In this document: positions 1 to 64,000 of the stretch, piece by piece
Layout: every line of letters begins with the position of its first letter
Position numbering within the stretch: position 1 is the stretch's first letter
Origin: Psychroserpens sp.
Lineage (GTDB): Bacteria; Bacteroidota; Bacteroidia; Flavobacteriales; Flavobacteriaceae
Assembly: GCA_017643165.1 (NCBI GenBank)
Contig: JAEPNY010000003.1
Location: 292,007-356,006 of the forward strand
Length of the DNA stretch: 64,000 bases
Direction of reading: 5' to 3'
Notes under the pieces: generated by a model
Databases searched by the model: none
The model's input: only the letters and a program-made list of their open reading frames with translations
Told to the model about the DNA's origin: nothing
Program-made: the position numbers and the translations under genes

Positions 1-3000
1 ACTGCTGGATCTTATACAAATGTTGGACAATGGCAAACATTGACAGTAACATTTGATCAAGCTTTAGACAATACACAAGTTGCTGCAGATGCTGCTTATT
101 CATTATTAGCATTATTCCCTAACTGGAATGTTGGACTTAATGGATGGAATCAGCCTCCAGGAAACTTTACAATTTATGTGGATAACATAGTTATTGGTGG
201 ACCTGGATGTTTATCATACACTAACGGTGGAACTGGAGCTTGTGAAATCTCTGGTGAAGTTGCAGGTGAACTAAGTGGTGAATATAACGAATGTGGTGGT
301 ACATTAGAAGTAGATTATAGCTACACAGATAATTGTGGTAGAACTATTACGGCTAAGAAAACGATCACAGTAGAGCCTGCACCAATGGCTTCATTCGACC
401 CAGTTGAAGATATGACTGTATCATGTGAAGAAGCAGCTGGTATCATCACAAATGCAACAATTGTACAAGGATTCGTTGGAGACTTTGCATCAGGTAACTG
501 GTCACAAGACTTAGGTGGATCAGATGGATCTATTAATATTACTGAAACTGATATGACTATCGTAGGGGGTAATAATGGAGCTGCAAGCGTTGTAATCGCT
601 GAAGCTACATGTCCAGAATCTGGAAACTACAGTTTCAGTTGGGACTTTACAACTGAAGATGGTTCAGCATTCTGGGATCCAGCATTCTATGTAAATGGTG
701 TAGCTGTTATTCAGTTAACTGACGACAACGAAGGTGCACAATCAGGATCAATTTCTGTAAACTGTGCTGCTGGAGATGTTATCGGATTTGGAGTAGCAAG
801 TCAAGATGGTATCGCTGGAGCAGCGACATTAACGATTTCTGACTTCACAGTAGGAGGAACGTTCTTGAACTACAATAATGGTGGAACAGGAGTTTGTGAG
901 ATCTCTGGATCTGTACCTGCTGAATTAAGTGGTGAGTACGATGAGTGTGGTGGAACACTATTCTTAGATTGGACTTACACTGATAACTGTAATAGAACAA
1001 TTACTGCTCAAAAAGTGATTACTGTTGAACCAGCGCCAATGGCCGAGTTTGATGAAGTAGAAGATATCACGATTACATGTGAGCAGGCTAATTTATATGA
1101 GCCTCAGAATTTAGCTTATTCTAATGGTGGAACTGGCCTTTGTGAAATTGCTGGTGAAGTTATGGGTGAGTTAAGTGGTTCTTACAATGAATGCGGTGGT
1201 ACATTAGAAGTTGATTGGACATTCACTGATAAATGTGATAGAACGATCACTGCTAAGAAAGTTATTACTGTAGAGCCAGCACCAGCTGCTGAATTCGAAC
1301 CAGTTGATAATATTGAAATCTCTTGTGAGCAAGCAAATACGTTTGCACCAGGATCATTAATGTATTCTAACGGTGGAACAGGAGCTTGTGAAATTTCAGG
1401 AACTGTTCCTGGAGAATTATCTGGTACATACGATGAGTGTGGTGGTACGTTACTAGTAGATTGGACATTTACTGATCTTTGTAACAGAACAATTACTGCA
1501 CAACAAGTTGTAACTGTATTACCAGCGCCAGCTGCTGAATTCGAGCCAGTTGAAGATATGACGATTTCTTGTGAGGAAGCTAATGTTTTCCAACCAGGTA
1601 CATTAGCATATACTAACAACGGAACAGGATTATGCTTAATCGCTGGTGAAGCACAAGGTGAATTAAGTGGTGAGTACAACGAATGTGGTGGTACTTTAGA
1701 AGTAGATTGGACATTCACAGATAACTGTGGAAGAACAATTGATGCTAAGAAAGTAATCACTGTAGAACCAGCACCAATGGCTGCATTTGAGCCAGTTGAA
1801 GATATGACGATTTCTTGTGAGGAAGCTAATGTTTTCCAACCAGGTACATTATCATACACTAACAACGGTACAGGACCATGCTTAATCGCTGGTGAAGTAC
1901 AAGGTGAATTAAGTGGTGAGTACAACGAATGTGGTGGTACTTTAGAAGTAGATTGGACGTACACAGATAACTGTGGAAGAACAATTGATGCTAAGAAAGT
2001 AATCACTGTAGAGCCAGCACCAATGGCTGCATTTGAGCCAGTTGAAGATATGACGATCTCATGTGAGGAAGCTAATGTTTTCGAACCAGGATCATTATCA
2101 TACACTAATAACGGTACAGGACCATGCTTAATCGCTGGTGAAGTACAAGGTGAATTAAGTGGTGAGTACGACGAATGTGGTGGTACTTTAGAAGTAGATT
2201 GGACATACACAGATAACTGTGGAAGAACGATCGATGCTAAGAAAGTAATCACTGTAGAGCCAGCACCAATGGCTGCTTTTGAGCCAGTTGAAAACATGAC
2301 TGTTTCTTGTGAAGAAGCTGCCTTAGTTGGTACTACATTTGTAACTGGATTTACAGGTGACTTTGCTCCAGGAAACTGGTCACAAGACTTAGGTGGATCG
2401 GATGGATCTATTAATATTACTGAAACTGATATGACTATCGTAGGAGGTAATAATGGGTCTGGAAGCGTTGTAATCGCTGAAGCAACTTGTCCAACAGGTG
2501 GATCATATAGCTTCAATTGGGACTTTACAACTGATGATGGTTCAGCATTCTGGGATCCAGCATTCTATGTAAATGGTGTAGCTGTTATTCAGTTGACTGA
2601 CGACAACGAAGGAGCACAATCAGGTTCAGTTTCTGTAAACTGTGCTGCAGGTGATGTTATTGGATTTGGAGTAGCAAGTCAAGATGGAATCGCCGGAGCA
2701 GGAACATTGACAATCACTGATTTCACAGTTGGTGAGGCAACAATGTTATCTTACACAAACAATGGAACTGGAGCTTGTGAAATCTCTGGATCTGTACCAG
2801 CTGAGTTAAGTGGATCATACGATGAGTGTGGTGGTACTTTATACTTAGATTGGTCATACACTGATGATTGTGGTAGAACAATTACTGCTCAAAAAGTAGT
2901 AACTGTTGAGCCAGCTCCTGAAGCTGAGTTCGCTCCAATCGAAGATGCATCTATTGCTTGTGAAGACCTAGCAACTTATGAGCCAGAATTCTTATCATAT

Positions 3001-6000
3001 ACTAATGGTGGAACTGGAGCTTGTGAGATCTCAGGTGAAGTTCAAGGTGAAGCAGAACTTTTCGAAGGAAGCTGTGGAACATTTGAAGTAGACTTTACAT
3101 TTACTGATGATTGTGGAAGAACAATCACTGCTAAGCAAATAATCACTGTAATCGACGAAACTGCACCAGTACAAGTTGGTGAGATCGAAGGTGGTGAGTC
3201 ATTTGTAAACGCTTGTTTCGAAGAGCGTCCAGAAGGACCATCTATTGAAACTATCGCAGCTGCTTTTGAAGATAACTGTGGTAATGTAAATGTAACTAAA
3301 GAAGAAACAGTTGTTGAAAATTCAGATTGTCAGTGGGCAGTGTTCTACGTATACACAATCTCTGATGACTGTGGAAACTTTGCAAATAACGTTAAGATTA
3401 GCTACTTCGGTGGTGATTATGACGCACCTCAATTAACTGGTAATTTACCAACAGGAACTGAAGGTTTACAGTGCTTAGCTGATAACCCAGGAGTTCCAGA
3501 AGATGTAGTTGCTCAAATAACAGCAGCATACACTGAAGATTGTGGTGAAGTTATCGTAACACCTTTAGATCCAATTTTCACTGGAGATGATTGTGACTGG
3601 ACTGTAACTTATGAGTTCACAGTACAAGATTCTTGTGGAAACTATGCTGACAATGTTGTAATTGTCAACAAAGGATCTGATACGATTGCACCAGTATATA
3701 ACGGTGAATTAGATGATACATTCACGAATACAACGTTATGTTTCGATTCTGAATTAGGAGAGCCAACAGCTGACGAAATGAAAGCTATGTTCTCTGATAA
3801 CTGTGATCAAGATTTAACAATCACGAAAACAGTACAGGCATTCGGATCAGATTGTCAGTGGTTGAAAGTATTCATCTATACAGCTGAAGATGATTGTGGT
3901 AACGTTTCTGAGCCAGTTAAGATTAACTATGAAGGTTTAGACGAAGAAGCACCACAACCAACAGGTCAGTGTGATAACGAAGTGATGACTATAGGTACTG
4001 AAATGGGAGCTGATTGCCCTCAGGATGCAGCTATCTCATTACAAGTAGGAGATGAAATCTCTGCTGATGATAACTCTTGGTCTGTTGCAGGAATCACTGT
4101 TGCAGATATGAATGGAACACTTGTACCATGCTTCACAGATAACTGTGCAGATGTAAGCGAGTTAACATATAGAGTTATTGATAAAGGAGAAGATAAGTCT
4201 GATTGTTCAACAACGTTAACGGTAACGTTCGAAGTTGAAGATCTATGTGAAAACGTATCTGAGCCATTCGTATGTACATTCATAATTGTGGATGATACAG
4301 CACCAGTTGTAGAATGCCCAGAAGATGTTGACTTCGGATTAGTTGACGATACACCAACAGGATTAGCTGATAAAGCGAACTACACTGACAACTGTCAGCC
4401 TGATGGTCAAACTCAAGACTTCTCAGATGTTCAAACTTCTGAAACTATAGTGACTGATCCAACTCCAATTGATGGATGTGACGGACCATTTACATTCCAA
4501 GGATTCGATTCATTCGGTGACGGATGGAATGGATACTCTGTAGATGTCTTAGTTAACGGTCAGCCAGTAATTACAGATTATACGTTCGATACTGGTAGCG
4601 CTGGAGATCCAGTGGCTATCCCAGCTGCTGCAGGAGATTTAGTATCTGTAGTTCTGAACCAAGGTGGAACATTTGCAAGTGAAGTAAGTTATGATATCAC
4701 TAATGGCGCTAATGAAGTATTAGCATCAGGTGGTGTATCAAATAACTTCATTACAGACTTAGCACTTTGTACTGAAGGTGGAGGTGAAGAGTTCATCTTA
4801 CACACACTTATCAGAACATTTACTGCTAATGATGGATGTGATAACTACGATGAATGTTCAGTAACATACACGTGGTTAACACCACCTCCAACACCATGTG
4901 AATTGGCATTACCAATCGCTTGTGGAGAATCTGTGGATGGAAGTACTGAAGGTGCTCAGGTTGATGAAGACCTTGAGTTCTGTGGAACTTCATTAAATTC
5001 TGCTCCGGGTGTATGGTATGTATTAGCAGGTACAGGAGATGTATTGAATGTTAACGCAAATACGTTTGGATCTGATTTCGATACGAAGCTAGGTGTATTC
5101 TCAGGAAGCTGTGATGCTCTAGTATGTGTTGGTGGTAATGATGATTCAGGATCGTTACAATCATCTGTAGACTTCCAATCTGAAGTAGGTGTAGATTACT
5201 ACATTTATGTTACTGGATTTGCTTCAAACGCTGGTGATTATACATTAACAGTATCTTGTGAGGTAGCTTGTCTTGCTGATGCAGGTACGTTAACTGCAGT
5301 GGAAGACACAGTGAACTTAGATCAAGGTTTAGCGGCATTATCTGCAATTCCTGATGGAAATGCGAATGAGCCAGCTGGATTTGCTACTGTATTTGTATTA
5401 ACTAGCGGACCAGGATTAGCAATTGTTGACGCAGGTGCGACTCCAGACTTCGTAGTTGATGCTGAAGGATTATACACAATCCATACATTAGTATACGATC
5501 CAAATACATTAGATCCACTATCATTACCATTAGATGGTTCTGTATCAGGATTCGATGTACTTGATTTAATCAATGGTCAAGGTCTATGTGCATCATTAGA
5601 TGCAGCAGGAGCACCAATCAATGTGATTGAACCTTCTACATGTGACATTGAAGCTATCCAAGAAGTAGTATGTGGTTCTGTAGTAGCTGGTAACACTGGA
5701 GACGGTGGACCAGAAGATGTTCAGCCAGGATTTGCATCATTCAACGGATTGTTGACTGGTAACTGGTACACATTTACAGGTACAGGTGACCCAATGGTGA
5801 TCTTCAGTACTTGTAACGCTGCAGACTATGATACACGTATCATTGTTACTACAGATTGTGGTCAGACTATTGTTGGTGAAAACGATGACAATAGTGGAGC
5901 TGGATGTTCAGGATTTACATCTCTATTAGAGATTCCTACTACGGCAGGTGTTGTTTATGAAGTATTTGTAACAGGATTCTCTGCAACTAGTGTTGGAAGC

Positions 6001-6324
6001 TACGAGCTTACAGTAGCTTGTGGTAATGCACAACAGGCGAGAGCTTACTTAGATACTAAAGTAGACTTTACTGCTTATCCAGTACCATTTGATCATGAAG
6101 TGAACATCGCGTACTCATTCGAGTTCGATACGAAAGTAACTATCGAAGTATTTGATACTAAAGGATTATTAGTATTAACTGAAACTGATGATAATTACGT
6201 GACTGGATCTGACGCTGTTGCGACATTTGATCTGTCTAGATATGCGAACCAGTTGTTCTACGTGAAGTTGACGACTAATCAAGGATCTGTTACTAAGAAG
6301 ATTGTATCTTCTGGTAAGAAGTAA
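1..6324 (+). CDS. T9SS-exported HYR-like repeat adhesin, 5' end outside window
   Basis: The reading frame is already open at base 1, so this is the last ~2107 residues of a larger surface protein. It contains nine copies (eight close, one divergent) of an ~82-residue unit with four cysteines each (around SCEEA, CEISG/CLIAG, ECGGTL and DNCGRTI), which matches the four-cysteine HYR-like repeats of flavobacterial adhesins. Two inserted ~126-residue beta-rich modules interrupt the repeats. After nt ~3150 come more divergent Cys-rich HYR-like units, a module with DGWNGYSV (nt ~4470-4780), two pre-peptidase-C-like modules (nt ~4890-5270 and ~5635-6030), and a final ~90-residue T9SS type A sorting domain (YPVPF near nt 6076, ending VTKKIVSSGKK). 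Expected role: outer-membrane translocation by the T9SS and cell-surface attachment or adhesion. Ligand unknown. A TTG at 40 is internal, not a start. Confidence 0.9.
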   Translation, partial: TAGSYTNVGQWQTLTVTFDQALDNTQVAADAAYSLLALFPNWNVGLNGWNQPPGNFTIYVDNIVIGGPGCLSYTNGGTGACEISGEVAGELSGEYNECGGTLEVDYSYTDNCGRTITAKKTITVEPAPMASFDPVEDMTVSCEEAAGIITNATIVQGFVGDFASGNWSQDLGGSDGSINITETDMTIVGGNNGAASVVIAEATCPESGNYSFSWDFTTEDGSAFWDPAFYVNGVAVIQLTDDNEGAQSGSISVNCAAGDVIGFGVASQDGIAGAATLTISDFTVGGTFLNYNNGGTGVCEISGSVPAELSGEYDECGGTLFLDWTYTDNCNRTITAQKVITVEPAPMAEFDEVEDITITCEQANLYEPQNLAYSNGGTGLCEIAGEVMGELSGSYNECGGTLEVDWTFTDKCDRTITAKKVITVEPAPAAEFEPVDNIEISCEQANTFAPGSLMYSNGGTGACEISGTVPGELSGTYDECGGTLLVDWTFTDLCNRTITAQQVVTVLPAPAAEFEPVEDMTISCEEANVFQPGTLAYTNNGTGLCLIAGEAQGELSGEYNECGGTLEVDWTFTDNCGRTIDAKKVITVEPAPMAAFEPVEDMTISCEEANVFQPGTLSYTNNGTGPCLIAGEVQGELSGEYNECGGTLEVDWTYTDNCGRTIDAKKVITVEPAPMAAFEPVEDMTISCEEANVFEPGSLSYTNNGTGPCLIAGEVQGELSGEYDECGGTLEVDWTYTDNCGRTIDAKKVITVEPAPMAAFEPVENMTVSCEEAALVGTTFVTGFTGDFAPGNWSQDLGGSDGSINITETDMTIVGGNNGSGSVVIAEATCPTGGSYSFNWDFTTDDGSAFWDPAFYVNGVAVIQLTDDNEGAQSGSVSVNCAAGDVIGFGVASQDGIAGAGTLTITDFTVGEATMLSYTNNGTGACEISGSVPAELSGSYDECGGTLYLDWSYTDDCGRTITAQKVVTVEPAPEAEFAPIEDASIACEDLATYEPEFLSYTNGGTGACEISGEVQGEAELFEGSCGTFEVDFTFTDDCGRTITAKQIITVIDETAPVQVGEIEGGESFVNACFEERPEGPSIETIAAAFEDNCGNVNVTKEETVVENSDCQWAVFYVYTISDDCGNFANNVKISYFGGDYDAPQLTGNLPTGTEGLQCLADNPGVPEDVVAQITAAYTEDCGEVIVTPLDPIFTGDDCDWTVTYEFTVQDSCGNYADNVVIVNKGSDTIAPVYNGELDDTFTNTTLCFDSELGEPTADEMKAMFSDNCDQDLTITKTVQAFGSDCQWLKVFIYTAEDDCGNVSEPVKINYEGLDEEAPQPTGQCDNEVMTIGTEMGADCPQDAAISLQVGDEISADDNSWSVAGITVADMNGTLVPCFTDNCADVSELTYRVIDKGEDKSDCSTTLTVTFEVEDLCENVSEPFVCTFIIVDDTAPVVECPEDVDFGLVDDTPTGLADKANYTDNCQPDGQTQDFSDVQTSETIVTDPTPIDGCDGPFTFQGFDSFGDGWNGYSVDVLVNGQPVITDYTFDTGSAGDPVAIPAAAGDLVSVVLNQGGTFASEVSYDITNGANEVLASGGVSNNFITDLALCTEGGGEEFILHTLIRTFTANDGCDNYDECSVTYTWLTPPPTPCELALPIACGESVDGSTEGAQVDEDLEFCGTSLNSAPGVWYVLAGTGDVLNVNANTFGSDFDTKLGVFSGSCDALVCVGGNDDSGSLQSSVDFQSEVGVDYYIYVTGFASNAGDYTLTVSCEVACLADAGTLTAVEDTVNLDQGLAALSAIPDGNANEPAGFATVFVLTSGPGLAIVDAGATPDFVVDAEGLYTIHTLVYDPNTLDPLSLPLDGSVSGFDVLDLINGQGLCASLDAAGAPINVIEPSTCDIEAIQEVVCGSVVAGNTGDGGPEDVQPGFASFNGLLTGNWYTFTGTGDPMVIFSTCNAADYDTRIIVTTDCGQTIVGENDDNSGAGCSGFTSLLEIPTTAGVVYEVFVTGFSATSVGSYELTVACGNAQQARAYLDTKVDFTAYPVPFDHEVNIAYSFEFDTKVTIEVFDTKGLLVLTETDDNYVTGSDAVATFDLSRYANQLFYVKLTTNQGSVTKKIVSSGKK
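481..858 (+). repeat. Inserted beta-module, copy 1
   Basis: A ~126-codon module (starting GACTTTGC, ending GACTTCACAGTAGGAGGA) that aligns without gaps to 2359-2736, exactly 1878 bp downstream. It interrupts an 82-residue repeat between its first cysteine motif (SCEEA) and the NGGTG segment. Stretches of more than 50 bases are identical between copies (for example from 661). It encodes an acidic, Ser/Gly-rich, probably beta-sandwich segment with GNWSQDLGGSDGS and DGSAFWDPAFYVNG. Confidence 0.85.
1543..2280 (+). repeat. Three tandem 246-bp coding repeats, nearly identical
   Basis: Three head-to-tail units begin with GAGCCAGTTGAAGATATG at 1543, 1789 and 2035, exactly 246 bp (82 codons) apart, and differ at only scattered bases. 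The neighbouring units on both sides are the same length class but more diverged, so this block looks recently amplified or homogenised. The next unit begins at 2281 and then breaks into an inserted module. Confidence 0.9.
2359..2736 (+). repeat. Inserted beta-module, copy 2
   Basis: Second copy of the module at 481-858, in the same position relative to its host repeat. The copies differ mainly at third codon positions, plus a few substitutions such as TEDG versus TDDG. Confidence 0.85.
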
Positions 6325-6362
6325 ATTGTAAATAATTAGGGAAATTCCCTAAGGGTATAAAT

Positions 6363-6393
6363 AAAAAGGCAGCTAGAAATAGCTGCCTTTTTT
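6363..6393. terminator. Bidirectional rho-independent terminator
   Basis: AAAAAGGCAGCT, a six-base loop AGAAAT, then AGCTGCC and a T run. It lies 39 bp after the adhesin stop and downstream of the convergent gene at 6485-6850. The A-rich left arm lets it work in both directions. Confidence 0.9.
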
Positions 6394-6484
6394 ATTTTGT
6401 ATTATTACAGATGTAAATACAGTAACCAAGGAAATGTAACCTTATAGGTCGTTTAATCTCATTCGAAATAATTATGGATATTGA

Positions 6485-6850
6485 CTAAGCTGTAACAGTC
6501 TTTGCCCATTCTTTTGCTTCTTCCAATGTGTCGAAGATTTCAAATGGCTTGTTTAGAAAGAGTTTTTCGATTTTAGCTGTGCTCTTGGCCATATAATTCT
6601 TAGAAACCACGCAGAATCCTGCTAGATTGGCCAATTTTGATGTTTCCTGATAAACAGAAGGATCAACCGAGTAAGAATTTATGCGGTGAGTGATATACAC
6701 GAATGGTCGTTGATCGAAATAGGTGTCCGCAACATCAACCAATTGATTATGATATCGCATATCAATGTTTTCGCCAGCATTTACGGTAACTACCATGTAG
6801 TTATCATAAACTAAAACTTCGCAAAATTCTAAGGTTACACGTGCGGTCAT
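6485..6850 (-). CDS. SpoIIAA/STAS-like small cytosolic protein
   Basis: 121 residues, no signal peptide or membrane segment. The pattern of short beta strands with a C-terminal FDTLEEAKEWAKTV helix is typical of the SpoIIAA-like/STAS fold proteins that are common and uncharacterised in Flavobacteriaceae. I see no kinase or phosphatase partner next to it. It sits downstream of clpC on the same strand but behind a terminator, so it probably has its own promoter in the short gap 6851-6882. Family assignment is from the overall pattern only, and the function is unknown. Confidence 0.7.
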   Translation of the reverse strand: MTARVTLEFCEVLVYDNYMVVTVNAGENIDMRYHNQLVDVADTYFDQRPFVYITHRINSYSVDPSVYQETSKLANLAGFCVVSKNYMAKSTAKIEKLFLNKPFEIFDTLEEAKEWAKTVTA

Positions 6851-6882
6851 AACTTAAAGTTAATTAATCTAACCATTAGAAA

Positions 6883-6912
6883 CAAAAAAAACCTCCTTGG
6901 ATTAAGGAGGCT
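6883..6912 (-). terminator. clpC terminator
   Basis: On the minus strand: GCCTCCTT, loop AATCC, AAGGAGG, then a run of eight T. It lies just after the clpC stop. Confidence 0.85.
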
Positions 6913-6933
6913 TTCATAAATATTTAATCGAAT

Positions 6934-9483
6934 TTAAGACTCAGTTTTGGTCTCAGGTTTAATTATTTTAATGACTAATTCATCTGTTTTGCCATCTAAA
7001 TCCATATGAATGGCATCACCTTCCTGCAATTGCGCATTTATGATCTCTTCAGCTAAGGCATCTTCAATGTATTTTTGAATTGCACGCTTTAGGGGACGCG
7101 CACCATAATCTTTATCAAATCCTTTTTCAGCGATATAGTTTTTAGCTTTTTTGGTAAGCTTTAACGTATATCCTAATTCTTTAATTCGACCAATTAGTTG
7201 CGCTAATTCAATATCAATGATTTTATTGATGTCTTCTTTCTCAAGTGCATTAAAGACCATAACGTCATCAATTCGATTTAAAAACTCAGGAGCGAACGCT
7301 TTCTTAAGGGCATTTTCGATTATACTTCTTGCATTATCACCAGCTTGTGCGGTTCTTGCTGAGGTACCGAAACCAACACCTTGACCAAAATCTTTTAGTT
7401 TTCTTGCACCAATATTAGACGTCATGATAATGATCGTATTTCTAAAATCGATCTTTCGACCAAGACTATCAGTTAAATAACCGTCGTCTAAGACCTGCAA
7501 TAACATATTGAAGACATCTGGGTGTGCTTTCTCTATTTCGTCCAGTAGAATAACTGCATATGGCTTACGACGCACTTTTTCAGTCAATTGTCCACCTTCT
7601 TCATAGCCAACATAACCTGGAGGTGCACCAATAAGTCTTGAAACAGCGAATTTTTCCATGTATTCACTCATGTCAATTCTAACCAAGGCTTCCTCACTAT
7701 CAAATAGTTCACGAGCAAGTACTTTAGCCAATTGTGTTTTACCAACACCTGTTTGACCTAAAAAGATAAATGAACCAATAGGTTTGTTAGGATCTTTTAA
7801 TCCAGCACGATTTCGTTGAATGGCTTTCACGACTTTAGCTACAGCATCGTCTTGACCAATCACTTTTCCTTTTATTAGATCTGGTAACTGTGCTAATTTA
7901 TTGCTTTCCGTTTGAGCAATTCGATTTACAGGAATACCTGTCATCATTGAGACAACATCTGCTACATTATCTTCCGTAACAATTTCGCGATGCTGTTTGG
8001 TCTCTTCTTCCCATTTTTCTTGTGCCACCGAAAGTTCTTTCTCTAGTCGTTTTTCGTCATCTCTTAACTTAGCAGCCTCTTCATACTTTTGCTTTTTAAC
8101 AACCGTATTCTTGGTTTCTTTGACTTCTTCTAATTTCTTCTCAAGTTCAAGAATTTGCTTAGGAACATCAATATTGGTAATGTGAACGCGAGATCCAGCC
8201 TCATCTAAAGCATCAATTGCTTTGTCTGGCAAGAAGCGCTCAGTCATATATCTGTTGGTCAACTTTACACAAGCTTCAATAGCAGCATCTGTGTAATCTA
8301 CATTGTGATGCTCTTCGTATTTCGCTTTGATATTATTCAAAATCTCAACGGTTTCCTCAACTGTTGTTGGTTCAACGATGACTTTTTGGAAACGACGTTC
8401 TAAGGCGCCATCTTTTTCGATATATTGTCTATACTCATCAAGCGTTGTTGCACCAATACATTGGATTTCGCCACGTGCCAAAGCCGGTTTAAACATGTTG
8501 GAAGCATCAAGACTTCCTGTAGCACCACCAGCGCCGACGATTGTGTGAATCTCATCAATAAATAGAATAATATCATCGTTTTTCTCCAGTTCATTCATCA
8601 CAGCTTTCATACGCTCTTCAAATTGACCGCGATACTTCGTTCCTGCAACTAAACTGGCTAGATCTAGTGTGACAACACGTTTGTTGAATAATATTCTCGA
8701 TACTTTACGCTTAACAATACGAAGTGCTAATCCTTCTGCTATTGCTGATTTTCCTACACCAGGCTCACCAATTAGTAATGGATTGTTCTTTTTACGTCGA
8801 CTTAATATTTGAGAAACACGCTGTATTTCTTTTTCTCGTCCAACAACTGGATCGAGTTTTCCTTCTTCGGCAAGAACGGTTAAGTCTCTACCGAAGTTAT
8901 CTAATACAGGAGTTTTCGATTTTTTTGTGGTTTTTGCTGAAGACTGTCCGAATGGATTTTCTTTAGCTTCACCTTCATCACTAGGATCATCATCTGAAAA
9001 CGATTCTGATTTTGGAAGGTCTAGATATTCATCATCGTTAGTAATCATAAATTTGAATTGTTCTTTTACATTATCATAATCCACCTTGAGCTTATTTAAA
9101 AGTTTAGTGGTAGGATCATTTTCATTTCTTAAAATGCACAATAATAAATGTGCTGTATTTATCGAGGTGCTCTGAAACAATTTAGCTTCGAGAAACGTTG
9201 TTTTCAGTGCGCGCTCTGCTTGTCGTGTAAGATGTAAGTTCTTCTTTTCATTAGAAGCAACTGTAATATTAGGATTTGCGGGACTTAATATTTCTACTTT
9301 ACGTCTCAAATGATTTAAATCAATGTCTAACGCATTTAATATATCTATCGCTTTACCATTACCATCACGAAGTAGGCCCAACATTAAATGTTCGGTACCT
9401 ATAAAATCATGACCAAGTCGCAATGCTTCTTCTTTACTGTAAGCAATTACATCCTTAACTCTTGGGGAAAAATTATCATCCAT
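6934..9483 (-). CDS. clpC: ATP-dependent Clp protease ATP-binding subunit ClpC
   Basis: An AAA+ unfoldase of the Clp/Hsp100 class I group that feeds substrates to ClpP. Order: double Clp-N repeat (residues ~1-150), an acidic linker, NBD1 with Walker [10 protein letters not shown] and Walker [10 protein letters not shown], a coiled-coil middle domain with a UVR-like [16 protein letters not shown] segment (the short ClpC type, not the long ClpB type), and NBD2 with GQTGVGKTQ and [11 protein letters not shown]. About 849 residues, normal for the family. I start at the ATG giving [13 protein letters not shown], the usual flavobacterial N-terminus; an in-frame ATG at 9501 would add six residues. 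It is divergent from gyrA with a 240-bp gap. Confidence 0.95.
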
Positions 9484-9740
9484 AGTAAACGCTTTCTGCA
9501 TTAAAAATAATAAAAACTACCTACACTGTGGCAAAAACTATACCTTAAATATAGGTGTCGTACGAATAGAGTGAAAAAACTTTAGAATATCAAAAGATTT
9601 AACAACATACTTATTAAAAATTAGGTTAAAATTTGTTAATAAAAAGTTTCAAATTTACGATCTCAAAACATCTGAAACACTATGAAAATACTTATCTTAG
9701 CACGATTTGAAAACCTACAAAAATCTAATTTATATTACAT

Positions 9741-12296
9741 ATGGAAGAAGGAGAAAAATTGATTCCTATTAACATTGAAGATGAAATGAAGTCAGCCTAC
9801 ATTGATTATTCAATGTCGGTCATTGTGTCACGTGCTTTACCAGATGTCAGAGATGGTCTTAAACCTGTTCATAGGCGCGTACTTTATGGTATGCACGAAT
9901 TGGGTGTGAGATCGAATACGGCACATAAGAAATCTGCCAGAATAGTGGGAGAGGTCTTGGGTAAGTATCATCCACATGGCGATACTTCAGTTTATGACGC
10001 AATGGTTCGTATGGCTCAAGAGTGGAGTTTGAGATATATGCTTGTAGATGGTCAAGGTAATTTTGGTTCTATCGATGGTGATAGTCCAGCAGCGATGCGT
10101 TATACAGAGGCACGTATGAAAAAGATCTCGGAAGAGATGTTGGCGGATATCGATAAGGAAACAGTAGATCATAAATTGAATTTTGATGATACGCTTCAAG
10201 AGCCTACAGTCTTACCAACACGTATTCCAGGATTACTTGTAAATGGTGCATCTGGAATCGCAGTAGGTATGGCGACAAATATGCCACCTCACAATTTATC
10301 AGAAGTGATCGATGGTACAGTTGCTTATATCGATAATAATGATATCGAAGTTGATGAATTAATTCAACATGTTAAAGCTCCTGATTTTCCTACAGGTGGT
10401 ACTATTTACGGTTATGATGGTGTAAGAGAAGCTTTCAATACAGGTCGTGGTCGAATTGTATTAAGAGGAAAAGCGATTATCGAAGAGGTTAATGGTCGCG
10501 AATGTATTATCGTAACAGAAATCCCGTATCAGGTCAATAAGGCTGATATGATCAAAAAAACAGCAGACCTTGTAAATGATAAGAAACTAGACGGGATATC
10601 TACTATACGTGATGAATCGGATAGAAAAGGTATGCGTATTGTATACGTGTTGAAGCGCGATGCAATTCCAAATATTGTTTTAAACAAACTTTATAAATAT
10701 ACGGCCTTACAGTCGTCGTTTAGTGTTAATAATATCGCATTGGTTAATGGGAGACCTCAGTTATTAAACTTGAAGGATCTCATTCACTATTTTGTAGAGC
10801 ATCGTCATGACGTTGTTGTGAGACGTACAACCTATGAGTTACGCAAAGCTGAAGAGCGCGCACACATTCTCGAAGGGTTAATTATCGCATCAGATAACAT
10901 CGATGAAGTTATTGCATTGATCAGAGCGTCTTCAAATGCAGATGAAGCGCGAGCGAAATTAATTGAGCGATTCAAGCTTTCCGAAATTCAAGCTAAGGCG
11001 ATCGTTGAAATGCGATTACGTCAGCTTACAGGACTGGAGCAAGATAAATTACGATCGGAGTATGAAGAATTAATGAAGACCATTGAGGATCTTAAGGATA
11101 TTCTTGATAAAAAAGACCGTCGTTACGATATCATAAAAGAGGAACTTTTAGTCATCAAAGAAAAATATGGAGATGAAAGACGTTCACTTATTGAATATGC
11201 TGGAGGTGATCTGAGTATTGAAGATATGATTCCGGATGAGCAGGTTGTAATTACCATTTCTCATGCAGGTTATATCAAGCGTACGTCACTTACTGAATAC
11301 AAAACACAGAATAGAGGAGGTGTTGGTCAAAAAGCATCTACAACGCGTAATGAGGATTTCTTAGAACATCTTTTCGTGGGTACGAATCATCAATACATGT
11401 TATTCTTTACGCAAAAAGGAAAATGTTTCTGGATGCGCGTTTATGAAATTCCAGAAGGAAGTAAAACGTCCAAAGGTAGAGCGATTCAGAATTTGATCAA
11501 TATTGAACAGGATGACAAAGTAATGGCTTTCATCTGTACACAAGATCTAAAGGATGAAGATTATATCAATAGTCACTATGTGATTATGGCGACTAAGAAA
11601 GGTCAGGTAAAGAAGACCTCGTTAGAACAGTATTCTAGACCAAGAACAAATGGAATCAACGCGATTACCATTCGTGAGGATGATGAACTGTTAGAAGCAA
11701 AACTGACCACTGGAAATAGTCAGGTTATGCTTGCATTAAAATCTGGTAAAGCCATTCGTTTCGAAGAGGAGAAAACCAGACCTATGGGTAGAAATGCTTC
11801 TGGTGTTCGCGGTATTACTTTAGCTAGTGATAAGGACGAGGTTATAGGTATGATTACCATTGATAATCCGATGGAAGAATCAGTGCTCGTTGTTTCGGAA
11901 AAAGGATTTGGAAAAAGAAGTTATATTGATGATCCAGAAGACGGAGAAGCGATCTACAGAATCACAAATAGAGGTGGTAAAGGTGTGAAGACTATTTCAG
12001 TTACTGATAAAACCGGACACCTAGTAGCGATTAAGTCTGTTACTGATGAGGATGATCTTATGATAATTAATAGATCTGGAATTGCTATCCGAATGGAAGT
12101 TAACAGCTTAAGAGTAATGGGTAGAGCAACTCAAGGTGTTAAACTCATTAACTTAAAAGGTAATGACTCCATAGCAGCGGTTGCTAAAGTGATGAAAGAA
12201 GATGAGGAAGAGATTGAAGAAATCGACGCTGAAAACACCGATACAGAAGCGGCTAGCGATGATGGCACAACTCTTGATAACAACAATGAAGAATAA
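9741..12296 (+). CDS. gyrA: DNA gyrase subunit A
   Basis: Breakage-reunion subunit of DNA gyrase. The catalytic tyrosine is Tyr121 in [10 protein letters not shown]. The quinolone region reads [11 protein letters not shown], so the positions equivalent to E. coli Ser83 and Asp87 are Thr82 and Asp86. The C-terminal beta-pinwheel carries a GyrA box variant QNRGGVG (near nt 11310) and repeated blade motifs such as [10 protein letters not shown]. The protein ends in a ~30-residue acidic tail, frequent in this lineage. 851 residues is full length. It starts at [10 protein letters not shown] after an A/T-rich leader, and the next gene follows 42 bp later on the same strand. Confidence 0.98.
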
Positions 12297-12338
12297 CAAT
12301 TTATACTAAATACAATTTAACCCTAAAAATTAATTATA

Positions 12339-13610
12339 ATGAAAAAACAATTTGTAGTTGCTTTAGCAATTTTAGTAGGTACTTTTTCATTTGCACAAAA
12401 GAAGGAACTTAAAACTGCTGAAAAAGCAATAAAATCTGGAAATTTCGCTGACGCAAAGTCGGCCTTGCTATCGGCAGAGTCCTTATTGGGTGCAGCCGAT
12501 GAAAAAACAAAGGCAAAGTATTACTTCTTAATGGGACAGGCGCAATATGCAAATGGAACTGGATCTAATGACGATGTGGCTGGAGCTATTCAAAGCTTTG
12601 ATAAGGTTGCAGAAATTGAAGGACCAAAAGGTAAATACAACGCTCAGATTGAAGAGTTAAAAACACAAATGCTGAATAACTTTCTGACAAAGGCGAATGC
12701 GTCGATTCAAAGTAAGGATTACAAGAAATCTTCAGTGTATTTTGACAATGCGTATCGAATGTCGCCAAAGGATACAATTTATTTGTATTATGCGGCCTCT
12801 ACGGCAGTTACTGCTAAAGAGTACGATACGTCTTTAGGATATTACGAAGAATTACGTGATCTAGGATTCACAGGAATATCAATGCAATATAAAGCAACAA
12901 ACAAGGAGTCAGGTGAAGTTGAAACATTTGATAGCAAGAGTATGAGAGATATCTCTGTGAGAGCAGGAACTCATAATGCGCCAAAAGAATCTAAATCTGA
13001 TTCTAAGTACGCAGAAATCGTTAAAAATATAGCACTTATTCATGTGACTAACGGTGATGATGCAAAAGCGGTTGAAGCAATGCAAGAAGCAAGAAGACAA
13101 AATCCAGATGATCTTGGCTTACTATTGTCAGAAGCAAACGTTCAATTGAAAATGGGTAATAGAGATCGTTTTAAAGAATTGATGCAAGAAGCGACTGAAA
13201 AAGATCCTAAAAATGCAGAATTACAGTATAATCTTGGTGTAATTTCTGCTGAAGCTGGAGATAATGAAGCGGCAAAAAAGCACTATGAGCGTGCCATAGA
13301 ATTAGATCCTTCGTACACTTTAGCATATAACAACATGGCTGTATTATTGTTAAGTACGGAAAAGGATATTGTTGAAGAAATGAATTCTTTAGGAACTTCT
13401 TCAGCAGATAATAAGCGTTATGACGAATTAAAAGCGCAACGTACACAAATTTATGAGTCTGCTATTCCATACTTAGAGACTACATTAAAATTAAAGCCAA
13501 AAGATGTTCAAGCAGCAACGACGCTAATGAATATTTACAGTGCGATCGGACAAACTGATAAGTTCAAAGAAATGAAAGCTAAGGTTGAACAAATGCAATC
13601 TGGTAACTAA
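12339..13610 (+). CDS. Exported tetratricopeptide-repeat protein
   Basis: 423 residues with a signal peptide (MKKQFVVALAILVGTFSFAQ) and several TPR helices: around residues 60-130 and, most clearly, at ~265-330 with AELQYNLGVISAEAGDNEAA and AKKHYERAIELDPSYTLAYNN. TPR proteins are scaffolds for protein contacts; this one should act in the periplasm or at the outer membrane. It follows gyrA by 42 bp with no terminator between them, so the two are probably co-transcribed, an arrangement I recognise from other flavobacteria. Its partner is unknown. Confidence 0.85.
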   Translation: MKKQFVVALAILVGTFSFAQKKELKTAEKAIKSGNFADAKSALLSAESLLGAADEKTKAKYYFLMGQAQYANGTGSNDDVAGAIQSFDKVAEIEGPKGKYNAQIEELKTQMLNNFLTKANASIQSKDYKKSSVYFDNAYRMSPKDTIYLYYAASTAVTAKEYDTSLGYYEELRDLGFTGISMQYKATNKESGEVETFDSKSMRDISVRAGTHNAPKESKSDSKYAEIVKNIALIHVTNGDDAKAVEAMQEARRQNPDDLGLLLSEANVQLKMGNRDRFKELMQEATEKDPKNAELQYNLGVISAEAGDNEAAKKHYERAIELDPSYTLAYNNMAVLLLSTEKDIVEEMNSLGTSSADNKRYDELKAQRTQIYESAIPYLETTLKLKPKDVQAATTLMNIYSAIGQTDKFKEMKAKVEQMQSGN

Positions 13611-13630
13611 CAGATCTGTTCAATAACAAT

Positions 13631-13663
13631 AAAAAAGCGATTAGAATTACTAATCGCTTTTTT
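13631..13663. terminator. Bidirectional terminator between convergent genes
   Basis: AAAAAAGCGATTAG, loop AATTA, CTAATCGCTTTTTT. It serves the gyrA-TPR unit from the left and the thiolase-NlpC/P60 unit from the right. Confidence 0.92.
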
Positions 13664-14412
13664 TATATAATCTTTTTAATTACTCTCAGTTTGTGCGTAT
13701 GCAAGCGCTTATCTGTATTGTAGATTCCAGAGTGATCTAGGCGATCGATTCTAACTTTACCATGCGCATGAATGATATAATTATCTTCCATAATAATACC
13801 AACATGTGTAATTGCTCCTTCGGCATTATCAAAAAAAGCTAAATCACCAGGTTCACTTTCTTCAATAAAACTCAATGCATGACCTTGTGTTGCTTGCTGC
13901 GATGCATCTCGTAATAGATGATAGCCATTAAGCTTATAAACCATTTGCGTAAAACCAGAGCAATCGATTCCAAAAGGTGTTTTTCCACCCCATAAATACG
14001 GTGCATTCAGATATAAGAATGCTGTTTTGATAAGTTTAGATTTGTCTTGTCTTTCTGCGGAAGAGTTGCCATCGAATGAATGATTCAATAAATCTAAACC
14101 ATTTAAAGAAGACCCAATTGGAATTGTATATAATTGGTCATTCTCATCTTGAACATATTCAATGAGATCTGTGGAAAGTAAATGATCTTGACTGGTTACT
14201 TCTGTATAGTTTTCTTTAGAAATTTCTACGTATTGTTTATTATCAATCCAGCCTTCATAGTTATCGTATGCCAATCGGATTCGACTCCAAGATTTTCGTT
14301 GCTCTAATACCTTAAAAAATTCACCATAGAGTACTTGCGTGACTAACTCGCTAGTATCACTTGGATCAATTCTAAGTGGAACAATGCTTAGATTACAAAT
14401 TCCGTATTGCAT
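13663..14412 (-). CDS. NlpC/P60 cysteine peptidase with SH3b-like front
   Basis: 249 residues. Residues ~1-65 and ~70-110 look like bacterial SH3-type domains (GEFFKVLEQRKSWSRIRL, then WID). The C-terminal NlpC/P60 domain has the catalytic Cys151 in GIDCSGFTQ, His203 in ITHVGI and a third polar residue His215 in IIHAHG. Family members cut gamma-D-Glu to diamino-acid bonds in peptidoglycan stem peptides or recycle them. No clear signal peptide is visible, which favours a cytoplasmic recycling role like the related YkfC-type enzymes. It lies 9 bp after the thiolase gene and is probably co-transcribed with it. Confidence 0.88.
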   Translation of the reverse strand: MQYGICNLSIVPLRIDPSDTSELVTQVLYGEFFKVLEQRKSWSRIRLAYDNYEGWIDNKQYVEISKENYTEVTSQDHLLSTDLIEYVQDENDQLYTIPIGSSLNGLDLLNHSFDGNSSAERQDKSKLIKTAFLYLNAPYLWGGKTPFGIDCSGFTQMVYKLNGYHLLRDASQQATQGHALSFIEESEPGDLAFFDNAEGAITHVGIIMEDNYIIHAHGKVRIDRLDHSGIYNTDKRLHTHKLRVIKKII

Positions 14413-14421
14413 TGGTGTTGA

Positions 14422-15600
14422 TTAATTACGTTCAATTACGATAGCAGAGGCTCCACCACCACCATTACAAATAGCAGCAGCTCCTAACTTCGCGTCGTTT
14501 TGCTCTAGTACACTAAGCAATGTAATAATAATTCGAACACCTGAACATCCTAATGGGTGACCTAAAGAAACAGCACCACCATTAACATTAACCTTCGAAT
14601 CTACTAATCCGAGAATTTTCATATTTGCTAATCCAACAACAGAAAACGCTTCATTAAATTCGAAAAAGTCAATGTCATCTAATCCTACATCAGCTTTATC
14701 TAAAGCCTTAGGAAGTGCTTTTGCTGGAGCTGTTGTAAACCATTTTGGTTCTTGTGCGGCATCGGCATAACTCTTAATTGTCGCTAATGGTTTTAATCCA
14801 AGCGCGTCTGCTTTTTCTTTACTCATAAGAACCATAGCTCCGGCACCATCATTGATCGTGGAAGCATTTGCAGCAGTTACCGTTCCTTCCTTAGTGAATG
14901 CAGGTCTAAGTGCTGGAATTTTTTCCATTTTCACATTAGTGTATTCTTCGTCCTTCGAAACAATAACCGGTTCGCCACGCCTTTGTGGTACTTCAACAGG
15001 GACAACTTCATTATCAAATTTTCCAGAATTCCATGCTGCCGTGGAGCGCTCATAAGATTGAATAGCGAAGGCATCTTGATCTTCTCTTGTAAATTCGTAT
15101 TCTGTTGCACATGCATCAGCACAAACACCCATAGCATTTTGATCGTACGCATCGACCAAACCATCTTTTTGCATTCCATCAATCAAGGTAGCTGGGCCAA
15201 ATTTAGTAGCCGAGCGCGCGTGATAGTAATGCGGAATCATACTCATATTTTCCATTCCACCCGCAACAACAATTTCTGCGTCACCAAGGGCAATAGCTTG
15301 AGCAGCCTGCATAACTGCTTTCATTCCAGAGGCACACACTTTATTGACTGTCGTGCAAGGTACCGTGTCAGGAATACCTGCATATATAGCGGCTTGTCTA
15401 GCAGGTGCTTGACCAGTACCAGCTTGAACAACATTACCCATTAACACTTCCTCGACTAACTCAGGTTTTAGATTGATTTTTTCTAAAGCACCTTTGATAG
15501 CAACAGCACCCAATCTAGGCGCAGGAACACTTGATAATGCTCCTAAAAAACTACCGATTGGAGTTCTAGCACTTGAAACAATAACGACCTCTTTATTCAT
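14422..15600 (-). CDS. Acetyl-CoA C-acyltransferase (thiolase)
   Basis: 392 residues, the normal length for thiolase. The acyl-accepting cysteine is Cys89 in VNKVCASGMKAV, with His348 in GHPLGCSG and the second active-site Cys378 in CNGGGGASA. It condenses two acetyl-CoA units or performs thiolysis of 3-ketoacyl-CoA. The sequence looks closer to acetoacetyl-CoA thiolase (AtoB/PhaA type) than to FadA, but I cannot settle substrate length from sequence alone. No other beta-oxidation gene is adjacent. Confidence 0.92.
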   Translation of the reverse strand: MNKEVVIVSSARTPIGSFLGALSSVPAPRLGAVAIKGALEKINLKPELVEEVLMGNVVQAGTGQAPARQAAIYAGIPDTVPCTTVNKVCASGMKAVMQAAQAIALGDAEIVVAGGMENMSMIPHYYHARSATKFGPATLIDGMQKDGLVDAYDQNAMGVCADACATEYEFTREDQDAFAIQSYERSTAAWNSGKFDNEVVPVEVPQRRGEPVIVSKDEEYTNVKMEKIPALRPAFTKEGTVTAANASTINDGAGAMVLMSKEKADALGLKPLATIKSYADAAQEPKWFTTAPAKALPKALDKADVGLDDIDFFEFNEAFSVVGLANMKILGLVDSKVNVNGGAVSLGHPLGCSGVRIIITLLSVLEQNDAKLGAAAICNGGGGASAIVIERN

Positions 15601-15625
15601 GTTTTTTTAGATTTATTTTGTGCTG

Positions 15626-15633
15626 CAAAATTA
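15626..15633 (-). promoter_or_regulatory. Possible -7 element of the thiolase operon
   Basis: On the minus strand TAATTTTG, matching the Bacteroidota -7 consensus TAnnTTTG, ~25 bases before the thiolase start. I see no good -33 element at the usual distance. Confidence 0.4.
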
Positions 15634-15691
15634 ATCAAATTTTAATAAAACACAGGTATTCAAATACCAACATCCATTTATTATAATTTCT

Positions 15692-15699
15692 TACTTTTG
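15692..15699 (+). promoter_or_regulatory. Possible -7 element of pgpH
   Basis: TACTTTTG matches TAnnTTTG and lies ~60 bases before the start codon. No clear -33 TTTG is visible upstream. Confidence 0.4.
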
Positions 15700-15758
15700 A
15701 CAGTAAGCGCTTGTAAGCTTAATATGAATTAGTTGAAAGCGCGATAAATAATTAGTAC

Positions 15759-17804
15759 ATGAATGATTGGATCAATAAGTGGTATAAAAACCATGCGCTG
15801 CTGTATAAAGTATTGCTGTTTTTAAGTACTACTTTTTTAATTGTCTACCTTTTTCCCAAAAGCGGAAAGTTTCGATACGATTTTGATAAAGGTAAACCTT
15901 GGCAATCTGAGAATCTATATGCGCCATTTGATTTTGCAATAAAAAAATCGGCGGATGAAATTGAGTCCGAACAGCGTGAAGCATCCGAAAAATCACCAGT
16001 CTATTTTGATCTTGATGTTTCAGTAAAACCAGCAGTCCTTGCTGCTTACGATAAGCAATTCAATAGTACCTTTTCAGATAGTTCTGACGTGACTAATTCT
16101 GATCTTTATAAGATTGGTGAATCAATAATAAATGACTTATATAGTAATGGTGTATTAGATGAAGCCTATCAATATTCCGCAGATAAAACGGTCATACTTC
16201 TGAGTGAACAACGACAGTATGGTGAAACGCAATTCTCTAATTTGAGCGCACTAGATGCATTTAAAATTAAGCTAGCGTCAGGATTAAATGAAAGGGGTTT
16301 AGAAACGTATAATACCATTATGACGTCAGTCTTTTTCGATGTTATTAAACCTAGCTTAAAACGAAATTTAGACTTTACCCAAAACGCGCTGACGGAGCGC
16401 CTTAATAATATATCTACGGTTCGTGGTAGTATAGAAAAGGCCACACTTATAATTTCAAAAGGAGAAATTGTAGAAGGCAATAAATATGATATTCTAAGAT
16501 CTTTAGAAGCAGAATATAAATCTCAAGTATGGAATGAGTCCAATTATAACCTTATTGTCTTTGCATATGCGTTGTTAGTGGCTCTGGCCTTGCTAATGTT
16601 GCTTTTATTTCTTCGCAAATATCGAATCGAAGTCTTTTTGGATAATACCAAAGTGACCTTTATTTTCTTTAATGTATTATTGATGATATTATTGACCACC
16701 TTGGTCATTAACTATAATTCGCAATATGTTTATGTAGTACCCTTATGTATACTTCCATTAGTGTTGAAAGCCTTTTTTGATGCGAGACTCGGTTTGTTTG
16801 CTCACGTGTTAACCGTTTTGCTTTTAGGGTTTATAGTTCCTAATAGTTATGAATATATGTTTCTACAGATTATTGCGGGAATTGTTACAATCCTAACCGT
16901 ATCTGAATTGTACAAGCGTGCAAATTTATTTATTTCTGTAGGTCAGATTACACTCATTTATATAGTTGCTTATTTTGCATTTTTCGTCATTCAGGAAGGT
17001 GATATCTCTAATTTAGATCCTAGAACTTTCGGTTTATTTATCCTCTGCGGTTTGGCGACTTTATTCGTTCAACCTTTAATTTATATTTATGAGAAACTCT
17101 TCGGTTTAGTTTCAGACGTGTCCTTATTAGAGCTTTCAGATACGAATACCAAATTGCTTAAGGAATTATCAAATAAAGCACCAGGTACCTTTCATCATTC
17201 TCTAAATGTAGCTAATCTTGCAGAGGCATCGGCAAATGAAATTGGTGCCAATGCCATGCTAATTAGGGTGGGTGCATTGTATCACGACATTGGCAAGATG
17301 AAGAATCCTACATATTTTACAGAAAATCAAGCCACAGGTATTAATCCTCATGATGAATTATCCTCATATGAAAGTGCTCAGATTATAATTGATCATGTCT
17401 TAGACGGCATCGAAATTGCAAAGAAAAATAATTTACCAGATCGTGTCATCGATTTCATCAGAACGCACCATGGAACCAGTATGGTGTATTATTTCTATAG
17501 GAAAGAAAAAGATCTCGATGCAAATGTGAAGGAAGAAGATTTTAGGTATCCAGGTCCTAAACCATTTAGCAAAGAGACTGCCATACTAATGATGTGTGAT
17601 AGTGTAGAAGCTGCATCTCGAAGTTTAAAAGAGCCAAATACTGCGAAAATTGACAAGTTCGTAGAATCCATCATCAATAAACAAATGGAGGACGGCCAAT
17701 TCCTAAATGCTAACATTACCTTTAAAGAGATTCAATCCATAAAGAAGATCTTAAAATATAAGTTAGCGAATATATTCCACCTAAGGATCGAATATCCAGA
17801 ATAG
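15759..17804 (+). CDS. pgpH: PgpH-type membrane HD-domain phosphodiesterase
   Basis: 681 residues with the 7TMR-HD architecture: one N-terminal membrane helix (~residues 13-33), a large extracytoplasmic 7TMR-HDED domain (~35-260), seven membrane helices (~265-465) and a cytoplasmic HD domain with FHHSLNVANLAE, ALYHDIGKMKNP and RTHHGT metal-binding motifs. Characterised relatives (Listeria PgpH) hydrolyse the second messenger c-di-AMP to pApA, so the likely role is turnover of c-di-AMP, linked to turgor and cell-wall control. The substrate is inferred from family membership; the external ligand is unknown. It is divergent from the thiolase operon. Confidence 0.88.
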   Translation: MNDWINKWYKNHALLYKVLLFLSTTFLIVYLFPKSGKFRYDFDKGKPWQSENLYAPFDFAIKKSADEIESEQREASEKSPVYFDLDVSVKPAVLAAYDKQFNSTFSDSSDVTNSDLYKIGESIINDLYSNGVLDEAYQYSADKTVILLSEQRQYGETQFSNLSALDAFKIKLASGLNERGLETYNTIMTSVFFDVIKPSLKRNLDFTQNALTERLNNISTVRGSIEKATLIISKGEIVEGNKYDILRSLEAEYKSQVWNESNYNLIVFAYALLVALALLMLLLFLRKYRIEVFLDNTKVTFIFFNVLLMILLTTLVINYNSQYVYVVPLCILPLVLKAFFDARLGLFAHVLTVLLLGFIVPNSYEYMFLQIIAGIVTILTVSELYKRANLFISVGQITLIYIVAYFAFFVIQEGDISNLDPRTFGLFILCGLATLFVQPLIYIYEKLFGLVSDVSLLELSDTNTKLLKELSNKAPGTFHHSLNVANLAEASANEIGANAMLIRVGALYHDIGKMKNPTYFTENQATGINPHDELSSYESAQIIIDHVLDGIEIAKKNNLPDRVIDFIRTHHGTSMVYYFYRKEKDLDANVKEEDFRYPGPKPFSKETAILMMCDSVEAASRSLKEPNTAKIDKFVESIINKQMEDGQFLNANITFKEIQSIKKILKYKLANIFHLRIEYPE

Positions 17805-17834
17805 AAAAGTTTGCATAAAAAATATAAAAAAATG

Positions 17835-17865
17835 TTGTTTGGTTGCTTATGAAAAGTTACATTTG
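17835..17865 (+). promoter_or_regulatory. tRNA promoter, Bacteroidota type
   Basis: TTG at 17835-17837, 20 bases, then TACATTTG at 17858-17865, fitting TTTG-N19-TAnnTTTG with one extra spacer base. It lies ~35 bases before tRNA-Ser, as expected for the tRNA-Ser/tRNA-Pro transcript. Confidence 0.65.
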
Positions 17866-17900
17866 CATCCCATTAAAATGACGTTCATTTTATATCTATT

Positions 17901-17984
17901 GGAGAGGTGCCAGAGTGGTAATGGAGCAGATTGCTAATCTGTCAACGCGTAAGTGTTGCCCGGGTTCGAATCCCGGTCTCTCCG
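17901..17984 (+). tRNA. tRNA-Ser (anticodon GCT)
   Basis: Acceptor arm GGAGAGG pairs with TCTCTCC, followed by discriminator G. The anticodon stem GCAGA/TCTGT encloses loop TTGCTAA with anticodon GCT at 17933-17935. A long variable arm and the T-loop GTTCGAATC are present. CCA is not encoded. It reads AGC/AGU codons. Confidence 0.96.
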
Positions 17985-18005
17985 CATTTTTTGATGATAA
18001 TCATT

Positions 18006-18080
18006 CGGGGTGTAGCGTAGCCCGGTTATCGCGCCGCGTTTGGGACGCGGAGGTCGCAGGTTCGAATCCTGCCACCCCGA
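18006..18080 (+). tRNA. tRNA-Pro (anticodon TGG)
   Basis: Acceptor arm CGGGGTG pairs with CACCCCG, discriminator A. The anticodon stem CCGCG/CGCGG has loop TTTGGGA with anticodon TGG at 18041-18043. T-loop TTCGAAT. CCA is not encoded. It is 21 bases after tRNA-Ser and surely co-transcribed with it. Confidence 0.96.
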
Positions 18081-18083
18081 CTT

Positions 18084-18115
18084 AAAAAGCTGTACAAATT
18101 GTACGGCTTTTTTTT
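18084..18115. terminator. tRNA operon terminator, bidirectional
   Basis: AAAAAGCTGTAC, loop AAATT, GTACGGCTTTTT (one G-T pair). It ends the tRNA transcript, and its complement ends the convergent lipoprotein gene, whose stop lies inside the T run. Confidence 0.85.
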
Positions 18116-18590
18116 ATTCTATACGCTTATAATTTTCAGCATAGAGCATGTTACCTTCTTCATCGATTTCGATTTGGCTAAACGTATCACCATTAATGAT
18201 GAGCTCATGCTTGAATTCTTTTTTCTCTTCAATAATTTCACTCATGCGCTGTGATCCGTATTCTAAGATCTCAGTAAGTTCGTTACCGTTAATGCGATAA
18301 CTACCATATCCAAACCATTCAGATGAATCAGCAGGCGTGTATTTACTCCACATCACTTTAGTTGGTGTATACATCTTTACTTGTCTATAGCCTGGAGACG
18401 TATTAAAGGAATCTATAACTTTATTGTCAGCGTAATTGTGGTATCCAATTAATTCCCATGCGCCTTCTAATGGTGTTTTGTTTTGAACAGTTTCTTCTGT
18501 TGAAGATTCAGATAAATCTGAGGTCGTTTTATCAGTATTGCAGCTAAAAAATAATAGCACCAATATAATTGAAGAGAAAAGTGCTTTCAT
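18114..18590 (-). CDS. Lipoprotein, lipocalin-like
   Basis: 158 residues with a lipoprotein signal (MKALFSSIILVLLFFSC, Cys17). A low-complexity Ser/Thr/Glu linker follows, then a domain starting PLEGAWELIGYHNY and containing QVKMYTPTKVMWSKY, GYGSYRINGNELTE and HELIINGDTFSQ. This run of strands resembles the small lipocalin-like domains of Bacteroidota lipoproteins. Ligand and role unknown. It stands alone between the tRNA terminator and trxB. Confidence 0.75.
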   Translation of the reverse strand: MKALFSSIILVLLFFSCNTDKTTSDLSESSTEETVQNKTPLEGAWELIGYHNYADNKVIDSFNTSPGYRQVKMYTPTKVMWSKYTPADSSEWFGYGSYRINGNELTEILEYGSQRMSEIIEEKKEFKHELIINGDTFSQIEIDEEGNMLYAENYKRIE

Positions 18591-18749
18591 AATACCTTGA
18601 TTTTAAGTTGTGTGTCTTCTTAAATTTACAAAAAATGATTTACTAATTCTAAATTCCTGTAGTCATTTGCAAGAATATCAATATTGAATAATCGAATAAT
18701 AGTATAGTCACTGTTGATAACTTAAGTGTAAGTATTTCATCAAAAAACC

Positions 18750-18757
18750 TACTTTTG
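18750..18757 (+). promoter_or_regulatory. Possible -7 element of trxB
   Basis: TACTTTTG matches TAnnTTTG, 24 bases before the trxB ATG. Only a poor -33 candidate (GTG at 18726) is upstream. Confidence 0.45.
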
Positions 18758-18781
18758 TTTATAATAATTTGAATTACGAAT

Positions 18782-19762
18782 ATGTCGGAAACAATAGAAA
18801 AAGTAAAGTGCCTGATAATAGGCTCTGGACCTGCAGGATATACCGCAGCGATCTACGCTTCACGTGCTAATATGGAACCAGTTCTTTACCAAGGTACGCA
18901 ACCTGGAGGACAGTTAACTACGACCAATGATGTTGAGAATTTCCCAGGATATCCTGATGGTGTTACTGGCCCTGAAATGATGATAGAATTGCAGAAGCAA
19001 GCGGAACGTTTTGGGACGGATATTAGACATGGCTGGATCACGAAAGTTGATTTTTCAGGAGATATACATAAAGTATGGGTTAATGATGAAAAAGAAATTC
19101 ATTGTGATACTGTTATTATTTCAACGGGTGCATCGGCAAAATATCTAGGATTAGAGTCTGAACAAAAATACCTTCAATTAGGTGGTGGTGTATCGGCTTG
19201 TGCTGTATGTGACGGATTCTTTTATAGAAATCAGGAAGTCGTTATAGTTGGAGCAGGAGATAGTGCTTGTGAAGAAGCACATTATTTGTCAAAATTATGT
19301 GAGAAGGTGACCATGTTAGTCCGAAGAGATGAATTTAGAGCATCTAAGATCATGGCAAATCGTGTGATAAATACACCAAATATCGAGATTTTGTACAATA
19401 CCGAAACCGAAGAAGTTTTAGGTGATGGACAAGTGGTGACTGGAGTTCGTGCATTTAATAATCAAACAGGTGATAAATTCGAAATTCCTGCGACAGGATT
19501 TTTCGTTGCAATAGGGCATAAACCAAATACAGACATCTTTAAGGATTATCTTGATCTTGACGAAACAGGTTATATTATCAATGTACCTGGAACTGCGAAA
19601 ACTAATATAGATGGTGTATTTGTATCTGGAGATGCGGCAGATCATGTCTACAGACAAGCGGTAACAGCTGCTGGAACTGGTTGTATGGCAGCGTTAGACG
19701 CTGAACGTTATTTAGCTGCTAAGGAATCAGATTTCGAAGTTTCGACTTCAACTTATCAATAA
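18782..19762 (+). CDS. trxB: Thioredoxin-disulfide reductase
   Basis: 326-residue FAD/NADPH flavoenzyme that passes electrons from NADPH to thioredoxin. FAD-binding GSGPAG sits near residue 15, the redox-active pair is Cys140/Cys143 in SACAVCDG, the NADPH-binding motif is GAGDSACEEA, and the C-terminal FAD motif is GVFVSGDAAD. Full length and single-copy looking. It is monocistronic: it ends at a strong terminator and has its own promoter-like element. Confidence 0.96.
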   Translation: MSETIEKVKCLIIGSGPAGYTAAIYASRANMEPVLYQGTQPGGQLTTTNDVENFPGYPDGVTGPEMMIELQKQAERFGTDIRHGWITKVDFSGDIHKVWVNDEKEIHCDTVIISTGASAKYLGLESEQKYLQLGGGVSACAVCDGFFYRNQEVVIVGAGDSACEEAHYLSKLCEKVTMLVRRDEFRASKIMANRVINTPNIEILYNTETEEVLGDGQVVTGVRAFNNQTGDKFEIPATGFFVAIGHKPNTDIFKDYLDLDETGYIINVPGTAKTNIDGVFVSGDAADHVYRQAVTAAGTGCMAALDAERYLAAKESDFEVSTSTYQ

Positions 19763-19780
19763 GCACCACATAGAATCATA

Positions 19781-19816
19781 AAAAAACCGAAATGCATTAC
19801 ATTTCGGTTTTTTTTT
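19781..19816. terminator. Bidirectional terminator after trxB
   Basis: AAAAAACCGAAAT, loop GCATTAC, ATTTCGGTTTTTT. It also closes the convergent DUF2807 operon. Confidence 0.9.
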
Positions 19817-19830
19817 ATCTGTATTTGAAA

Positions 19831-20664
19831 TTATTTTTCTTTCTTCTGAAGTTTAGCAGTATCTAAAAATCTACTAATAGTAATTTTAGGTTCGCCGTAG
19901 AGGTAAATTTCACTAGATCCTGACGTCTCTATGTCTATTGTTTCCATCACTTCTACATAAACATCACTTGCCATTTCTGCCACTACACGACAGGATTTAG
20001 TTGTAAAGTTTTTACCGTTGAACTGGGCGTTGTTATCCGTTCTAATGCGTAAGGAATCTGTGACGCCTTCAATGTCCACATTAGCGCGCTGATAAAGATC
20101 CATTTTTACTTCGGTAGCATTAACTAAAGCGTCTAGTTTTGTATTATCACCTATAACCGCTTCTACATTATTGGCGGTAATATTAAGTTTGATTTTGGTT
20201 TTATCAGAGCTATTAAAATTAAAATTATTGGCCTTAATGTTTAGATAAGCTCTCGCAGATCCTGACGTTTTTAGTGACGCATCTTTTAGTTCTAATGAAG
20301 TCAGTGAACGTACTTCTCCATTCTGTCTTACTTCAATATCTGAAAAACCATCTCCATAATTAATTTTAACGTCCAATTTCTTCGGTCTTATATCACCTGT
20401 ACTAGTTATATTGAGTGTACTATCAATAACTTCAATGTTGATATATTGATGTAAATTATCATCAGTCTCAATTTCCACTGAAGGTTTTTTATTATAAAAT
20501 AATTCCACTTTAAAATCTTCACCAATAACGACTTTCTTAAACCCATCAACATAAGTTTGGTTTATTGTGAGATTTCTATCGCCCTTGATTTTTTCTGATT
20601 CTTGTGCAATGCTAAAGAAGCTAACCCCAAACATCATACAAATTATAACTACAAATTTCTTCAT
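19831..20664 (-). CDS. DUF2807 (head GIN domain) secreted protein
   Basis: 277 residues with a signal peptide (MKKFVVIICMMFGVSFFSIAQ). The rest fits the DUF2807 putative adhesin fold, a right-handed beta structure of short strands: DGFKKVVIGEDFKVELFY, then repeated NI/DL strand turns and a closing SGSSEIYLYGEPKI. It is the last gene of the PadR/PspC-linked cluster. It carries its own possible -7 element and lies 107 bp from the previous gene, so it may also be transcribed separately. Function unproven; members are cell-envelope proteins. Confidence 0.82.
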   Translation of the reverse strand: MKKFVVIICMMFGVSFFSIAQESEKIKGDRNLTINQTYVDGFKKVVIGEDFKVELFYNKKPSVEIETDDNLHQYINIEVIDSTLNITSTGDIRPKKLDVKINYGDGFSDIEVRQNGEVRSLTSLELKDASLKTSGSARAYLNIKANNFNFNSSDKTKIKLNITANNVEAVIGDNTKLDALVNATEVKMDLYQRANVDIEGVTDSLRIRTDNNAQFNGKNFTTKSCRVVAEMASDVYVEVMETIDIETSGSSEIYLYGEPKITISRFLDTAKLQKKEK

Positions 20665-20686
20665 TTGTTCTATATATCAATTTGAG

Positions 20687-20694
20687 CAAATATA
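20687..20694 (-). promoter_or_regulatory. Possible internal -7 element
   Basis: On the minus strand TATATTTG, ~23 bases before the DUF2807 gene at 20664. The -33 is weak. Confidence 0.35.
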
Positions 20695-20771
20695 AAACAA
20701 AAACCATCCCAAACACTGTTAAGAGTTTGAAATGGTCAAAAAAATTGATTGAATATTAGGTTGAAATTAGC

Positions 20772-21503
20772 CTACATACGTTTTCTAATACTTCCTGAAA
20801 CGCCATCACTTTCACTAACCGCTTTTGGGTTGCCATAATAAGTAATATCGCCTCCGCTTGTTGCACTTGCCGTAATTTTTTCGGTGGCGTGTACTACAAT
20901 ATCAGCACCACTAGTTACGGACGCCGTACACGATTCAGAAATAAGATCACGCGCTTTAATATCGGCACCACTAGTTGCACTTGCGCTCAAGGTTACAGTA
21001 TTTCCAGAAACTTTTATATCACTGCCGCTGGTAGAACTTAAGGTTGTGGATTGTGCATCGATCTCAACTTCAAGATCTGCTCCACTTGTCGTTACCAATT
21101 TAATACTATTTGATTCTATAGTATTGGTTGAATATACGTCACTACCACTTGTTGCACTGATATAATTAATGTCTTCCACGTTAACCATTACTTTTTGAGC
21201 TTCAGAATAGCTGATATTTTCAGATGAGTAAATCTTTAGTACGCCTTCATCAATCTCAGTAACTATGATATCGTGTAAATTTTCATCCGCTTGTACTTTT
21301 AATAAAGGCGTATCACTTTGTGTTAAGTATACATCCAAGCCTCTACTTACTTCAATTTGATTGAAGTCTCCATCTAAATTTCGTTCCATTGTTTGAACAT
21401 TTCTGTTTCCTCTAACGCCTGGGTTGAAATTAAGGTCGAAATTGCAGGACATTAGCAATAAGCTAAGTACCGCAGTAATCGTGATTTTTAATAAAGTTGA
21501 CAT
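20772..21503 (-). CDS. DUF2807 lipoprotein with TSGSD/TSGAD repeats
   Basis: 243 residues with a lipoprotein signal (lipobox LLMSC, Cys20). It begins like a head-GIN domain (FNQIEVSRGLDVYLTQSD) and then has a regular ladder of turns: SATSGSDVYS, VTTSGADLEV, SSTSGSDIKV, SATSGADIKA, SVTSGADIVV, SATSGGDITY, each ~18 residues apart. This is the hallmark of DUF2807 and implies a beta-helix-like rod with one Ser-Gly-Asp turn per rung. It lies 20 bp after the NTF2-like gene and is surely co-transcribed with it. Likely an outer-membrane-anchored envelope protein; ligand unknown. Confidence 0.85.
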   Translation of the reverse strand: MSTLLKITITAVLSLLLMSCNFDLNFNPGVRGNRNVQTMERNLDGDFNQIEVSRGLDVYLTQSDTPLLKVQADENLHDIIVTEIDEGVLKIYSSENISYSEAQKVMVNVEDINYISATSGSDVYSTNTIESNSIKLVTTSGADLEVEIDAQSTTLSSTSGSDIKVSGNTVTLSASATSGADIKARDLISESCTASVTSGADIVVHATEKITASATSGGDITYYGNPKAVSESDGVSGSIRKRM

Positions 21504-21523
21504 AATTGTTCGTTTTAATGTGA

Positions 21524-22321
21524 TTATTGTTTTTTGATTGCTTCTTCTACGATGATATTGTTTTCTCTAACGATAAATTTTGTTATGTTGTCACTAGCAT
21601 CCTTTACAAATTCAAAAGTTAAAGGCGCCTGATTATGTGCAAAGACCGTTTCTGAAATAGCATTTATATCCGTATTCATTCCTCCAGCGTTTAAATGAAG
21701 TCCTGTCTCAGTGCGAGAAATAATTACTAACCCAGTTGATTTCGCTTCATATTTTCCAACATAACTGTCCAGTATGGCTTCTGAAACTTTGATGCTATCG
21801 TTTTGATTATTTGATTGTAATTTGTGATCATAGCTTATGACGCGTTGTAATAACCATTCATCATCTTCCAAAATCCATAAGTGAGAAAACTTTGCTATAC
21901 TACCAGCGACTTCTTCACCATTCGTTGTCTCGTAAAATTTATGAACGCCGTTTTGCAACGCACCATAGATTTTTCCATTATTTTTTAGAGGAAAGACTTC
22001 TAAAGTGCCTGGTACTAATTCACGTCGTGATTTTGTGGTATTATCTGGATTGCAAATACCATTCTTCATGGATTTAATAAACGCTTCTTTCGATGTTTCT
22101 ACACCACTAATGTCATGATAGAATTCAAAATCTTCTGCGATGAGTTGATTGAGATATTGTGTTTCACATTTATTAAATGATCGCTCAAATAATAAACTGT
22201 CATTAGCTTTAAGAATGATATACACATCTTGTTCAGAATGGCTAACAATTGTATTATTGCTATCATCAACGTCAAAAGATGCTACTGCTAATGAGATTAA
22301 TATATATATAAATTGTGTCAT
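21524..22321 (-). CDS. NTF2-like (DUF4440) exported protein with C-terminal beta domain
   Basis: 265 residues with a short N-terminal signal (MTQFIYILISLAVASF). Residues ~30-170 form a DUF4440/SnoaL-like NTF2 fold (ANDSLLFERSFNKCETQYLNQLIAEDFEFYHD, FSHLWILEDDEWLLQRVISYDH). The last ~85 residues (YVGKYEAKSTGLVIISRTETGLHLNAGG) resemble the small C-terminal domain attached to some serine hydrolases. No catalytic residues can be assigned. The gene is 92 bp after the PspC-domain gene in the same direction. The start region on the minus strand is AATCAATCAAAAAATG. Confidence 0.75.
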   Translation of the reverse strand: MTQFIYILISLAVASFDVDDSNNTIVSHSEQDVYIILKANDSLLFERSFNKCETQYLNQLIAEDFEFYHDISGVETSKEAFIKSMKNGICNPDNTTKSRRELVPGTLEVFPLKNNGKIYGALQNGVHKFYETTNGEEVAGSIAKFSHLWILEDDEWLLQRVISYDHKLQSNNQNDSIKVSEAILDSYVGKYEAKSTGLVIISRTETGLHLNAGGMNTDINAISETVFAHNQAPLTFEFVKDASDNITKFIVRENNIIVEEAIKKQ

Positions 22322-22413
22322 TTTTTGATTGATTAATACAGCTCAAATATGTTATAAAAGGTTGGTTAGTTAAAATGTAAATATCTGAGCTGTAGGTTTT
22401 TTAAGATGAATTG

Positions 22414-24258
22414 TTAGTTGCCATCATCTGAAGTAATTTCAATACCATCTTCATCGATATTGACCTTAACTTCATCTGATTTGGCCTTTACACCTTCACC
22501 ATCGATTATGATTGTGCTACGAGGAATTTTAGCCTCAATGCCATCTTCATCAATTTTTAGAGTTGACTCATCATCTTCAATATCAACTTTCACTTTGAAA
22601 TCTTCATCCTCTGGGCAATCAAGGCATTCAACACCATTTGTGATAATTTTCAAATAATGTTCTTCCATATTGTGATCCAGAATATCATTGTAATAATATT
22701 GATTACTATGATAGTTGTAGGTATTCTTATCAGCATAGAGAATTGATCCTTCTGGTAGATAAACCGTAACTGTAATTTCTTGACCCTTTTGAGTTTCATC
22801 TAAAGGAATCGTAAAATAGCTATCTAATAACAGTTCTTTTCCTACGACCGCATAATTATACTCGATACGTTCTGCGCGTGTTTTGGCGTCTTCATAATCA
22901 AATCCGCGAGCACTGCGCTCCAATCTTACTTTAGCGATACTGTCTTTAGTTGATTTAACTATAACACGTACACCTCTAGAATAAAGAATTTTATTGTCGT
23001 TCTCATCATAGGCTGTATCAAAACCATAGCTTCTGTAGTAACGCGATGTGATCAGTTCGTTGTTATTCATTCGAAGTGTTATGGTGTCATTTGCTGTTAA
23101 TGCAGCAATCTTTTCAGTTTTAGTGAATTGACCTTCTTCTTTAAAACTTAAGCCAAATCTTGCCGTTAATACGATTAATGATACAAATGAAATTAACCAC
23201 AATCCGAGTAAAGTATATTTTGCCGGGTTTCCGATCGACTTCAAGTTGTTGATCAAAATCTTCAGTCCTAAATAGAACACGAAGAATGCGATGATTCCAA
23301 CAAATAAGAATACCAGAATTGACATGAGCCAAAGCGGAACATTTGCGGCTTCTGCTATATCATAAAAATTCGTTCCAGGTATATTTACAGAGTCTAAAAC
23401 ACTAAGGCTGATTAAGCTTATTAACAGTGATATGATGGTTACTGCACCAACAAACATTAAAATAAGTCCGAAGAATTTTGCAAATAGCTTAAGGAAGAAC
23501 ATTATGATATTCCCTATCATTTCAAAGAACGAGCTTGATGATGATTTTATGCGCTCACCTTGTTTAGGTAGATCGGCTTTTTTAACAGACTCAGAAATAG
23601 AATCTGAAACATTTTCAAAGCCTTCTTTAATTTTTTCACCTTGCTTTTTTAGATCTACATTTTGAACGGCCGAAGAGACACTATCAAATCCATCTTTAAT
23701 TTTTTTTTCGATGTTACTAATATTAACGGGTTCGCCGCGCATCATTAGTTTCTCTGTGGTGGTCTGTGCTTCTGGCACGAAAATCCATAATAAGATATAT
23801 AGTAATACACCGGTTCCAGCACCGAATATTAATAAGATCCAGATTAAACGAATCCATAAGGCATCAATACCGAAGTAGTGACCTAATCCTGAAGAAACGC
23901 CACCTACATATGAATTCTCAGTATCTCTGTAAAGACGTTTCGATGGTGATGTTCTTGTATAAGTACGCTTTGGTTCGTCTTCAAATATTTCGTCATCAAC
24001 GAGATAATCTTCTGGTTGCCCCATAATAGCGATAACTTCATCCACTTCTTTGGAACCAATAACTTGTCTTTCGTTTTGAATGCGCTCACTAAATAGTTCA
24101 GCGATTCGAGCTTCTATATCAGCAATAATTTCTGATCTCCCTTGAGAGTCTGTAAATGAACGTTTTATAGCCTCAAGATAGCGTTGTAATTTAAGGTATG
24201 CGTCTTCATCTATATGGAAAAAGATACCTGCTAAATTTATGTTGACTGTTTTATTCAT
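22414..24258 (-). CDS. PspC-domain membrane protein with HAAS-like N-terminus
   Basis: 614 residues. Residues ~1-90 are an amphipathic helical domain (YLKLQRYLEAIKRSF, SEIIADIEARIAELF, VDEVIAIMGQPEDYL) resembling the HAAS helical domain that pairs with PadR regulators. Residues ~105-165 are a PspC domain (RDTENSYVGGVSSGLGHYF plus one membrane helix). Then come two Lys/Glu-rich amphipathic repeats, three further membrane segments (~245-380) and a C-terminal extracytoplasmic beta domain with an acidic DEDGIE tail. PspC proteins act in envelope stress responses. The start overlaps the padR stop by one base (TAATG), so translation is coupled. Function inferred. Confidence 0.85.
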   Translation of the reverse strand: MNKTVNINLAGIFFHIDEDAYLKLQRYLEAIKRSFTDSQGRSEIIADIEARIAELFSERIQNERQVIGSKEVDEVIAIMGQPEDYLVDDEIFEDEPKRTYTRTSPSKRLYRDTENSYVGGVSSGLGHYFGIDALWIRLIWILLIFGAGTGVLLYILLWIFVPEAQTTTEKLMMRGEPVNISNIEKKIKDGFDSVSSAVQNVDLKKQGEKIKEGFENVSDSISESVKKADLPKQGERIKSSSSSFFEMIGNIIMFFLKLFAKFFGLILMFVGAVTIISLLISLISLSVLDSVNIPGTNFYDIAEAANVPLWLMSILVFLFVGIIAFFVFYLGLKILINNLKSIGNPAKYTLLGLWLISFVSLIVLTARFGLSFKEEGQFTKTEKIAALTANDTITLRMNNNELITSRYYRSYGFDTAYDENDNKILYSRGVRVIVKSTKDSIAKVRLERSARGFDYEDAKTRAERIEYNYAVVGKELLLDSYFTIPLDETQKGQEITVTVYLPEGSILYADKNTYNYHSNQYYYNDILDHNMEEHYLKIITNGVECLDCPEDEDFKVKVDIEDDESTLKIDEDGIEAKIPRSTIIIDGEGVKAKSDEVKVNIDEDGIEITSDDGN

Positions 24259-24596
24259 TATTTTTTTGTTTTTTCTCTTGTTACTATATTAACTGCATTT
24301 TGTAATTCATTCCAGGTCGTATTCAATTCTTTGAGGAAAAGCTGACCTGTTTCTGTAAGTCCGTAATACTTACGAGGTGGTCCAGAAGTGGATTCTTCCC
24401 AACGATAATTGAGTAATCCAGCATTCTTAAGTCTTGTGAGAAGCGGATAAATAGTCCCTTCAACCACAAGCAATTTTGCGTCTTTGAGTGTTCCTAAGAT
24501 TTCTGCAACGTATGCATCGTCATCTTTCAATACCGATAAGATACAGTATTCTAGGACCCCTTTTCGCATTTGTGCTTTTGTGTTCTCTATCTTCAT
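24258..24596 (-). CDS. PadR-family transcriptional regulator
   Basis: 112 residues, the short PadR form: winged helix with MRKGVLEYCILSVLKDDDAYVAEIL, the characteristic VEGTIYPLLTRLKNAGLL recognition helix and a YYGLTETGQLFL wing, then a short C-terminal helix for dimerisation. PadR proteins usually repress a neighbouring membrane-protein gene. The gene overlaps the PspC gene by one base, and a 27-bp palindrome lies ~50 bp upstream, a natural operator candidate. Its ligand or trigger is unknown; the HAAS-like domain of the next protein is a plausible partner. Confidence 0.92.
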   Translation of the reverse strand: MKIENTKAQMRKGVLEYCILSVLKDDDAYVAEILGTLKDAKLLVVEGTIYPLLTRLKNAGLLNYRWEESTSGPPRKYYGLTETGQLFLKELNTTWNELQNAVNIVTREKTKK

Positions 24597-24631
24597 ATTC
24601 TAAAGAGATTTAATTTTAATAAACTGTTCAT
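24593..24631 (-). CDS. Possible 12-residue leader peptide of padR
   Basis: ATG at 24631 opens MNSLLKLNLFRI, and its TGA overlaps the padR start as ATGA. The 16 bases AATCAATCAAAAAATG at its start are the same as those at the start of the NTF2-like gene at 22321, a sign that it can be translated. It could couple ribosomes to padR or be a chance ORF. Confidence 0.35.
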   Translation of the reverse strand: MNSLLKLNLFRI

Positions 24632-24646
24632 TTTTTGATTGATTTA

Positions 24647-24673
24647 CCGTAACCACCGTAATGGTGGTTACGG
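24647..24673. promoter_or_regulatory. 27-bp palindrome upstream of padR
   Basis: Arms CCGTAACCACC and GGTGGTTACGG are perfect 11-base inverted repeats around GTAAT. There is no T run on either side, so it is not a standard terminator. It lies between the DUF4870 gene and padR. A dimeric regulator operator, perhaps for PadR itself, is the simplest reading. Confidence 0.55.
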
Positions 24674-24712
24674 ATTGATTGATGAGTTATGATTGGTTTT
24701 TGATTGATTCGT

Positions 24713-25159
24713 TTATTTTAAAAAATTTATCGTTAATGGGTATTTGTACAATTCTCCATCGCGCGCTTTTAAACTAGCCACCACAATAAATACCATTTCC
24801 AAAATGAAACCTAATATTGCCAAAAAGCCTAGGCCTCCTGTTATGTATAATAAAGGTGATGGTTCACCTATATTGATACTGAAATTGTGAAATCCATGAA
24901 AATCAACAAAATCCAGTTCGTTAAATACATTGAAAATGAAAAATGGAATTGTTAGCGTCCCTATAATAAGCACATATAATAAAATACTTATTTGGAAATT
25001 GATTGCTTGCTTACCATGTGCGTCTACAAATTCGGATTTGTCTTTATTTACCATCCATAATATGATTGGCCCCAGATAATTTCCTAATGGGATCACGAAT
25101 CGACTAAAAGTCGATAAGTGAATAAATGTTGCGATATTTTTTTGATGATTGTCGGTCAT
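24713..25159 (-). CDS. DUF4870 (Tic20-like) membrane protein
   Basis: 148 residues with four membrane segments and the DUF4870 hallmarks: an N-terminal HLSTFSRFVIPLGNYLGPIILW helix, FVDAHGKQAINFQISI, and a closing VFIVVASLKARDGELYKYPL. Members are small inner-membrane proteins of unknown function, often beside PspC or envelope genes, as here. The 116-bp gap to padR holds the palindrome and the possible leader ORF. Confidence 0.85.
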   Translation of the reverse strand: MTDNHQKNIATFIHLSTFSRFVIPLGNYLGPIILWMVNKDKSEFVDAHGKQAINFQISILLYVLIIGTLTIPFFIFNVFNELDFVDFHGFHNFSINIGEPSPLLYITGGLGFLAILGFILEMVFIVVASLKARDGELYKYPLTINFLK

Positions 25160-25188
25160 GATTCTAAAGCATATAGTAATTTCTTATG

Positions 25189-25196
25189 CAAATATA
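25189..25196 (-). promoter_or_regulatory. Possible -7 element of the DUF4870 gene
   Basis: On the minus strand TATATTTG, matching TAnnTTTG, ~30 bases before the start. No clear -33 element. Confidence 0.4.
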
Positions 25197-25303
25197 TGTC
25201 TAAAAACAGGTATTATGTTACGCATAGTACTTAAATTTAACATAATATTAACATATTAGAATGTCAGAAATTTTCAATATTTTAGCTGAAATATCCTTTG
25301 TTT

Positions 25304-25759
25304 ATGCCTGTTTCGCCAAGAAAACTCAATACATTCTTATTATTTAAATTACCGGCCGCCTATTTTTGTGGTGTACGTACAAAATCGCTTTCAGACACCA
25401 CTTGTGTTGTTTCAGTAAAGCACCGATGGATCAATCAAAATCCATTTCGATCCATGTTTTGGGCGGTACAAGGTATGGCTGCCGAACTCACGACTGGTGC
25501 ATTGGTTATGTCGAAAATTCGAGAAAGTGGAAAGAACATCTCCATGTTGGTTGCTAATAATAACGCTTCGTTTTCTAAAAAGGCAACAGGTCGTATTACA
25601 TTTACTTGTTCTGAAGGTACTAAGATCGAAGAGGCCATCCACAAAGCCATTGAGACTGGAGAAGGCCAAACGGTGTGGTTACATGCCAATGGTATAAACG
25701 CAGAAGGTATTGAAGTTTCTAAGTTTAATTTTGAATGGACATTAAAAGTAAAATCTTAA
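25304..25759 (+). CDS. DUF4442 hot-dog-fold protein, thioesterase-like
   Basis: About 151 residues starting at ATG (MPVSPRKLN); a TTG two codons earlier is not needed. The DUF4442 pattern is clear: KLPAAYFCGVRTKSLSDTTCVVSV, then NPFRSMFWAVQGMAAELTTGALVM. This is the hot-dog helix found in acyl-CoA thioesterase-like proteins. DUF4442 members are presumed thioesterases acting on unknown acyl-CoA; here the substrate is not predictable. It is followed by the AIM24 gene on the same strand after 64 bp, possibly as one transcript. Confidence 0.82.
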   Translation: MPVSPRKLNTFLLFKLPAAYFCGVRTKSLSDTTCVVSVKHRWINQNPFRSMFWAVQGMAAELTTGALVMSKIRESGKNISMLVANNNASFSKKATGRITFTCSEGTKIEEAIHKAIETGEGQTVWLHANGINAEGIEVSKFNFEWTLKVKS

Positions 25760-25823
25760 TGTTGTAACAATTTGAATAAGATGATCACTTATAGATTATC
25801 AATTAAAAAACACAAGATTAGTT

Positions 25824-26648
25824 ATGGAAAGATTACCAGATTACAACAGTAGAAATGCTCATGAAATAGATTATCGAATTTACGGAGAAGAAATGCAATT
25901 TGTAGAAATTGAATTGGATCCACAAGAAGCTGTAATTGCCGAATCGGGCAGTTTTATGATGATGGACGACGGAATTCAAATGGAAACTATTTTCGGTGAT
26001 GGGTCTCAAAAAGATAAAGGTATCCTCGGAAAACTATGGGGAGCTGGAAAACGAATTCTCACAGGAGAAAGTTTATTTATGACGGCCTTCTACAATGATT
26101 TAACAGGGAAACGAAATGTTTCATTTGCCTCACCTTATCCAGGTAAGATTGTACCAATAGATCTAGCGGAATATAATGGAAAGTTCGTTTGTCAGAAAGA
26201 CGCTTTTTTATGCGCAGCAAAAGGAGTGAGCGTAGGCATTGAATTTTCAAAGAAGCTTGGGCGAGGATTATTTGGTGGAGAAGGATTCATCATGCAGAAA
26301 TTGGAAGGCGACGGTATGGCCTTTGTGCATGCAGGTGGAACAATGGCTAGGAAGGTTTTACAGCCTGGCGAGGTATTACGCGTAGATACGGGTTGTATTG
26401 TTGGGTTTACACAAGATGTAGATTATGATATTGAATTTGTAGGTGGTATTAAGAACACTATTTTTGGAGGTGAAGGACTATTTTTTGCAACACTAAAAGG
26501 TCCTGGTGTTGTGTATATACAGTCATTACCGTTTAGCCGATTGGCAGGAAGAATCGTGTCTTCAATTCCACGTGGTGGCAACAGTAAAGGGGAAGGAAGT
26601 ATACTAGGAGGTTTAGGTGATTTACTCGATGGAGATAATCGATTTTAA
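25824..26648 (+). CDS. AIM24 / TIGR00266 family protein
   Basis: 274 residues. Full-length TIGR00266 pattern: IDYRIYGEEMQFVEIELDPQEAV near the N-terminus, then alternating strands with GAGKRILTGESLFMTAF, FVCQKDAFLCAAKGV, EGDGMAFVHAGG and the closing GGEGLFFATLKGPGVVYIQS, plus a Gly-rich tail. The fold is a three-faced beta-prism, and the yeast relative AIM24 is mitochondrial. The bacterial function is unknown. It shows no signal peptide. Confidence 0.88.
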   Translation: MERLPDYNSRNAHEIDYRIYGEEMQFVEIELDPQEAVIAESGSFMMMDDGIQMETIFGDGSQKDKGILGKLWGAGKRILTGESLFMTAFYNDLTGKRNVSFASPYPGKIVPIDLAEYNGKFVCQKDAFLCAAKGVSVGIEFSKKLGRGLFGGEGFIMQKLEGDGMAFVHAGGTMARKVLQPGEVLRVDTGCIVGFTQDVDYDIEFVGGIKNTIFGGEGLFFATLKGPGVVYIQSLPFSRLAGRIVSSIPRGGNSKGEGSILGGLGDLLDGDNRF

Positions 26649-26778
26649 CAATACTTTGGCTGTTAAAATTATTGGACCCATCAGGACGATTGTAATTTTT
26701 TTATATCTTTAGAAAGATAATTATAATCAAAGTGCCTATTTAAAAACACTACTTAGAAACCCTAAACCCAATTAGAAA

Positions 26779-26976
26779 ATGGCAAGAGCAATGTTTGAGT
26801 ACACCAAAACTGTACTTAAAAAAGTGAGCTTCGATGCTACATTATTCTGCAAGGAATTACAAAAAGCACTTCAACGCTTATTACCTTATGAGATTGAAGA
26901 ACTTAAGATTTTTATTAAATCACTCATCTTGCAGAATCCAGATTTAAATCAATGTTTAATTTATTTAAAAGAATAA
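26779..26976 (+). CDS. Conserved 65-residue flavobacterial protein
   Basis: A short, Lys/Leu-rich helical protein (MARAMFEYTKTVLKKVSFDA, CKELQKALQRLLPYEIEELK, NPDLNQCLIYL). I recognise the pattern from annotated small hypothetical proteins in many Flavobacteriaceae, so it is very likely real despite its size. It has its own terminator and an upstream gap of 130 bp with no other gene. No signal or membrane helix; function unknown. Confidence 0.8.
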   Translation: MARAMFEYTKTVLKKVSFDATLFCKELQKALQRLLPYEIEELKIFIKSLILQNPDLNQCLIYLKE

Positions 26977-27006
26977 AAAAAAGCGACTTACGAGTCGCTT
27001 TTTTTA
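26976..27006. terminator. Bidirectional terminator
   Basis: AAAAAAAAGCGACT, loop TACG, AGTCGCTTTTTTT, immediately at the stop of the 65-residue gene and downstream of the convergent oxyR. Confidence 0.9.
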
Positions 27007-27012
27007 TACCTA

Positions 27013-27954
27013 TTATTTAGTTGGTAAAGGACTTATAATTTCTACGTTTTGAAATGCTATTGCCCCTCTTATAATGCCAGATATTACATTATGTAATGCG
27101 TCAATGATTTGCATTTTTAATTCACTCTTATGATAAATGATACTAACTTCTCTGGCAGGAGATGGATCATTGAAATGATGTAGCATTCCAGTCATACGCT
27201 CATTTAAATCTAAGGTATTCAAATAAGGTAGTAAGGTCATGCCTAGACCTTCATTAGAGAGTTTGACCAATGTTTCAATACTGCCACTCTCAAGCTGAAA
27301 TTGATCATCTTCATGACTTTTAAAGGCTTTACAAAGATTTATTACACCATCTCTAAAGCAATGTCCGTCTTCTAATAATAGCATATCATTAATATCTAAA
27401 TCAGATACGTCAAGCTTCTTTTTATCCTTTAAGCGATGATCTTCTGGGATGTAACCAACGAAGGGTTCATAATATAGTACACGTTCTTTGATATTTTCAT
27501 GTTCTAATGGCGTCGCTGCAATGGCCGCGTCTAAATGACCATCTTGAATTCGAGTGATTATTTCTTCTGTCGTATGTTCTTCAATTTTGAGTTTAACCTT
27601 TGGATATTTCTTTATAAAATTCTTAAGGAACATTGGTAGGAGCGTGGGCATAATCGTTGGTATAATCCCTAATTTGAATTCGCCACCAATAAAGCCTTTT
27701 TGTTGATCTACGATATCTTGTATACGATCAGATTCGTTAACTATATTCTTGGCTTGCTGAACGATCTTTTTACCAACGTCTGTTAATTCAATTGGTTTTT
27801 TACTTCTGTCAAAAATGAGAATATCGAGTTCATCTTCAAGTTTTTGAATTTGAGTACTTAATGTAGGTTGAGTGACAAAGCATTTTTCTGCCGCTTTTGT
27901 AAAGTTCTTATGTTCGGCAATAGCGAGTACGTAATGTAATTGAGTAATGGTCAT
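27013..27954 (-). CDS. oxyR: Hydrogen peroxide sensor OxyR (LysR family)
   Basis: 313 residues: N-terminal LysR helix-turn-helix (ITQLHYVLAIAEHKNFTKAA, TQPTLSTQIQKLE) and a substrate-like domain holding Cys199 in LLEDGHCFRDG and Cys208 in INLCKA, the same numbers and context as the peroxide-sensing pair in E. coli OxyR. It should activate peroxide-defence genes when the disulfide forms. It is divergent from dps across a 102-bp A/T-rich gap, which fits direct regulation of dps. It has a C-terminal extension beyond the E. coli length. Confidence 0.93.
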   Translation of the reverse strand: MTITQLHYVLAIAEHKNFTKAAEKCFVTQPTLSTQIQKLEDELDILIFDRSKKPIELTDVGKKIVQQAKNIVNESDRIQDIVDQQKGFIGGEFKLGIIPTIMPTLLPMFLKNFIKKYPKVKLKIEEHTTEEIITRIQDGHLDAAIAATPLEHENIKERVLYYEPFVGYIPEDHRLKDKKKLDVSDLDINDMLLLEDGHCFRDGVINLCKAFKSHEDDQFQLESGSIETLVKLSNEGLGMTLLPYLNTLDLNERMTGMLHHFNDPSPAREVSIIYHKSELKMQIIDALHNVISGIIRGAIAFQNVEIISPLPTK

Positions 27955-28026
27955 TTTGATTAATTTAGACTATAAAAATATAAAAACTATTTATAAAAAC
28001 TATAATAATTAAAACAAATTATAAAT

Positions 28027-28034
28027 TAAATTTG
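28027..28034 (+). promoter_or_regulatory. Possible dps promoter, -7 element
   Basis: TAAATTTG matches TAnnTTTG exactly, 22 bases before the dps ATG. No TTG lies at the usual -33 distance, which fits a promoter that needs an activator such as OxyR. Upstream, CTAT occurs three times (27970, 27987, 28000), but I cannot assign an OxyR site with confidence. Confidence 0.45.
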
Positions 28035-28056
28035 TATTAATAAAAATTATAGCAAA

Positions 28057-28536
28057 ATGACACTAAATAGTATTGGTTTAGAAACCGAAAAAACAATGAA
28101 AATCGCCAATGAATTAAACACATTGTTGGCAAACTTTCAAATTTATTATCAGAATTTACGAGGTATTCACTGGAATATTAAAGGGAAAAGATTCTTTGAT
28201 TTACATGCTAAATTTGAAGAGCTTTATAATGATGCAAATATTAAGGTTGATGAGATAGCAGAGCGTATTTTGACCTTAGGCGTAACACCGCTACATACGT
28301 TTGAGGATTATACAAGTGCTGCTAAAGTTCCTGTGGGTAAGAATATTTCGGAAGATGAAAAAGCGGTTCAATTGATTGTAGCTTCATTAACTGAACTTTT
28401 AAAGATAGAACGTCTTATATTAGCGTCTTCAGACGAGGCTAATGATGAAGGGACCAATTCAATGATGAGTGATTTCATTACAGAACAAGAGAAAACGGTT
28501 TGGATGATGAAAGCATGGTTGGATGAAAGTATTTAA
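28057..28536 (+). CDS. dps: Dps iron-storage / DNA-protection protein
   Basis: 159 residues of the ferritin-like Dps family. The interface ferroxidase ligands are visible: His38 (RGIHWNIKG), His50, Asp65 and Glu69 (HAKFEELYNDANIKVDEIAERI). It should form a 12-subunit shell that oxidises Fe(II) with H2O2 and stores Fe(III), protecting DNA under peroxide stress. The N-terminus is short, so DNA binding may be weak. It is divergent from oxyR and ends at a strong terminator. Confidence 0.95.
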   Translation: MTLNSIGLETEKTMKIANELNTLLANFQIYYQNLRGIHWNIKGKRFFDLHAKFEELYNDANIKVDEIAERILTLGVTPLHTFEDYTSAAKVPVGKNISEDEKAVQLIVASLTELLKIERLILASSDEANDEGTNSMMSDFITEQEKTVWMMKAWLDESI

Positions 28537-28555
28537 TTAAAACAATAGATTTAAA

Positions 28556-28594
28556 TAAAAAACCCTTCAGGTTCATCTTCTGAAGGGTTTTTTT
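28556..28594. terminator. Bidirectional terminator after dps
   Basis: AAAAAACCCTTCAG, loop GTTCATCTT, CTGAAGGGTTTTTTT. It also ends the convergent lipoprotein gene. Confidence 0.9.
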
Positions 28595-28615
28595 AATAAT
28601 CAATTCAATTATCTA

Positions 28616-29971
28616 TTATTCACAATCGCGTTCAAGTATAATAAATTCATTACCTGCAGCTAGTGCAATAAATTCTTCTGTACACTCAACAACTTGCCAG
28701 TCATAATCTGACAGTTCATCAAGTGGTGTGTTGGTATTGTTAAATCCAAAGAAAACAAATACTGAATCATTCGCTGGCGTAGAATCAAGATCCCATTCGC
28801 CTTCGATTCCTTCATTAGAATTTTCAGAGAATACTTCCATAGAGCCGTCTGTATAGAATTCGGCGTATTGTGCCTGGACATTATCCCAAAGACTTGTAAC
28901 TAAGTACCAATCACATTCAGTTAGGATGGCAAATAAATCATCTTCACTACACGTATTTGGATTATTAATGTCTTCACATTCAATAAAATCAGCTTCTTCA
29001 AATCCTTCACAAATAGCGTAACAAGCGTTAGGGAATGTATAAATCTCTACCTGACCACTAGCGGTTTCTAATTCTACACATACTGGATCAAATTCTTCTG
29101 TACATTCACAATCGTCGTCATACTCATCGTAGCAATCTTCTAATAATTCGATGAAATCTAATTCATCTTCTACTGTTTCAACATCGCCTTCATCTGTAGT
29201 TACACTAAAAGGATAAACAAAATCAAAATAATATGAATTATAAAGCGCAGTATCTAATTCAGATTGAGAATTTACAGTGATCGTCTCCCCATCATCCGTA
29301 ATTATTGTAAGTGGGAAATTGAACGTAAAACACTCGTTACCACCTGTATTGTTATAATCATTTTCACAGTCTTCTGAAAAATCCTCTTCAGTAAAGCCAT
29401 CACAAAGTGCATAACACTCATTTGGATAGGTTACTAAGAACGTTTCTCCATTTGGATCTGTAATTTCTACACATACTGGATCATACTCATCAGTATAGCA
29501 TTCATCACATTCATCGTCGATATCAAAATCACAATCTTCAAGTAGGTCAATAAATTCTTCTTCGTTATTAATGGTAACAATAACAATCGCATCTGAGTCG
29601 TCGTCATAAGTTTCAACATCAAAAGGGAACGATATTCCATTAATAAATAAGTCTGAGTTTGAGTTAATTAGAATAACCACTAATTCTTCTAGACTATCAA
29701 CTGTTACAGTAGTTCCTGTATTATATGATAATGTTAATGGATAAACAAAATCGAAACAGAAATCAAATACGATATTTCCAGATGGATTCTGTGTAGGTTC
29801 AACATCTCCTTGACTGTTAAATTGAAGACTTAATTCAGATAATGAGGTAGTAATTGCAGTACTATCTTCTGTATTTGGCTCTTGTACAACTGGTTCGTCA
29901 TTAGTACAAGATGTCATAAATCCTGCAACTAGTAGAAAACTTAATAAGAATAATTTGAAATTTTTCATCAT
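28616..29971 (-). CDS. Acidic Cys-rich lipoprotein with two Kazal-like domains
   Basis: 451 residues; lipobox GFMTSC with Cys22. The body is strongly acidic and built from two related ~130-residue halves. Each half has strands FDFVYPLTL/FNFPLTIITDDGETITV, an FIDLLEDC/FIELLEDC helix, then a Kazal-like module: Cys-x-DPVC at residues ~158-167 with YPNECYALCDG to ~202, and CTEEFDPVC at ~290-298 with FPNACYAICEG to ~332. Kazal modules inhibit serine proteases; whether these do is inference. The last ~110 residues (CDWYLVTSLWDN to the end) are lipocalin-like. An ECF-type promoter motif precedes it and matches the one before fecR, tying it to the adjacent sigma factor. Confidence 0.85.
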   Translation of the reverse strand: MMKNFKLFLLSFLLVAGFMTSCTNDEPVVQEPNTEDSTAITTSLSELSLQFNSQGDVEPTQNPSGNIVFDFCFDFVYPLTLSYNTGTTVTVDSLEELVVILINSNSDLFINGISFPFDVETYDDDSDAIVIVTINNEEEFIDLLEDCDFDIDDECDECYTDEYDPVCVEITDPNGETFLVTYPNECYALCDGFTEEDFSEDCENDYNNTGGNECFTFNFPLTIITDDGETITVNSQSELDTALYNSYYFDFVYPFSVTTDEGDVETVEDELDFIELLEDCYDEYDDDCECTEEFDPVCVELETASGQVEIYTFPNACYAICEGFEEADFIECEDINNPNTCSEDDLFAILTECDWYLVTSLWDNVQAQYAEFYTDGSMEVFSENSNEGIEGEWDLDSTPANDSVFVFFGFNNTNTPLDELSDYDWQVVECTEEFIALAAGNEFIILERDCE

Positions 29972-30015
29972 AGTATTTTTACGGTTAATGATTTTTTAAA
30001 GTGATTAATCGATAC

Positions 30016-30044
30016 TAAGACAACGCACTTTTAAATAACCCTAC
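30016..30044 (-). promoter_or_regulatory. ECF-sigma-type promoter of the Kazal-like lipoprotein
   Basis: On the minus strand GTAGGGT (30044-30038), 13 bases, GTTGTCTTA (30024-30016). The same two blocks with the same 13-base spacing occur on the plus strand at 30621-30649 before fecR. The start codon of the lipoprotein is ~45 bases downstream. Confidence 0.7.
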
Positions 30045-30069
30045 TTTTTTCTTTAAATTTTTTTTTAGT

Positions 30070-30077
30070 TAGTTTTG
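30070..30077 (+). promoter_or_regulatory. Possible housekeeping -7 element of the ECF sigma gene
   Basis: TAGTTTTG matches TAnnTTTG, 24 bases before the sigma factor ATG. The -33 region holds only a T run. Confidence 0.45.
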
Positions 30078-30100
30078 AATCGTTCACGCTATTCCTTTAA

Positions 30101-30613
30101 ATGACCGAAGATCAACAGAATATTTGTAACTCCAATACTTTTGAAACCATCTATCAAAAGTATGCAAAAGATTTAAGACGTTTTCTCTTCTTTAAAACGC
30201 AAGATCTGGCGCAAGCAGAAGATATTCTTCAGGATACATTTATAAAACTGTGGAACAATTGCTCTAAGGTAAATTATGATAAAGTCAAAAGTTACCTGTA
30301 CACTGTAGCCTCAAATGCCTTTTTAAATACAGTGAAACATCAAGCGGTGGTTAGAAAACATCAATCTAGCTTAAGTCATTCTAAGACTAACGAATCTCCA
30401 GAATTTATTATGATCGAGCAGGAGTTTTTAGAAAAGCTAGAACGTGTTATTGCATCACTTCCAGATCGTCAAAGGGAAGTGTTTTTAATGAATCGAATAG
30501 ATAAAAAGAAATACAAAGAAATTGCTGTGGAACTAAATATATCTGTAAAGGCTGTTGAAAAACGCATGCATGCAGCATTAGTGGTGATGCGAAAAGAAAT
30601 TGGAAATATTTAA
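30101..30613 (+). CDS. ECF RNA polymerase sigma factor, FecI-like
   Basis: 170 residues with region 2 (TFETIYQKYAKDLRRFLFFKTQDLAQAEDILQDTF split over ~13-50; ILQDTFIKLW is diagnostic) and region 4 (LPDRQREVFLMNRIDKKKYKEIA, ISVKAVEKRMHAA) with a helix-turn-helix. It is followed by fecR and a TonB receptor with an STN signalling domain, the classic cell-surface signalling trio. It probably directs RNA polymerase to the GTAGGGT-N13-GTTGTCTTA motifs on both sides of it; that target assignment is inference from the motif pair. Confidence 0.94.
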   Translation: MTEDQQNICNSNTFETIYQKYAKDLRRFLFFKTQDLAQAEDILQDTFIKLWNNCSKVNYDKVKSYLYTVASNAFLNTVKHQAVVRKHQSSLSHSKTNESPEFIMIEQEFLEKLERVIASLPDRQREVFLMNRIDKKKYKEIAVELNISVKAVEKRMHAALVVMRKEIGNI

Positions 30614-30620
30614 ATTTATA

Positions 30621-30649
30621 GTAGGGTTTTTTTAATCCTAGTTGTCTTA
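30621..30649 (+). promoter_or_regulatory. ECF-sigma-type promoter of fecR-TonB receptor
   Basis: GTAGGGT (30621-30627), 13 bases, GTTGTCTTA (30641-30649), ending 14 bases before the fecR ATG. It lies directly after the sigma gene stop, so fecR and the receptor can be driven separately from the sigma gene. Confidence 0.7.
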
Positions 30650-30663
30650 AGTGTAGTAAAGTC

Positions 30664-31590
30664 ATGATAAAACAAGATTCACATAACGAGAATAATAGGT
30701 TTTTAGCCCAATGGTTGGCTGGAGATATTTCTGATGAACAGTTGAAATCGCTTGTATCATCGGAAGAATTTACTGCGTATACAAAAATCAGAAAAGGATT
30801 GGAAACGATTGAAGCTTTAGATGCTCCTATTGACAGTTCACTTGAGCAAATTAAAGCGCGAATGGCTAATAATGGAGGTGTCGTTAGATCATTGCAACCC
30901 CTAAGATGGGTAGTTGGTGTAGCTGCTTCCATAATTGTTTTATTCGGAATGTTCACCTTTTTAAACAACGATACGGTTAGTTTCAATACCAATTTTGGTG
31001 AACAACAAACCATTGCCCTTTTAGATGGATCAGAAGTCATATTAAATGCCAAATCTACCTTGAGCTATAACGAGGATGAATGGACTTCGAATAGATCAAT
31101 TGAATTAGATGGCGAGGCGTATTTTAAAGTCGAGAAAGGAAGCACATTTACGGTGAATACTGATAACGGTTCTGTAACTGTATTAGGAACCGAATTTGAT
31201 GTGAACGCGTTTAAAGATTATTTTGAAGTAACCTGTTATGAGGGTAAAGTACGTGTCGAAAGTCTGAACGAAAGTTTTATACTGGTCCCAGGTCAGACTG
31301 TTAGACGTATTAACGGGGATTCAGCAAATCAATGGGAATCAACCGTCGGCGCTCCAAGTTGGATAAATGGAGAGAGCTCATTTAAAAGTGTACCGATTAC
31401 TTATGTTATTGCGACCTTAGAATCGCAATATGATATCACGATTAATTCAGAAGGTATAGACGATTCGATCATATATACAGGAAGTTTTACACACGGAGAT
31501 TTGGACGTTGCATTACAAACCGTTTTTAGATCCTTAGATTTAAATTATATTGAAAAAGAAAAAGGAAACATCTATTTGAGTGCACAGTGA
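30664..31590 (+). CDS. FecR-family anti-sigma factor
   Basis: 308 residues: cytoplasmic N-terminal anti-sigma part (NRFLAQWLAGDISDEQLKSL), one membrane helix (~83-102, LRWVVGVAASIIVLFGMFTF), the periplasmic FecR domain (FGEQQTIALLDGSEVILNAKSTLSY, GEAYFKVEKGSTFTVNT, VLGTEFDVNAF) and a C-terminal DUF4974-type STN-like domain (FKSVPITYVIATLESQYDITI). It holds the adjacent sigma factor inactive until signalled by the outer-membrane receptor. Its stop overlaps the GTG start of the receptor gene by four bases (GTGA). Confidence 0.93.
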   Translation: MIKQDSHNENNRFLAQWLAGDISDEQLKSLVSSEEFTAYTKIRKGLETIEALDAPIDSSLEQIKARMANNGGVVRSLQPLRWVVGVAASIIVLFGMFTFLNNDTVSFNTNFGEQQTIALLDGSEVILNAKSTLSYNEDEWTSNRSIELDGEAYFKVEKGSTFTVNTDNGSVTVLGTEFDVNAFKDYFEVTCYEGKVRVESLNESFILVPGQTVRRINGDSANQWESTVGAPSWINGESSFKSVPITYVIATLESQYDITINSEGIDDSIIYTGSFTHGDLDVALQTVFRSLDLNYIEKEKGNIYLSAQ

Positions 31591-33887
31591 AAAAACTGAT
31601 TATTAGCATCCTACTAATTTTCCCCACTTTAGCCTTTTCGCAAGAAGAGGCTAAATTGTTCATTGGTTTTAATAATGAACCGGTAAAAGAGGCTTTTGAA
31701 CAAATCGAAACCCTATTCGATGTGCGCTTTTCATACCAGGATGAGGTCATTTCTAATAAAGTCATTACACTCAATAAAGAAAAGTGGACTTTGACGCGAC
31801 TGTTGGCCGTCATGACATCACAGACTAATTTGAGATTTGAACGTATAGCCGAGCGTTATATCATTGTAAATAATGCAAATGAAATTGCCAAGCTGCAACA
31901 ATTAGAACGCATTGTTTTAAATAGCTATTTGGCTAATGGAATATCAAAGCAAAAAAATGGATCTTACAAGATAAGACCGAATAGCCTTGGCGTATTGCCA
32001 GGATTAACGGAGCCTGATGTTCTTGAAAGTATCCAATTATTACCTGGAGTTGTAAGTCCGAATGAAACTGCTACAGGACTAATTGTGAGAGGTGGGAAGA
32101 TGGATCAAAATCGATTGATTTGGGATGGAATCAATATTTATCATAAAGGCCATTTGTTTGGAATGATCTCTCCGTTTAATCCATACGCTACAACATCCGT
32201 AGAGTTTATTAATAAAGGTACCAATCCACGATACGGCGAGCGAGCTTCGAGTGTGATTTCAATGAAAACTACCGATAAAATTGGCAGGCAAGTTAAAGCG
32301 CATATTGGATTTAATGCCATAAACACCGATGCCTTTGTTACTATTCCTATACTTAAAAATAAGCTTGGCATTCAAGCTTCTGTGAGATCAAGTTTTACCA
32401 ACCTATACCAGTCATTTACTTTTGATCAACTTGTCGATAAAGTGTTTAGAAGCACTAGGATTGGTAATTTCAATAATCCTGATAATGAGTTCAATTTTTT
32501 AGATTATAACGTTAAACTGAACTATCGACCTAGTGAAGATCACAAATTGTACGCAAGTTTGAATACTATTGAAAACGATCTCGATTATAATGTTAGTAAC
32601 GTATCTACAAATGAATCATTTAATGATGTGATGTCAATATCTAATTATGGATATGGATTTGGATGGCAGGCAAAATGGTCACCTTCTTTAAAGCAGAATA
32701 CGAAGGCCTTTTTTACCGAATATCGATTCAATTATAATTTTATCACTAGTGAAAATGATGTACAAGTGTCTGACTTTGATAAACGCAATATTATTTTTGA
32801 TTCGGGTATTTCAACTGAATTCGAAAAAACAATAAACGAGAATACGACTGTTAATCTTGGTTATCAATTTGTGCTCAAGGATGTGGCGTATGCATTTGTA
32901 AATACCACAGATTTACAATTCATCTTAGATCAGGATAAATCGGTTATTCGCACACATAGTCTATTCGCTAATTATGAATATCGAAATCCGAAATTATTTG
33001 ATGTGTCTTTCGGGCTCCGTGGTTCTTATTTTCACGAGTTGGAAGCTTATAGGTTTGAACCTCGATTGCTGGTCTATAAGCCTTTATTTAAAAACTTAAA
33101 ACTTCAGGTTTCAGGAGAGATTAAGAATCAAGTTATAAGTGAGATTGATGAAACTATTATATCTGATTTGGCATTAGAGAATCGCTTGTGGCGTTTGGCG
33201 AATGGAAGTGAATTTCCAATTATTAACAGCAAACAGGTTTCCGCAGGTTTAATTTATACCAATAATGGCTGGACGATCGACATAGATAATTATTACAAAA
33301 CCATCGATAATGTTACTGCACTTTCGTTTGGTTTTTTGAATCCAATTAATAGTCAGTTTAATATTGGAGAACAGCGAATTTTCGGAGTGGATCTCTTTGT
33401 TAAAAAACGATGGAATGAGTTTAATTCATGGATCAGTTATTCATATAACAATTCTGAAAGTCGTTATGATAATTTGAACGCTGACAAATTCTTTACGTCT
33501 AGAACCAACGTAAGACATATGATAAGCTCATCGTTAAGTTATAACATTGCAAATTTTCAAGTCGCTTTAGGTTGGCGATGGCAAACTGGGAAGCCATTTA
33601 CGTTATCTACACCAGGACCTAACGGTTTAGAATTTAACGACGGCATTAATACGGAACGCTTACCAGATTACCATAGGCTCGATATATCTTCTACCTATAA
33701 ATTCAAATTTTCAAACTCAAGTAAACTGCGTGCTAAAGTTGGTATTTCACTTCGGAATGTGTACGATCGAGAGAATCTTATTAGTCGCGAATATTTAGGA
33801 AATAATGACTTCAGTGGTGAGATAGAGGCGATTGACCGTTTTTCTCTCGGATTTACACCAAATGTCATGTTTCGATTATACTGGTAA
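31587..33887 (+). CDS. TonB-dependent receptor with N-terminal STN signalling domain
   Basis: 766 residues, signal peptide MKKLIISILLIFPTLAFSQ from a GTG start. STN domain ~20-95 (NEPVKEAFEQIETLFDVRFSY), plug ~125-240 (SIQLLPGVVSPNETATGLIVRGG, QNRLIWDGINIYHKGHLFG) and a 22-strand-type barrel ending in an aromatic residue (MFRLYW). There is no SusD partner, and it is shorter than SusC, so it is more like a siderophore or metal-complex receptor (FecA type). Substrate unknown. It should signal through FecR to the ECF factor. The convergent terminator follows at once. Confidence 0.92.
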   Translation: MKKLIISILLIFPTLAFSQEEAKLFIGFNNEPVKEAFEQIETLFDVRFSYQDEVISNKVITLNKEKWTLTRLLAVMTSQTNLRFERIAERYIIVNNANEIAKLQQLERIVLNSYLANGISKQKNGSYKIRPNSLGVLPGLTEPDVLESIQLLPGVVSPNETATGLIVRGGKMDQNRLIWDGINIYHKGHLFGMISPFNPYATTSVEFINKGTNPRYGERASSVISMKTTDKIGRQVKAHIGFNAINTDAFVTIPILKNKLGIQASVRSSFTNLYQSFTFDQLVDKVFRSTRIGNFNNPDNEFNFLDYNVKLNYRPSEDHKLYASLNTIENDLDYNVSNVSTNESFNDVMSISNYGYGFGWQAKWSPSLKQNTKAFFTEYRFNYNFITSENDVQVSDFDKRNIIFDSGISTEFEKTINENTTVNLGYQFVLKDVAYAFVNTTDLQFILDQDKSVIRTHSLFANYEYRNPKLFDVSFGLRGSYFHELEAYRFEPRLLVYKPLFKNLKLQVSGEIKNQVISEIDETIISDLALENRLWRLANGSEFPIINSKQVSAGLIYTNNGWTIDIDNYYKTIDNVTALSFGFLNPINSQFNIGEQRIFGVDLFVKKRWNEFNSWISYSYNNSESRYDNLNADKFFTSRTNVRHMISSSLSYNIANFQVALGWRWQTGKPFTLSTPGPNGLEFNDGINTERLPDYHRLDISSTYKFKFSNSSKLRAKVGISLRNVYDRENLISREYLGNNDFSGEIEAIDRFSLGFTPNVMFRLYW

Positions 33888-33888
33888 A

Positions 33889-33915
33889 AAAAATCTTCCC
33901 GAAGGAAGATTTTTA
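33889..33915. terminator. Bidirectional terminator
   Basis: AAAAATCTTCC, loop CGAA, GGAAGATTTTT right after the receptor stop; the convergent DUF2141 gene ends on the other side. The following bases hold several GATTGAT repeats with no assigned role. Confidence 0.85.
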
Positions 33916-33948
33916 TTGATTGATGTGTTTTTGATTGATGGATTGATA

Positions 33949-34362
33949 TTATAATCGGATTGTTATTTCGAGATCTTTATCAACATTAAATTTGGCGTCA
34001 TCGTAAATTGGTGGTCCAAAACTTCTAGTATTATTTGAAGTACCATAAGATTCTTTAGGCATACCATTTTCTTCAAAATCCATACGGTTATTTTCATTTT
34101 TATCGTGGAGTACTAGTAATGCATACTCTCCTGGATTTACATTTTCAAAAGTGAATGTTGCTTTTCCGTCTATAATTTTGGCTTCTAAGTTTTGAATCCC
34201 AGCGCCTCTCATAAATGTATCAGCTGTATGTAGTGCGATTGCTGCTTTTCCTTCGTTGCTAGTAAAGTTTTCTACAACAACTGTAATGGTGTTTTTAGTT
34301 TCATTTTGCGTAAATCCTAAAGTAGAAATACAAAGTGCGATTGTTACAAATAATGTTTTCAT
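33949..34362 (-). CDS. DUF2141 secreted protein
   Basis: 137 residues, signal peptide MKTLFVTIALCISTLGFTQ. DUF2141 pattern: TITVVVENFTSNEGKAAIALH, FTFENVNPGEYALLVLHDKNENNRMD with an EF-hand-like DKNENNRMDFEENG loop, then ESYGTSNNTRSFGPPIYDDAKF. The fold is an immunoglobulin-like beta sandwich; role unknown. It stands alone between two transcription units. Confidence 0.85.
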   Translation of the reverse strand: MKTLFVTIALCISTLGFTQNETKNTITVVVENFTSNEGKAAIALHTADTFMRGAGIQNLEAKIIDGKATFTFENVNPGEYALLVLHDKNENNRMDFEENGMPKESYGTSNNTRSFGPPIYDDAKFNVDKDLEITIRL

Positions 34363-34483
34363 GATGTGATGATTTTTTGGTTTCTGTGTTATTGATGATT
34401 CAAATATCAGATGAATGCAACAATTTCCATAAAGAGAATCACTCAGTTGTAATTTTTTGTGGACGAACTGTAAAGAACAAGGG

Positions 34484-35824
34484 TTATAGGAGTCCGCGAG
34501 CTTTGATTTCCAAGTATTTATTAATGGTATCTATGGTAAGATCCTGAGGCGAAGTCAGAATGGATTGGATCCCATATTTTTGAAGTTCACTTACAATTAG
34601 GCGCTTTTCAAATGCAAATTTCTCGGCAATCACTTTATCGTAGGCTTGTTGCACAGTTTCTGCAGGTTCATTGATCAAGGTGTCGAGTTCCGTATTTTTA
34701 AAGAAGATTACGACTAGTAAATGATTTTTAGCGATAGCCTTGAGGTATGGCAATTGACGATGCAGGCTGTCTAACGTTTCGAAATTGGTATAAAGGAGAA
34801 TCAAACTGCGATGCGTAATATTACGCTTTACATCCGCATATAAACGACTGTAATCACTTTCGAAGAAATCCGTACTCACATTATATAAGGTTTCTAAGAT
34901 CAGGTTCATTTGAGAAGTTCTACGTTCGGCTACAACAATATTCTCCACTTTCTTTGAAAAGGCAAGTATGCCAGCTTTGTCCTGTTTTTTAAGCGCTACG
35001 TTTGACATTACAAGTGCGGCATTAATGGCGTAGTCTAAAAGTGTAAGACCATCAAAAGGCATTTTCATCACACGCCCTTTATCTATTATTGAATAAACAG
35101 GCTGTGACTTTTCATCCTGAAATTGATTCACCATTAACTGGTTGCGTTTCGCTGTGGCTTTCCAGTTTATGGTTCGAAGGTCGTCACCTGAAACGTATTC
35201 TTTGATCTGTTCAAATTCCATAGTATGACCGATCTTCCTTATTTTCTTAATACCATATTGGGTTAGATTATTTGAGATGGCCATTAAGTCATATTTCCGA
35301 AGTTGAATAAAACTAGGATATGTTGGCACCATGGCTTGATCATCATAAGTAAATCGGCGTGCAATAAGTCCGAAAATAGAAGTCACATAAATATTTAAGG
35401 CTCCAAAATAGTATTCTCCGCGGTCTACAGGTCTTAGCTGATATTCTAGTTCATTGGTGCTTGACGGTTCTAATTTTCGTGTGATACTGAAATTTCGAAC
35501 TTGAAATTGTTCTGGAATTTCGTCGATAATTTTTACAAATACAGGAAACGTGTAATAATTACCAATGGTTAGACGCACGGCATTTTTATCACCATTAGAG
35601 AATTTTTCAGGTAATGATCGAATGCCTTTTACACCAGTTTTAGCAGAAAATAGAATTATAGTATCTAATACCGTTAATGTACCTAGAAGTAAAAGTAAAA
35701 GCTTGACAATATTAAATGCTTTAGGCAAAATAAAACTGAAGATGAACAGAATGATGATACCTATACAACAATAGAAAAATCTATTTTGTAAATAAAAAGG
35801 CTTTATGAACTTAAAAAAACGCAC
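34484..35824 (-). CDS. DUF58 protein of the MoxR cluster
   Basis: 446 residues from a GTG start. Two N-terminal membrane helices (~12-60), an extracytoplasmic-looking strand region, then the DUF58 signature GDDLRTINWKATAKRNQLMVNQFQDE and a vWA-like C-terminal domain (YSIIDKGRVMKM, RSLILLYTNFETLD). DUF58 proteins accompany MoxR ATPases and are thought to be part of a chaperone-like or metal-inserting complex. The last gene of a six-gene operon, five bases after the MoxR gene. Confidence 0.88.
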   Translation of the reverse strand: MRFFKFIKPFYLQNRFFYCCIGIIILFIFSFILPKAFNIVKLLLLLLGTLTVLDTIILFSAKTGVKGIRSLPEKFSNGDKNAVRLTIGNYYTFPVFVKIIDEIPEQFQVRNFSITRKLEPSSTNELEYQLRPVDRGEYYFGALNIYVTSIFGLIARRFTYDDQAMVPTYPSFIQLRKYDLMAISNNLTQYGIKKIRKIGHTMEFEQIKEYVSGDDLRTINWKATAKRNQLMVNQFQDEKSQPVYSIIDKGRVMKMPFDGLTLLDYAINAALVMSNVALKKQDKAGILAFSKKVENIVVAERRTSQMNLILETLYNVSTDFFESDYSRLYADVKRNITHRSLILLYTNFETLDSLHRQLPYLKAIAKNHLLVVIFFKNTELDTLINEPAETVQQAYDKVIAEKFAFEKRLIVSELQKYGIQSILTSPQDLTIDTINKYLEIKARGLL

Positions 35825-35829
35825 AGGTC

Positions 35830-36930
35830 TTATCTAGGAATTTCTACAGCTTCGATTATCTGATTTATGATTTGTTTTGTTGTTACACCTTCCATTTCAC
35901 GTTCTGGAGTCACAATAACACGATGTTGTAAAACTGGAACTGCGGCACGTTTTATGTCTTCAGGTGTTACGAAATCTCTTCCACTCATAGCAGCAAAGGC
36001 TTTACTTGCTTTTAATATAGCTATAGATGCTCTTGGTGATGCGCCGAGATATAAGAATGGATTATTTCTCGTATTCACAATCATATCTGCAATGTATTTC
36101 ATTAGATGTGATTCTATAATAACCTGTTCAACTAGTGCTTGAAATTTTACGATTTGTTCCTTGGTTAGATGTGCAGTGATTTGATCTATTTTTAATCCAC
36201 CTTGTAATTTTTGTTCGCGTTCAAGAATTTCAACTTCTTCTTCAAGATTAGGATAATCAATATCGATCTTAAATAAAAAACGATCAAGTTGCGCTTCAGG
36301 TAAACGATAAGTACCTTCTTGTTCAACTGGATTCTGAGTGGCTAAAACAATGAATGGGAGATCCATATTGTATTTGTTTCCGTCAATAGTAATCTGACGT
36401 TCTTCCATAACTTCAAAAAGGGCAGCTTGCGTTTTGGCAGGAGCTCGGTTGATCTCATCGATGAGTATCATGTTCGAGAAAATAGGCCCTTCTTTAAATT
36501 CAAATTCAGAACTTTTCATATTGAATACTGACGTACCAAGAATATCACTAGGCATTAAATCAGGCGTGAATTGAATTCTACTAAATCCAATATCCAAAGA
36601 TTTGGCGAGAAGTTTGGCAGATATCGTTTTCGCTACACCTGGAACACCTTCAATCAATGAATGACCATTAGCTAAGATTGAAGCAACCAACATATCGATC
36701 ATGCCTTTTTGTCCTACTATGACCTTACCAATTTCATTTTTTATGAGTGCAATACCTTCTTGTAATTCACTGAGATCAATACGATTTTTGAAACTGAGAT
36801 CTTCATCATTAGAGGTTGATTCGTCAGTTATTAGTTCCTCTAGTGACTCTGTTAAATCTGGCTGTGTTGACTCTTGTTGTTCGTTATTTGGTGTTAAGTC
36901 TTCGTTCTGCTTGTCGTCTAAATTTTCCAT
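35830..36930 (-). CDS. MoxR-family AAA+ ATPase
   Basis: 366 residues. A ~45-residue acidic, Gln-rich N-terminal tail precedes the AAA+ core: Walker A GVPGVAKT, Walker B MILIDEINRAP, sensor 1 LATQNPVEQEGTYRLPEAQLDRF and a lid domain with SPRASIAILKASKAFAAM. MoxR ATPases are chaperone-like partners of vWA or DUF58 proteins. Neighbours on both sides are in the same operon with gaps of five and three bases. The client is unknown. Confidence 0.93.
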   Translation of the reverse strand: MENLDDKQNEDLTPNNEQQESTQPDLTESLEELITDESTSNDEDLSFKNRIDLSELQEGIALIKNEIGKVIVGQKGMIDMLVASILANGHSLIEGVPGVAKTISAKLLAKSLDIGFSRIQFTPDLMPSDILGTSVFNMKSSEFEFKEGPIFSNMILIDEINRAPAKTQAALFEVMEERQITIDGNKYNMDLPFIVLATQNPVEQEGTYRLPEAQLDRFLFKIDIDYPNLEEEVEILEREQKLQGGLKIDQITAHLTKEQIVKFQALVEQVIIESHLMKYIADMIVNTRNNPFLYLGASPRASIAILKASKAFAAMSGRDFVTPEDIKRAAVPVLQHRVIVTPEREMEGVTTKQIINQIIEAVEIPR

Positions 36931-36933
36931 ATG

Positions 36934-38130
36934 TTATGTGGTATAAAAAGCTTCAATAGCTTTATTTAATTGCAGTAAATTTGCTTCACTGCAATTTCGT
37001 TTAGCTCTTAAATATACAATCTGGGTAATTAATTTTTTTACGTCTTCTTGGTCTTTCCCAGATTTTAAGGATAAATTCTTTACGAACTTATCGTCTAGAA
37101 GTTGTGTGTCTAAATAATAAACACGCCTAATATATTCCAGGAAATAGGTTATTTTTTTATCGATGAGGTTGTCGTGATCTTTAGTTTCATAATAAAGATT
37201 TCCAATGGTTTTGGTGAAATCTACAGTTGTATTTTTAACGGGATCGATCACATTAACAACACGTTGTTTACGCTTAGCATTAAAGATCATAAATAATAAG
37301 GTCGTAAGAAGTACAATGTTCCAAGCCCATCGTAAAGGTGGTTGACTTCTAATATATCGCAAAGGCGAACTTCCTAACTCTGAACCAATCTTATTTCGAG
37401 AATCAAAATAAATCGTGTCATCGCTTAGATATGACATTGCGGCTGCAGCATACTTGCGGTTGTCGTTTTTGAGTAAGTGATAATTGGTAAAAGCCAATGG
37501 TTGTAAATGGATATAGAAATAACCATCGCCCCACGATGTTTTGATATAATTGGCATAAGTAGAATCGGCAAATTTTTGATAACCTAAGATGGTTGTGTAT
37601 AGTGTGTCGATTTCTGTAAAATGAATATTACTTACACTTTTTTCAATAGTTATCGAATCGCTCGCAAATGTTGGATTTGTAAATGTCAATTCTGTACGAC
37701 CATCCTTTTCAAATTGATTTCGTACTCCAAAACCTAAGGAATCTAAAAGTTTATACGGAAAGTTGGTACTAGAGATGAATATGTCATTTCCGAAAGATGC
37801 AAAATCTAATAGTTCCTGTGCAGACGTATTATCAATTTGATTGACTTCATCAATGAGGATATAAGTACCTGTTGTAAAGTAGCTGCTATCTTCCCAACTA
37901 TAATAATCGTCGAAATATTCAAAAGGCGTGACTGTTATATCCTGAACTTTACTCTCGGGAAATAAGGTCTCTAATTCTTCATAGAAGACGAACGTTCCAT
38001 AAGGAATCTTATGCTTTTCGTTAAAGGTTTTTGACCAATTCACAGGTACTGGTGTCGATAATTCAACAGCAGTTATGCCTGCAAATAGCAGCATTAAAAT
38101 TCCAATATATATTTTTAAGGTCTTACTCAT
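36934..38130 (-). CDS. DUF4350 membrane protein of the MoxR cluster
   Basis: 398 residues from ATG (MSKTLKIYIG); a TTG two codons upstream is unlikely. N-terminal membrane helix (~4-22), an extracytoplasmic DUF4350 domain (ETLFPESKVQDITVTPFEY, TYILIDEVNQIDNTSAQELLDFASFGNDIFIS) with a GATase-like alternating strand pattern, and a second helix (~265-285). A ~110-residue cytoplasmic tail follows. Its ATG overlaps the previous stop as ATGA. Function unknown; it is always found with MoxR/DUF58/DUF4129. Confidence 0.85.
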   Translation of the reverse strand: MSKTLKIYIGILMLLFAGITAVELSTPVPVNWSKTFNEKHKIPYGTFVFYEELETLFPESKVQDITVTPFEYFDDYYSWEDSSYFTTGTYILIDEVNQIDNTSAQELLDFASFGNDIFISSTNFPYKLLDSLGFGVRNQFEKDGRTELTFTNPTFASDSITIEKSVSNIHFTEIDTLYTTILGYQKFADSTYANYIKTSWGDGYFYIHLQPLAFTNYHLLKNDNRKYAAAAMSYLSDDTIYFDSRNKIGSELGSSPLRYIRSQPPLRWAWNIVLLTTLLFMIFNAKRKQRVVNVIDPVKNTTVDFTKTIGNLYYETKDHDNLIDKKITYFLEYIRRVYYLDTQLLDDKFVKNLSLKSGKDQEDVKKLITQIVYLRAKRNCSEANLLQLNKAIEAFYTT

Positions 38131-38885
38131 TTCCAAAGGGATCTTAAAAATTGATTATATGCGTTTTTAGCTTTGTCAAATTGTTCGGCGTCAATATTAA
38201 ATTCTCCATACCAGATATAGTTATAGAGGTATGACGTATATGAAAATTCATTTCGAATCGTTTCATTTTCAAGTTCCAGATAGTAGTCACTATTTGTTTT
38301 TTCAACATCATAATCAATCAATTCAACTTCAGAGAGCGTCTTTAATAACCATAGGTAGTAATATCTAACAGCTAATCTAAAGTTGTTGTCATTTTCGGCG
38401 TTCTTAATGAGTGTTTTAAAATCAGTTGCGTGAATATTAGTTTCGACGTCTGTAACGGGAATGATATTTTTATCTGAAGACTTACCGAAAACCCAATTAC
38501 CTTCTCTATTTATTATTGCTTTTGCGATAAAGAAAACAACCAATACAAAGAGGATAATGAAAAAGATATTTATAAATGAGGAAACGGCATCTGAAGCTTC
38601 GGCATCCGACTGAAAGTCGAAGAGATCTTTAAAAAAATCTGATAACCATTTCTTGAATCGCGTCCACCAGCCCGACTGCTCAATAGTGCGCTCGTAAATA
38701 AAATCATCACCATCATATTTTTCCTTTAAATCATCGTATTCGCGTTTATCCATTGGCTCAGTGTCCTGATAAACGATTTCTTGATAGTCAGATAACGTTG
38801 TGGTTGTGCTAATTGGATTTGCAGAATACAACATAGTCGTACCAAACAGGTAAAGAATGATATGTAAAATATACAGCCTATTCAC
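38127..38885 (-). CDS. DUF4129 membrane protein of the MoxR cluster
   Basis: 252 residues from a GTG start that overlaps the preceding stop by eight bases. Signal-like N-terminus (MNRLYILHIILYLFGTTML), a periplasmic segment with WTRFKKWLSDFFKDLF, one membrane helix (~103-123) and a cytoplasmic DUF4129 domain (FRLAVRYYYLWLLKTLSE, YSYTSYLYNYIWYGEFNI-like pattern). In other bacteria DUF4129 is fused to transglutaminase-like domains. Here it is alone. Confidence 0.83.
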   Translation of the reverse strand: MNRLYILHIILYLFGTTMLYSANPISTTTTLSDYQEIVYQDTEPMDKREYDDLKEKYDGDDFIYERTIEQSGWWTRFKKWLSDFFKDLFDFQSDAEASDAVSSFINIFFIILFVLVVFFIAKAIINREGNWVFGKSSDKNIIPVTDVETNIHATDFKTLIKNAENDNNFRLAVRYYYLWLLKTLSEVELIDYDVEKTNSDYYLELENETIRNEFSYTSYLYNYIWYGEFNIDAEQFDKAKNAYNQFLRSLWK

Positions 38886-39816
38886 TCGTTCCTATAAGGT
38901 CAATATCACTTTTGGTATTAATATGCTCGTTGTCTTCCTTCAGACTGTAAAATATAATGCCTTGATTCATCTGTACTATTGCATTCAAAACAGATGTGAT
39001 TATAAAACTGATAATAAAATACGCGATGGTCAACGTACTTGAAAACGGATCTGGTTCGAATGTATTAAATGTACCAGATTGTGATTCTGTTATGACATCC
39101 ATAAAATAGGATAATGACGGAATGAGTGCAATTGCATATTGTATGATATAGCTAATAAGGAAGAATAATCCGACGCTACCAACCGAGGCCCAAAATTTAG
39201 AACTCATTAGTTTCCAATTATATCCAAAACTCTCCCAGAGACCTCGTTTTCGTTCAAGATACTCCATTAACGAACCTTGATAAAATAAACTTACAATACC
39301 TGCAACTATAGGTAATGCTAATAGACCTATAATGGTAATTGCGAGGACAAATGCTAACAGCCCAACAAAGATGGCAATTGGTATTGCTATCAAAATCCCA
39401 CAGAGTACGAAAATTATCAGTTGTCCAAAGTGTTTTTTATAAGCTTTAATCAATTCATTCGTTTGAAAATTTCGTGCACCAAGTTCATTATAAAGTTTCA
39501 AATATATTGGCACGAAAGCATAGGAGATAATACTTGCCAGTAATCCTACAACCACAAAGACGAAGCATAGAATTATGAATATTCCAAAATTCTCATTCAT
39601 AAAATTTTCGAATGCACTTTGGTTATCTGTGACAATACTTGAGAATAATAGATCTGAATAAAATTTTGAGAAATAATGACTAAGTACCATCAAAATCATG
39701 ATGAAAATACCGTTGATTATAAAGAAGTACTTAAAGAAATGACTACCATTTTGCTTAATAAATGCAAAGGTGTCTTGAAAAAATTCTCCGAACCCTCTGG
39801 ATTTATATAGTTGCAT
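38878..39816 (-). CDS. Multi-pass membrane protein of the MoxR cluster
   Basis: 312 residues with about six hydrophobic segments (for example FFIINGIFIMILMVL, FVFVVVGLLASIISYAFVPI, LAFVLAITIIGLLALPIVAGI). The N-terminus (SRGFGEFFQDTFAFIKQN) and C-terminus are cytoplasmic in type. It looks like the unnamed integral-membrane component (DUF975/DUF4013-like layout) usual at this place in Bacteroidota MoxR operons, but I cannot assign a family firmly. It overlaps both neighbours by 8-14 bases. Confidence 0.75.
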   Translation of the reverse strand: MQLYKSRGFGEFFQDTFAFIKQNGSHFFKYFFIINGIFIMILMVLSHYFSKFYSDLLFSSIVTDNQSAFENFMNENFGIFIILCFVFVVVGLLASIISYAFVPIYLKLYNELGARNFQTNELIKAYKKHFGQLIIFVLCGILIAIPIAIFVGLLAFVLAITIIGLLALPIVAGIVSLFYQGSLMEYLERKRGLWESFGYNWKLMSSKFWASVGSVGLFFLISYIIQYAIALIPSLSYFMDVITESQSGTFNTFEPDPFSSTLTIAYFIISFIITSVLNAIVQMNQGIIFYSLKEDNEHINTKSDIDLIGTSE

Positions 39817-40780
39817 AAGCTCTTTTCATTTTTTTGTTAACGATAAAAGGATACACCATATAGTAGTAAGTTATAAACCCTAAGGTGCTAAGAATGATTC
39901 CTACAGATAGCCAATTAGGCATCGCTTGTGAATGCCGCGTCACGTAGCCTTCGAGAAACGCAGCAACAATCGTAAATGGTACTGTGCTTAAAAAGATTTT
40001 GAATGAACTTTTAAATCCAATTTTTAACGAAATAAGTCTTGAGTAGGTTTTTGGAAAAAGGATGCTAGCCCCTAAAATTAATCCAGCTCCAGCTTCAATA
40101 ACCATAGAGAAAATCTCGAATGACCCATGAATCCAAATACCTCTGACGCTCTCCCAGAACGTTCCGAAGTCGTAAAACATATATTGAAAAGCACCAACCA
40201 TGATGCTATTTTGCATTAGAATATAAACACTGCCTAATCCTCCAAAAATTCCCCAGAAATAATTGTTGATTCCAACACGTAGGTTATTATATAAAATACC
40301 TAAAAAGGTTCCCCAAGTTGTATTTGTCCCATAAATAGCTAGAGGATTTCCAGATTCAATATTCTCTTTAGTTTGATTTACATAGCCATCAGAAAGGATT
40401 AAGCGTACAAAACTTTCGTCGTTGGCAGCCGACAAAACGCCAATACTTACGAACGCAAAGAAAATTATAAAAGCATACCACATATATCTTCTGTACTCAT
40501 ATACAATAAGTGGCACTTCAGTTTTCCAAAAGTATACGAACCTATTTGTATCTTGTCGCTTGGTACGATAAATTTTCTGGAATGCCTTAGCAGCTAAATT
40601 ATTTAGATAAAGTATGGTCTTACTTTTCGGGTAATAGGTTTGTGCATATGAGAGGTCATTTACGAGTTGAATATAAAGTGACGCTAGTTCATCTGGATTT
40701 TTTAAAGTTTTTCCGAAAATAGCTTTTTCAAAATTGAGCCATTTTTCTTTATTTTGTTTAATAAACGCGACTTCTCTCAT
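39803..40780 (-). CDS. SpoIIM (DUF95) family membrane protein
   Basis: 325 residues: a ~95-residue cytoplasmic helical front (MREVAFIKQNKEKWLNFEKA), then five or six membrane helices with the SpoIIM hallmarks GINNYFWGIFGGLGSVYIL and WIHGSFEIFSMVIEAGAGLILG. SpoIIM in Bacillus belongs to the engulfment peptidoglycan machine; non-sporulating Bacteroidota keep this homologue in MoxR operons, where its job is unknown. It is the first gene of the operon, its start only 23 bases from the divergent RDD gene. Confidence 0.9.
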   Translation of the reverse strand: MREVAFIKQNKEKWLNFEKAIFGKTLKNPDELASLYIQLVNDLSYAQTYYPKSKTILYLNNLAAKAFQKIYRTKRQDTNRFVYFWKTEVPLIVYEYRRYMWYAFIIFFAFVSIGVLSAANDESFVRLILSDGYVNQTKENIESGNPLAIYGTNTTWGTFLGILYNNLRVGINNYFWGIFGGLGSVYILMQNSIMVGAFQYMFYDFGTFWESVRGIWIHGSFEIFSMVIEAGAGLILGASILFPKTYSRLISLKIGFKSSFKIFLSTVPFTIVAAFLEGYVTRHSQAMPNWLSVGIILSTLGFITYYYMVYPFIVNKKMKRAYATI

Positions 40781-40803
40781 AGGTAGTCAAATTAAAACAA
40801 TAA

Positions 40804-41544
40804 ATGGTAGAGTTACAAATAAATACGACACAAAACGTCAATATTAACTTTATCGCTGCAAGCGTTGGAGAACGTATTCTAGCTTACGTAATCGATGCGA
40901 TAATAAAGATCGCATATGTCGTTGGTTTTGGCTATATAATTTTTGAAGGTTTCGGTTTTGATGAAACATTTGAATCCCTAGATGGTTGGTCTCAAAACGC
41001 AGTTGTAGCGGTTTTTCTTTTACCTGTTCTTTTTTACACGTTAACGCTTGAATCCATTTTTGAAGGACAAACGCTAGGGAAACGCGTTATGAGAATAAAA
41101 GTCGTTAAAATAGATGGGTATCAGGCGTCCTTCCCAGACTTTTTAATTCGATGGTCTTTACGAGCTATAGATCTTCTAGTTTTTGGTATTGTTGCTATTA
41201 TAAGTATTGTTACTAGTAAAAAGAGTCAGCGTTTAGGTGATATGACAGCGGGTACATCTGTAATAACCCTGAAAAATAACGTCAATATTAGTCATACTAT
41301 CTTAGAAGAACTAAAAGAAGACTACAAACCTACGTTCCCAAATGTTATTCGATTAAGTGATAATGATGCTCGCATTATAAAAGATACTTTTGTTCGTGCG
41401 AGAGCTGCACGAGATTATGAGACGTTAAAAAAACTTAGAACGAAAGTTATGGAGGTCGTTGAAATCAAGGAAATTGAAACTAGTGATATCCAATTCATTG
41501 ATACGATTTTAAAAGATTATAATTACTACACTCAGGGAATGTAG
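40804..41544 (+). CDS. RDD-family membrane protein
   Basis: 246 residues with the RDD domain in ~20-160: ASVGERILAYVIDAIIK (the R and first D), FEGQTLGKRVMRIKVV and RAIDLLVFGIVAIISI with RLGDMTAGTSVI. About four membrane helices, then an 80-residue charged cytoplasmic tail. RDD proteins are proposed transporters (some are Na+/H+ antiporters), not proven here. It is divergent from the MoxR/SpoIIM operon and is a constant member of that neighbourhood. Confidence 0.9.
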   Translation: MVELQINTTQNVNINFIAASVGERILAYVIDAIIKIAYVVGFGYIIFEGFGFDETFESLDGWSQNAVVAVFLLPVLFYTLTLESIFEGQTLGKRVMRIKVVKIDGYQASFPDFLIRWSLRAIDLLVFGIVAIISIVTSKKSQRLGDMTAGTSVITLKNNVNISHTILEELKEDYKPTFPNVIRLSDNDARIIKDTFVRARAARDYETLKKLRTKVMEVVEIKEIETSDIQFIDTILKDYNYYTQGM

Positions 41545-41595
41545 AATAGGGAAGTGCAGCCCTTCATTAGTTTAACAAAATTGTAATTAGTAGAT

Positions 41596-42201
41596 ATGTT
41601 TTTCCAAGTTGTTGATATATTAGGTACCGTGGCTTTTGCTATTTCTGGTGTACTTGTAGCGCTTGAAAAGCGCATGGACGCTTTCGGTGTTTTGATCATA
41701 GCATTTGTAACAGCAGTTGGTGGAGGAACACTTAGAGATATGATGGTAGGTATCCATCCCGTGTCATGGATGACCAATATCACTTATGTCTACGTTATTA
41801 TTTCTTCTACGGTTTTAGCTGTAGTGTTCAAAAAACAGATTTATTATTTACGCAAATCTTTATTTCTTTTTGATACCATAGGAATTGGTCTTTATACTGT
41901 AGTAGGTATAGAAACTGGAATAGTTGCCGAATTACATCCAATAATTTGTGTTGCGCTTGGAACGATGACCGCGTGTTTTGGCGGTGTCATTAGAGATATT
42001 TTGTGTAATGAAATTCCAATAATTTTTCGAAAAGAGATTTACGCTACACCTTGTATTTTGGGAGGGTTCTCATATTTTCTACTTCGGGAATTTGTGGCAG
42101 ATACAAATTTTATATTTGTGATAGCCGGATTGATTGTAATCATCATGCGACTAATTGCAGTGCGTTTAAAGATCAGTCTACCCAGTCTTTATAAATCGTA
42201 A
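41596..42201 (+). CDS. TRIC-family cation channel (YicG/UPF0126)
   Basis: 201 residues, seven membrane helices in two repeated halves. Both carry the TRIC glycine motif: AISGVLVALEKRMDAFGVLIIA followed by GGGTLRDMMVG, and GIETGIVAEL followed by FGGVIRDILCNE. Prokaryotic TRIC proteins form trimeric monovalent-cation channels. It follows the RDD gene by 51 bp on the same strand. Confidence 0.93.
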   Translation: MFFQVVDILGTVAFAISGVLVALEKRMDAFGVLIIAFVTAVGGGTLRDMMVGIHPVSWMTNITYVYVIISSTVLAVVFKKQIYYLRKSLFLFDTIGIGLYTVVGIETGIVAELHPIICVALGTMTACFGGVIRDILCNEIPIIFRKEIYATPCILGGFSYFLLREFVADTNFIFVIAGLIVIIMRLIAVRLKISLPSLYKS

Positions 42202-42204
42202 TTA

Positions 42205-42657
42205 TCAATCAGCGACGTGATAGATTTTATTTGTGATCTTCCATGTTTCACCAATCTTATGAAGTGAAAGGATATCAATATAGGTCACGTCACCAACTTT
42301 CATAAGCATCTTTCCGGATGCGATCTTAGACGATTCTACATCGATATTAAGTATTTCAAGCTTACAATTTGCTAGTGTTTCCGAGTCAAGCTTTTTACGA
42401 TTTCCCCATTTAGGTACAACTTCACTGAAGTAACGGTTTCGAAACCCTTTTGAAAGGTCATTGTTATCAATCGGAACTTTCATAGTTCCATTTTCAGTGT
42501 CGAAGGCTTTATTCAATTTGTCAATATCGCGGTGTATATAGCCTTCATAATAGTTAGTTATCGTTGTGCTAATGGCTTCGATATCGGTTTGGTTCTGTGC
42601 AAATGCCGATGTCATTCCAAAACATAGGAGTATTATGGTGAAATGAATACGTTTCAT
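42205..42657 (-). CDS. NTF2-like secreted protein (lumazine-binding type)
   Basis: 150 residues with signal peptide MKRIHFTIILLCFGMTSAFAQ. The mature part matches the small NTF2-like family named putative lumazine-binding (AISTTITNYYEGYIHRDIDKLNKAF near the start, YIDILSLHKIGETWKITNKIYH at the end). The family name is historical; binding of lumazine is not shown. It lies 8 bases after the preceding lipoprotein gene, so the two are co-transcribed, and is convergent with the TRIC gene (3-base gap). Confidence 0.82.
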   Translation of the reverse strand: MKRIHFTIILLCFGMTSAFAQNQTDIEAISTTITNYYEGYIHRDIDKLNKAFDTENGTMKVPIDNNDLSKGFRNRYFSEVVPKWGNRKKLDSETLANCKLEILNIDVESSKIASGKMLMKVGDVTYIDILSLHKIGETWKITNKIYHVAD

Positions 42658-42665
42658 CTGTTTAA

Positions 42666-43190
42666 TTAATTTGTAAGAAAGTAGTTGACATCTATGATCT
42701 CATAAGATTCTATACCACCAAAATCTAGGGATTCCTCAATATCAACAGAAAGAATACAATTATCGTTCGCTGCGATCTCGAAACAAGGCTCTGACGCGAA
42801 ATTCGAAAAACTTCCGCTAAATTCAAGTCCATCTGATACGATCGTTAAAATTGGAACGCCATTAACATCAAAATCATTCGGGTTATTAAGCTGAATTTCA
42901 TATTGAATTCGAAGCGTGTTATTTCCTGTGTCAGGTGTAAATACAAAACTTAAAATCTCATAAGTAAACCCTGGTAACTCAGGGGGGCTAATTACGACAG
43001 GATCTACAGGGTCAGGGAAGTCACAAGGGACTTCTTGCGTTATGTCAAAATTGAAAGATTGCCCGTTAACAAAATAAACTTGTGGAATAGTTATGGTCTT
43101 GGTACACGGATCCTCTGACGATCCATCATCACTTGATGAACATGAAAAGATTAGGACTGTTAAAACGCAAAAGAATAAAAATTTCTTCAT
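42666..43190 (-). CDS. Lipoprotein of unknown function
   Basis: 174 residues; signal MKKFLFFCVLTVLIFSC with Cys17 and a SSDDGSSEDP linker. The rest is beta-rich: ITIPQVYFVNGQSFNFDITQEVPCDFPDP, then LRIQYEIQLNNPNDFDVNGVPILTIVSDG and an ending ESYEIIDVNYFLTN. Three further cysteines (near residues 56, 134 and 144) could form disulfides. I do not recognise a family. First gene of a two-gene unit with the NTF2-like protein. The 113-bp gap before it contains a short inverted repeat ATTGCTT/AAGCAAT. Confidence 0.7.
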   Translation of the reverse strand: MKKFLFFCVLTVLIFSCSSSDDGSSEDPCTKTITIPQVYFVNGQSFNFDITQEVPCDFPDPVDPVVISPPELPGFTYEILSFVFTPDTGNNTLRIQYEIQLNNPNDFDVNGVPILTIVSDGLEFSGSFSNFASEPCFEIAANDNCILSVDIEESLDFGGIESYEIIDVNYFLTN

Positions 43191-43303
43191 GATGGTGCTG
43201 TGATTTTGATCAATGATTGCTTAAGAAGCAATTTTAGCGAAGATAATGAAAACCGATTCTCCTGTAAGAAAATTAACATTTCCTAAGTATAACTTATTAC
43301 AAT

Positions 43304-45121
43304 TTATTCAAAAACGATATCATCAATATAGATCGTCTGCCTGAAACCATTCGCACCTGAAAAAAGTACAAATCCTGATCGAATACAACTAAGATCTAAT
43401 TTCTTTGCTTTTATCGAGTACTTTTTCCATTTTGGGGTCAGCGTAATTTCCAGTTCGGATTTTGAAGTATCTGGATAAGGTTTGTCGTTTCCAATTAAGC
43501 CAAAACCGACCTTCACATTGATGTTTTGATCTTTAGTTCTCGCCCAAAAGCTGAATGTTTTTGCTTCGGAAATATCATATCCGCCTAAGATTTCACCCCA
43601 ATCGTTAGCAGGATCTACAAGACCAATTCCGTACCAATCTTTGGTAGCATCATATTTGATCTTCATCGCATATTTTCCAGCATACACTTCTTCCGTATTT
43701 TTAACATCAACAGATAAAGACTTATAGTTTCCCATAAATGCGGTTGGCGCATAGGGAACGTCTATGCCGTCTTGATAGACATAGAAGGGCAACTCTACTT
43801 TTGGTACCAAATATTTTCGTGCTCTGGCGATTTCATCACTCACCATTGTTGATGTTGTAGCAATTCCCATGTTTTTAAAACTATCGGTTACATGAACATA
43901 TACTTTTATGGCGCCATCTTCTTGAGGAAGTCTGATCTGAAATCCTTCAGCGATGCTTCCACGATACTCTAATGGTTTTACACTGTTTCGCCTCTTCCGA
44001 CTTCCAGTTCTTTGATTATAATGAAAACTTACAGTCATTTCATCATTTTCCGAATCTTCGATAGCAAGATCAACGGGTATCCAATTTCCACTTTCAGAAG
44101 TTTGTTTGACCAGTGAAAATGCGTTGATAACGGGAACCTTATTGGTAGGAGTCTTTCCTGTGTAAGCTTCTCGAATAGCCCAATATTGCGGTCGGTAATA
44201 TTCATTATAATGTGTGAGTAACCAAGAGGTAGCAAAATTATTTCCAGTACCATAATGAAATATGTAAACACCCAAGCATTTTGGTTTAGGTTGAATCCAT
44301 TCTTTGTACCCTTGAGTTATTGCATGATATTTGTGTTGGTCTGTTGGTTCTAATGCAATCCCGTTTGGTTTTTCAGTAATATCCCATTCACCAGTCACGC
44401 CAAATTCGGTAATGATATAAGGCTTATCAATATCCCGTTTATCTAATTCTTCTTGAAGAAATCCTGCTCCTGGACCATAACTGTTTAATCCATATATATC
44501 AATGGACGGTACATGCTTTTCCCACCAATCTAGCCCGAAGGTCCAAGCTTCAACAGACGTAATTGGATGGCTCGTATCTACCGCTTTGATTGCACTGCAA
44601 ATGCGCTCGAGTAACTTTGAATAGGCCTCTTTTTCAGGGTCTGTAGCCATATTTAAATAAACTTCATTTCCAATTCCCCATGTGAGTACAGCAGGATGAT
44701 CTTTATATCGATTCACAACTTCCAAGGCATTATCATACATCGCTTGCATGCCTTCTTTATCTTTTAGATAATTAAAACTATCGTCATCTTCCATTCCAGG
44801 TCTTCCGTGACGCATCCAAATTCCTACCATGACCTTGATATCATATTTATGTGCAGAGTCTAGTAGAAGCTTCGTATTGTCATTGGTTGCCCACAATCGA
44901 ATGGTATTCACACCAATGTTTTGCAAATCACTGAAATAAGAGTCGTAATTGGCTACATCTTGATCATACCCAAACGTAACACCTTTAATGTTGAATGGTT
45001 GTTCATCAATCAATAGTTGCCATTGCTCATTAGTTTTTGAAACTTTTACCTGAGCATAACATGAATGATCAATTAATAAATAGGCGAATACTAGTAGAGA
45101 TAGTTGTGTAAATCTTATCAT
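43304..45121 (-). CDS. Secreted clan GH-A glycoside hydrolase with C-terminal carbohydrate-binding domain
   Basis: 605 residues, N-terminal signal (cleavage near CYAQ). A TIM-barrel of the GH2-catalytic/GH-A type spans ~40-330: IKGVTFGYDQD, IGVNTIRLWATND, acid/base Glu153 in WGIGNEVY and nucleophile Glu239 in YIITEFGV. Residues ~330-425 form a beta linker domain, and ~440-605 a CBM11-like jelly roll (KYAMKIKYDA, DISEAKTFSFWART, IYIDDIVFE). There are no GH2 N-terminal domains, so it is not a beta-galactosidase; a beta-1,3-glucan-type hydrolase or transglycosidase is possible. The upstream terminator touches its start codon. Confidence 0.82.
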   Translation of the reverse strand: MIRFTQLSLLVFAYLLIDHSCYAQVKVSKTNEQWQLLIDEQPFNIKGVTFGYDQDVANYDSYFSDLQNIGVNTIRLWATNDNTKLLLDSAHKYDIKVMVGIWMRHGRPGMEDDDSFNYLKDKEGMQAMYDNALEVVNRYKDHPAVLTWGIGNEVYLNMATDPEKEAYSKLLERICSAIKAVDTSHPITSVEAWTFGLDWWEKHVPSIDIYGLNSYGPGAGFLQEELDKRDIDKPYIITEFGVTGEWDITEKPNGIALEPTDQHKYHAITQGYKEWIQPKPKCLGVYIFHYGTGNNFATSWLLTHYNEYYRPQYWAIREAYTGKTPTNKVPVINAFSLVKQTSESGNWIPVDLAIEDSENDEMTVSFHYNQRTGSRKRRNSVKPLEYRGSIAEGFQIRLPQEDGAIKVYVHVTDSFKNMGIATTSTMVSDEIARARKYLVPKVELPFYVYQDGIDVPYAPTAFMGNYKSLSVDVKNTEEVYAGKYAMKIKYDATKDWYGIGLVDPANDWGEILGGYDISEAKTFSFWARTKDQNINVKVGFGLIGNDKPYPDTSKSELEITLTPKWKKYSIKAKKLDLSCIRSGFVLFSGANGFRQTIYIDDIVFE

Positions 45122-45123
45122 GA

Positions 45124-45164
45124 TAAAAAAAAGTCCGTTACCCTGCTTCAGAATAACGGACTAC
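45124..45164 (-). terminator. Terminator of the M3 peptidase gene, abutting the next start
   Basis: On the minus strand AGTCCGTTA, a 13-base loop, TAACGGACT, then eight T and the sequence ATC-ATG of the glycosidase gene. The hairpin is therefore the 5' leader of that gene. Confidence 0.82.
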
Positions 45165-45177
45165 TATATATTTATGC

Positions 45178-47325
45178 TTAGTTTTCTTGAACTGGAAATC
45201 CGCGATCACGCATTAGTGCTTCGATCTTGGCATCACGACCTCTAAATAGTCTGTACGCTTCTGCTGGATCAATTGAATTACGAGGAGCGAACAAATACTT
45301 AACTAATTTCTCAGACATCGCTTCATCATAAAATCCGCCAGGAGCTTCTTTGAAGGCTTCCGAGGCATCACTTGTCAATACATCAGCCCACATATATCCA
45401 TAATAGGCTGTTGCATATCCTTCACCCGAGAATACATGTCCAAAATGTGGTGTTCTGTGGCGCATTGGTAATTCGTCAGGCATATTTAGTTCAGCTAAAG
45501 TTTCGCGTTCGAAAGCATCAATATCGATATTGGATGGATCTGCCAAATGTAATTTCATATCAATCAAAGCTGAAGCGAGGTATTCGGTTGTTCCAAATCC
45601 TTGATTAAAGGTGGATGCATTTTTAATTTTAGCAACTAAATCAGCAGGAATAGGCTCTCCAGTTTTATAGTGTACAAGAAATTGATTAATTACTTCATCT
45701 GTAGACAACCAACGTTCTAATAATTGCGATTGGAATTCTGTATAATCTCTTACACCACCATTTAAGGTAGGATATTTAACATTGCTTGAAAAGAAATGCA
45801 ATGCGTGACCAAATTCGTGAAAGAACGTCGTAGCATCATCCCATGACACTAAAACCGCCTCACCAGGAGCTGGTTTAACGAAGTTAGAATTGTTAGATGC
45901 AAGTACATTTGTTTCGCCTTGATAAGAGGTATAGCTGCGGTAAGTTGTTGCCCACGCTCCAGAGCGTTTGCCTTCTCTGGCAAAAGGATCTAAGTACCAT
46001 AAACCGATGTGTTTACCAGAATCTTTATCAGTAACCTCCCAAACTTTCACATCAGGGTGGAATACTGGAACCGAACCTTCTTTAACAGGTGTGAAATTAT
46101 AATTAAATAAACGACCAGCTGTATAAAACATAGCATCCGTAAGTTTATCTAATTGTAAATATTGTTTTACTTCGTCACTATCAAGATCATATTTTTTCTG
46201 ACGTACTTTTTCAGCATAGTAGCGATAATCCCAAGGTTCGATAGTGATATTATCACCATCAGCATCTGCGATGGCTTGCATATCAGCGACTTCTTCGTCT
46301 ACTCGTGCAATAGCCGCAGGCCAAACAGCTTCCATTAGATCCATGGCGTTTTGTGGATTTTTAGCCATACGATCTTGTAATCGCCATTCAGCATAGTTCT
46401 CATAGCCAAGTAGTCCAACACGTTCCTTTCTCAGTTTTAAGATTTCAGCAATGATAGCATTGTTATCGTATTCATCACCATTATCACCACGAGAATAGTA
46501 ATTGCTCCAAACTTGTTTTCTCAATTCACGTTCCGTAGAATATGTCAAGAATGGATCCATTGAAGATCTTGTATTTGTGATGGCATATTTACCCTCTTGG
46601 CCTTTATCAGTTGCGATCTTCGCGGCAGATTTTATGAATGATTCAGAAAGACCACCTAATTGATCCTCTGTAAGGTAAGTCACGTAGTTTTCTTCATCAT
46701 GAAGCACATTATTTGAGAATTTGGTGTAAAGGGACGACAGCTCTTTGTTAATCTCAGCATAACGTTTTTTCTTATCTGCATCTAGGTTGGCACCGCTCAT
46801 TTCAAATTGTTTATAGATGAGATCTACTACACGTTGTTGATCGGATTCTAAAGGTGTTTCTTGTGAGGCATCGTAAACAGCTTTGATGCGTTGGAATAAT
46901 TTTTCATTTTGAGAGATTTTCGAATTGTAATCCGACAGCTTAGGTGCTAATTCTGCTTGAATTGCTCTAAACTCAGGTGACGAAACATTACTACTCATAA
47001 TCCCATAGTATGAAAACACATGTGTAAGTTCATCGGCAGATGCCTCCAGTGCAACAATCGTATTCTCAAAGGTTGGATCTTCTGTGTTATTAGCGATGGC
47101 TTCAACATCTTCCAATCCAAGTTCCATTCCAATTTCTACAGCTTCTTGAATGTCTTCAACGTTCATTTTATCGAAAGCTGGAACACCTTGAAACGGACCA
47201 GTCCATTCCTGTAATAAACTATTTTCACTCATAGCTACGGGTTCTTCTTTTGGCGTGTCATCCTTACAGCTGGACAAACAAACCAAGCCGCAAATAACAG
47301 CAGCTTTTATAGAATTTTTGATCAT
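45178..47325 (-). CDS. dcp: M3-family zinc metallopeptidase, Dcp-like lipoprotein
   Basis: 715 residues; lipoprotein signal with lipobox LSSC (Cys20). The thermolysin-like zinc site is HEFGH at 503-507, with the M3 context DDATTFFHEFGHALHFFSS and a downstream Glu in the ERWLSTDEV helix. Length and pattern match peptidyl-dipeptidase Dcp / oligopeptidase A: clearing of short peptides by removing C-terminal dipeptides. The lipid anchor places it in the periplasm or outer membrane, unlike the cytoplasmic E. coli enzyme. Terminated before the glycosidase gene. Confidence 0.92.
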   Translation of the reverse strand: MIKNSIKAAVICGLVCLSSCKDDTPKEEPVAMSENSLLQEWTGPFQGVPAFDKMNVEDIQEAVEIGMELGLEDVEAIANNTEDPTFENTIVALEASADELTHVFSYYGIMSSNVSSPEFRAIQAELAPKLSDYNSKISQNEKLFQRIKAVYDASQETPLESDQQRVVDLIYKQFEMSGANLDADKKKRYAEINKELSSLYTKFSNNVLHDEENYVTYLTEDQLGGLSESFIKSAAKIATDKGQEGKYAITNTRSSMDPFLTYSTERELRKQVWSNYYSRGDNGDEYDNNAIIAEILKLRKERVGLLGYENYAEWRLQDRMAKNPQNAMDLMEAVWPAAIARVDEEVADMQAIADADGDNITIEPWDYRYYAEKVRQKKYDLDSDEVKQYLQLDKLTDAMFYTAGRLFNYNFTPVKEGSVPVFHPDVKVWEVTDKDSGKHIGLWYLDPFAREGKRSGAWATTYRSYTSYQGETNVLASNNSNFVKPAPGEAVLVSWDDATTFFHEFGHALHFFSSNVKYPTLNGGVRDYTEFQSQLLERWLSTDEVINQFLVHYKTGEPIPADLVAKIKNASTFNQGFGTTEYLASALIDMKLHLADPSNIDIDAFERETLAELNMPDELPMRHRTPHFGHVFSGEGYATAYYGYMWADVLTSDASEAFKEAPGGFYDEAMSEKLVKYLFAPRNSIDPAEAYRLFRGRDAKIEALMRDRGFPVQEN

Positions 47326-47418
47326 AAAATTAGGTTTTGAATTAGAGACTTTGAAGGTACTTATTTTCGAAGAGATTATCTAGCGGAAACTGTTAAATCT
47401 AACCCGAAATACACCTTA

Positions 47419-48126
47419 TTAATCTAATATTTCTACACGTCGAATGTAGACGTTTTGAAGGGGCCAGTCAGCATCATCTGTATCTACTTGAGCAATTTTA
47501 TCAGCTACTTCTATACCACGTATTACTTTTCCGAAAATGGTATAATCGCCATCTAATTCATAAACATCTCTTAGCGTAATAAAGAATTCATATGGAGAAG
47601 CTAATTTATAGGGGTTGTCGATGTTACTGCTCGGCATAGAAATTACACCTCGATCATGACGAAAACCACGTTTGGTATCCGTCGGTAGCAGGTATTTACC
47701 AATAAATCTTCTGCGCCTCATCACTTCGCGATCATCGGTACTTCCACCTTGAACAATATAATTATCAATTACGCGATAGAACTGTGTGTTGTCGAAATAG
47801 CCCTTCTTGGTCAGGTATATGAAATTTGAGCGATGGAATTTAGTTTCATTAAAGAGCAGGATATCAATATTACCAAAATCGGTTACAATACGTACCTTAT
47901 TCTCTTTGTGCTTTTTATCATATTGCAAAAAGAACTCCATGGCATTGTCCTTAGTCAATAGGAAAGGTTGATCCTTGTTATCCATTTCTTCAGATTTAGT
48001 ATCTAATTGGTCATCGACTTTTACAGTACTGGAATCTATCTCAGTTGTAGTTTTGTTCTGTTGAGATTGTTTATCTTCACAGTTCAGAAAAAGTAAAAAA
48101 CATGCGGTTAGCCATATAAACCTCAT
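47419..48126 (-). CDS. Cyclophilin-type peptidyl-prolyl isomerase, lipoprotein
   Basis: 235 residues; lipobox LFLNC (Cys16), a ~50-residue charged linker, then a bacterial cyclophilin domain from ~70 (VRIVTDFGNIDILLFNE). The active-site strand is FYRVIDNYIVQGGS with the catalytic Arg, and ISMPSSNIDNPYKLASPYEFFITL replaces the usual GxVSMA/QFFI segment. Expected role: proline isomerisation on periplasmic or outer-membrane clients. Start codon is only four bases from the divergent NUDIX start. Confidence 0.88.
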   Translation of the reverse strand: MRFIWLTACFLLFLNCEDKQSQQNKTTTEIDSSTVKVDDQLDTKSEEMDNKDQPFLLTKDNAMEFFLQYDKKHKENKVRIVTDFGNIDILLFNETKFHRSNFIYLTKKGYFDNTQFYRVIDNYIVQGGSTDDREVMRRRRFIGKYLLPTDTKRGFRHDRGVISMPSSNIDNPYKLASPYEFFITLRDVYELDGDYTIFGKVIRGIEVADKIAQVDTDDADWPLQNVYIRRVEILD

Positions 48127-48130
48127 ACGA

Positions 48131-48772
48131 ATGAATTTTGAAACGTTTTTAAATTCGGTATCAAAAATAAAAAATCTAAATCTTCCGGGAGAGTCGTCAC
48201 AATTTAAAATGTCACCACCATTCCGTAGACAGCTTATGGATGAGAATCGTGAGAAGATGAATCATGCTAAAAAAGCAGGTGTATTGGCATTATTTTATCC
48301 GAATCAAAACATCGAAACAAAGTTGATTCTTATTTTACGTAAAACGTATAAAGGTGTGCATTCGGCTCAAGTTGGGTTTCCTGGCGGGAAGCTTGAAGAT
48401 AATGATCCAGATTTGGCTTACACCGCACTACGTGAAACTGAAGAGGAGGTAGGTGTGATGAGAGATACCGTAGAAATCATAAAACCGCTAACGCAGTTAT
48501 ACATTCCGCCAAGTAATTTTACAGTTGCACCATTTTTAGGTGTAACCCAGCATACGCCAACATTTATAAAACAAGAAGATGAGGTTGAAGATTTAATAGA
48601 GGTGTCTTTATTAGATTTTATGGATGACAGAAATACTAAAAATGTGAAAGTAATGACCTCTTATAATGTTGAGCTTGAGGTTCCTGCCTTTGAATTAAAT
48701 GGACACATAATTTGGGGTGCTACAGCCATGATGATGAGTGAACTAAAAGACTTGTTAAAAATAACTCTTTAA
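48131..48772 (+). CDS. NUDIX hydrolase, CoA pyrophosphatase type
   Basis: 213 residues with the Nudix box GFPGGKLEDNDPDLAYTALRETEEEVGV and, before it, LRKTYKGVHSAQVGFPGG, the UPF0035-like motif that marks CoA pyrophosphatases (NudL/PCD1 group). It likely cleaves CoA or oxidised CoA to 4'-phosphopantetheine and ADP. The N-terminus MNFETFLNSVSKIKNL is typical for flavobacterial relatives, which supports the start so close to the cyclophilin gene. The lysophospholipid acyltransferase gene follows after 48 bp. Confidence 0.9.
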   Translation: MNFETFLNSVSKIKNLNLPGESSQFKMSPPFRRQLMDENREKMNHAKKAGVLALFYPNQNIETKLILILRKTYKGVHSAQVGFPGGKLEDNDPDLAYTALRETEEEVGVMRDTVEIIKPLTQLYIPPSNFTVAPFLGVTQHTPTFIKQEDEVEDLIEVSLLDFMDDRNTKNVKVMTSYNVELEVPAFELNGHIIWGATAMMMSELKDLLKITL

Positions 48773-48786
48773 GGGTGAGATTTTCG

Positions 48787-48794
48787 TATGTTTG
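48787..48794 (+). promoter_or_regulatory. Possible -7 element of the acyltransferase gene
   Basis: TATGTTTG matches TAnnTTTG. It runs straight into the perfect inverted repeat TTTGCG-CTTA-CGCAAA (48791-48806), 14 bases before the ATG. No clear -33. Confidence 0.4.
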
Positions 48795-48820
48795 CGCTTA
48801 CGCAAATGTAAATTGCAGGC

Positions 48821-49621
48821 ATGGGCTTATTTAAACGGAATCCTTTCGGACATATACTATTTATAAAGAAATGGTTGATACGCATCCTAGGGTTGATGAC
48901 GCATCGACGGTTTAGAGGATTCAACGAACTGCAAATTGAAGGTTCAGAAATCATCAAATCTATACCAGATACTAATGTTTTATTTATTTCGAATCATCAA
49001 ACCTATTTCGCCGATGTGATTGCGATGTTTCATGTTTTTAATGCGAGTTTAAATGGGCGTTTAGATAGTATAAAAAATGTAGGTTATTTATGGAATCCAA
49101 AGCTAAACATGTACTATGTTGCTGCTAAGGAAACCATGAAATCTGGTTTGATTCCTAAAATTTTTGCTTATACAGGTTCTATTAGTATAGAACGCACATG
49201 GCGCTCGCAAGGAAAGGATGTGAATCGACAGGTTAAGATGAGCGATATAACCAATATCAAAAAAGCATTAGATGATGGTTGGGTAGTAACATTTCCGCAA
49301 GGGACAACCACGCCATTTAAACCAATTCGTAAAGGTACTGCGCATATAATTAAGCAATATAAGCCTATTGTTGTTCCAATCGTTATCGATGGATTTAGAA
49401 GATCATTTGATAAGAAAGGATTACGCGTAAAGAAGAAAAATGTTTATCAATCTTTCGAAATCAAAGAACCACTTAAGATTGACTATGAGAACGAAAGCAT
49501 TGCTGAAATCGTTGAAAAGATTGAATATGCAATCGAACAGCATCCTTCATTTTTAAAAGTAATTCCACAAGAGGTTTTAGAGGAAAAAGAACGCTTAAAT
49601 AGAGAGCAGCGCGAGTGGTAA
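48821..49621 (+). CDS. PlsC-type lysophospholipid acyltransferase
   Basis: 266 residues. The acyltransferase motif I is NHQTYFAD (His and Asp in H-X4-D), motif II is GSISIERTWR and motif III is VTFPQGTTTPFKPIRKGT, the FPEGTR position with Gln in place of Glu. Members acylate 1-acyl-glycerol-3-phosphate to phosphatidate in membrane lipid synthesis, or related lipids such as the aminolipids of this phylum; the exact substrate cannot be read here. An N-terminal hydrophobic stretch may anchor it to the inner membrane. Confidence 0.88.
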   Translation: MGLFKRNPFGHILFIKKWLIRILGLMTHRRFRGFNELQIEGSEIIKSIPDTNVLFISNHQTYFADVIAMFHVFNASLNGRLDSIKNVGYLWNPKLNMYYVAAKETMKSGLIPKIFAYTGSISIERTWRSQGKDVNRQVKMSDITNIKKALDDGWVVTFPQGTTTPFKPIRKGTAHIIKQYKPIVVPIVIDGFRRSFDKKGLRVKKKNVYQSFEIKEPLKIDYENESIAEIVEKIEYAIEQHPSFLKVIPQEVLEEKERLNREQREW

Positions 49622-49649
49622 TAGCATCACGCTAGTTATGATGTTCTAC

Positions 49650-49793
49650 TTATTCTTTTGAGGTGTTTTTTGGAGTGTTAATATGCTGAAAAACAAAGAT
49701 TATTCCGATAAATCCAAGCATCCAAAACGACCATCCATAAATTAAATTAAGGAACAAAAATGTAAGACCTACCGTTAGATTTTCATGTTTCAA
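49650..49793 (-). CDS. Possible 47-residue membrane protein
   Basis: Downstream of the gene at 49818 on the same strand, an open frame reads (from TTG at 49793) KHENLTVGLTFLFLNLIYGW and then a second hydrophobic stretch SFWMLGFIGIIFVFQHI, ending NTPKNTSKE. The composition, two membrane segments and a polar tail look like a real small protein. There is no ATG, and a stop codon cuts the frame just upstream (49815-49817), so it starts at TTG or is a remnant. Confidence 0.4.
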   Translation of the reverse strand: MKHENLTVGLTFLFLNLIYGWSFWMLGFIGIIFVFQHINTPKNTSKE

Positions 49794-49817
49794 TATGGAT
49801 TTTAGTGGCTTCAGTTA

Positions 49818-50456
49818 TCAAACTTCTAGCTTTTTTAACTCTTTATAATTACGGTTTAATCGTCGTAATAGAATACCATAAATAATGCGATAGAATATCC
49901 AAAAAACGAATACAAACATCAATGTTCCTAAGACCATCACGGCTAATGCAGCCATAAGTTGTTTATCTGTGAACTCAGCAAACTGGGCAGAAACTTCTGG
50001 GTTTTCGTATATCGTATAATAAAGTCCAAACACCATCGATAAAAATGCCATAACTAGATTATAAATAACGTAGTACCGAACTATTTTCCGCGTACGTAAA
50101 ATGCTTTCCATTAATTTTTTGGCATTGTCTGTTACTGAAATTGATTTATAAGAGGTATAAAGAAGATAAATAAAGGTTATGATGACGATATAAGTGAAAA
50201 TCGTCACGCCCAATAAAATACCATTGTTTCCATACATCGCTTCAAGATCGGCTCGATATTCGGCTGAAGAAAAATATGGTATACTATTTACCAAAATCCA
50301 AAATATCAATTCGGCAACGCTAATATAGAATAGTGTTTTAACAATTGATGAGGATTTTTTGTGCATCATCGGATAGATCTCACTGCTAGACAGCAAGGAT
50401 TCTTCTTTCACAGGACCTTTCTGCCAATCCTTTTTTAATAAATCTAATTCATCCAT
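49818..50456 (-). CDS. Four-helix membrane protein paired with ECF sigma factor
   Basis: 212 residues. A short soluble N-terminus (MDELDLLKKDWQKGPVKEES, YPMMHKKSSSIVKTL) and four membrane helices (~40-60, ~85-110, ~130-150, ~170-195). It starts four bases after the sigma gene stop, and this pair (ECF sigma then small membrane protein with an N-terminal LLKKDWQK motif) recurs in flavobacteria. The position suggests an anti-sigma or sensor role, but no known anti-sigma domain is visible. Confidence 0.8.
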   Translation of the reverse strand: MDELDLLKKDWQKGPVKEESLLSSSEIYPMMHKKSSSIVKTLFYISVAELIFWILVNSIPYFSSAEYRADLEAMYGNNGILLGVTIFTYIVIITFIYLLYTSYKSISVTDNAKKLMESILRTRKIVRYYVIYNLVMAFLSMVFGLYYTIYENPEVSAQFAEFTDKQLMAALAVMVLGTLMFVFVFWIFYRIIYGILLRRLNRNYKELKKLEV

Positions 50457-50460
50457 AATC

Positions 50461-50955
50461 TTACGGATTTAGTATTGTTTTTAATTTCTTTTTGACCCTG
50501 TTCATTTTCACTCGTGCATTCACTTCTGAAATACCTAAGGTCTCACTTATTTCGCTGTAATTCTTGTCTTCCAAATACAAAAACACAAGCGCTTTTTCAA
50601 TATCATTAAGTTGATGAACCGCTTGATAAAGCAACTTTAATTGCTGTTCTTCGGTGTCATCATATTCTTCGCTCCTAATCTTAAATGAAACTGACTCGAA
50701 TCCTTGAGTGTCTATCGTACGCTTGGATTTTCGGTAGAGTGTAATAGCTGTGTTCAATCCAACACGATACATCCAAGTACTAAATTTTGCATCACCTCTA
50801 AACTTAGGGTAGGCCTTCCATAATTGGATGGTAATCTCCTGAAAAAGATCATTATGTGCATCTTGATTATTGGTATATAAACGACATACCTTATGCACAA
50901 TATTTTGATGCTTTTCAAGCAATTCTACAAAATTATGTTCGAGCTCTTTATTCAA
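50461..50955 (-). CDS. ECF RNA polymerase sigma factor
   Basis: 164 residues from a TTG start (no ATG is available before a stop codon). Region 2: QDAHNDLFQEITIQLWKAYPKF, FSTWMYRVGLNTAITLYRK; region 4: LNDIEKALVFLYLEDKNYSEIS, ISEVNARVKMNRVKKKL. The layout matches flavobacterial ECF factors whose partner is a small membrane protein, as here. No TonB receptor or FecR is nearby. Regulon unknown. Confidence 0.93.
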   Translation of the reverse strand: MNKELEHNFVELLEKHQNIVHKVCRLYTNNQDAHNDLFQEITIQLWKAYPKFRGDAKFSTWMYRVGLNTAITLYRKSKRTIDTQGFESVSFKIRSEEYDDTEEQQLKLLYQAVHQLNDIEKALVFLYLEDKNYSEISETLGISEVNARVKMNRVKKKLKTILNP

Positions 50956-51093
50956 GTTTTTATTAGTTGGTTACTTATTGGTAGAAGTGAAGCTAGATAT
51001 GTTACACATCATTCGCCTTTTTTTATTGTGGTATTTGTTAAATAGAAATTTTCTGTTCAAAATGGGTTGAATTACAGTGTTTTAATGGTGTTA

Positions 51094-51765
51094 TTAGTTG
51101 TTTTGATTTAACATTCCGATTATTATAAAATATTGCGCTAGTGCATAGGTTAGCATTATACTAATATTCGCATAGATCTGTGGCTGATAGAATTTGTTGA
51201 GTGCCAGAATACTGTCAGAAACTAAAAATAAAATAGCACCAACTAAAACCAAGATATAACTCATACGATTGACACTACCTTTTCTCGTATACGCTGTGGT
51301 GGCCATGCTCAAAATAACCAGCATGTAAATTACTACTGGAATTAGCATTTCATTTAGTCCATTATATAATAGATAAAATAGCCCTACCGCGTAAATAAAT
51401 AATAAAGTTGTAAACCCTAAAGGATTGATTTTTTTATTGCGTTGCTTGTTGAATGCCAATACATACAAGACATGTGCTATTAGAAAAGAGATAAGCCCAA
51501 ACAAAAAATAATTTGGTGATTTTTCAACGAACATAAGTAATACATCTCCAATGACTGAGCATAATAGTGCGAGAAAAATTAAAACTCTTAATCCACTATT
51601 TATGCTTTTAGAACGACTCCAAAAGTAAAAAATCAATGAGGTGATAATCGCAGGTTTAAATATATAGTGCAGCTCATAAAAAGAGCTACTGTTGGCTGTA
51701 ATGAGCTCGCCAGTGGTGATTAACACGAAAATAATTGAGAATAACTTAAGTGCTTTTGATTGCAT
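51094..51765 (-). CDS. YhhN-family lysoplasmalogenase-like membrane protein
   Basis: 223 residues from ATG (MQSKALKLFSI); the longer version needs a TTG and is less likely. Eight hydrophobic segments with the YhhN/TMEM86 acidic motifs GDVLLMF (near residue 75) and SDSILALNKFY (near 182). Human TMEM86B hydrolyses the vinyl-ether bond of lysoplasmenyl lipids; activity of this bacterial member is inferred from the family only. Monocistronic. Confidence 0.85.
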   Translation of the reverse strand: MQSKALKLFSIIFVLITTGELITANSSSFYELHYIFKPAIITSLIFYFWSRSKSINSGLRVLIFLALLCSVIGDVLLMFVEKSPNYFLFGLISFLIAHVLYVLAFNKQRNKKINPLGFTTLLFIYAVGLFYLLYNGLNEMLIPVVIYMLVILSMATTAYTRKGSVNRMSYILVLVGAILFLVSDSILALNKFYQPQIYANISIMLTYALAQYFIIIGMLNQNN

Positions 51766-51780
51766 AGTTGTTGGTTTTCT

Positions 51781-51788
51781 CAAAAATA
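51781..51788 (-). promoter_or_regulatory. Possible -7 element of the YhhN gene
   Basis: On the minus strand TATTTTTG, 16 bases before the ATG, with a weak TTG ~23 bases further up. Confidence 0.35.
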
Positions 51789-51898
51789 TGCATTTCGGTC
51801 ATGATTTTTAACAATTCAGTAAAATTGAATTTAAAAATAGTTGGAATCCAATCACCTTTGAAGCATCAATCAAAAATGAACAGTTTATAACATCAATC

Positions 51899-54049
51899 AT
51901 GAAAACACTAACCACTATCATTTGTTTATTTCTAACTGGAGGACTCTTAGCTCAAACCACAATAAGTGGTAAAGTAACTGACAATAAGAATCAACCTATT
52001 CCTGGAGCTAATGTTTATCTCGATGGTACTTACGATGGAGATACTACTGATACAAAAGGAAATTTCAGTTTTACGACTGAGGAATCAGGTACTCAAGTAT
52101 TAACGATCTCCTATTTATCCTATGAAACTAAAACCATAGCAGGAGATGTTTCAATCTTAAATAACTTAGAGATCAAACTTCGAGAAGACGTTGAAACATT
52201 GGATGGCGTCGTTATTACAGCAGGTACTTTTGAAGCGAATGATAATAGTAAAGTGTCTGTATTAAACTCTCTTGATGTTGTAACTACAGCAAGTGCTTTA
52301 GGTGACTTTGTAGGTGCATTGCAAACGCTTCCAGGGACTTCTACAGTTTCAGAAGACGGTCGCCTTTTTGTGCGAGGAGGAGATGCTGAAGAAACTCAAA
52401 TATTTATTGATGGGATACGCGTCTTTACGCCTTTTACGCCTACTACTAATAATATTCCAACAAGAGGACGTTATTCCCCATTCTTATTTGACGGCATTAC
52501 ATTTTCAACTGGAGGCTATTCTGCTGAATACGGTAATGCATTGTCTAGTGTTTTATTACTGAATACAATAAATGAACCTGATCAAGAGAAAACGGATATT
52601 GGAATAATGAGTGTAGGTGGTAGTCTGGGTCGCACTGAAAAATGGAAAAATTCATCTTTAAGTGTGAATGCGTCATATATTAATCTTGCACCATACTTAG
52701 CTGTTTATCAGGATCGAAACGATTGGGAGAAACCTTTTGAAGGTGCTCAAGGAGAGGCTGTGTTTCGACAAAAATTTGAATATGGACTATTGAAGTTCTA
52801 TGCAGCTTTTGATGTTACGAATTTTGAATTAACACAAGATGATATAAATATCAGCGAAGGCATTCGATTTAAATTAAACAATAGAAATTTCTATGCAAAC
52901 ACATCGTACACAAGCGTACTAGGCAAAGGTTGGACTTTAAACTCAGGGTTGAGTTATACTATTGGTAATACAGATGTCACTATAATAGATGACGATATCT
53001 CGGATGATGAACATTCGTTTCATGCCAAAATTAAGCTGAAGAAACGATTCAATAGTCGATTTAAATTGAGTTTTGGGATAGAGCATTTTAATACAGATTT
53101 TGATGAAACATTCTCAAACGAAGGCTTTAATACAAGCTATGGTTTCGTTAATAATAATTCGGCGGCATTTGTTGAATCAGATGTCATATTTAGTAAGGAT
53201 TTCGCCTTAAAGGTTGGATTAAGAGCTGATAACTATGAGCTGTCTGATGAATTTGTTTTAGCGCCAAGAGCATCAGTTGCGTATAAAACTTCTGACAACG
53301 GACAATTGTCATTAGCCTACGGAAATTTCTATCAAAACGCTACAAACGAATCATTAAAATTTGATTCTACAATCGGAACTCAAAATACCAAACATTACAT
53401 CATGAACTATCAGTATGTTAATGATGGAAAGATATTTAGAGCCGAGGCATATCGTAAGGAATACGATGACTTGGTAAAATTTGATACGGAGTTTCCTGGA
53501 TTTGGAACTAACTTTGATAATTCAGGTTCTGGCTATGCACAAGGCTTGGATTTATTTTGGAGAGACAATAAGAGTATTAAAAACACCGATTATTGGTTGA
53601 GTTACTCATATCTTGACACCGAGCGTGATTATAGAAACTTTCCAACTCGAGCACAACCTAATTTTGCCAACACTCATAATTTTTCTGCTGTAGCGAAGTA
53701 TTGGATCGAAGATTGGAAAAGTCAGGTAGGGTTTGCCTATACATTCGCTTCTGGACGACCATTTACAAATCCTAATACAAATCAGTTCTTAGGAGAGAAA
53801 ACAAAAAGCTTCAATAGTTTAAGTGTGAACTGGGCCTATTTAATTAGTCAACAAAAGATTTTATATGTGTCTGTAAATAATGTTTTAGGCTTTAATAATA
53901 TTAATGGCTACCAGTATAGTAACACGCCTGATATGAACGGAAATTTTGCACGTCGTGAACTTCGTCCAGCAGCCGATCAATTCTTCTTTATTGGTTTCTT
54001 TTGGACGATTAGCGAAGATGGAACAGATAATCAACTGGATAATCTCTAA
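51899..54049 (+). CDS. TonB-dependent receptor with carboxypeptidase-like front domain
   Basis: 716 residues: signal peptide MKTLTTIICLFLTGGLLAQ, a CarboxypepD_reg-like domain ~20-100 (ISGKVTDNKNQPIPGANVYL, TKGNFSFTTEESGTQVLTISY), plug ~120-220 (ALQTLPGTSTVSEDGRLFVRGG, ETQIFIDGIRVFTPF) and a barrel ending ADQFFFIGFFWTISEDG plus a short tail. No SusD-like gene is beside it, so it is a general TonB receptor (metal chelate, vitamin or oligomer). Substrate unknown. The tonB gene follows 74 bp later and may energise it. Confidence 0.92.
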   Translation: MKTLTTIICLFLTGGLLAQTTISGKVTDNKNQPIPGANVYLDGTYDGDTTDTKGNFSFTTEESGTQVLTISYLSYETKTIAGDVSILNNLEIKLREDVETLDGVVITAGTFEANDNSKVSVLNSLDVVTTASALGDFVGALQTLPGTSTVSEDGRLFVRGGDAEETQIFIDGIRVFTPFTPTTNNIPTRGRYSPFLFDGITFSTGGYSAEYGNALSSVLLLNTINEPDQEKTDIGIMSVGGSLGRTEKWKNSSLSVNASYINLAPYLAVYQDRNDWEKPFEGAQGEAVFRQKFEYGLLKFYAAFDVTNFELTQDDINISEGIRFKLNNRNFYANTSYTSVLGKGWTLNSGLSYTIGNTDVTIIDDDISDDEHSFHAKIKLKKRFNSRFKLSFGIEHFNTDFDETFSNEGFNTSYGFVNNNSAAFVESDVIFSKDFALKVGLRADNYELSDEFVLAPRASVAYKTSDNGQLSLAYGNFYQNATNESLKFDSTIGTQNTKHYIMNYQYVNDGKIFRAEAYRKEYDDLVKFDTEFPGFGTNFDNSGSGYAQGLDLFWRDNKSIKNTDYWLSYSYLDTERDYRNFPTRAQPNFANTHNFSAVAKYWIEDWKSQVGFAYTFASGRPFTNPNTNQFLGEKTKSFNSLSVNWAYLISQQKILYVSVNNVLGFNNINGYQYSNTPDMNGNFARRELRPAADQFFFIGFFWTISEDGTDNQLDNL

Positions 54050-54123
54050 TTTTTTTGACATGACATAAGTCATATTTTTCCTCGATATATTGATTTAACT
54101 TTAAGGTATAAATCATTGTAATC

Positions 54124-54849
54124 ATGGAAGTTAAAAAGAACCCTAAAGTAGATGTCGGACGAAATAGCAGTATCTATTTCGCAATCGGCCTGAATTTGAT
54201 GTTATTAACAACTTATCTAATGTTTGAGCATAAGTTCTATGAAAATGATACCTATGTTCAAGATATCGTTCAAATGGATAAGATTGTAGAGGAGGATATA
54301 CCAATTATCAATGTAGATGTACCTCCACCACCGCCACCGCCACCTGCAATTGTATCTGAAGATTTAAAAATTGTAGCTGACGTTGAAGAAATTGAAGAAA
54401 CTATCATCGAAAGTACAGAAGTTAGTCAGTCGGATGCTATTGAAGCAGTTGTAACGGTTGAGGAAGTAGAGGTTGAAGAGGTTGAAGAAGAAATTATTGT
54501 ACCATTCGCTGTTATTGAGAATGTACCTGTATTTCCAGGATGTGAAGAGGGTACAAAAGCAGAAAAAATCGCTTGTTTCGAGAAATCGATTCAAGATCAC
54601 GTCAAGAAAAATTTCGTGTACCCTGAAACAGCAATGGAGTTAGGTATGGAAGGAAAAGTGTATGTACTTTTTGCTATCGATAAAAATGGTCGCGTATCAA
54701 GTATTAGATCAAGAGGTCCAGATAAAATTTTAGAGGCAGAAGCTGAGCGAATTATTGGGTTATTACCAAAAATGGTACCTGGTAAACAACGCGGTAGAGC
54801 TGTAAAAATGCCATATAGTATTCCAATTAGTTTTGTATTAAGAAATTAA
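54124..54849 (+). CDS. tonB: Energy transducer TonB
   Basis: 241 residues: cytoplasmic MEVKKNPKVDVGRNSS, membrane helix ~17-35, a Pro block VPPPPPPPPA at ~65-74, a Val/Glu-rich spacer and a C-terminal TonB domain (VPVFPGCEEG, FVYPETAMELGMEGKVYVLF, VKMPYSIPISFVLRN) with the paired cysteines usual in Bacteroidota TonB proteins. It transmits proton-motive force to outer-membrane receptors. No exbBD genes are here. Ends at a clear terminator. Confidence 0.94.
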   Translation: MEVKKNPKVDVGRNSSIYFAIGLNLMLLTTYLMFEHKFYENDTYVQDIVQMDKIVEEDIPIINVDVPPPPPPPPAIVSEDLKIVADVEEIEETIIESTEVSQSDAIEAVVTVEEVEVEEVEEEIIVPFAVIENVPVFPGCEEGTKAEKIACFEKSIQDHVKKNFVYPETAMELGMEGKVYVLFAIDKNGRVSSIRSRGPDKILEAEAERIIGLLPKMVPGKQRGRAVKMPYSIPISFVLRN

Positions 54850-54926
54850 TACACACAAATTAGAAACAACGAATAATAATCTAGAAGTTTTTTTAACTTT
54901 CCAATTATATATTCATAGATTAAACG

Positions 54927-54956
54927 AAAAAGCACTCTGTAATGGAGTGCTTTTTT
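54927..54956. terminator. Bidirectional terminator after tonB
   Basis: AAAAAGCACTC, loop TGTAATG, GAGTGCTTTTTT. The convergent anti-sigma gene ends on the other side. Confidence 0.88.
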
Positions 54957-54971
54957 AATCTATATAATAGC

Positions 54972-55754
54972 TTATAAATAAATATTGGTAATAAGCTTAG
55001 ATACTGTAGGATGATCATTACCTCCAGCAGGTTCAATGGTAATATTTAAGGATTCAGCATGATCAATATAAGTCATGGCCAACATTTCTGTTTCGGTATT
55101 GATAACACCCATATCAATCATTACACCCTCAACATCTGCCCACATCTGATAATCATGATCGTCATCTAATTTCGGTAAGTAGGCTGTATTTATAACAACA
55201 GATTTATCAGTATCATTGACATAACTTATCACTTTTGCTTCAGGCATCAGATCGTTTCCTTTTAGTATATATTTAGCGACATTTGGATTATTAACTAAAG
55301 CATACCATTTACTTGCTTCTTCCAAGCTATTATGGAGCGCATCAATATCATTATTGAGTTCGACGTTCTCAGTTTCAACAACTTCTAATTGATCTTTAGT
55401 AGCATTTAGCTGTGTAAATAAATACACTGTACTAGCCGTTAGCAATATGGCTAGACTTGCTGCAATATTCAAATATGGACGTAAAGCATTAGATTTTGGA
55501 AGCGCAATTGTTTTAACTTCGGATTTAGATTTGATAGCCGACAATAAATCGTCTTTCACCTTAGCAGGTGCATCTATCGCATTATCTATAGCTAGAGCTT
55601 CGAGACTAGATTCAATTCTATTCAATTCGTCTTTCAGCTCAGGATGAGTAACAAAAGCTTCTTCGACTTGAATTCGTTCATTTGAATCTAAATCGCCAAT
55701 CACGTATCTCGTAATTAAATTGTTATCCAATATGTAGGTCTTATCCATCTTCAT
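54972..55754 (-). CDS. Anti-sigma factor, RskA/anti-sigma-K like
   Basis: 260 residues: cytoplasmic N-terminal domain (ITRYVIGDLDSNERIQVEEAFVTHPEL), one membrane helix ~92-112 (LNIAASLAILLTASTVYLF), a coiled coil (~115-145) and an extracytoplasmic RskA-type domain (VVINTAYLPKLDDDHDYQMWADVEG, ITIEPAGGNDHPT). No zinc-binding HxxxCxxC is seen, as in RskA. It inhibits the sigma factor encoded just upstream, whose stop overlaps its ATG by four bases (ATGA). Confidence 0.9.
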   Translation of the reverse strand: MKMDKTYILDNNLITRYVIGDLDSNERIQVEEAFVTHPELKDELNRIESSLEALAIDNAIDAPAKVKDDLLSAIKSKSEVKTIALPKSNALRPYLNIAASLAILLTASTVYLFTQLNATKDQLEVVETENVELNNDIDALHNSLEEASKWYALVNNPNVAKYILKGNDLMPEAKVISYVNDTDKSVVINTAYLPKLDDDHDYQMWADVEGVMIDMGVINTETEMLAMTYIDHAESLNITIEPAGGNDHPTVSKLITNIYL

Positions 55755-56308
55755 CTCAATACTTCAATTAATACCAACAAAAATGCAGCCACAGTCAAAT
55801 ACGCTTTTTGTAATTGTTTGATTGCCTGTTTAATGTACGATTTAAATGTTCCTAAAGGAACGTTCATCTCTTCGCGAGCCTCACGATGCGTAAGACCGTT
55901 AAAATAAACAAGCTCAATTGCTCTTTGGTGGTGCATCTCTAATTTACTGATTGATCCTTTTAATTTCAGGACATCAATAGCTTCATTTACATCTTCTGTT
56001 CTATCCTTATATACACTTAAATCTTCGACTTGGATGAGCTTATCATTCTTTCTTATGAAATTTAACGTTTTGTTACGTGCAATTCGATAAGCCCAAGTGT
56101 AAAAACTACCCTTGTTTAAATCATAATCACCCGCTTTTTCCCAGATGGTCATAAAGGTGTCTTGCAACAAGTTTTGAGCTTTAGCTTCGTCTTTACATAT
56201 TCTTAGGATAACTCCGTAAAGCGCAGCAGAATACTTGTCGTAAAGTAGACTCAGAGCGGCTTCATCTCTGTTTTGAAGCTTTGAAATAAGGGCTTTATCC
56301 TTGTTCAT
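55751..56308 (-). CDS. ECF sigma factor paired with RskA-like anti-sigma
   Basis: 185 residues from ATG (MNKDKALISKLQNRDEAAL); a GTG six codons upstream is less likely. Region 2: LLYDKYSAALYGVILRICKD, LLQDTFMTIWEKAG, FYTWAYRIARNKTLNFIR; region 4: ALE-type MHHQRAIELVYFNGLTHREA, MNVPLGTFKSYIKQAI. The TFKSxI motif is shared with SigK-type ECF factors. Cotranscribed with the anti-sigma gene and divergent from a fasciclin-domain gene 128 bp away. Confidence 0.93.
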   Translation of the reverse strand: MNKDKALISKLQNRDEAALSLLYDKYSAALYGVILRICKDEAKAQNLLQDTFMTIWEKAGDYDLNKGSFYTWAYRIARNKTLNFIRKNDKLIQVEDLSVYKDRTEDVNEAIDVLKLKGSISKLEMHHQRAIELVYFNGLTHREAREEMNVPLGTFKSYIKQAIKQLQKAYLTVAAFLLVLIEVLR

Positions 56309-56436
56309 TATTGTTAAAGATTTCACAAAAAACGCTTATGACTCATCCATCGAATCGATAGCTGTGTAAATATAGACGAAAGTACTTCAAAACAAAAACA
56401 AGTACACTAAATAGTTTAACCAATAAAAAAAACGTT

Positions 56437-56949
56437 ATGAAAAAGTTAGTATTTATTTTAACAACATTCGCTGCATTAACATTTAGTCAAAATGCAAAAG
56501 CTCAAGGAACAATTGTTGACGCTGCAGTAGGGAATGAGAATTTCTCAACATTAGTGACAGCATTAAAAGCTGCAGATTTAGTTTCAGCTTTACAAGGTGA
56601 TGGACCATTTACAGTATTTGCACCAACAAATGCAGCATTTGGAAAAATTGATTCTAATACATTAGGTTCTTTATTAAAGCCAGAAAACAAAAAAGCATTA
56701 TCAAACATTTTAACTTATCACGTAGTTTCTGGAAAATTAGCTGCAGCAGATGTAGTAGCTGCATTAAAGAAAGGTAATGGAAAAGTTGTGTTAAAAGCGC
56801 TTAACGGACAAGAATTAACTGTAGTTCAAAAAAGTGGTAAAATATGGTTACAAGACCAGAACGGTAATTACAGTGAGATTACTGCAACGGATGTAATGGG
56901 AAGTAATGGTGTAATCCATGTAATTAACTCGGTAGTAATGCCTAAATAA
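56437..56949 (+). CDS. Secreted fasciclin (FAS1) domain protein
   Basis: 170 residues: signal peptide ending NAKAQ (~residue 23) and one FAS1 domain: NFSTLVTALKAADLVSALQ, DGPFTVFAPTNAAFGKI (H1 motif), LTYHVVSGKL and VIHVINSVVMPK (H2). FAS1 domains mediate adhesion and protein contacts at the cell surface. Because it is divergent from a SigK/RskA-like pair, it is a likely target of that sigma factor (inference). Ends at a strong terminator. Confidence 0.93.
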   Translation: MKKLVFILTTFAALTFSQNAKAQGTIVDAAVGNENFSTLVTALKAADLVSALQGDGPFTVFAPTNAAFGKIDSNTLGSLLKPENKKALSNILTYHVVSGKLAAADVVAALKKGNGKVVLKALNGQELTVVQKSGKIWLQDQNGNYSEITATDVMGSNGVIHVINSVVMPK

Positions 56950-56976
56950 TATTTGGGTTAACTGCTATGAGAAAGA

Positions 56977-57006
56977 GAAAAGCATTCACTATTGTGAATG
57001 CTTTTT
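56977..57006. terminator. Bidirectional terminator after the fasciclin gene
   Basis: AAAAGCATTCAC, loop TATT, GTGAATGCTTTT. The convergent YceI gene ends on the other side. Confidence 0.88.
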
Positions 57007-57029
57007 TACTTTTAAGGGATATGTAAAAA

Positions 57030-57704
57030 CTAAGCTTTAGTCGCAATGACTAAAATCTGAAGCTCCATATCGTCATTTATAAACTTATCACCTAAATTGT
57101 CGAAGAACGACTTCGACCCGTACGTGATTCCCCATTTTGTTCTATCAATCGTAAATGAATCACTTTTCAATGTCATTTTATCCCCTTCATCATAAATACT
57201 GACCGGAAAAGAAATATTCTGTGTTTTTCCTCTTAAAGTTAAATTACCTGATAGTTTACCCATACTGTTTTCACCAGCATTGTATCCAGTAATTTCGAAT
57301 TTAGCAGTAGGGAATTGATTAACATTAAAGAAATCACCTTCTTTTCCCTCTACTGTGCCCATTAAATGTGATTCTAAGCTTTCTTTCCCTTCACCAGAGG
57401 CTAAATCAGTTACATTTATTGATTTCATGTTTATTACAAAAGAACCGCTTTCAAGTCCATTTTCATTGGCGCTAATAGAACCCTCCTGAATCGAAATGGT
57501 TCCTGTATGCGTTCCTGTAGGTTTAAAACCTTTCCAGTTTATTGTTGATTCATCAATGTTAACGCTGTATGTTGATGAGCTGCTCTCCATTTTTGCAGCC
57601 TCTTCAATTTCACTAGTGGTTGCAGCATCCGCTTTGTCTTTACAGCTGGAAAATGCAATTAAAATAGCCACAAGTAACATGTGTTTTAAAGATTTCATAG
57701 TCAT
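57030..57704 (-). CDS. YceI-family lipoprotein
   Basis: 224 residues from ATG (MTMKSLKHMLLVAILIAFSSC, lipobox Cys near residue 21); a longer frame upstream lacks a sensible signal peptide. YceI domain: YSVNIDESTINWKGFKPTGTHTG, FVINMKSINVTDLASGEG, FPTAKFEITGYNAG, LTLRGKTQNISFPV, FTIDRTKWGITYGS. YceI proteins are lipocalin-like barrels binding polyisoprenoids such as quinones. Monocistronic with a good promoter of its own. Confidence 0.93.
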   Translation of the reverse strand: MTMKSLKHMLLVAILIAFSSCKDKADAATTSEIEEAAKMESSSSTYSVNIDESTINWKGFKPTGTHTGTISIQEGSISANENGLESGSFVINMKSINVTDLASGEGKESLESHLMGTVEGKEGDFFNVNQFPTAKFEITGYNAGENSMGKLSGNLTLRGKTQNISFPVSIYDEGDKMTLKSDSFTIDRTKWGITYGSKSFFDNLGDKFINDDMELQILVIATKA

Positions 57705-57735
57705 AATAATCGATTTTTTTTGTTTATCGTAATTA

Positions 57736-57766
57736 CAAAAATAAAGATTGTTGTACCAAGTATCAA
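57736..57766 (-). promoter_or_regulatory. YceI gene promoter, Bacteroidota type
   Basis: On the minus strand TTG, 20 bases, TATTTTTG, ~32 bases before the start codon; it fits TTTG-N19-TAnnTTTG with one extra base. Confidence 0.55.
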
Positions 57767-57792
57767 TGTCATTGAAAATAATTTGATGACAT

Positions 57793-57825
57793 TTTGACAT
57801 TTTTAGAATAATGGCAGTACTTTTG
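57793..57825 (+). promoter_or_regulatory. grpE-dnaJ promoter candidate
   Basis: TTTTG (57793-57796), 21 bases, TACTTTTG (57818-57825), 38 bases before the grpE ATG. No CIRCE-type inverted repeat is seen in the gap 57705-57863. Confidence 0.5.
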
Positions 57826-57863
57826 CCATCTTAAATCAAAGATTTATTTAAGTATTCTAAATA

Positions 57864-58412
57864 ATGAGTAAAAAAGAAAAAGCACAAACTATTGAAGACC
57901 CTGTAAATCAGGAAGAAACTGTTGAAACACAAACTGAAACGCAAGAAGAGGCACTAAGTGTAGAAGAGCAATTACAGGAAGATTTAGCAAAAGAGAAAGA
58001 CAAGTTTATGCGTTTATTCGCAGAATTTGAGAACTATAAAAAACGTACAACAAAAGAACGTATAGATCTTTTTAAAACGGCCAGTGAAGAGGTGATGGTT
58101 GCGATGCTACCAGTATTGGATGATTTTGAACGCGCCTTAATGCATATAGAAGAAGATAAAGAAGCTGAAGAATTGCGTAAAGGAGTTTTATTGATTTATC
58201 AAAAATTGATTACGACTTTAGAGCAAAAAGGATTAAAGAAAATCGAAATTACTCAAGGTGATCCGTTTAATGCAGATGACCATGAAGCAATTACGCAAAT
58301 ACCTGCTCCAAGTGAGGATCTAAAAGGAAAGATTATTGATGTTGTAGAACATGGATATAAACTTGGTGATAAAGTGATAAGATTTCCTAAAGTTGTAATA
58401 GGACAAGCATAA
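57864..58412 (+). CDS. grpE: Nucleotide exchange factor GrpE
   Basis: 182 residues: a ~35-residue acidic, Gln/Thr/Glu-rich tail, a long coiled coil ([21 protein letters not shown]) and the C-terminal wing ([44 protein letters not shown]). It releases ADP from DnaK in the Hsp70 cycle. dnaJ follows after four bases; dnaK is not in the window. Confidence 0.97.
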
Positions 58413-58416
58413 GAGT

Positions 58417-59541
58417 ATGGCAAAACGAGATTATTATGAGGTTTTAGGCGTTGACAAAAATGCTTCTGCAGCTGAGATTAAGAAGGCATATAGAAAAATG
58501 GCTTTGAAATTTCATCCCGATAAAAATCCGGATGATAAAGAGGCTGAAGCAAAATTTAAAGAAGCGGCTGAAGCATATGAAGTATTAAGTAACGCTGATA
58601 AGAAAGCACGCTATGATCAATTTGGTCATCAAGCATTTGATGGTGCTGGTGGTTTTGGCGGAGGTGGCATGAATATGGATGACATCTTTAGCCAATTTGG
58701 AGATATCTTTGGTGGTGCTTTTGGTGGCGGCGGATTTTCAGGATTTGGCGGAGGATTTGGCGGAGGCCAAAGACGTGTTAAAGGTAGTAATCTTAGAATT
58801 CGCGTTTCACTCACGCTAGAAGAAGTCGCTCAAGGCGTCGAAAAGAAAATTAAAGTCAAGCGTAAAATTCAAGCTCCTGGTACAACTTATAAAACCTGTG
58901 GAACCTGTAATGGCACTGGGCAAGTAACACGAGTTACAAATACAATCCTTGGTAGAATGCAGACGGCATCAACATGTCCAACATGTAGTGGAGCTGGTCA
59001 GGTTATTGATAAAAAGCCAGATAATGCAGATGCTCAAGGCTTATTGGTTGAGGAAGAAACGGTTTCGGTTAAAATTCCTGCTGGTGTTGTAGATTCTATG
59101 CAACTCAAAGTAACTGGAAAAGGTAACGAGGCACCTGGAAATGGTATTTCAGGTGATTTATTGGTTGTTATTGAAGAAAATGAACATGAAACATTAAAAC
59201 GCGAGGGTGATAATTTACATTATGATTTGTATGTGAGTTTACCTGATGCAGTTTTAGGAACGTCTAAAGAGATTGATACGGTTACTGGTAAAGTAAGAAT
59301 TAAGGTTGAGGCAGGCGTTCAATCTGGTAAAATTCTTCGCTTACGCGGAAAAGGAATACCTAGTATTAACGGCTACGGAAGTGGCGATTTATTGGTACAC
59401 GTAAATGTTTGGACGCCAAAAACTTTGAGTAAGAAACAAAAGGAGTTTTTTGAAAACATGAGGAATGACGAGCATTTCGAACCAAAACCTGAAAGCACAG
59501 ATAAATCCTTTTTTGAAAAAGTTAAAGATATGTTTTCATAA
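58417..59541 (+). CDS. dnaJ: Co-chaperone DnaJ with reduced zinc finger
   Basis: 374 residues: J domain with HPD at 33-35, a Gly/Phe-rich region ~74-118 ([24 protein letters not shown]), a short zinc region and two C-terminal substrate-binding domains. Only two CxxCxGxG motifs are present (Cys161/164 and Cys187/190) instead of four. These correspond to motifs 2 and 3; motifs 1 and 4 are absent. It stimulates DnaK ATPase and delivers clients. Operon with grpE. Confidence 0.96.
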
Positions 59542-59576
59542 GCACATCCTTATTTAATAAAAAACACTATATTTGA

Positions 59577-59608
59577 ATTATCACTAATTCTAATTAGTGG
59601 TAATTTTT
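59577..59608 (+). terminator. Possible terminator after dnaJ
   Basis: ATTATCACTAAT and ATTAGTGGTAAT are inverted (one wobble pair) and followed by TTTTT, 36 bases after the dnaJ stop. Confidence 0.6.
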
Positions 59609-59628
59609 CTTTTTCATAGCAATTTTTT

Positions 59629-59667
59629 CCCATCCTTAATTCTATTAAGGGTGGGTTTTGTTTTTTT
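59629..59667 (+). terminator. Strong second terminator after dnaJ
   Basis: CCCATCCTTAA, loop TTCTA, TTAAGGGTGGG (one G-T pair), then TTTTG and seven T. The rest of the 262-bp gap 59542-59803 shows no ORF and no clear promoter. Confidence 0.85.
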
Positions 59668-59803
59668 AGCGAAGAGGTGTTCGAGTCAATTTAGCAATAG
59701 ATGATAACACAAATGGACATGATAATTATCTTGCAAGATTTAGCTCTATCTCTCGAACATTTTTATCTTTACGTTATATTTTTTTAGCATTCAATACTAC
59801 TTT

Positions 59804-60730
59804 ATGACTGACCTTCTTATCACTGATTCTGTTTCAAAGAACTTCGGAAATTTTAGAGCTTTAAACAATGTCTCTATTGCCGTGCCAAAGGGCAGTATTT
59901 TTGGACTTCTTGGTCCCAATGGCGCAGGAAAAACAACATTGATTAGGATCATTAACCAAATCACGATGCCAGATACTGGAGGTGTATTTCTCGATGGTGA
60001 ACCATTGCGTCCTGAGCATATAAAAAATATTGGATATCTACCTGAAGAGCGTGGGCTCTATAAGTCCATGAAAGTTGGTGAACAAGCACTATACCTTGCA
60101 CAACTTAAAGGACTATCAAAACAAGAGGCTAAACAGCGCTTAAAATATTGGTTTGAAAAACTGGAAATTGGGGATTGGTGGAATAAGAAAATACAAGAAC
60201 TAAGTAAAGGTCAAGCCCAAAAGATTCAATTCATTGTAACGGTACTACATCGGCCAAAACTCTTAATTTTTGACGAACCCTTCTCTGGATTCGATCCCAT
60301 TAACGCGAATTTAATTAAAGATGAGATTCTTCAATTGAGAGATGAAGGCGCTACGGTTATTTTTTCCACACATAGAATGGAATCAGTTGAGGAATTATGT
60401 GATCATATCGCCTTAATTCATAAGTCAAATAAGGTCCTTGATGGAAAACTAACGGATATCAAAAAAACATATCGTACGAATACATTCGAAGTTGGGTTAC
60501 AAACAGACGCCATCGATCAAGTGACACGAGACATCAAGGAAAAATTTGAAGTTTTACCTGCTACATTCAAAAATTTAAACGACGATGTGAAACTCAACAT
60601 AAAATTGAATGGAAATTACAACTCCAACGAGTTGCTTTCATTTTTAACATCAAAAGCAGAAGTGCATCATTTTGTTGAAGTAATTCCGAGCGCTAACGAT
60701 ATTTTTATACAAACGGTTAAAAATAACTAG
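59804..60730 (+). CDS. ABC transporter ATP-binding protein (NatA/YhaQ-like)
   Basis: 308 residues: Walker A GPNGAGKTT at 37-45, signature LSKGQAQK (a Lys in place of the usual Gly), Walker B LLIFDEPFSGFDP, switch His in FSTHRMES, then a ~90-residue C-terminal extension typical of ABC-2 exporters such as NatA. It powers the adjacent permease (one-base gap). The substrate is likely Na+ or a small toxic compound by homology to NatAB; unproven. Confidence 0.93.
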   Translation: MTDLLITDSVSKNFGNFRALNNVSIAVPKGSIFGLLGPNGAGKTTLIRIINQITMPDTGGVFLDGEPLRPEHIKNIGYLPEERGLYKSMKVGEQALYLAQLKGLSKQEAKQRLKYWFEKLEIGDWWNKKIQELSKGQAQKIQFIVTVLHRPKLLIFDEPFSGFDPINANLIKDEILQLRDEGATVIFSTHRMESVEELCDHIALIHKSNKVLDGKLTDIKKTYRTNTFEVGLQTDAIDQVTRDIKEKFEVLPATFKNLNDDVKLNIKLNGNYNSNELLSFLTSKAEVHHFVEVIPSANDIFIQTVKNN

Positions 60731-60731
60731 A

Positions 60732-62045
60732 ATGAATCATTTGCCATTAATTATTAAACGAGAATACCTAACAAAGGTTAAGAACAAATCTTTCATTATA
60801 ATGACCTTTGTGAGTCCATTAATCATGGTTGCATTGATCCTAGTTGTGGCTTATTTATCTCAAATTAATTCTGATAAAGAACGTCAAATTTCAATCCTTG
60901 ATGAAACAGGCGTGTTAGATGGTATATTTGAAAATACTGAACATACGACCTATAAAATACTTTCAGATATAAGTCTTGATTCTGCTAAAGAATTAGTAAA
61001 AAGTCGTGAAGATTATGGGTTGTTACATATTGAACGTGATGTGAATAATAACGCCATTGTTTCTCAGGTTAGCTTTTATTCAGATGATTCGCCCTCACTA
61101 AGTATTCTCACTAGTCTAGAGCGCAAAATTGAAAAGCGATTAGAAGACGAAAAATTGAAAATAAATGGCGTTGATATTGGTAAAATTGAGGCTTCTAAAA
61201 CTAATATCGATATAAGTCAGGAAACGTTTTCCGGAGAGAAAACCTCTAAAGTAGATAGCTATATGAAATTGGCTTTTGGAGGTGCCGCTGGTTATTTATT
61301 ATTTATGTTCATTATTATCTATGGTAATATGATCATGAGAAGCGTTATTGAAGAAAAAACAAGCAGAATTATTGAGATCATTATTTCTTCGGTAAAGCCT
61401 ATTCAACTTATGCTGGGTAAAATAATTGGGACTTCATTGGCTGGTGTAACCCAGTTTGCAATTTGGGTGCTTCTTGGCGGAATCTTAATAACCGTACTCA
61501 CAGCGATTTTGGGAATTAGTATGGCTGAGTTACAAACACCTCAACAAGATTTAATGAATCAAGCCATGCAAAATGCCGATATAGGTAATGAAATGCAACT
61601 AGCAATGCAATCCTTTTTTAATTTACCATTAACGAACTTGGTTATTGCCTTTATGTTCTTTTTTATTGGAGGCTATTTGTTATATAGTTCACTTTATGCA
61701 GCGGTAGGAGCGGCAGTAGATAATGAAACGGATACGCAGCAATTCATGTTGCCTATTATAATGCCATTAGTACTAGCAGTTTACGTTGGTATTTTCACGG
61801 TAATAGAAGATCCACATGGAACTGTTTCGACGGTGTTTTCGTTTATCCCTTTTACGTCTCCTGTGGTCATGCTTATGCGCATACCTTTCGGTGTACCGAT
61901 ATGGCAGCAAGTCTTATCATTTGCAATATTAGGTGGTACCTTTATTTTTACAGTGTGGTTCGCCGCAAAAATTTATAGAGTTGGTATTTTAATGTACGGT
62001 AAAAAACCAAGTTATAAAGAACTTTATAAATGGATTAAGTACTAA
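60732..62045 (+). CDS. ABC-2 type permease (NatB/YhaP-like)
   Basis: 437 residues: membrane helix ~20-42, a ~150-residue extracytoplasmic loop (SILDETGVLDGIFENTEHT), then five or six helices with the ABC-2 motif RSVIEEKTSRIIEIIISSVKPIQLMLGKIIGT. It forms an exporter with the preceding ATPase. Same-operon spacing. The mscS gene follows after 16 bases, hinting at a shared role in ion or osmotic homeostasis. Confidence 0.93.
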   Translation: MNHLPLIIKREYLTKVKNKSFIIMTFVSPLIMVALILVVAYLSQINSDKERQISILDETGVLDGIFENTEHTTYKILSDISLDSAKELVKSREDYGLLHIERDVNNNAIVSQVSFYSDDSPSLSILTSLERKIEKRLEDEKLKINGVDIGKIEASKTNIDISQETFSGEKTSKVDSYMKLAFGGAAGYLLFMFIIIYGNMIMRSVIEEKTSRIIEIIISSVKPIQLMLGKIIGTSLAGVTQFAIWVLLGGILITVLTAILGISMAELQTPQQDLMNQAMQNADIGNEMQLAMQSFFNLPLTNLVIAFMFFFIGGYLLYSSLYAAVGAAVDNETDTQQFMLPIIMPLVLAVYVGIFTVIEDPHGTVSTVFSFIPFTSPVVMLMRIPFGVPIWQQVLSFAILGGTFIFTVWFAAKIYRVGILMYGKKPSYKELYKWIKY

Positions 62046-62061
62046 ATTCTCATTCAGGAGT

Positions 62062-62928
62062 ATGCAATTAGAAGAGAAAATAACTGAAAGTTCGACTTGG
62101 CAAGGAATTAAAGATGTTTTGAATCTGCATTTTGATTTCACCGAGAACATCAGTATTTCAATTCTTGATTTGTTGGTCGTTATTACTGTAATCTTCATAA
62201 CGACCTTAATATTGCGACTTGCGTATAAGGCATTTACTCGCAATCTACCTAATGAGGATAAAGCTAAGTTTAGTGGGATATTCGGTTATTTTAGATGGTT
62301 AATCTATATGATCATTCTATTGATCACTTTACATTCGGTAGGTGTAAATGTCACAGCAATATTTGCGGCTTCAGCTGCGCTTCTAATTGGTATTGGTTTA
62401 GCCTTACAAACCTTATTTCAAGATATTATTGCAGGCGTCTTTATTTTAATTGATCAGTCGGTTCATGTTGGTGATATAATTGAAATCGATGGTAAGGTTG
62501 GTCGTGTTGAAGAAATAAAATTAAGAACCACAAGGGCTGTTACTATTGATAATAAAGTTCTCGTATTACCAAATCACCTGTATCTCGAAAACAGTTTATA
62601 TAATTGGACTCAAAATGGAACATTAACCAGAGAAAGTGTAGCAGTTGGTGTAGCCTATGGAAGTGATGTTGAATTAGTAAAACGTGTACTTTTACAAGCT
62701 GCGAATGCACATCCTGAGGTAGTTGATTCTCCGAAACCAGATGTTTTATTTACAGATTTTGCTGATAGCTCGCTCAATTTTCAGTTAATATTTACGATGA
62801 ATAATAGTTTTAAATCTCAATTCCTTAAAAGCGATTTACGATTTGAAATAGATCGTTTATTTAGAGAAAATGGGATCACAATTCCATTTCCGCAACGCGA
62901 CATCCACATTATTGACAAGCCTTCATAA
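62062..62928 (+). CDS. Small-conductance mechanosensitive channel (MscS family)
   Basis: 288 residues: three membrane helices (~30-55, ~72-92, ~95-125), the pore helix rich in Ala/Gly (AIFAASAALLIGIGLALQTLFQD), then the MscS beta domain (GVFILIDQSVHVGDIIEIDGKVGRVEEI, VLPNHLYLENSLYNWTQ) and a mixed alpha/beta C-terminus ending IPFPQRDIHI. It opens on membrane tension to release solutes during hypo-osmotic shock. Confidence 0.95.
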   Translation: MQLEEKITESSTWQGIKDVLNLHFDFTENISISILDLLVVITVIFITTLILRLAYKAFTRNLPNEDKAKFSGIFGYFRWLIYMIILLITLHSVGVNVTAIFAASAALLIGIGLALQTLFQDIIAGVFILIDQSVHVGDIIEIDGKVGRVEEIKLRTTRAVTIDNKVLVLPNHLYLENSLYNWTQNGTLTRESVAVGVAYGSDVELVKRVLLQAANAHPEVVDSPKPDVLFTDFADSSLNFQLIFTMNNSFKSQFLKSDLRFEIDRLFRENGITIPFPQRDIHIIDKPS

Positions 62929-62957
62929 TAGAATCGGAATTTCTACGTTAAACGCTT

Positions 62958-63842
62958 ATGCTAAAATCTATATCTAAAATTGTCTTGCTGGTCTTCATTG
63001 GATGCACATCTCAATTATCTACGGCTCAGCTTACAGATTTGGCTAGATTAGAGTATTCATTTATTCCAAAAAGTAATTCTGAGGATCAATACACACGAGT
63101 TAGAGCCTTATTAAATTATCCAATTAAAACGAAAGAAGACTGTTACCTAGTAATTGGTGCCGAATACAATCAAATCTTCTTAAACTTAGAAGATGATTAT
63201 CCTTTTGATGTATCCCTAATTGAATCTGTAAAAGTAATAGATCTAAATATCGGATACACATTTAAAACCAGTGAGAAATGGCGCATCGGACTTAATTTGA
63301 ATCCAAGATTGGCCTCCACATTCACAAGCTCTCTAGAATCAGATGACTTATTTCTCAATGGTGGAATATTCGCAATCAACGATCGTACTAAAGATGAATC
63401 AGCTAAACGACCATATCGTTTAACTCTTGGGTTGACATATAATACTACAGCTGGAATTCCATTTCCGCTACCTTTTGTTAGTTATTATCGACGCGTAAAT
63501 GAAAAGTGGTCCTTTTCAGCAGGAATCCCAAAATCTAATGTAAAATACTTCCTATCTGAAAAAAGTATGTTACAAACTTTCGTTAGTTTAGATGGGTATT
63601 TTGCTCATATTCAACGCCCATTAGTCATAAATGGCACTCAAGTTGATAATGTTTCATTATCAGTAGCTGTAGGCGGATTGGGATATGAATATTTTATTAC
63701 CAAAAATTTAGTCGCCTATGCCTATTCTGGATTTACATTTAGATTAAATAATGTACTTCGTAATGATAATCGCGATGAAGTTTTTAAATTAGACGATCTA
63801 AATGCCTTTTATTTAAGAACAGGAATAAAATTTAAACTTTAA
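62958..63842 (+). CDS. DUF6268 outer-membrane beta-barrel protein
   Basis: 294 residues: signal peptide MLKSISKIVLLVFIGCTSQLSTAQ, then alternating amphipathic strands (ARLEYSFIPKSNSED, KVIDLNIGYTFKTSEKWRIGLNLNPRL, LVAYAYSGFTFRLN) and a terminal FYLRTGIKFKL typical of a barrel closing strand. The pattern fits the DUF6268 family of Bacteroidota outer-membrane proteins; role unknown. It is 29 bp after mscS and two bases before the response regulator gene. Confidence 0.8.
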   Translation: MLKSISKIVLLVFIGCTSQLSTAQLTDLARLEYSFIPKSNSEDQYTRVRALLNYPIKTKEDCYLVIGAEYNQIFLNLEDDYPFDVSLIESVKVIDLNIGYTFKTSEKWRIGLNLNPRLASTFTSSLESDDLFLNGGIFAINDRTKDESAKRPYRLTLGLTYNTTAGIPFPLPFVSYYRRVNEKWSFSAGIPKSNVKYFLSEKSMLQTFVSLDGYFAHIQRPLVINGTQVDNVSLSVAVGGLGYEYFITKNLVAYAYSGFTFRLNNVLRNDNRDEVFKLDDLNAFYLRTGIKFKL

Positions 63843-63844
63843 TA

Positions 63845-64000
63845 ATGTCAAAAATACTTGTAATTGAAGATGAAGCTGCGATCCGACGTGTCTTAGTGAA
63901 AATCTTGTCAGAAGAAAACGATGCTTATCAGGTAGAAGAAGCAGAAGACGGTCTTGTTGGAATCGAAAAAATAAAAAAAGATGATTTTGACTTGGTACTT
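63845..64000 (+). CDS. Response regulator receiver domain, 3' end outside window
   Basis: Only 52 residues are visible: MSKILVIEDEAAIRRVLVKI, the acidic pocket ED in the first strand, and an AEDGLVGIEKIKKDDFDLVL segment just before the phospho-acceptor Asp. N-termini like this are common in NtrC/sigma-54-type regulators of flavobacteria, but output domain cannot be seen. It may be co-transcribed with the DUF6268 gene (two-base gap). Confidence 0.9.
   Translation, partial: MSKILVIEDEAAIRRVLVKILSEENDAYQVEEAEDGLVGIEKIKKDDFDLVL

Follow-up and report, generated by a model that had tools for sequence, protein, structure and literature searches.

In the Fec system of Escherichia coli (FecI-FecR-FecA), the sigma factor gene is read by the housekeeping sigma factor and is not autoregulated, fecR lies with fecI on one transcript of housekeeping type, and the fecA promoter is the only one under FecI control (PMC9249621). 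Within the Bacteroidota, 50 ECF sigma factors have been counted in Bacteroides thetaiotaomicron, two of which, SigW-1 and SigH-1, are linked to promoters with a TGTT near the -10 position (PMC12596196), and a non-canonical promoter motif, PM2, has been described in the same species (PMC7366714). A map of transcription start sites in Flavobacterium psychrophilum ascribes the motif SM6, with its CGT -10 box, to ECF sigma factors, and identifies TAnnTTTG as the element of the housekeeping sigma factor (PMC9723704). According to Todor et al. (2020), as summarized in PMC11588781, a few residue-base pairs govern ECF specificity.

The window, by which we mean the whole 64,000-nucleotide stretch of Psychroserpens DNA that was analyzed, contains a locus that, judged by its gene content, is a cell-surface signaling cassette of the FecI/FecR/TonB-receptor kind, a known kind. 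Its features are the following.

28616..29971, minus strand: divergent gene for an acidic secreted lipoprotein (451 aa; lipobox Cys22; start at 29971)
30016..30044, minus strand: predicted ECF promoter of the lipoprotein gene (-35 GTAGGGT, 30044-30038; -10 GTTGTCTTA, 30024-30016)
30070..30077, plus strand: housekeeping-type -7 box TAGTTTTG (TAnnTTTG) of the sigma gene, 31 nt before the ATG
30101..30613, plus strand: gene for a FecI-type ECF sigma factor (170 aa), between both ECF sites
30621..30649, plus strand: predicted ECF promoter of fecR and the receptor gene (-35 GTAGGGT, 30621-30627; -10 GTTGTCTTA, 30641-30649)
30664..31590, plus strand: gene for a FecR-type anti-sigma factor/transducer (308 aa)
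31587..33887, plus strand: gene for a TonB-dependent receptor (766 aa) with an N-terminal signaling-type (FecR_C/STN-like) domain, overlapping fecR by 4 nt

Hairpins with T-runs are visible by eye after the receptor gene (~33890-33915) and after the lipoprotein gene (~28557-28593). The sigma factor scores 132.3 bits against a cut-off of 126.4 with TIGR02985 (Sig70_bacteroi1), which places it among the ECF sigma factors of the FecI-like or Bacteroidota type, and exceeds the cut-offs of the Pfam models Sigma70_r2 and r4_2; FecI-specific models stay far under theirs (78.6 of 260 and 76.9 of 185). The protein encoded 3' of the sigma gene is recognized as FecR by the Pfam models FecR (70.5 bits) and FecR_C (28.6 bits), each above its cut-off, and falls far under that of the equivalog model for the ferric citrate FecR of the E. 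coli type (42.8 of 385). The receptor combines a barrel (62.1 bits) with FecR_C at residues 28-94 (30.1 bits), both above cut-off, and is thereby assigned as a receptor with an N-terminal signaling domain; Plug lies slightly under its cut-off (23.5 bits; cut-off 23.9) and STN is also under (13.5 vs 28.4).

By eye, the divergently encoded lipoprotein shows two DPVC...NxCYAxC modules that weakly resemble Kazal domains, and the cysteines in this spacing are conserved in the 30 proteins aligned. The search for a Kazal-type inhibitor domain gave Kazal_2 at E 0.02 and 15.5 bits, under the cut-off of 22.8; a role as protease inhibitor is no more than a lead, taken from the cysteine pattern. Across related loci the protein ranges from ~300 to 610 aa, with cysteine-rich modules apparently gained and lost. 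Orthologous loci supply 70 complete divergent ORFs, of which 58 pass the lipobox pattern, although the gene in this position is unrelated at some loci. Rfam returned no match at gathering score for window positions 28500-34100, and generic scans of 28500-34000 gave no excess over shuffles for sigma-70 promoters (24 vs 24.8) or terminators (3 vs 2.6).

The Psychroserpens cassette thus shares with E. coli Fec the ECF sigma factor, FecR, and a TonB receptor with an N-terminal signaling domain, as well as, by inference here, a sigma gene that is read by the housekeeping sigma factor and not autoregulated. Unlike E. coli fec, it has an ECF-type site before fecR and a second ECF site facing a divergent lipoprotein gene. 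The E. coli layout, in which fecR depends on the fecI transcript and has no separate ECF site, is therefore not found here, and read-through from the sigma gene could nonetheless still reach fecR.

The preliminary description had reported two exact copies of GTAGGGT-N13-GTTGTCTTA, identically spaced and lying on either side of the sigma gene, and the window and genome scans bear this out. The copies face outwards: the minus-strand copy occupies 30044-30016, the plus-strand copy 30621-30649, and the sigma gene (30101-30613) lies between them. Even at up to three mismatches the same two sites are the only ones in the window, where shuffled sequence yields a mean of 0.29 sites and two or more in 3 of 100 shuffles. 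In the genome (3,142,098 bases on 8 contigs) the pair is unique, with two sites at zero mismatches, none at one or two, and 15 at three, a level at which the reversed-pattern control gives 36. We rejected chance or artefact as the origin of the pair on the strength of the shuffles, the genome scan, and the conservation at orthologous loci described below. The 13-nt spacers do differ, as previously noted, but they are not wholly free: at orthologous loci, A or T occupies each of the first three positions almost without exception, mostly as [T/A]TT. From the numbering established for sigma-H (PMC6411747), transcription is predicted to start near 30655 on the plus strand and near 30010 on the minus strand, which would give fecR a leader of ~9 nt.

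For the comparison of orthologous loci we took the best 80 of 457 relatives from a contig scan with the sigma protein, which with the window make 81 loci, mostly from Psychroserpens and Winogradskyella and thinning to Kordia, Aquimarina, and one Pedobacter. On each side a best site was found in 80 of the 81, the exceptions being L067, which is cut at a contig end and is without a fecR-side site, and L073, which has little upstream sequence and is without a divergent-side site. An exact GTAGGGT forms the -35 element in 75 of 80 fecR-side and 68 of 80 divergent-side sites, and in 66 of the 81 loci both sites combine it with a GT core at 13 nt. Such counts follow in part from the method, because the site caller allowed at most two changes in the -35 element and preferred GTAGGGT and GT, and they are not independent, because the 81 loci are related. 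The spacing was not built into the caller: when GTAGGGT was paired with -10-like 9-mers over spacers of 6-23 nt, 119 of 121 pairings fell at 13. A -35 element and a GT-containing -10 element at this fixed spacing characterize the sites as ECF-type. The motif is thus conserved at orthologous loci, with both sites kept in Psychroserpens, Winogradskyella, and beyond, and the lack of conservation that the preliminary description had named as a ground for refutation is not observed. The median distance to the start codon is 14 nt for fecR and 48.5 nt for the divergent gene; in five Kordia loci the mirror site is present with no divergent ORF called beside it. Within the genus, GTAGGGT-N14-TTGTNNTA occurs in 19 of 23 genomes, each time at the sigma locus, and the four genomes without it (G003, G006, G015, and G022) are exactly those without a sigma orthologue, their best sigma matches being 41-47% identical.

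Cassettes of this type are widespread in the family. A relative of the sigma factor at E 1e-25 or better is present in at least 179 of the 249 family genomes searched. The set was enlarged by 100 stretches, of which 20 come from the genus and 80 were picked by hand among the matches listed. Of the resulting 181 loci, eight are without a sigma ORF (L067, and L149-L155, which had been taken for other sites), and in nine more a FecR was not called. The 164 cassettes that remain comprise the window, 77 named loci, and a diverse set of 86, at least six of which share sites with named loci, probably as the same genomes, and were kept in the counts. A motif-free test compared the fecR side with the reverse-complemented upstream side and scored the best 7+9 match at 13-nt spacing. 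This score was matched by none of 20 shuffles in 128 of the 164 cassettes (62 of the 86 diverse ones) and exceeded that of the wrong orientation in 153 (78 of the diverse ones). With a hand-made profile at a threshold chosen by the analyst, sites were called before fecR in 156 of the 164 cassettes and facing the divergent gene in 155, and 149 cassettes have the two together. The wrong-strand controls are 2 and 44, respectively, the latter from a longer scanned stretch; 15 cassettes were without one or both sites at this threshold. The corresponding numbers for the 86 diverse cassettes are 78, 80, and 74, with wrong-strand controls of 1 and 18.

The paired layout is accordingly a general feature of a large cassette family rather than a local oddity, a point on which the preliminary description is corrected, and the motif varies by subfamily: GTAGGGT..GTTGTCTTA here, GTAGGA..CTGTTATA in a sister cassette of the same genus (cassette B, below), and TCAGGAG..GTTGTTATA, CTAGGGT..CTGTT, and ATAGGGT..ATGTATTA in others. 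Of 299 family genomes, no more than 24 contain GTAGGGT-N13-RTTGTMTTA (the reversed control gave none among the genomes listed), and many of these matches belong to paralogue cassettes of the GTAGGGTAAA type; the exact motif is therefore a trait of the subfamily of the window sigma and some relatives, not of the family. On the divergent side of four loci in other flavobacterial genomes (L119, L128, L129, and L132, the last from the same genome as L146), we observed two tandem GTAGGGT-type sites ~150-170 nt apart.

Bases of the flanking sites covary with residues of the sigma factor. A plain comparison of sites within and between cassettes did not discriminate (scores of 16: 13.97 within; 14.52 between cassettes at sigma identities of 0.7-0.9 and 14.11 at 0.6-0.7) and was dropped as evidence. 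Covariation was scored in the 149 cassettes that have a site on either side, which at 70% identity amount to an effective number of 43.9. Averaging over the two sites, the best sigma column for -35 position 1 is K154 (0.43, next 0.24), that for -35 position 6 is Y138 (0.59, followed by F74 of the other domain at 0.32), and that for -10 position 3 is N76 (0.44, next 0.14). Residue 154 pairs with -35 position 1 as K:G, R:A, Y:T, and Q:C, with exceptions in which K154 stands with a base other than G in three fecR-side and eight divergent-side sites; residue 76 pairs with -10 position 3 as N:T, D or S:C, and K:G, with N76 at a base other than T in four sites on each side and one S76 at T.

On a sigma tree built without the columns under test, all three residue changes at 154 and all three at 76 share a branch with a base change on the fecR side (expected 0.06 each), as do two of three at each residue on the divergent side (expected 0.10 and 0.07). 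A random-branch null reached the observed maximum over 170 columns in 4 (residue 154) and 8 (residue 76) of 2000 trials, which were run per promoter position and are uncorrected for the 29 positions scanned, and these two best links rest on three events each. Residues 124 and 151 also score high with -35 position 1 (z 6.6 and 5.5), the link of residue 138 (and 157) to -35 position 6 is a single event, and the top column for -10 position 6 is Q34, outside the specificity loop, with residues 62 and 61 second and fourth by mutual information; by our mapping the latter two would fall within the stretch corresponding to the sigma-H specificity loop.

The sigma factor aligns to solved ECF sigma factors, the alignments obtained being to SigE, SigW, and SigL and not to sigma-H; by the spacing of named residues, we map 154 to S182 and 76 to N92 of sigma-H. 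In sigma-H, S182 contacts the -35 element and its change to alanine impaired transcription, and N92 contacts the -11 base pair (PMC6411747). Our mapping would place the GTC of the -10 element at -11 to -9. Residues 154 and 76 would each lie in the domain expected to read the element with which it covaries, the -35 and the -10, respectively. Since the sites change together with the sigma protein, each cassette very probably displays the DNA that its own sigma factor reads. Conservation, co-loss, and covariation together indicate that the local sigma factor very probably drives the lipoprotein gene in one direction and fecR and the receptor gene in the other, in keeping with the three-gene regulon originally proposed.

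The sigma gene itself had been credited with a housekeeping-type -7 element, and this proved to be conserved: in 72 of 80 loci, TAnnTTTG stands no more than 60 nt upstream of the sigma ATG, where mononucleotide shuffles predict 4.0, and 44 of these 72 boxes begin 30-32 nt ahead of the ATG. Measured from the outer end of the divergent ECF -35 element, the -7 box lies exactly 24 bp away in 46 of the 72 loci and 25 bp away in four; the window has 25 bp. Two polymerases could not be accommodated at a spacing of 24 bp, and the two promoters would therefore be expected to compete.

Many ECF sigma systems are described as autoregulated, and the sigma factor might likewise drive its own gene through an unrecognized site or by read-through. 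This is the most durable of the alternatives and still an improbable one: an ECF-like site on the sigma gene's own strand within 400 nt upstream is present in just two of the 79 loci scored (L015 and L073; up to four mismatches and spacers of 12-14 nt, with 80 loci given, L067 lacking a stop codon), and the conserved TAnnTTTG box in that position points to the housekeeping sigma factor instead.

Slightly less probable still is that the sites, although ECF promoters, serve chiefly a different ECF sigma factor of the genome, such as the paralogue of cassette B (47% identical), or several with overlapping specificity. Paralogues do use related motifs, overlapping ECF regulons have been suggested in F. 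psychrophilum (PMC9723704), and a third, intermediate site bears on the question. This site, GTAGGGT-N13-CTTGTTTAA, lies elsewhere in the genome, at G000:C1:88686-88714 (L003 1501-1529), between an asd-like gene and a gene for a cytochrome-type lipoprotein. The G001 orthologue of the cytochrome-type protein scores 305.6, below the cut-off of 313.3, with the model of the SO2930-family diheme cytochrome, and the adjacent gene in G001 encodes a T9SS sorting domain. Across 19 alleles, drawn from 18 genomes with the local sigma factor, TAGGGT and TGTT at 13 nt form a conserved island; left out of this count were G003, G022, G013, a partial second match in G016 (L271), and the more distant L272-L277. 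Among genomes without the local sigma factor, G015 has a damaged -35 element (GTAGGTT), G006 keeps TAGGGT and TGTT in register, and in G003, where the gene start is uncertain, the sole candidate is GTAGGGG..TTTGTTCTA, at a different position. No match to the cytochrome-type gene was found in G022, and G013, which has the sigma factor, holds a distant relative alone. Because G006 keeps the core of the site without the local sigma factor, the third site is not strictly dependent on that factor, and we did not accept it as proof of a wider regulon; the existence of a related site elsewhere in the genome nevertheless qualifies the preliminary description. A second conserved block, CTTGTTGTCTGATAAAAAGTGTATTACAACTAATTAATT, lies ~100 nt upstream of the cytochrome-type start codon, between the ECF-like site and the gene (L248-L267 and L270).

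Against control by another sigma factor, cassette B has a distinct matched pair of its own (GTAGG[A/G]..TGTT), and GTAGGGT-N14-TTGTNNTA is missing in exactly the four genus genomes without the local sigma factor, three of which keep cassette B. Cassette B itself is found at G000:C6:14346-14834 (L148 5338-6089), with orthologues in L158, L160, L161, L166, and L278-L294. In Psychroserpens its mirror ECF promoter faces ffh and is followed, before ffh, by a conserved stretch and a terminator-like hairpin with a T-run; a search pattern for stretch and hairpin fits 19 of 22 genomes, and the remaining three are alike by eye. The stretch is 89-171 nt long, counted from near the expected start, and the hairpin appears by eye to vary at paired positions. 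Rfam gave no match to the hairpin in L148 5800-6120 up to E 1. We regard the product of this mirror promoter as a candidate ECF-driven small RNA. Its counterpart in G027 and G028 precedes, by eye, a lipoprotein-like reading frame instead.

Finally, conserved outward-facing sites could serve as operators of a separate DNA-binding activator or repressor, and a LysR-type-looking ORF is seen by eye at 27013-27954, but we consider this very improbable, given the near-invariant 13-nt spacing, a GT core of the kind known from further ECF -10 elements (PMC6411747), the placement at median distances of 14 and 48.5 nt from the start codons, the loss of the sites together with the sigma gene, and the covariation of their bases with sigma residues of the matching domains.

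Taken as a whole, the gene content, the sites, and their conservation, spacing, and covariation, all of which are observations on the DNA, are in our judgment best explained, with high probability, by a circuit in which the local sigma factor, held by FecR, drives both outward promoters and its own gene stays outside the regulon. In this circuit the housekeeping sigma factor would transcribe the sigma gene, and FecR would hold the product. A ligand would bind the receptor, perhaps together with the surface lipoprotein, and the N-terminal domain of the receptor would signal to FecR, leading to release of the sigma factor. The freed sigma factor would direct RNA polymerase to the two GTAGGGT-N13-GTTGTCTTA promoters, one yielding the lipoprotein and the other FecR and the receptor. 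Because the sigma gene lies outside its own regulon, activation would raise the anti-sigma factor and not the sigma factor, a built-in brake; with fecR and the receptor gene inside the regulon, the circuit should be self-limiting. Moreover, since the ECF -35 element lies 24-25 bp from the -7 box, a polymerase on the lipoprotein promoter should block the sigma promoter, and activation may thus occlude it. A more far-reaching joint reading, which we offer tentatively and think rather unlikely to hold in every part, is that the Flavobacteriaceae hold a large family of cassettes, each flanked on both sides by the promoter of its own sigma factor, that the ~24-bp arrangement acts as a lock through which activation shuts off sigma synthesis by occlusion, and that the mirror promoter of Psychroserpens cassette B produces a conserved, terminated small RNA of ~90-170 nt under ECF control.

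Like the Psychroserpens sites, promoters tied to ECF sigma factors in B. thetaiotaomicron have a TGTT near -10; there, the motif at the SigW-1 sites is not significant, SigW-1 acts on a distant sulfatase-encoding locus, and the portions of the reports examined contain no matched outward-facing pair, unlike the situation here. In F. psychrophilum, SM6 precedes T9SS and other genes, its ECF sigma factor is left open (PMC9723704), and the text examined contains no promoter of a FecI-FecR cassette, again unlike Psychroserpens. With respect to Todor et al. (2020), as known from the summary cited above, the residue-base pairs here come from sites around the sigma gene and not in front of it. A literature search of titles and abstract openings did not find the motif, the layout, the promoter set, or the residue-base pairs, and an earlier description may exist; the kind of system is known.

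Bacteroidota genomes are rich in ECF sigma factors, few of which have known promoters. If every cassette carries two copies of the promoter of its own sigma factor, sequence would suffice to match sigma factors to promoters, and the ECF recognition code of the Bacteroidota would become directly testable, the regulons of uncharacterized surface-signaling systems predictable, and candidate orthogonal expression parts available. A circuit with the anti-sigma factor and the receptor inside the regulon and the sigma factor outside would also differ from the textbook fec operon.
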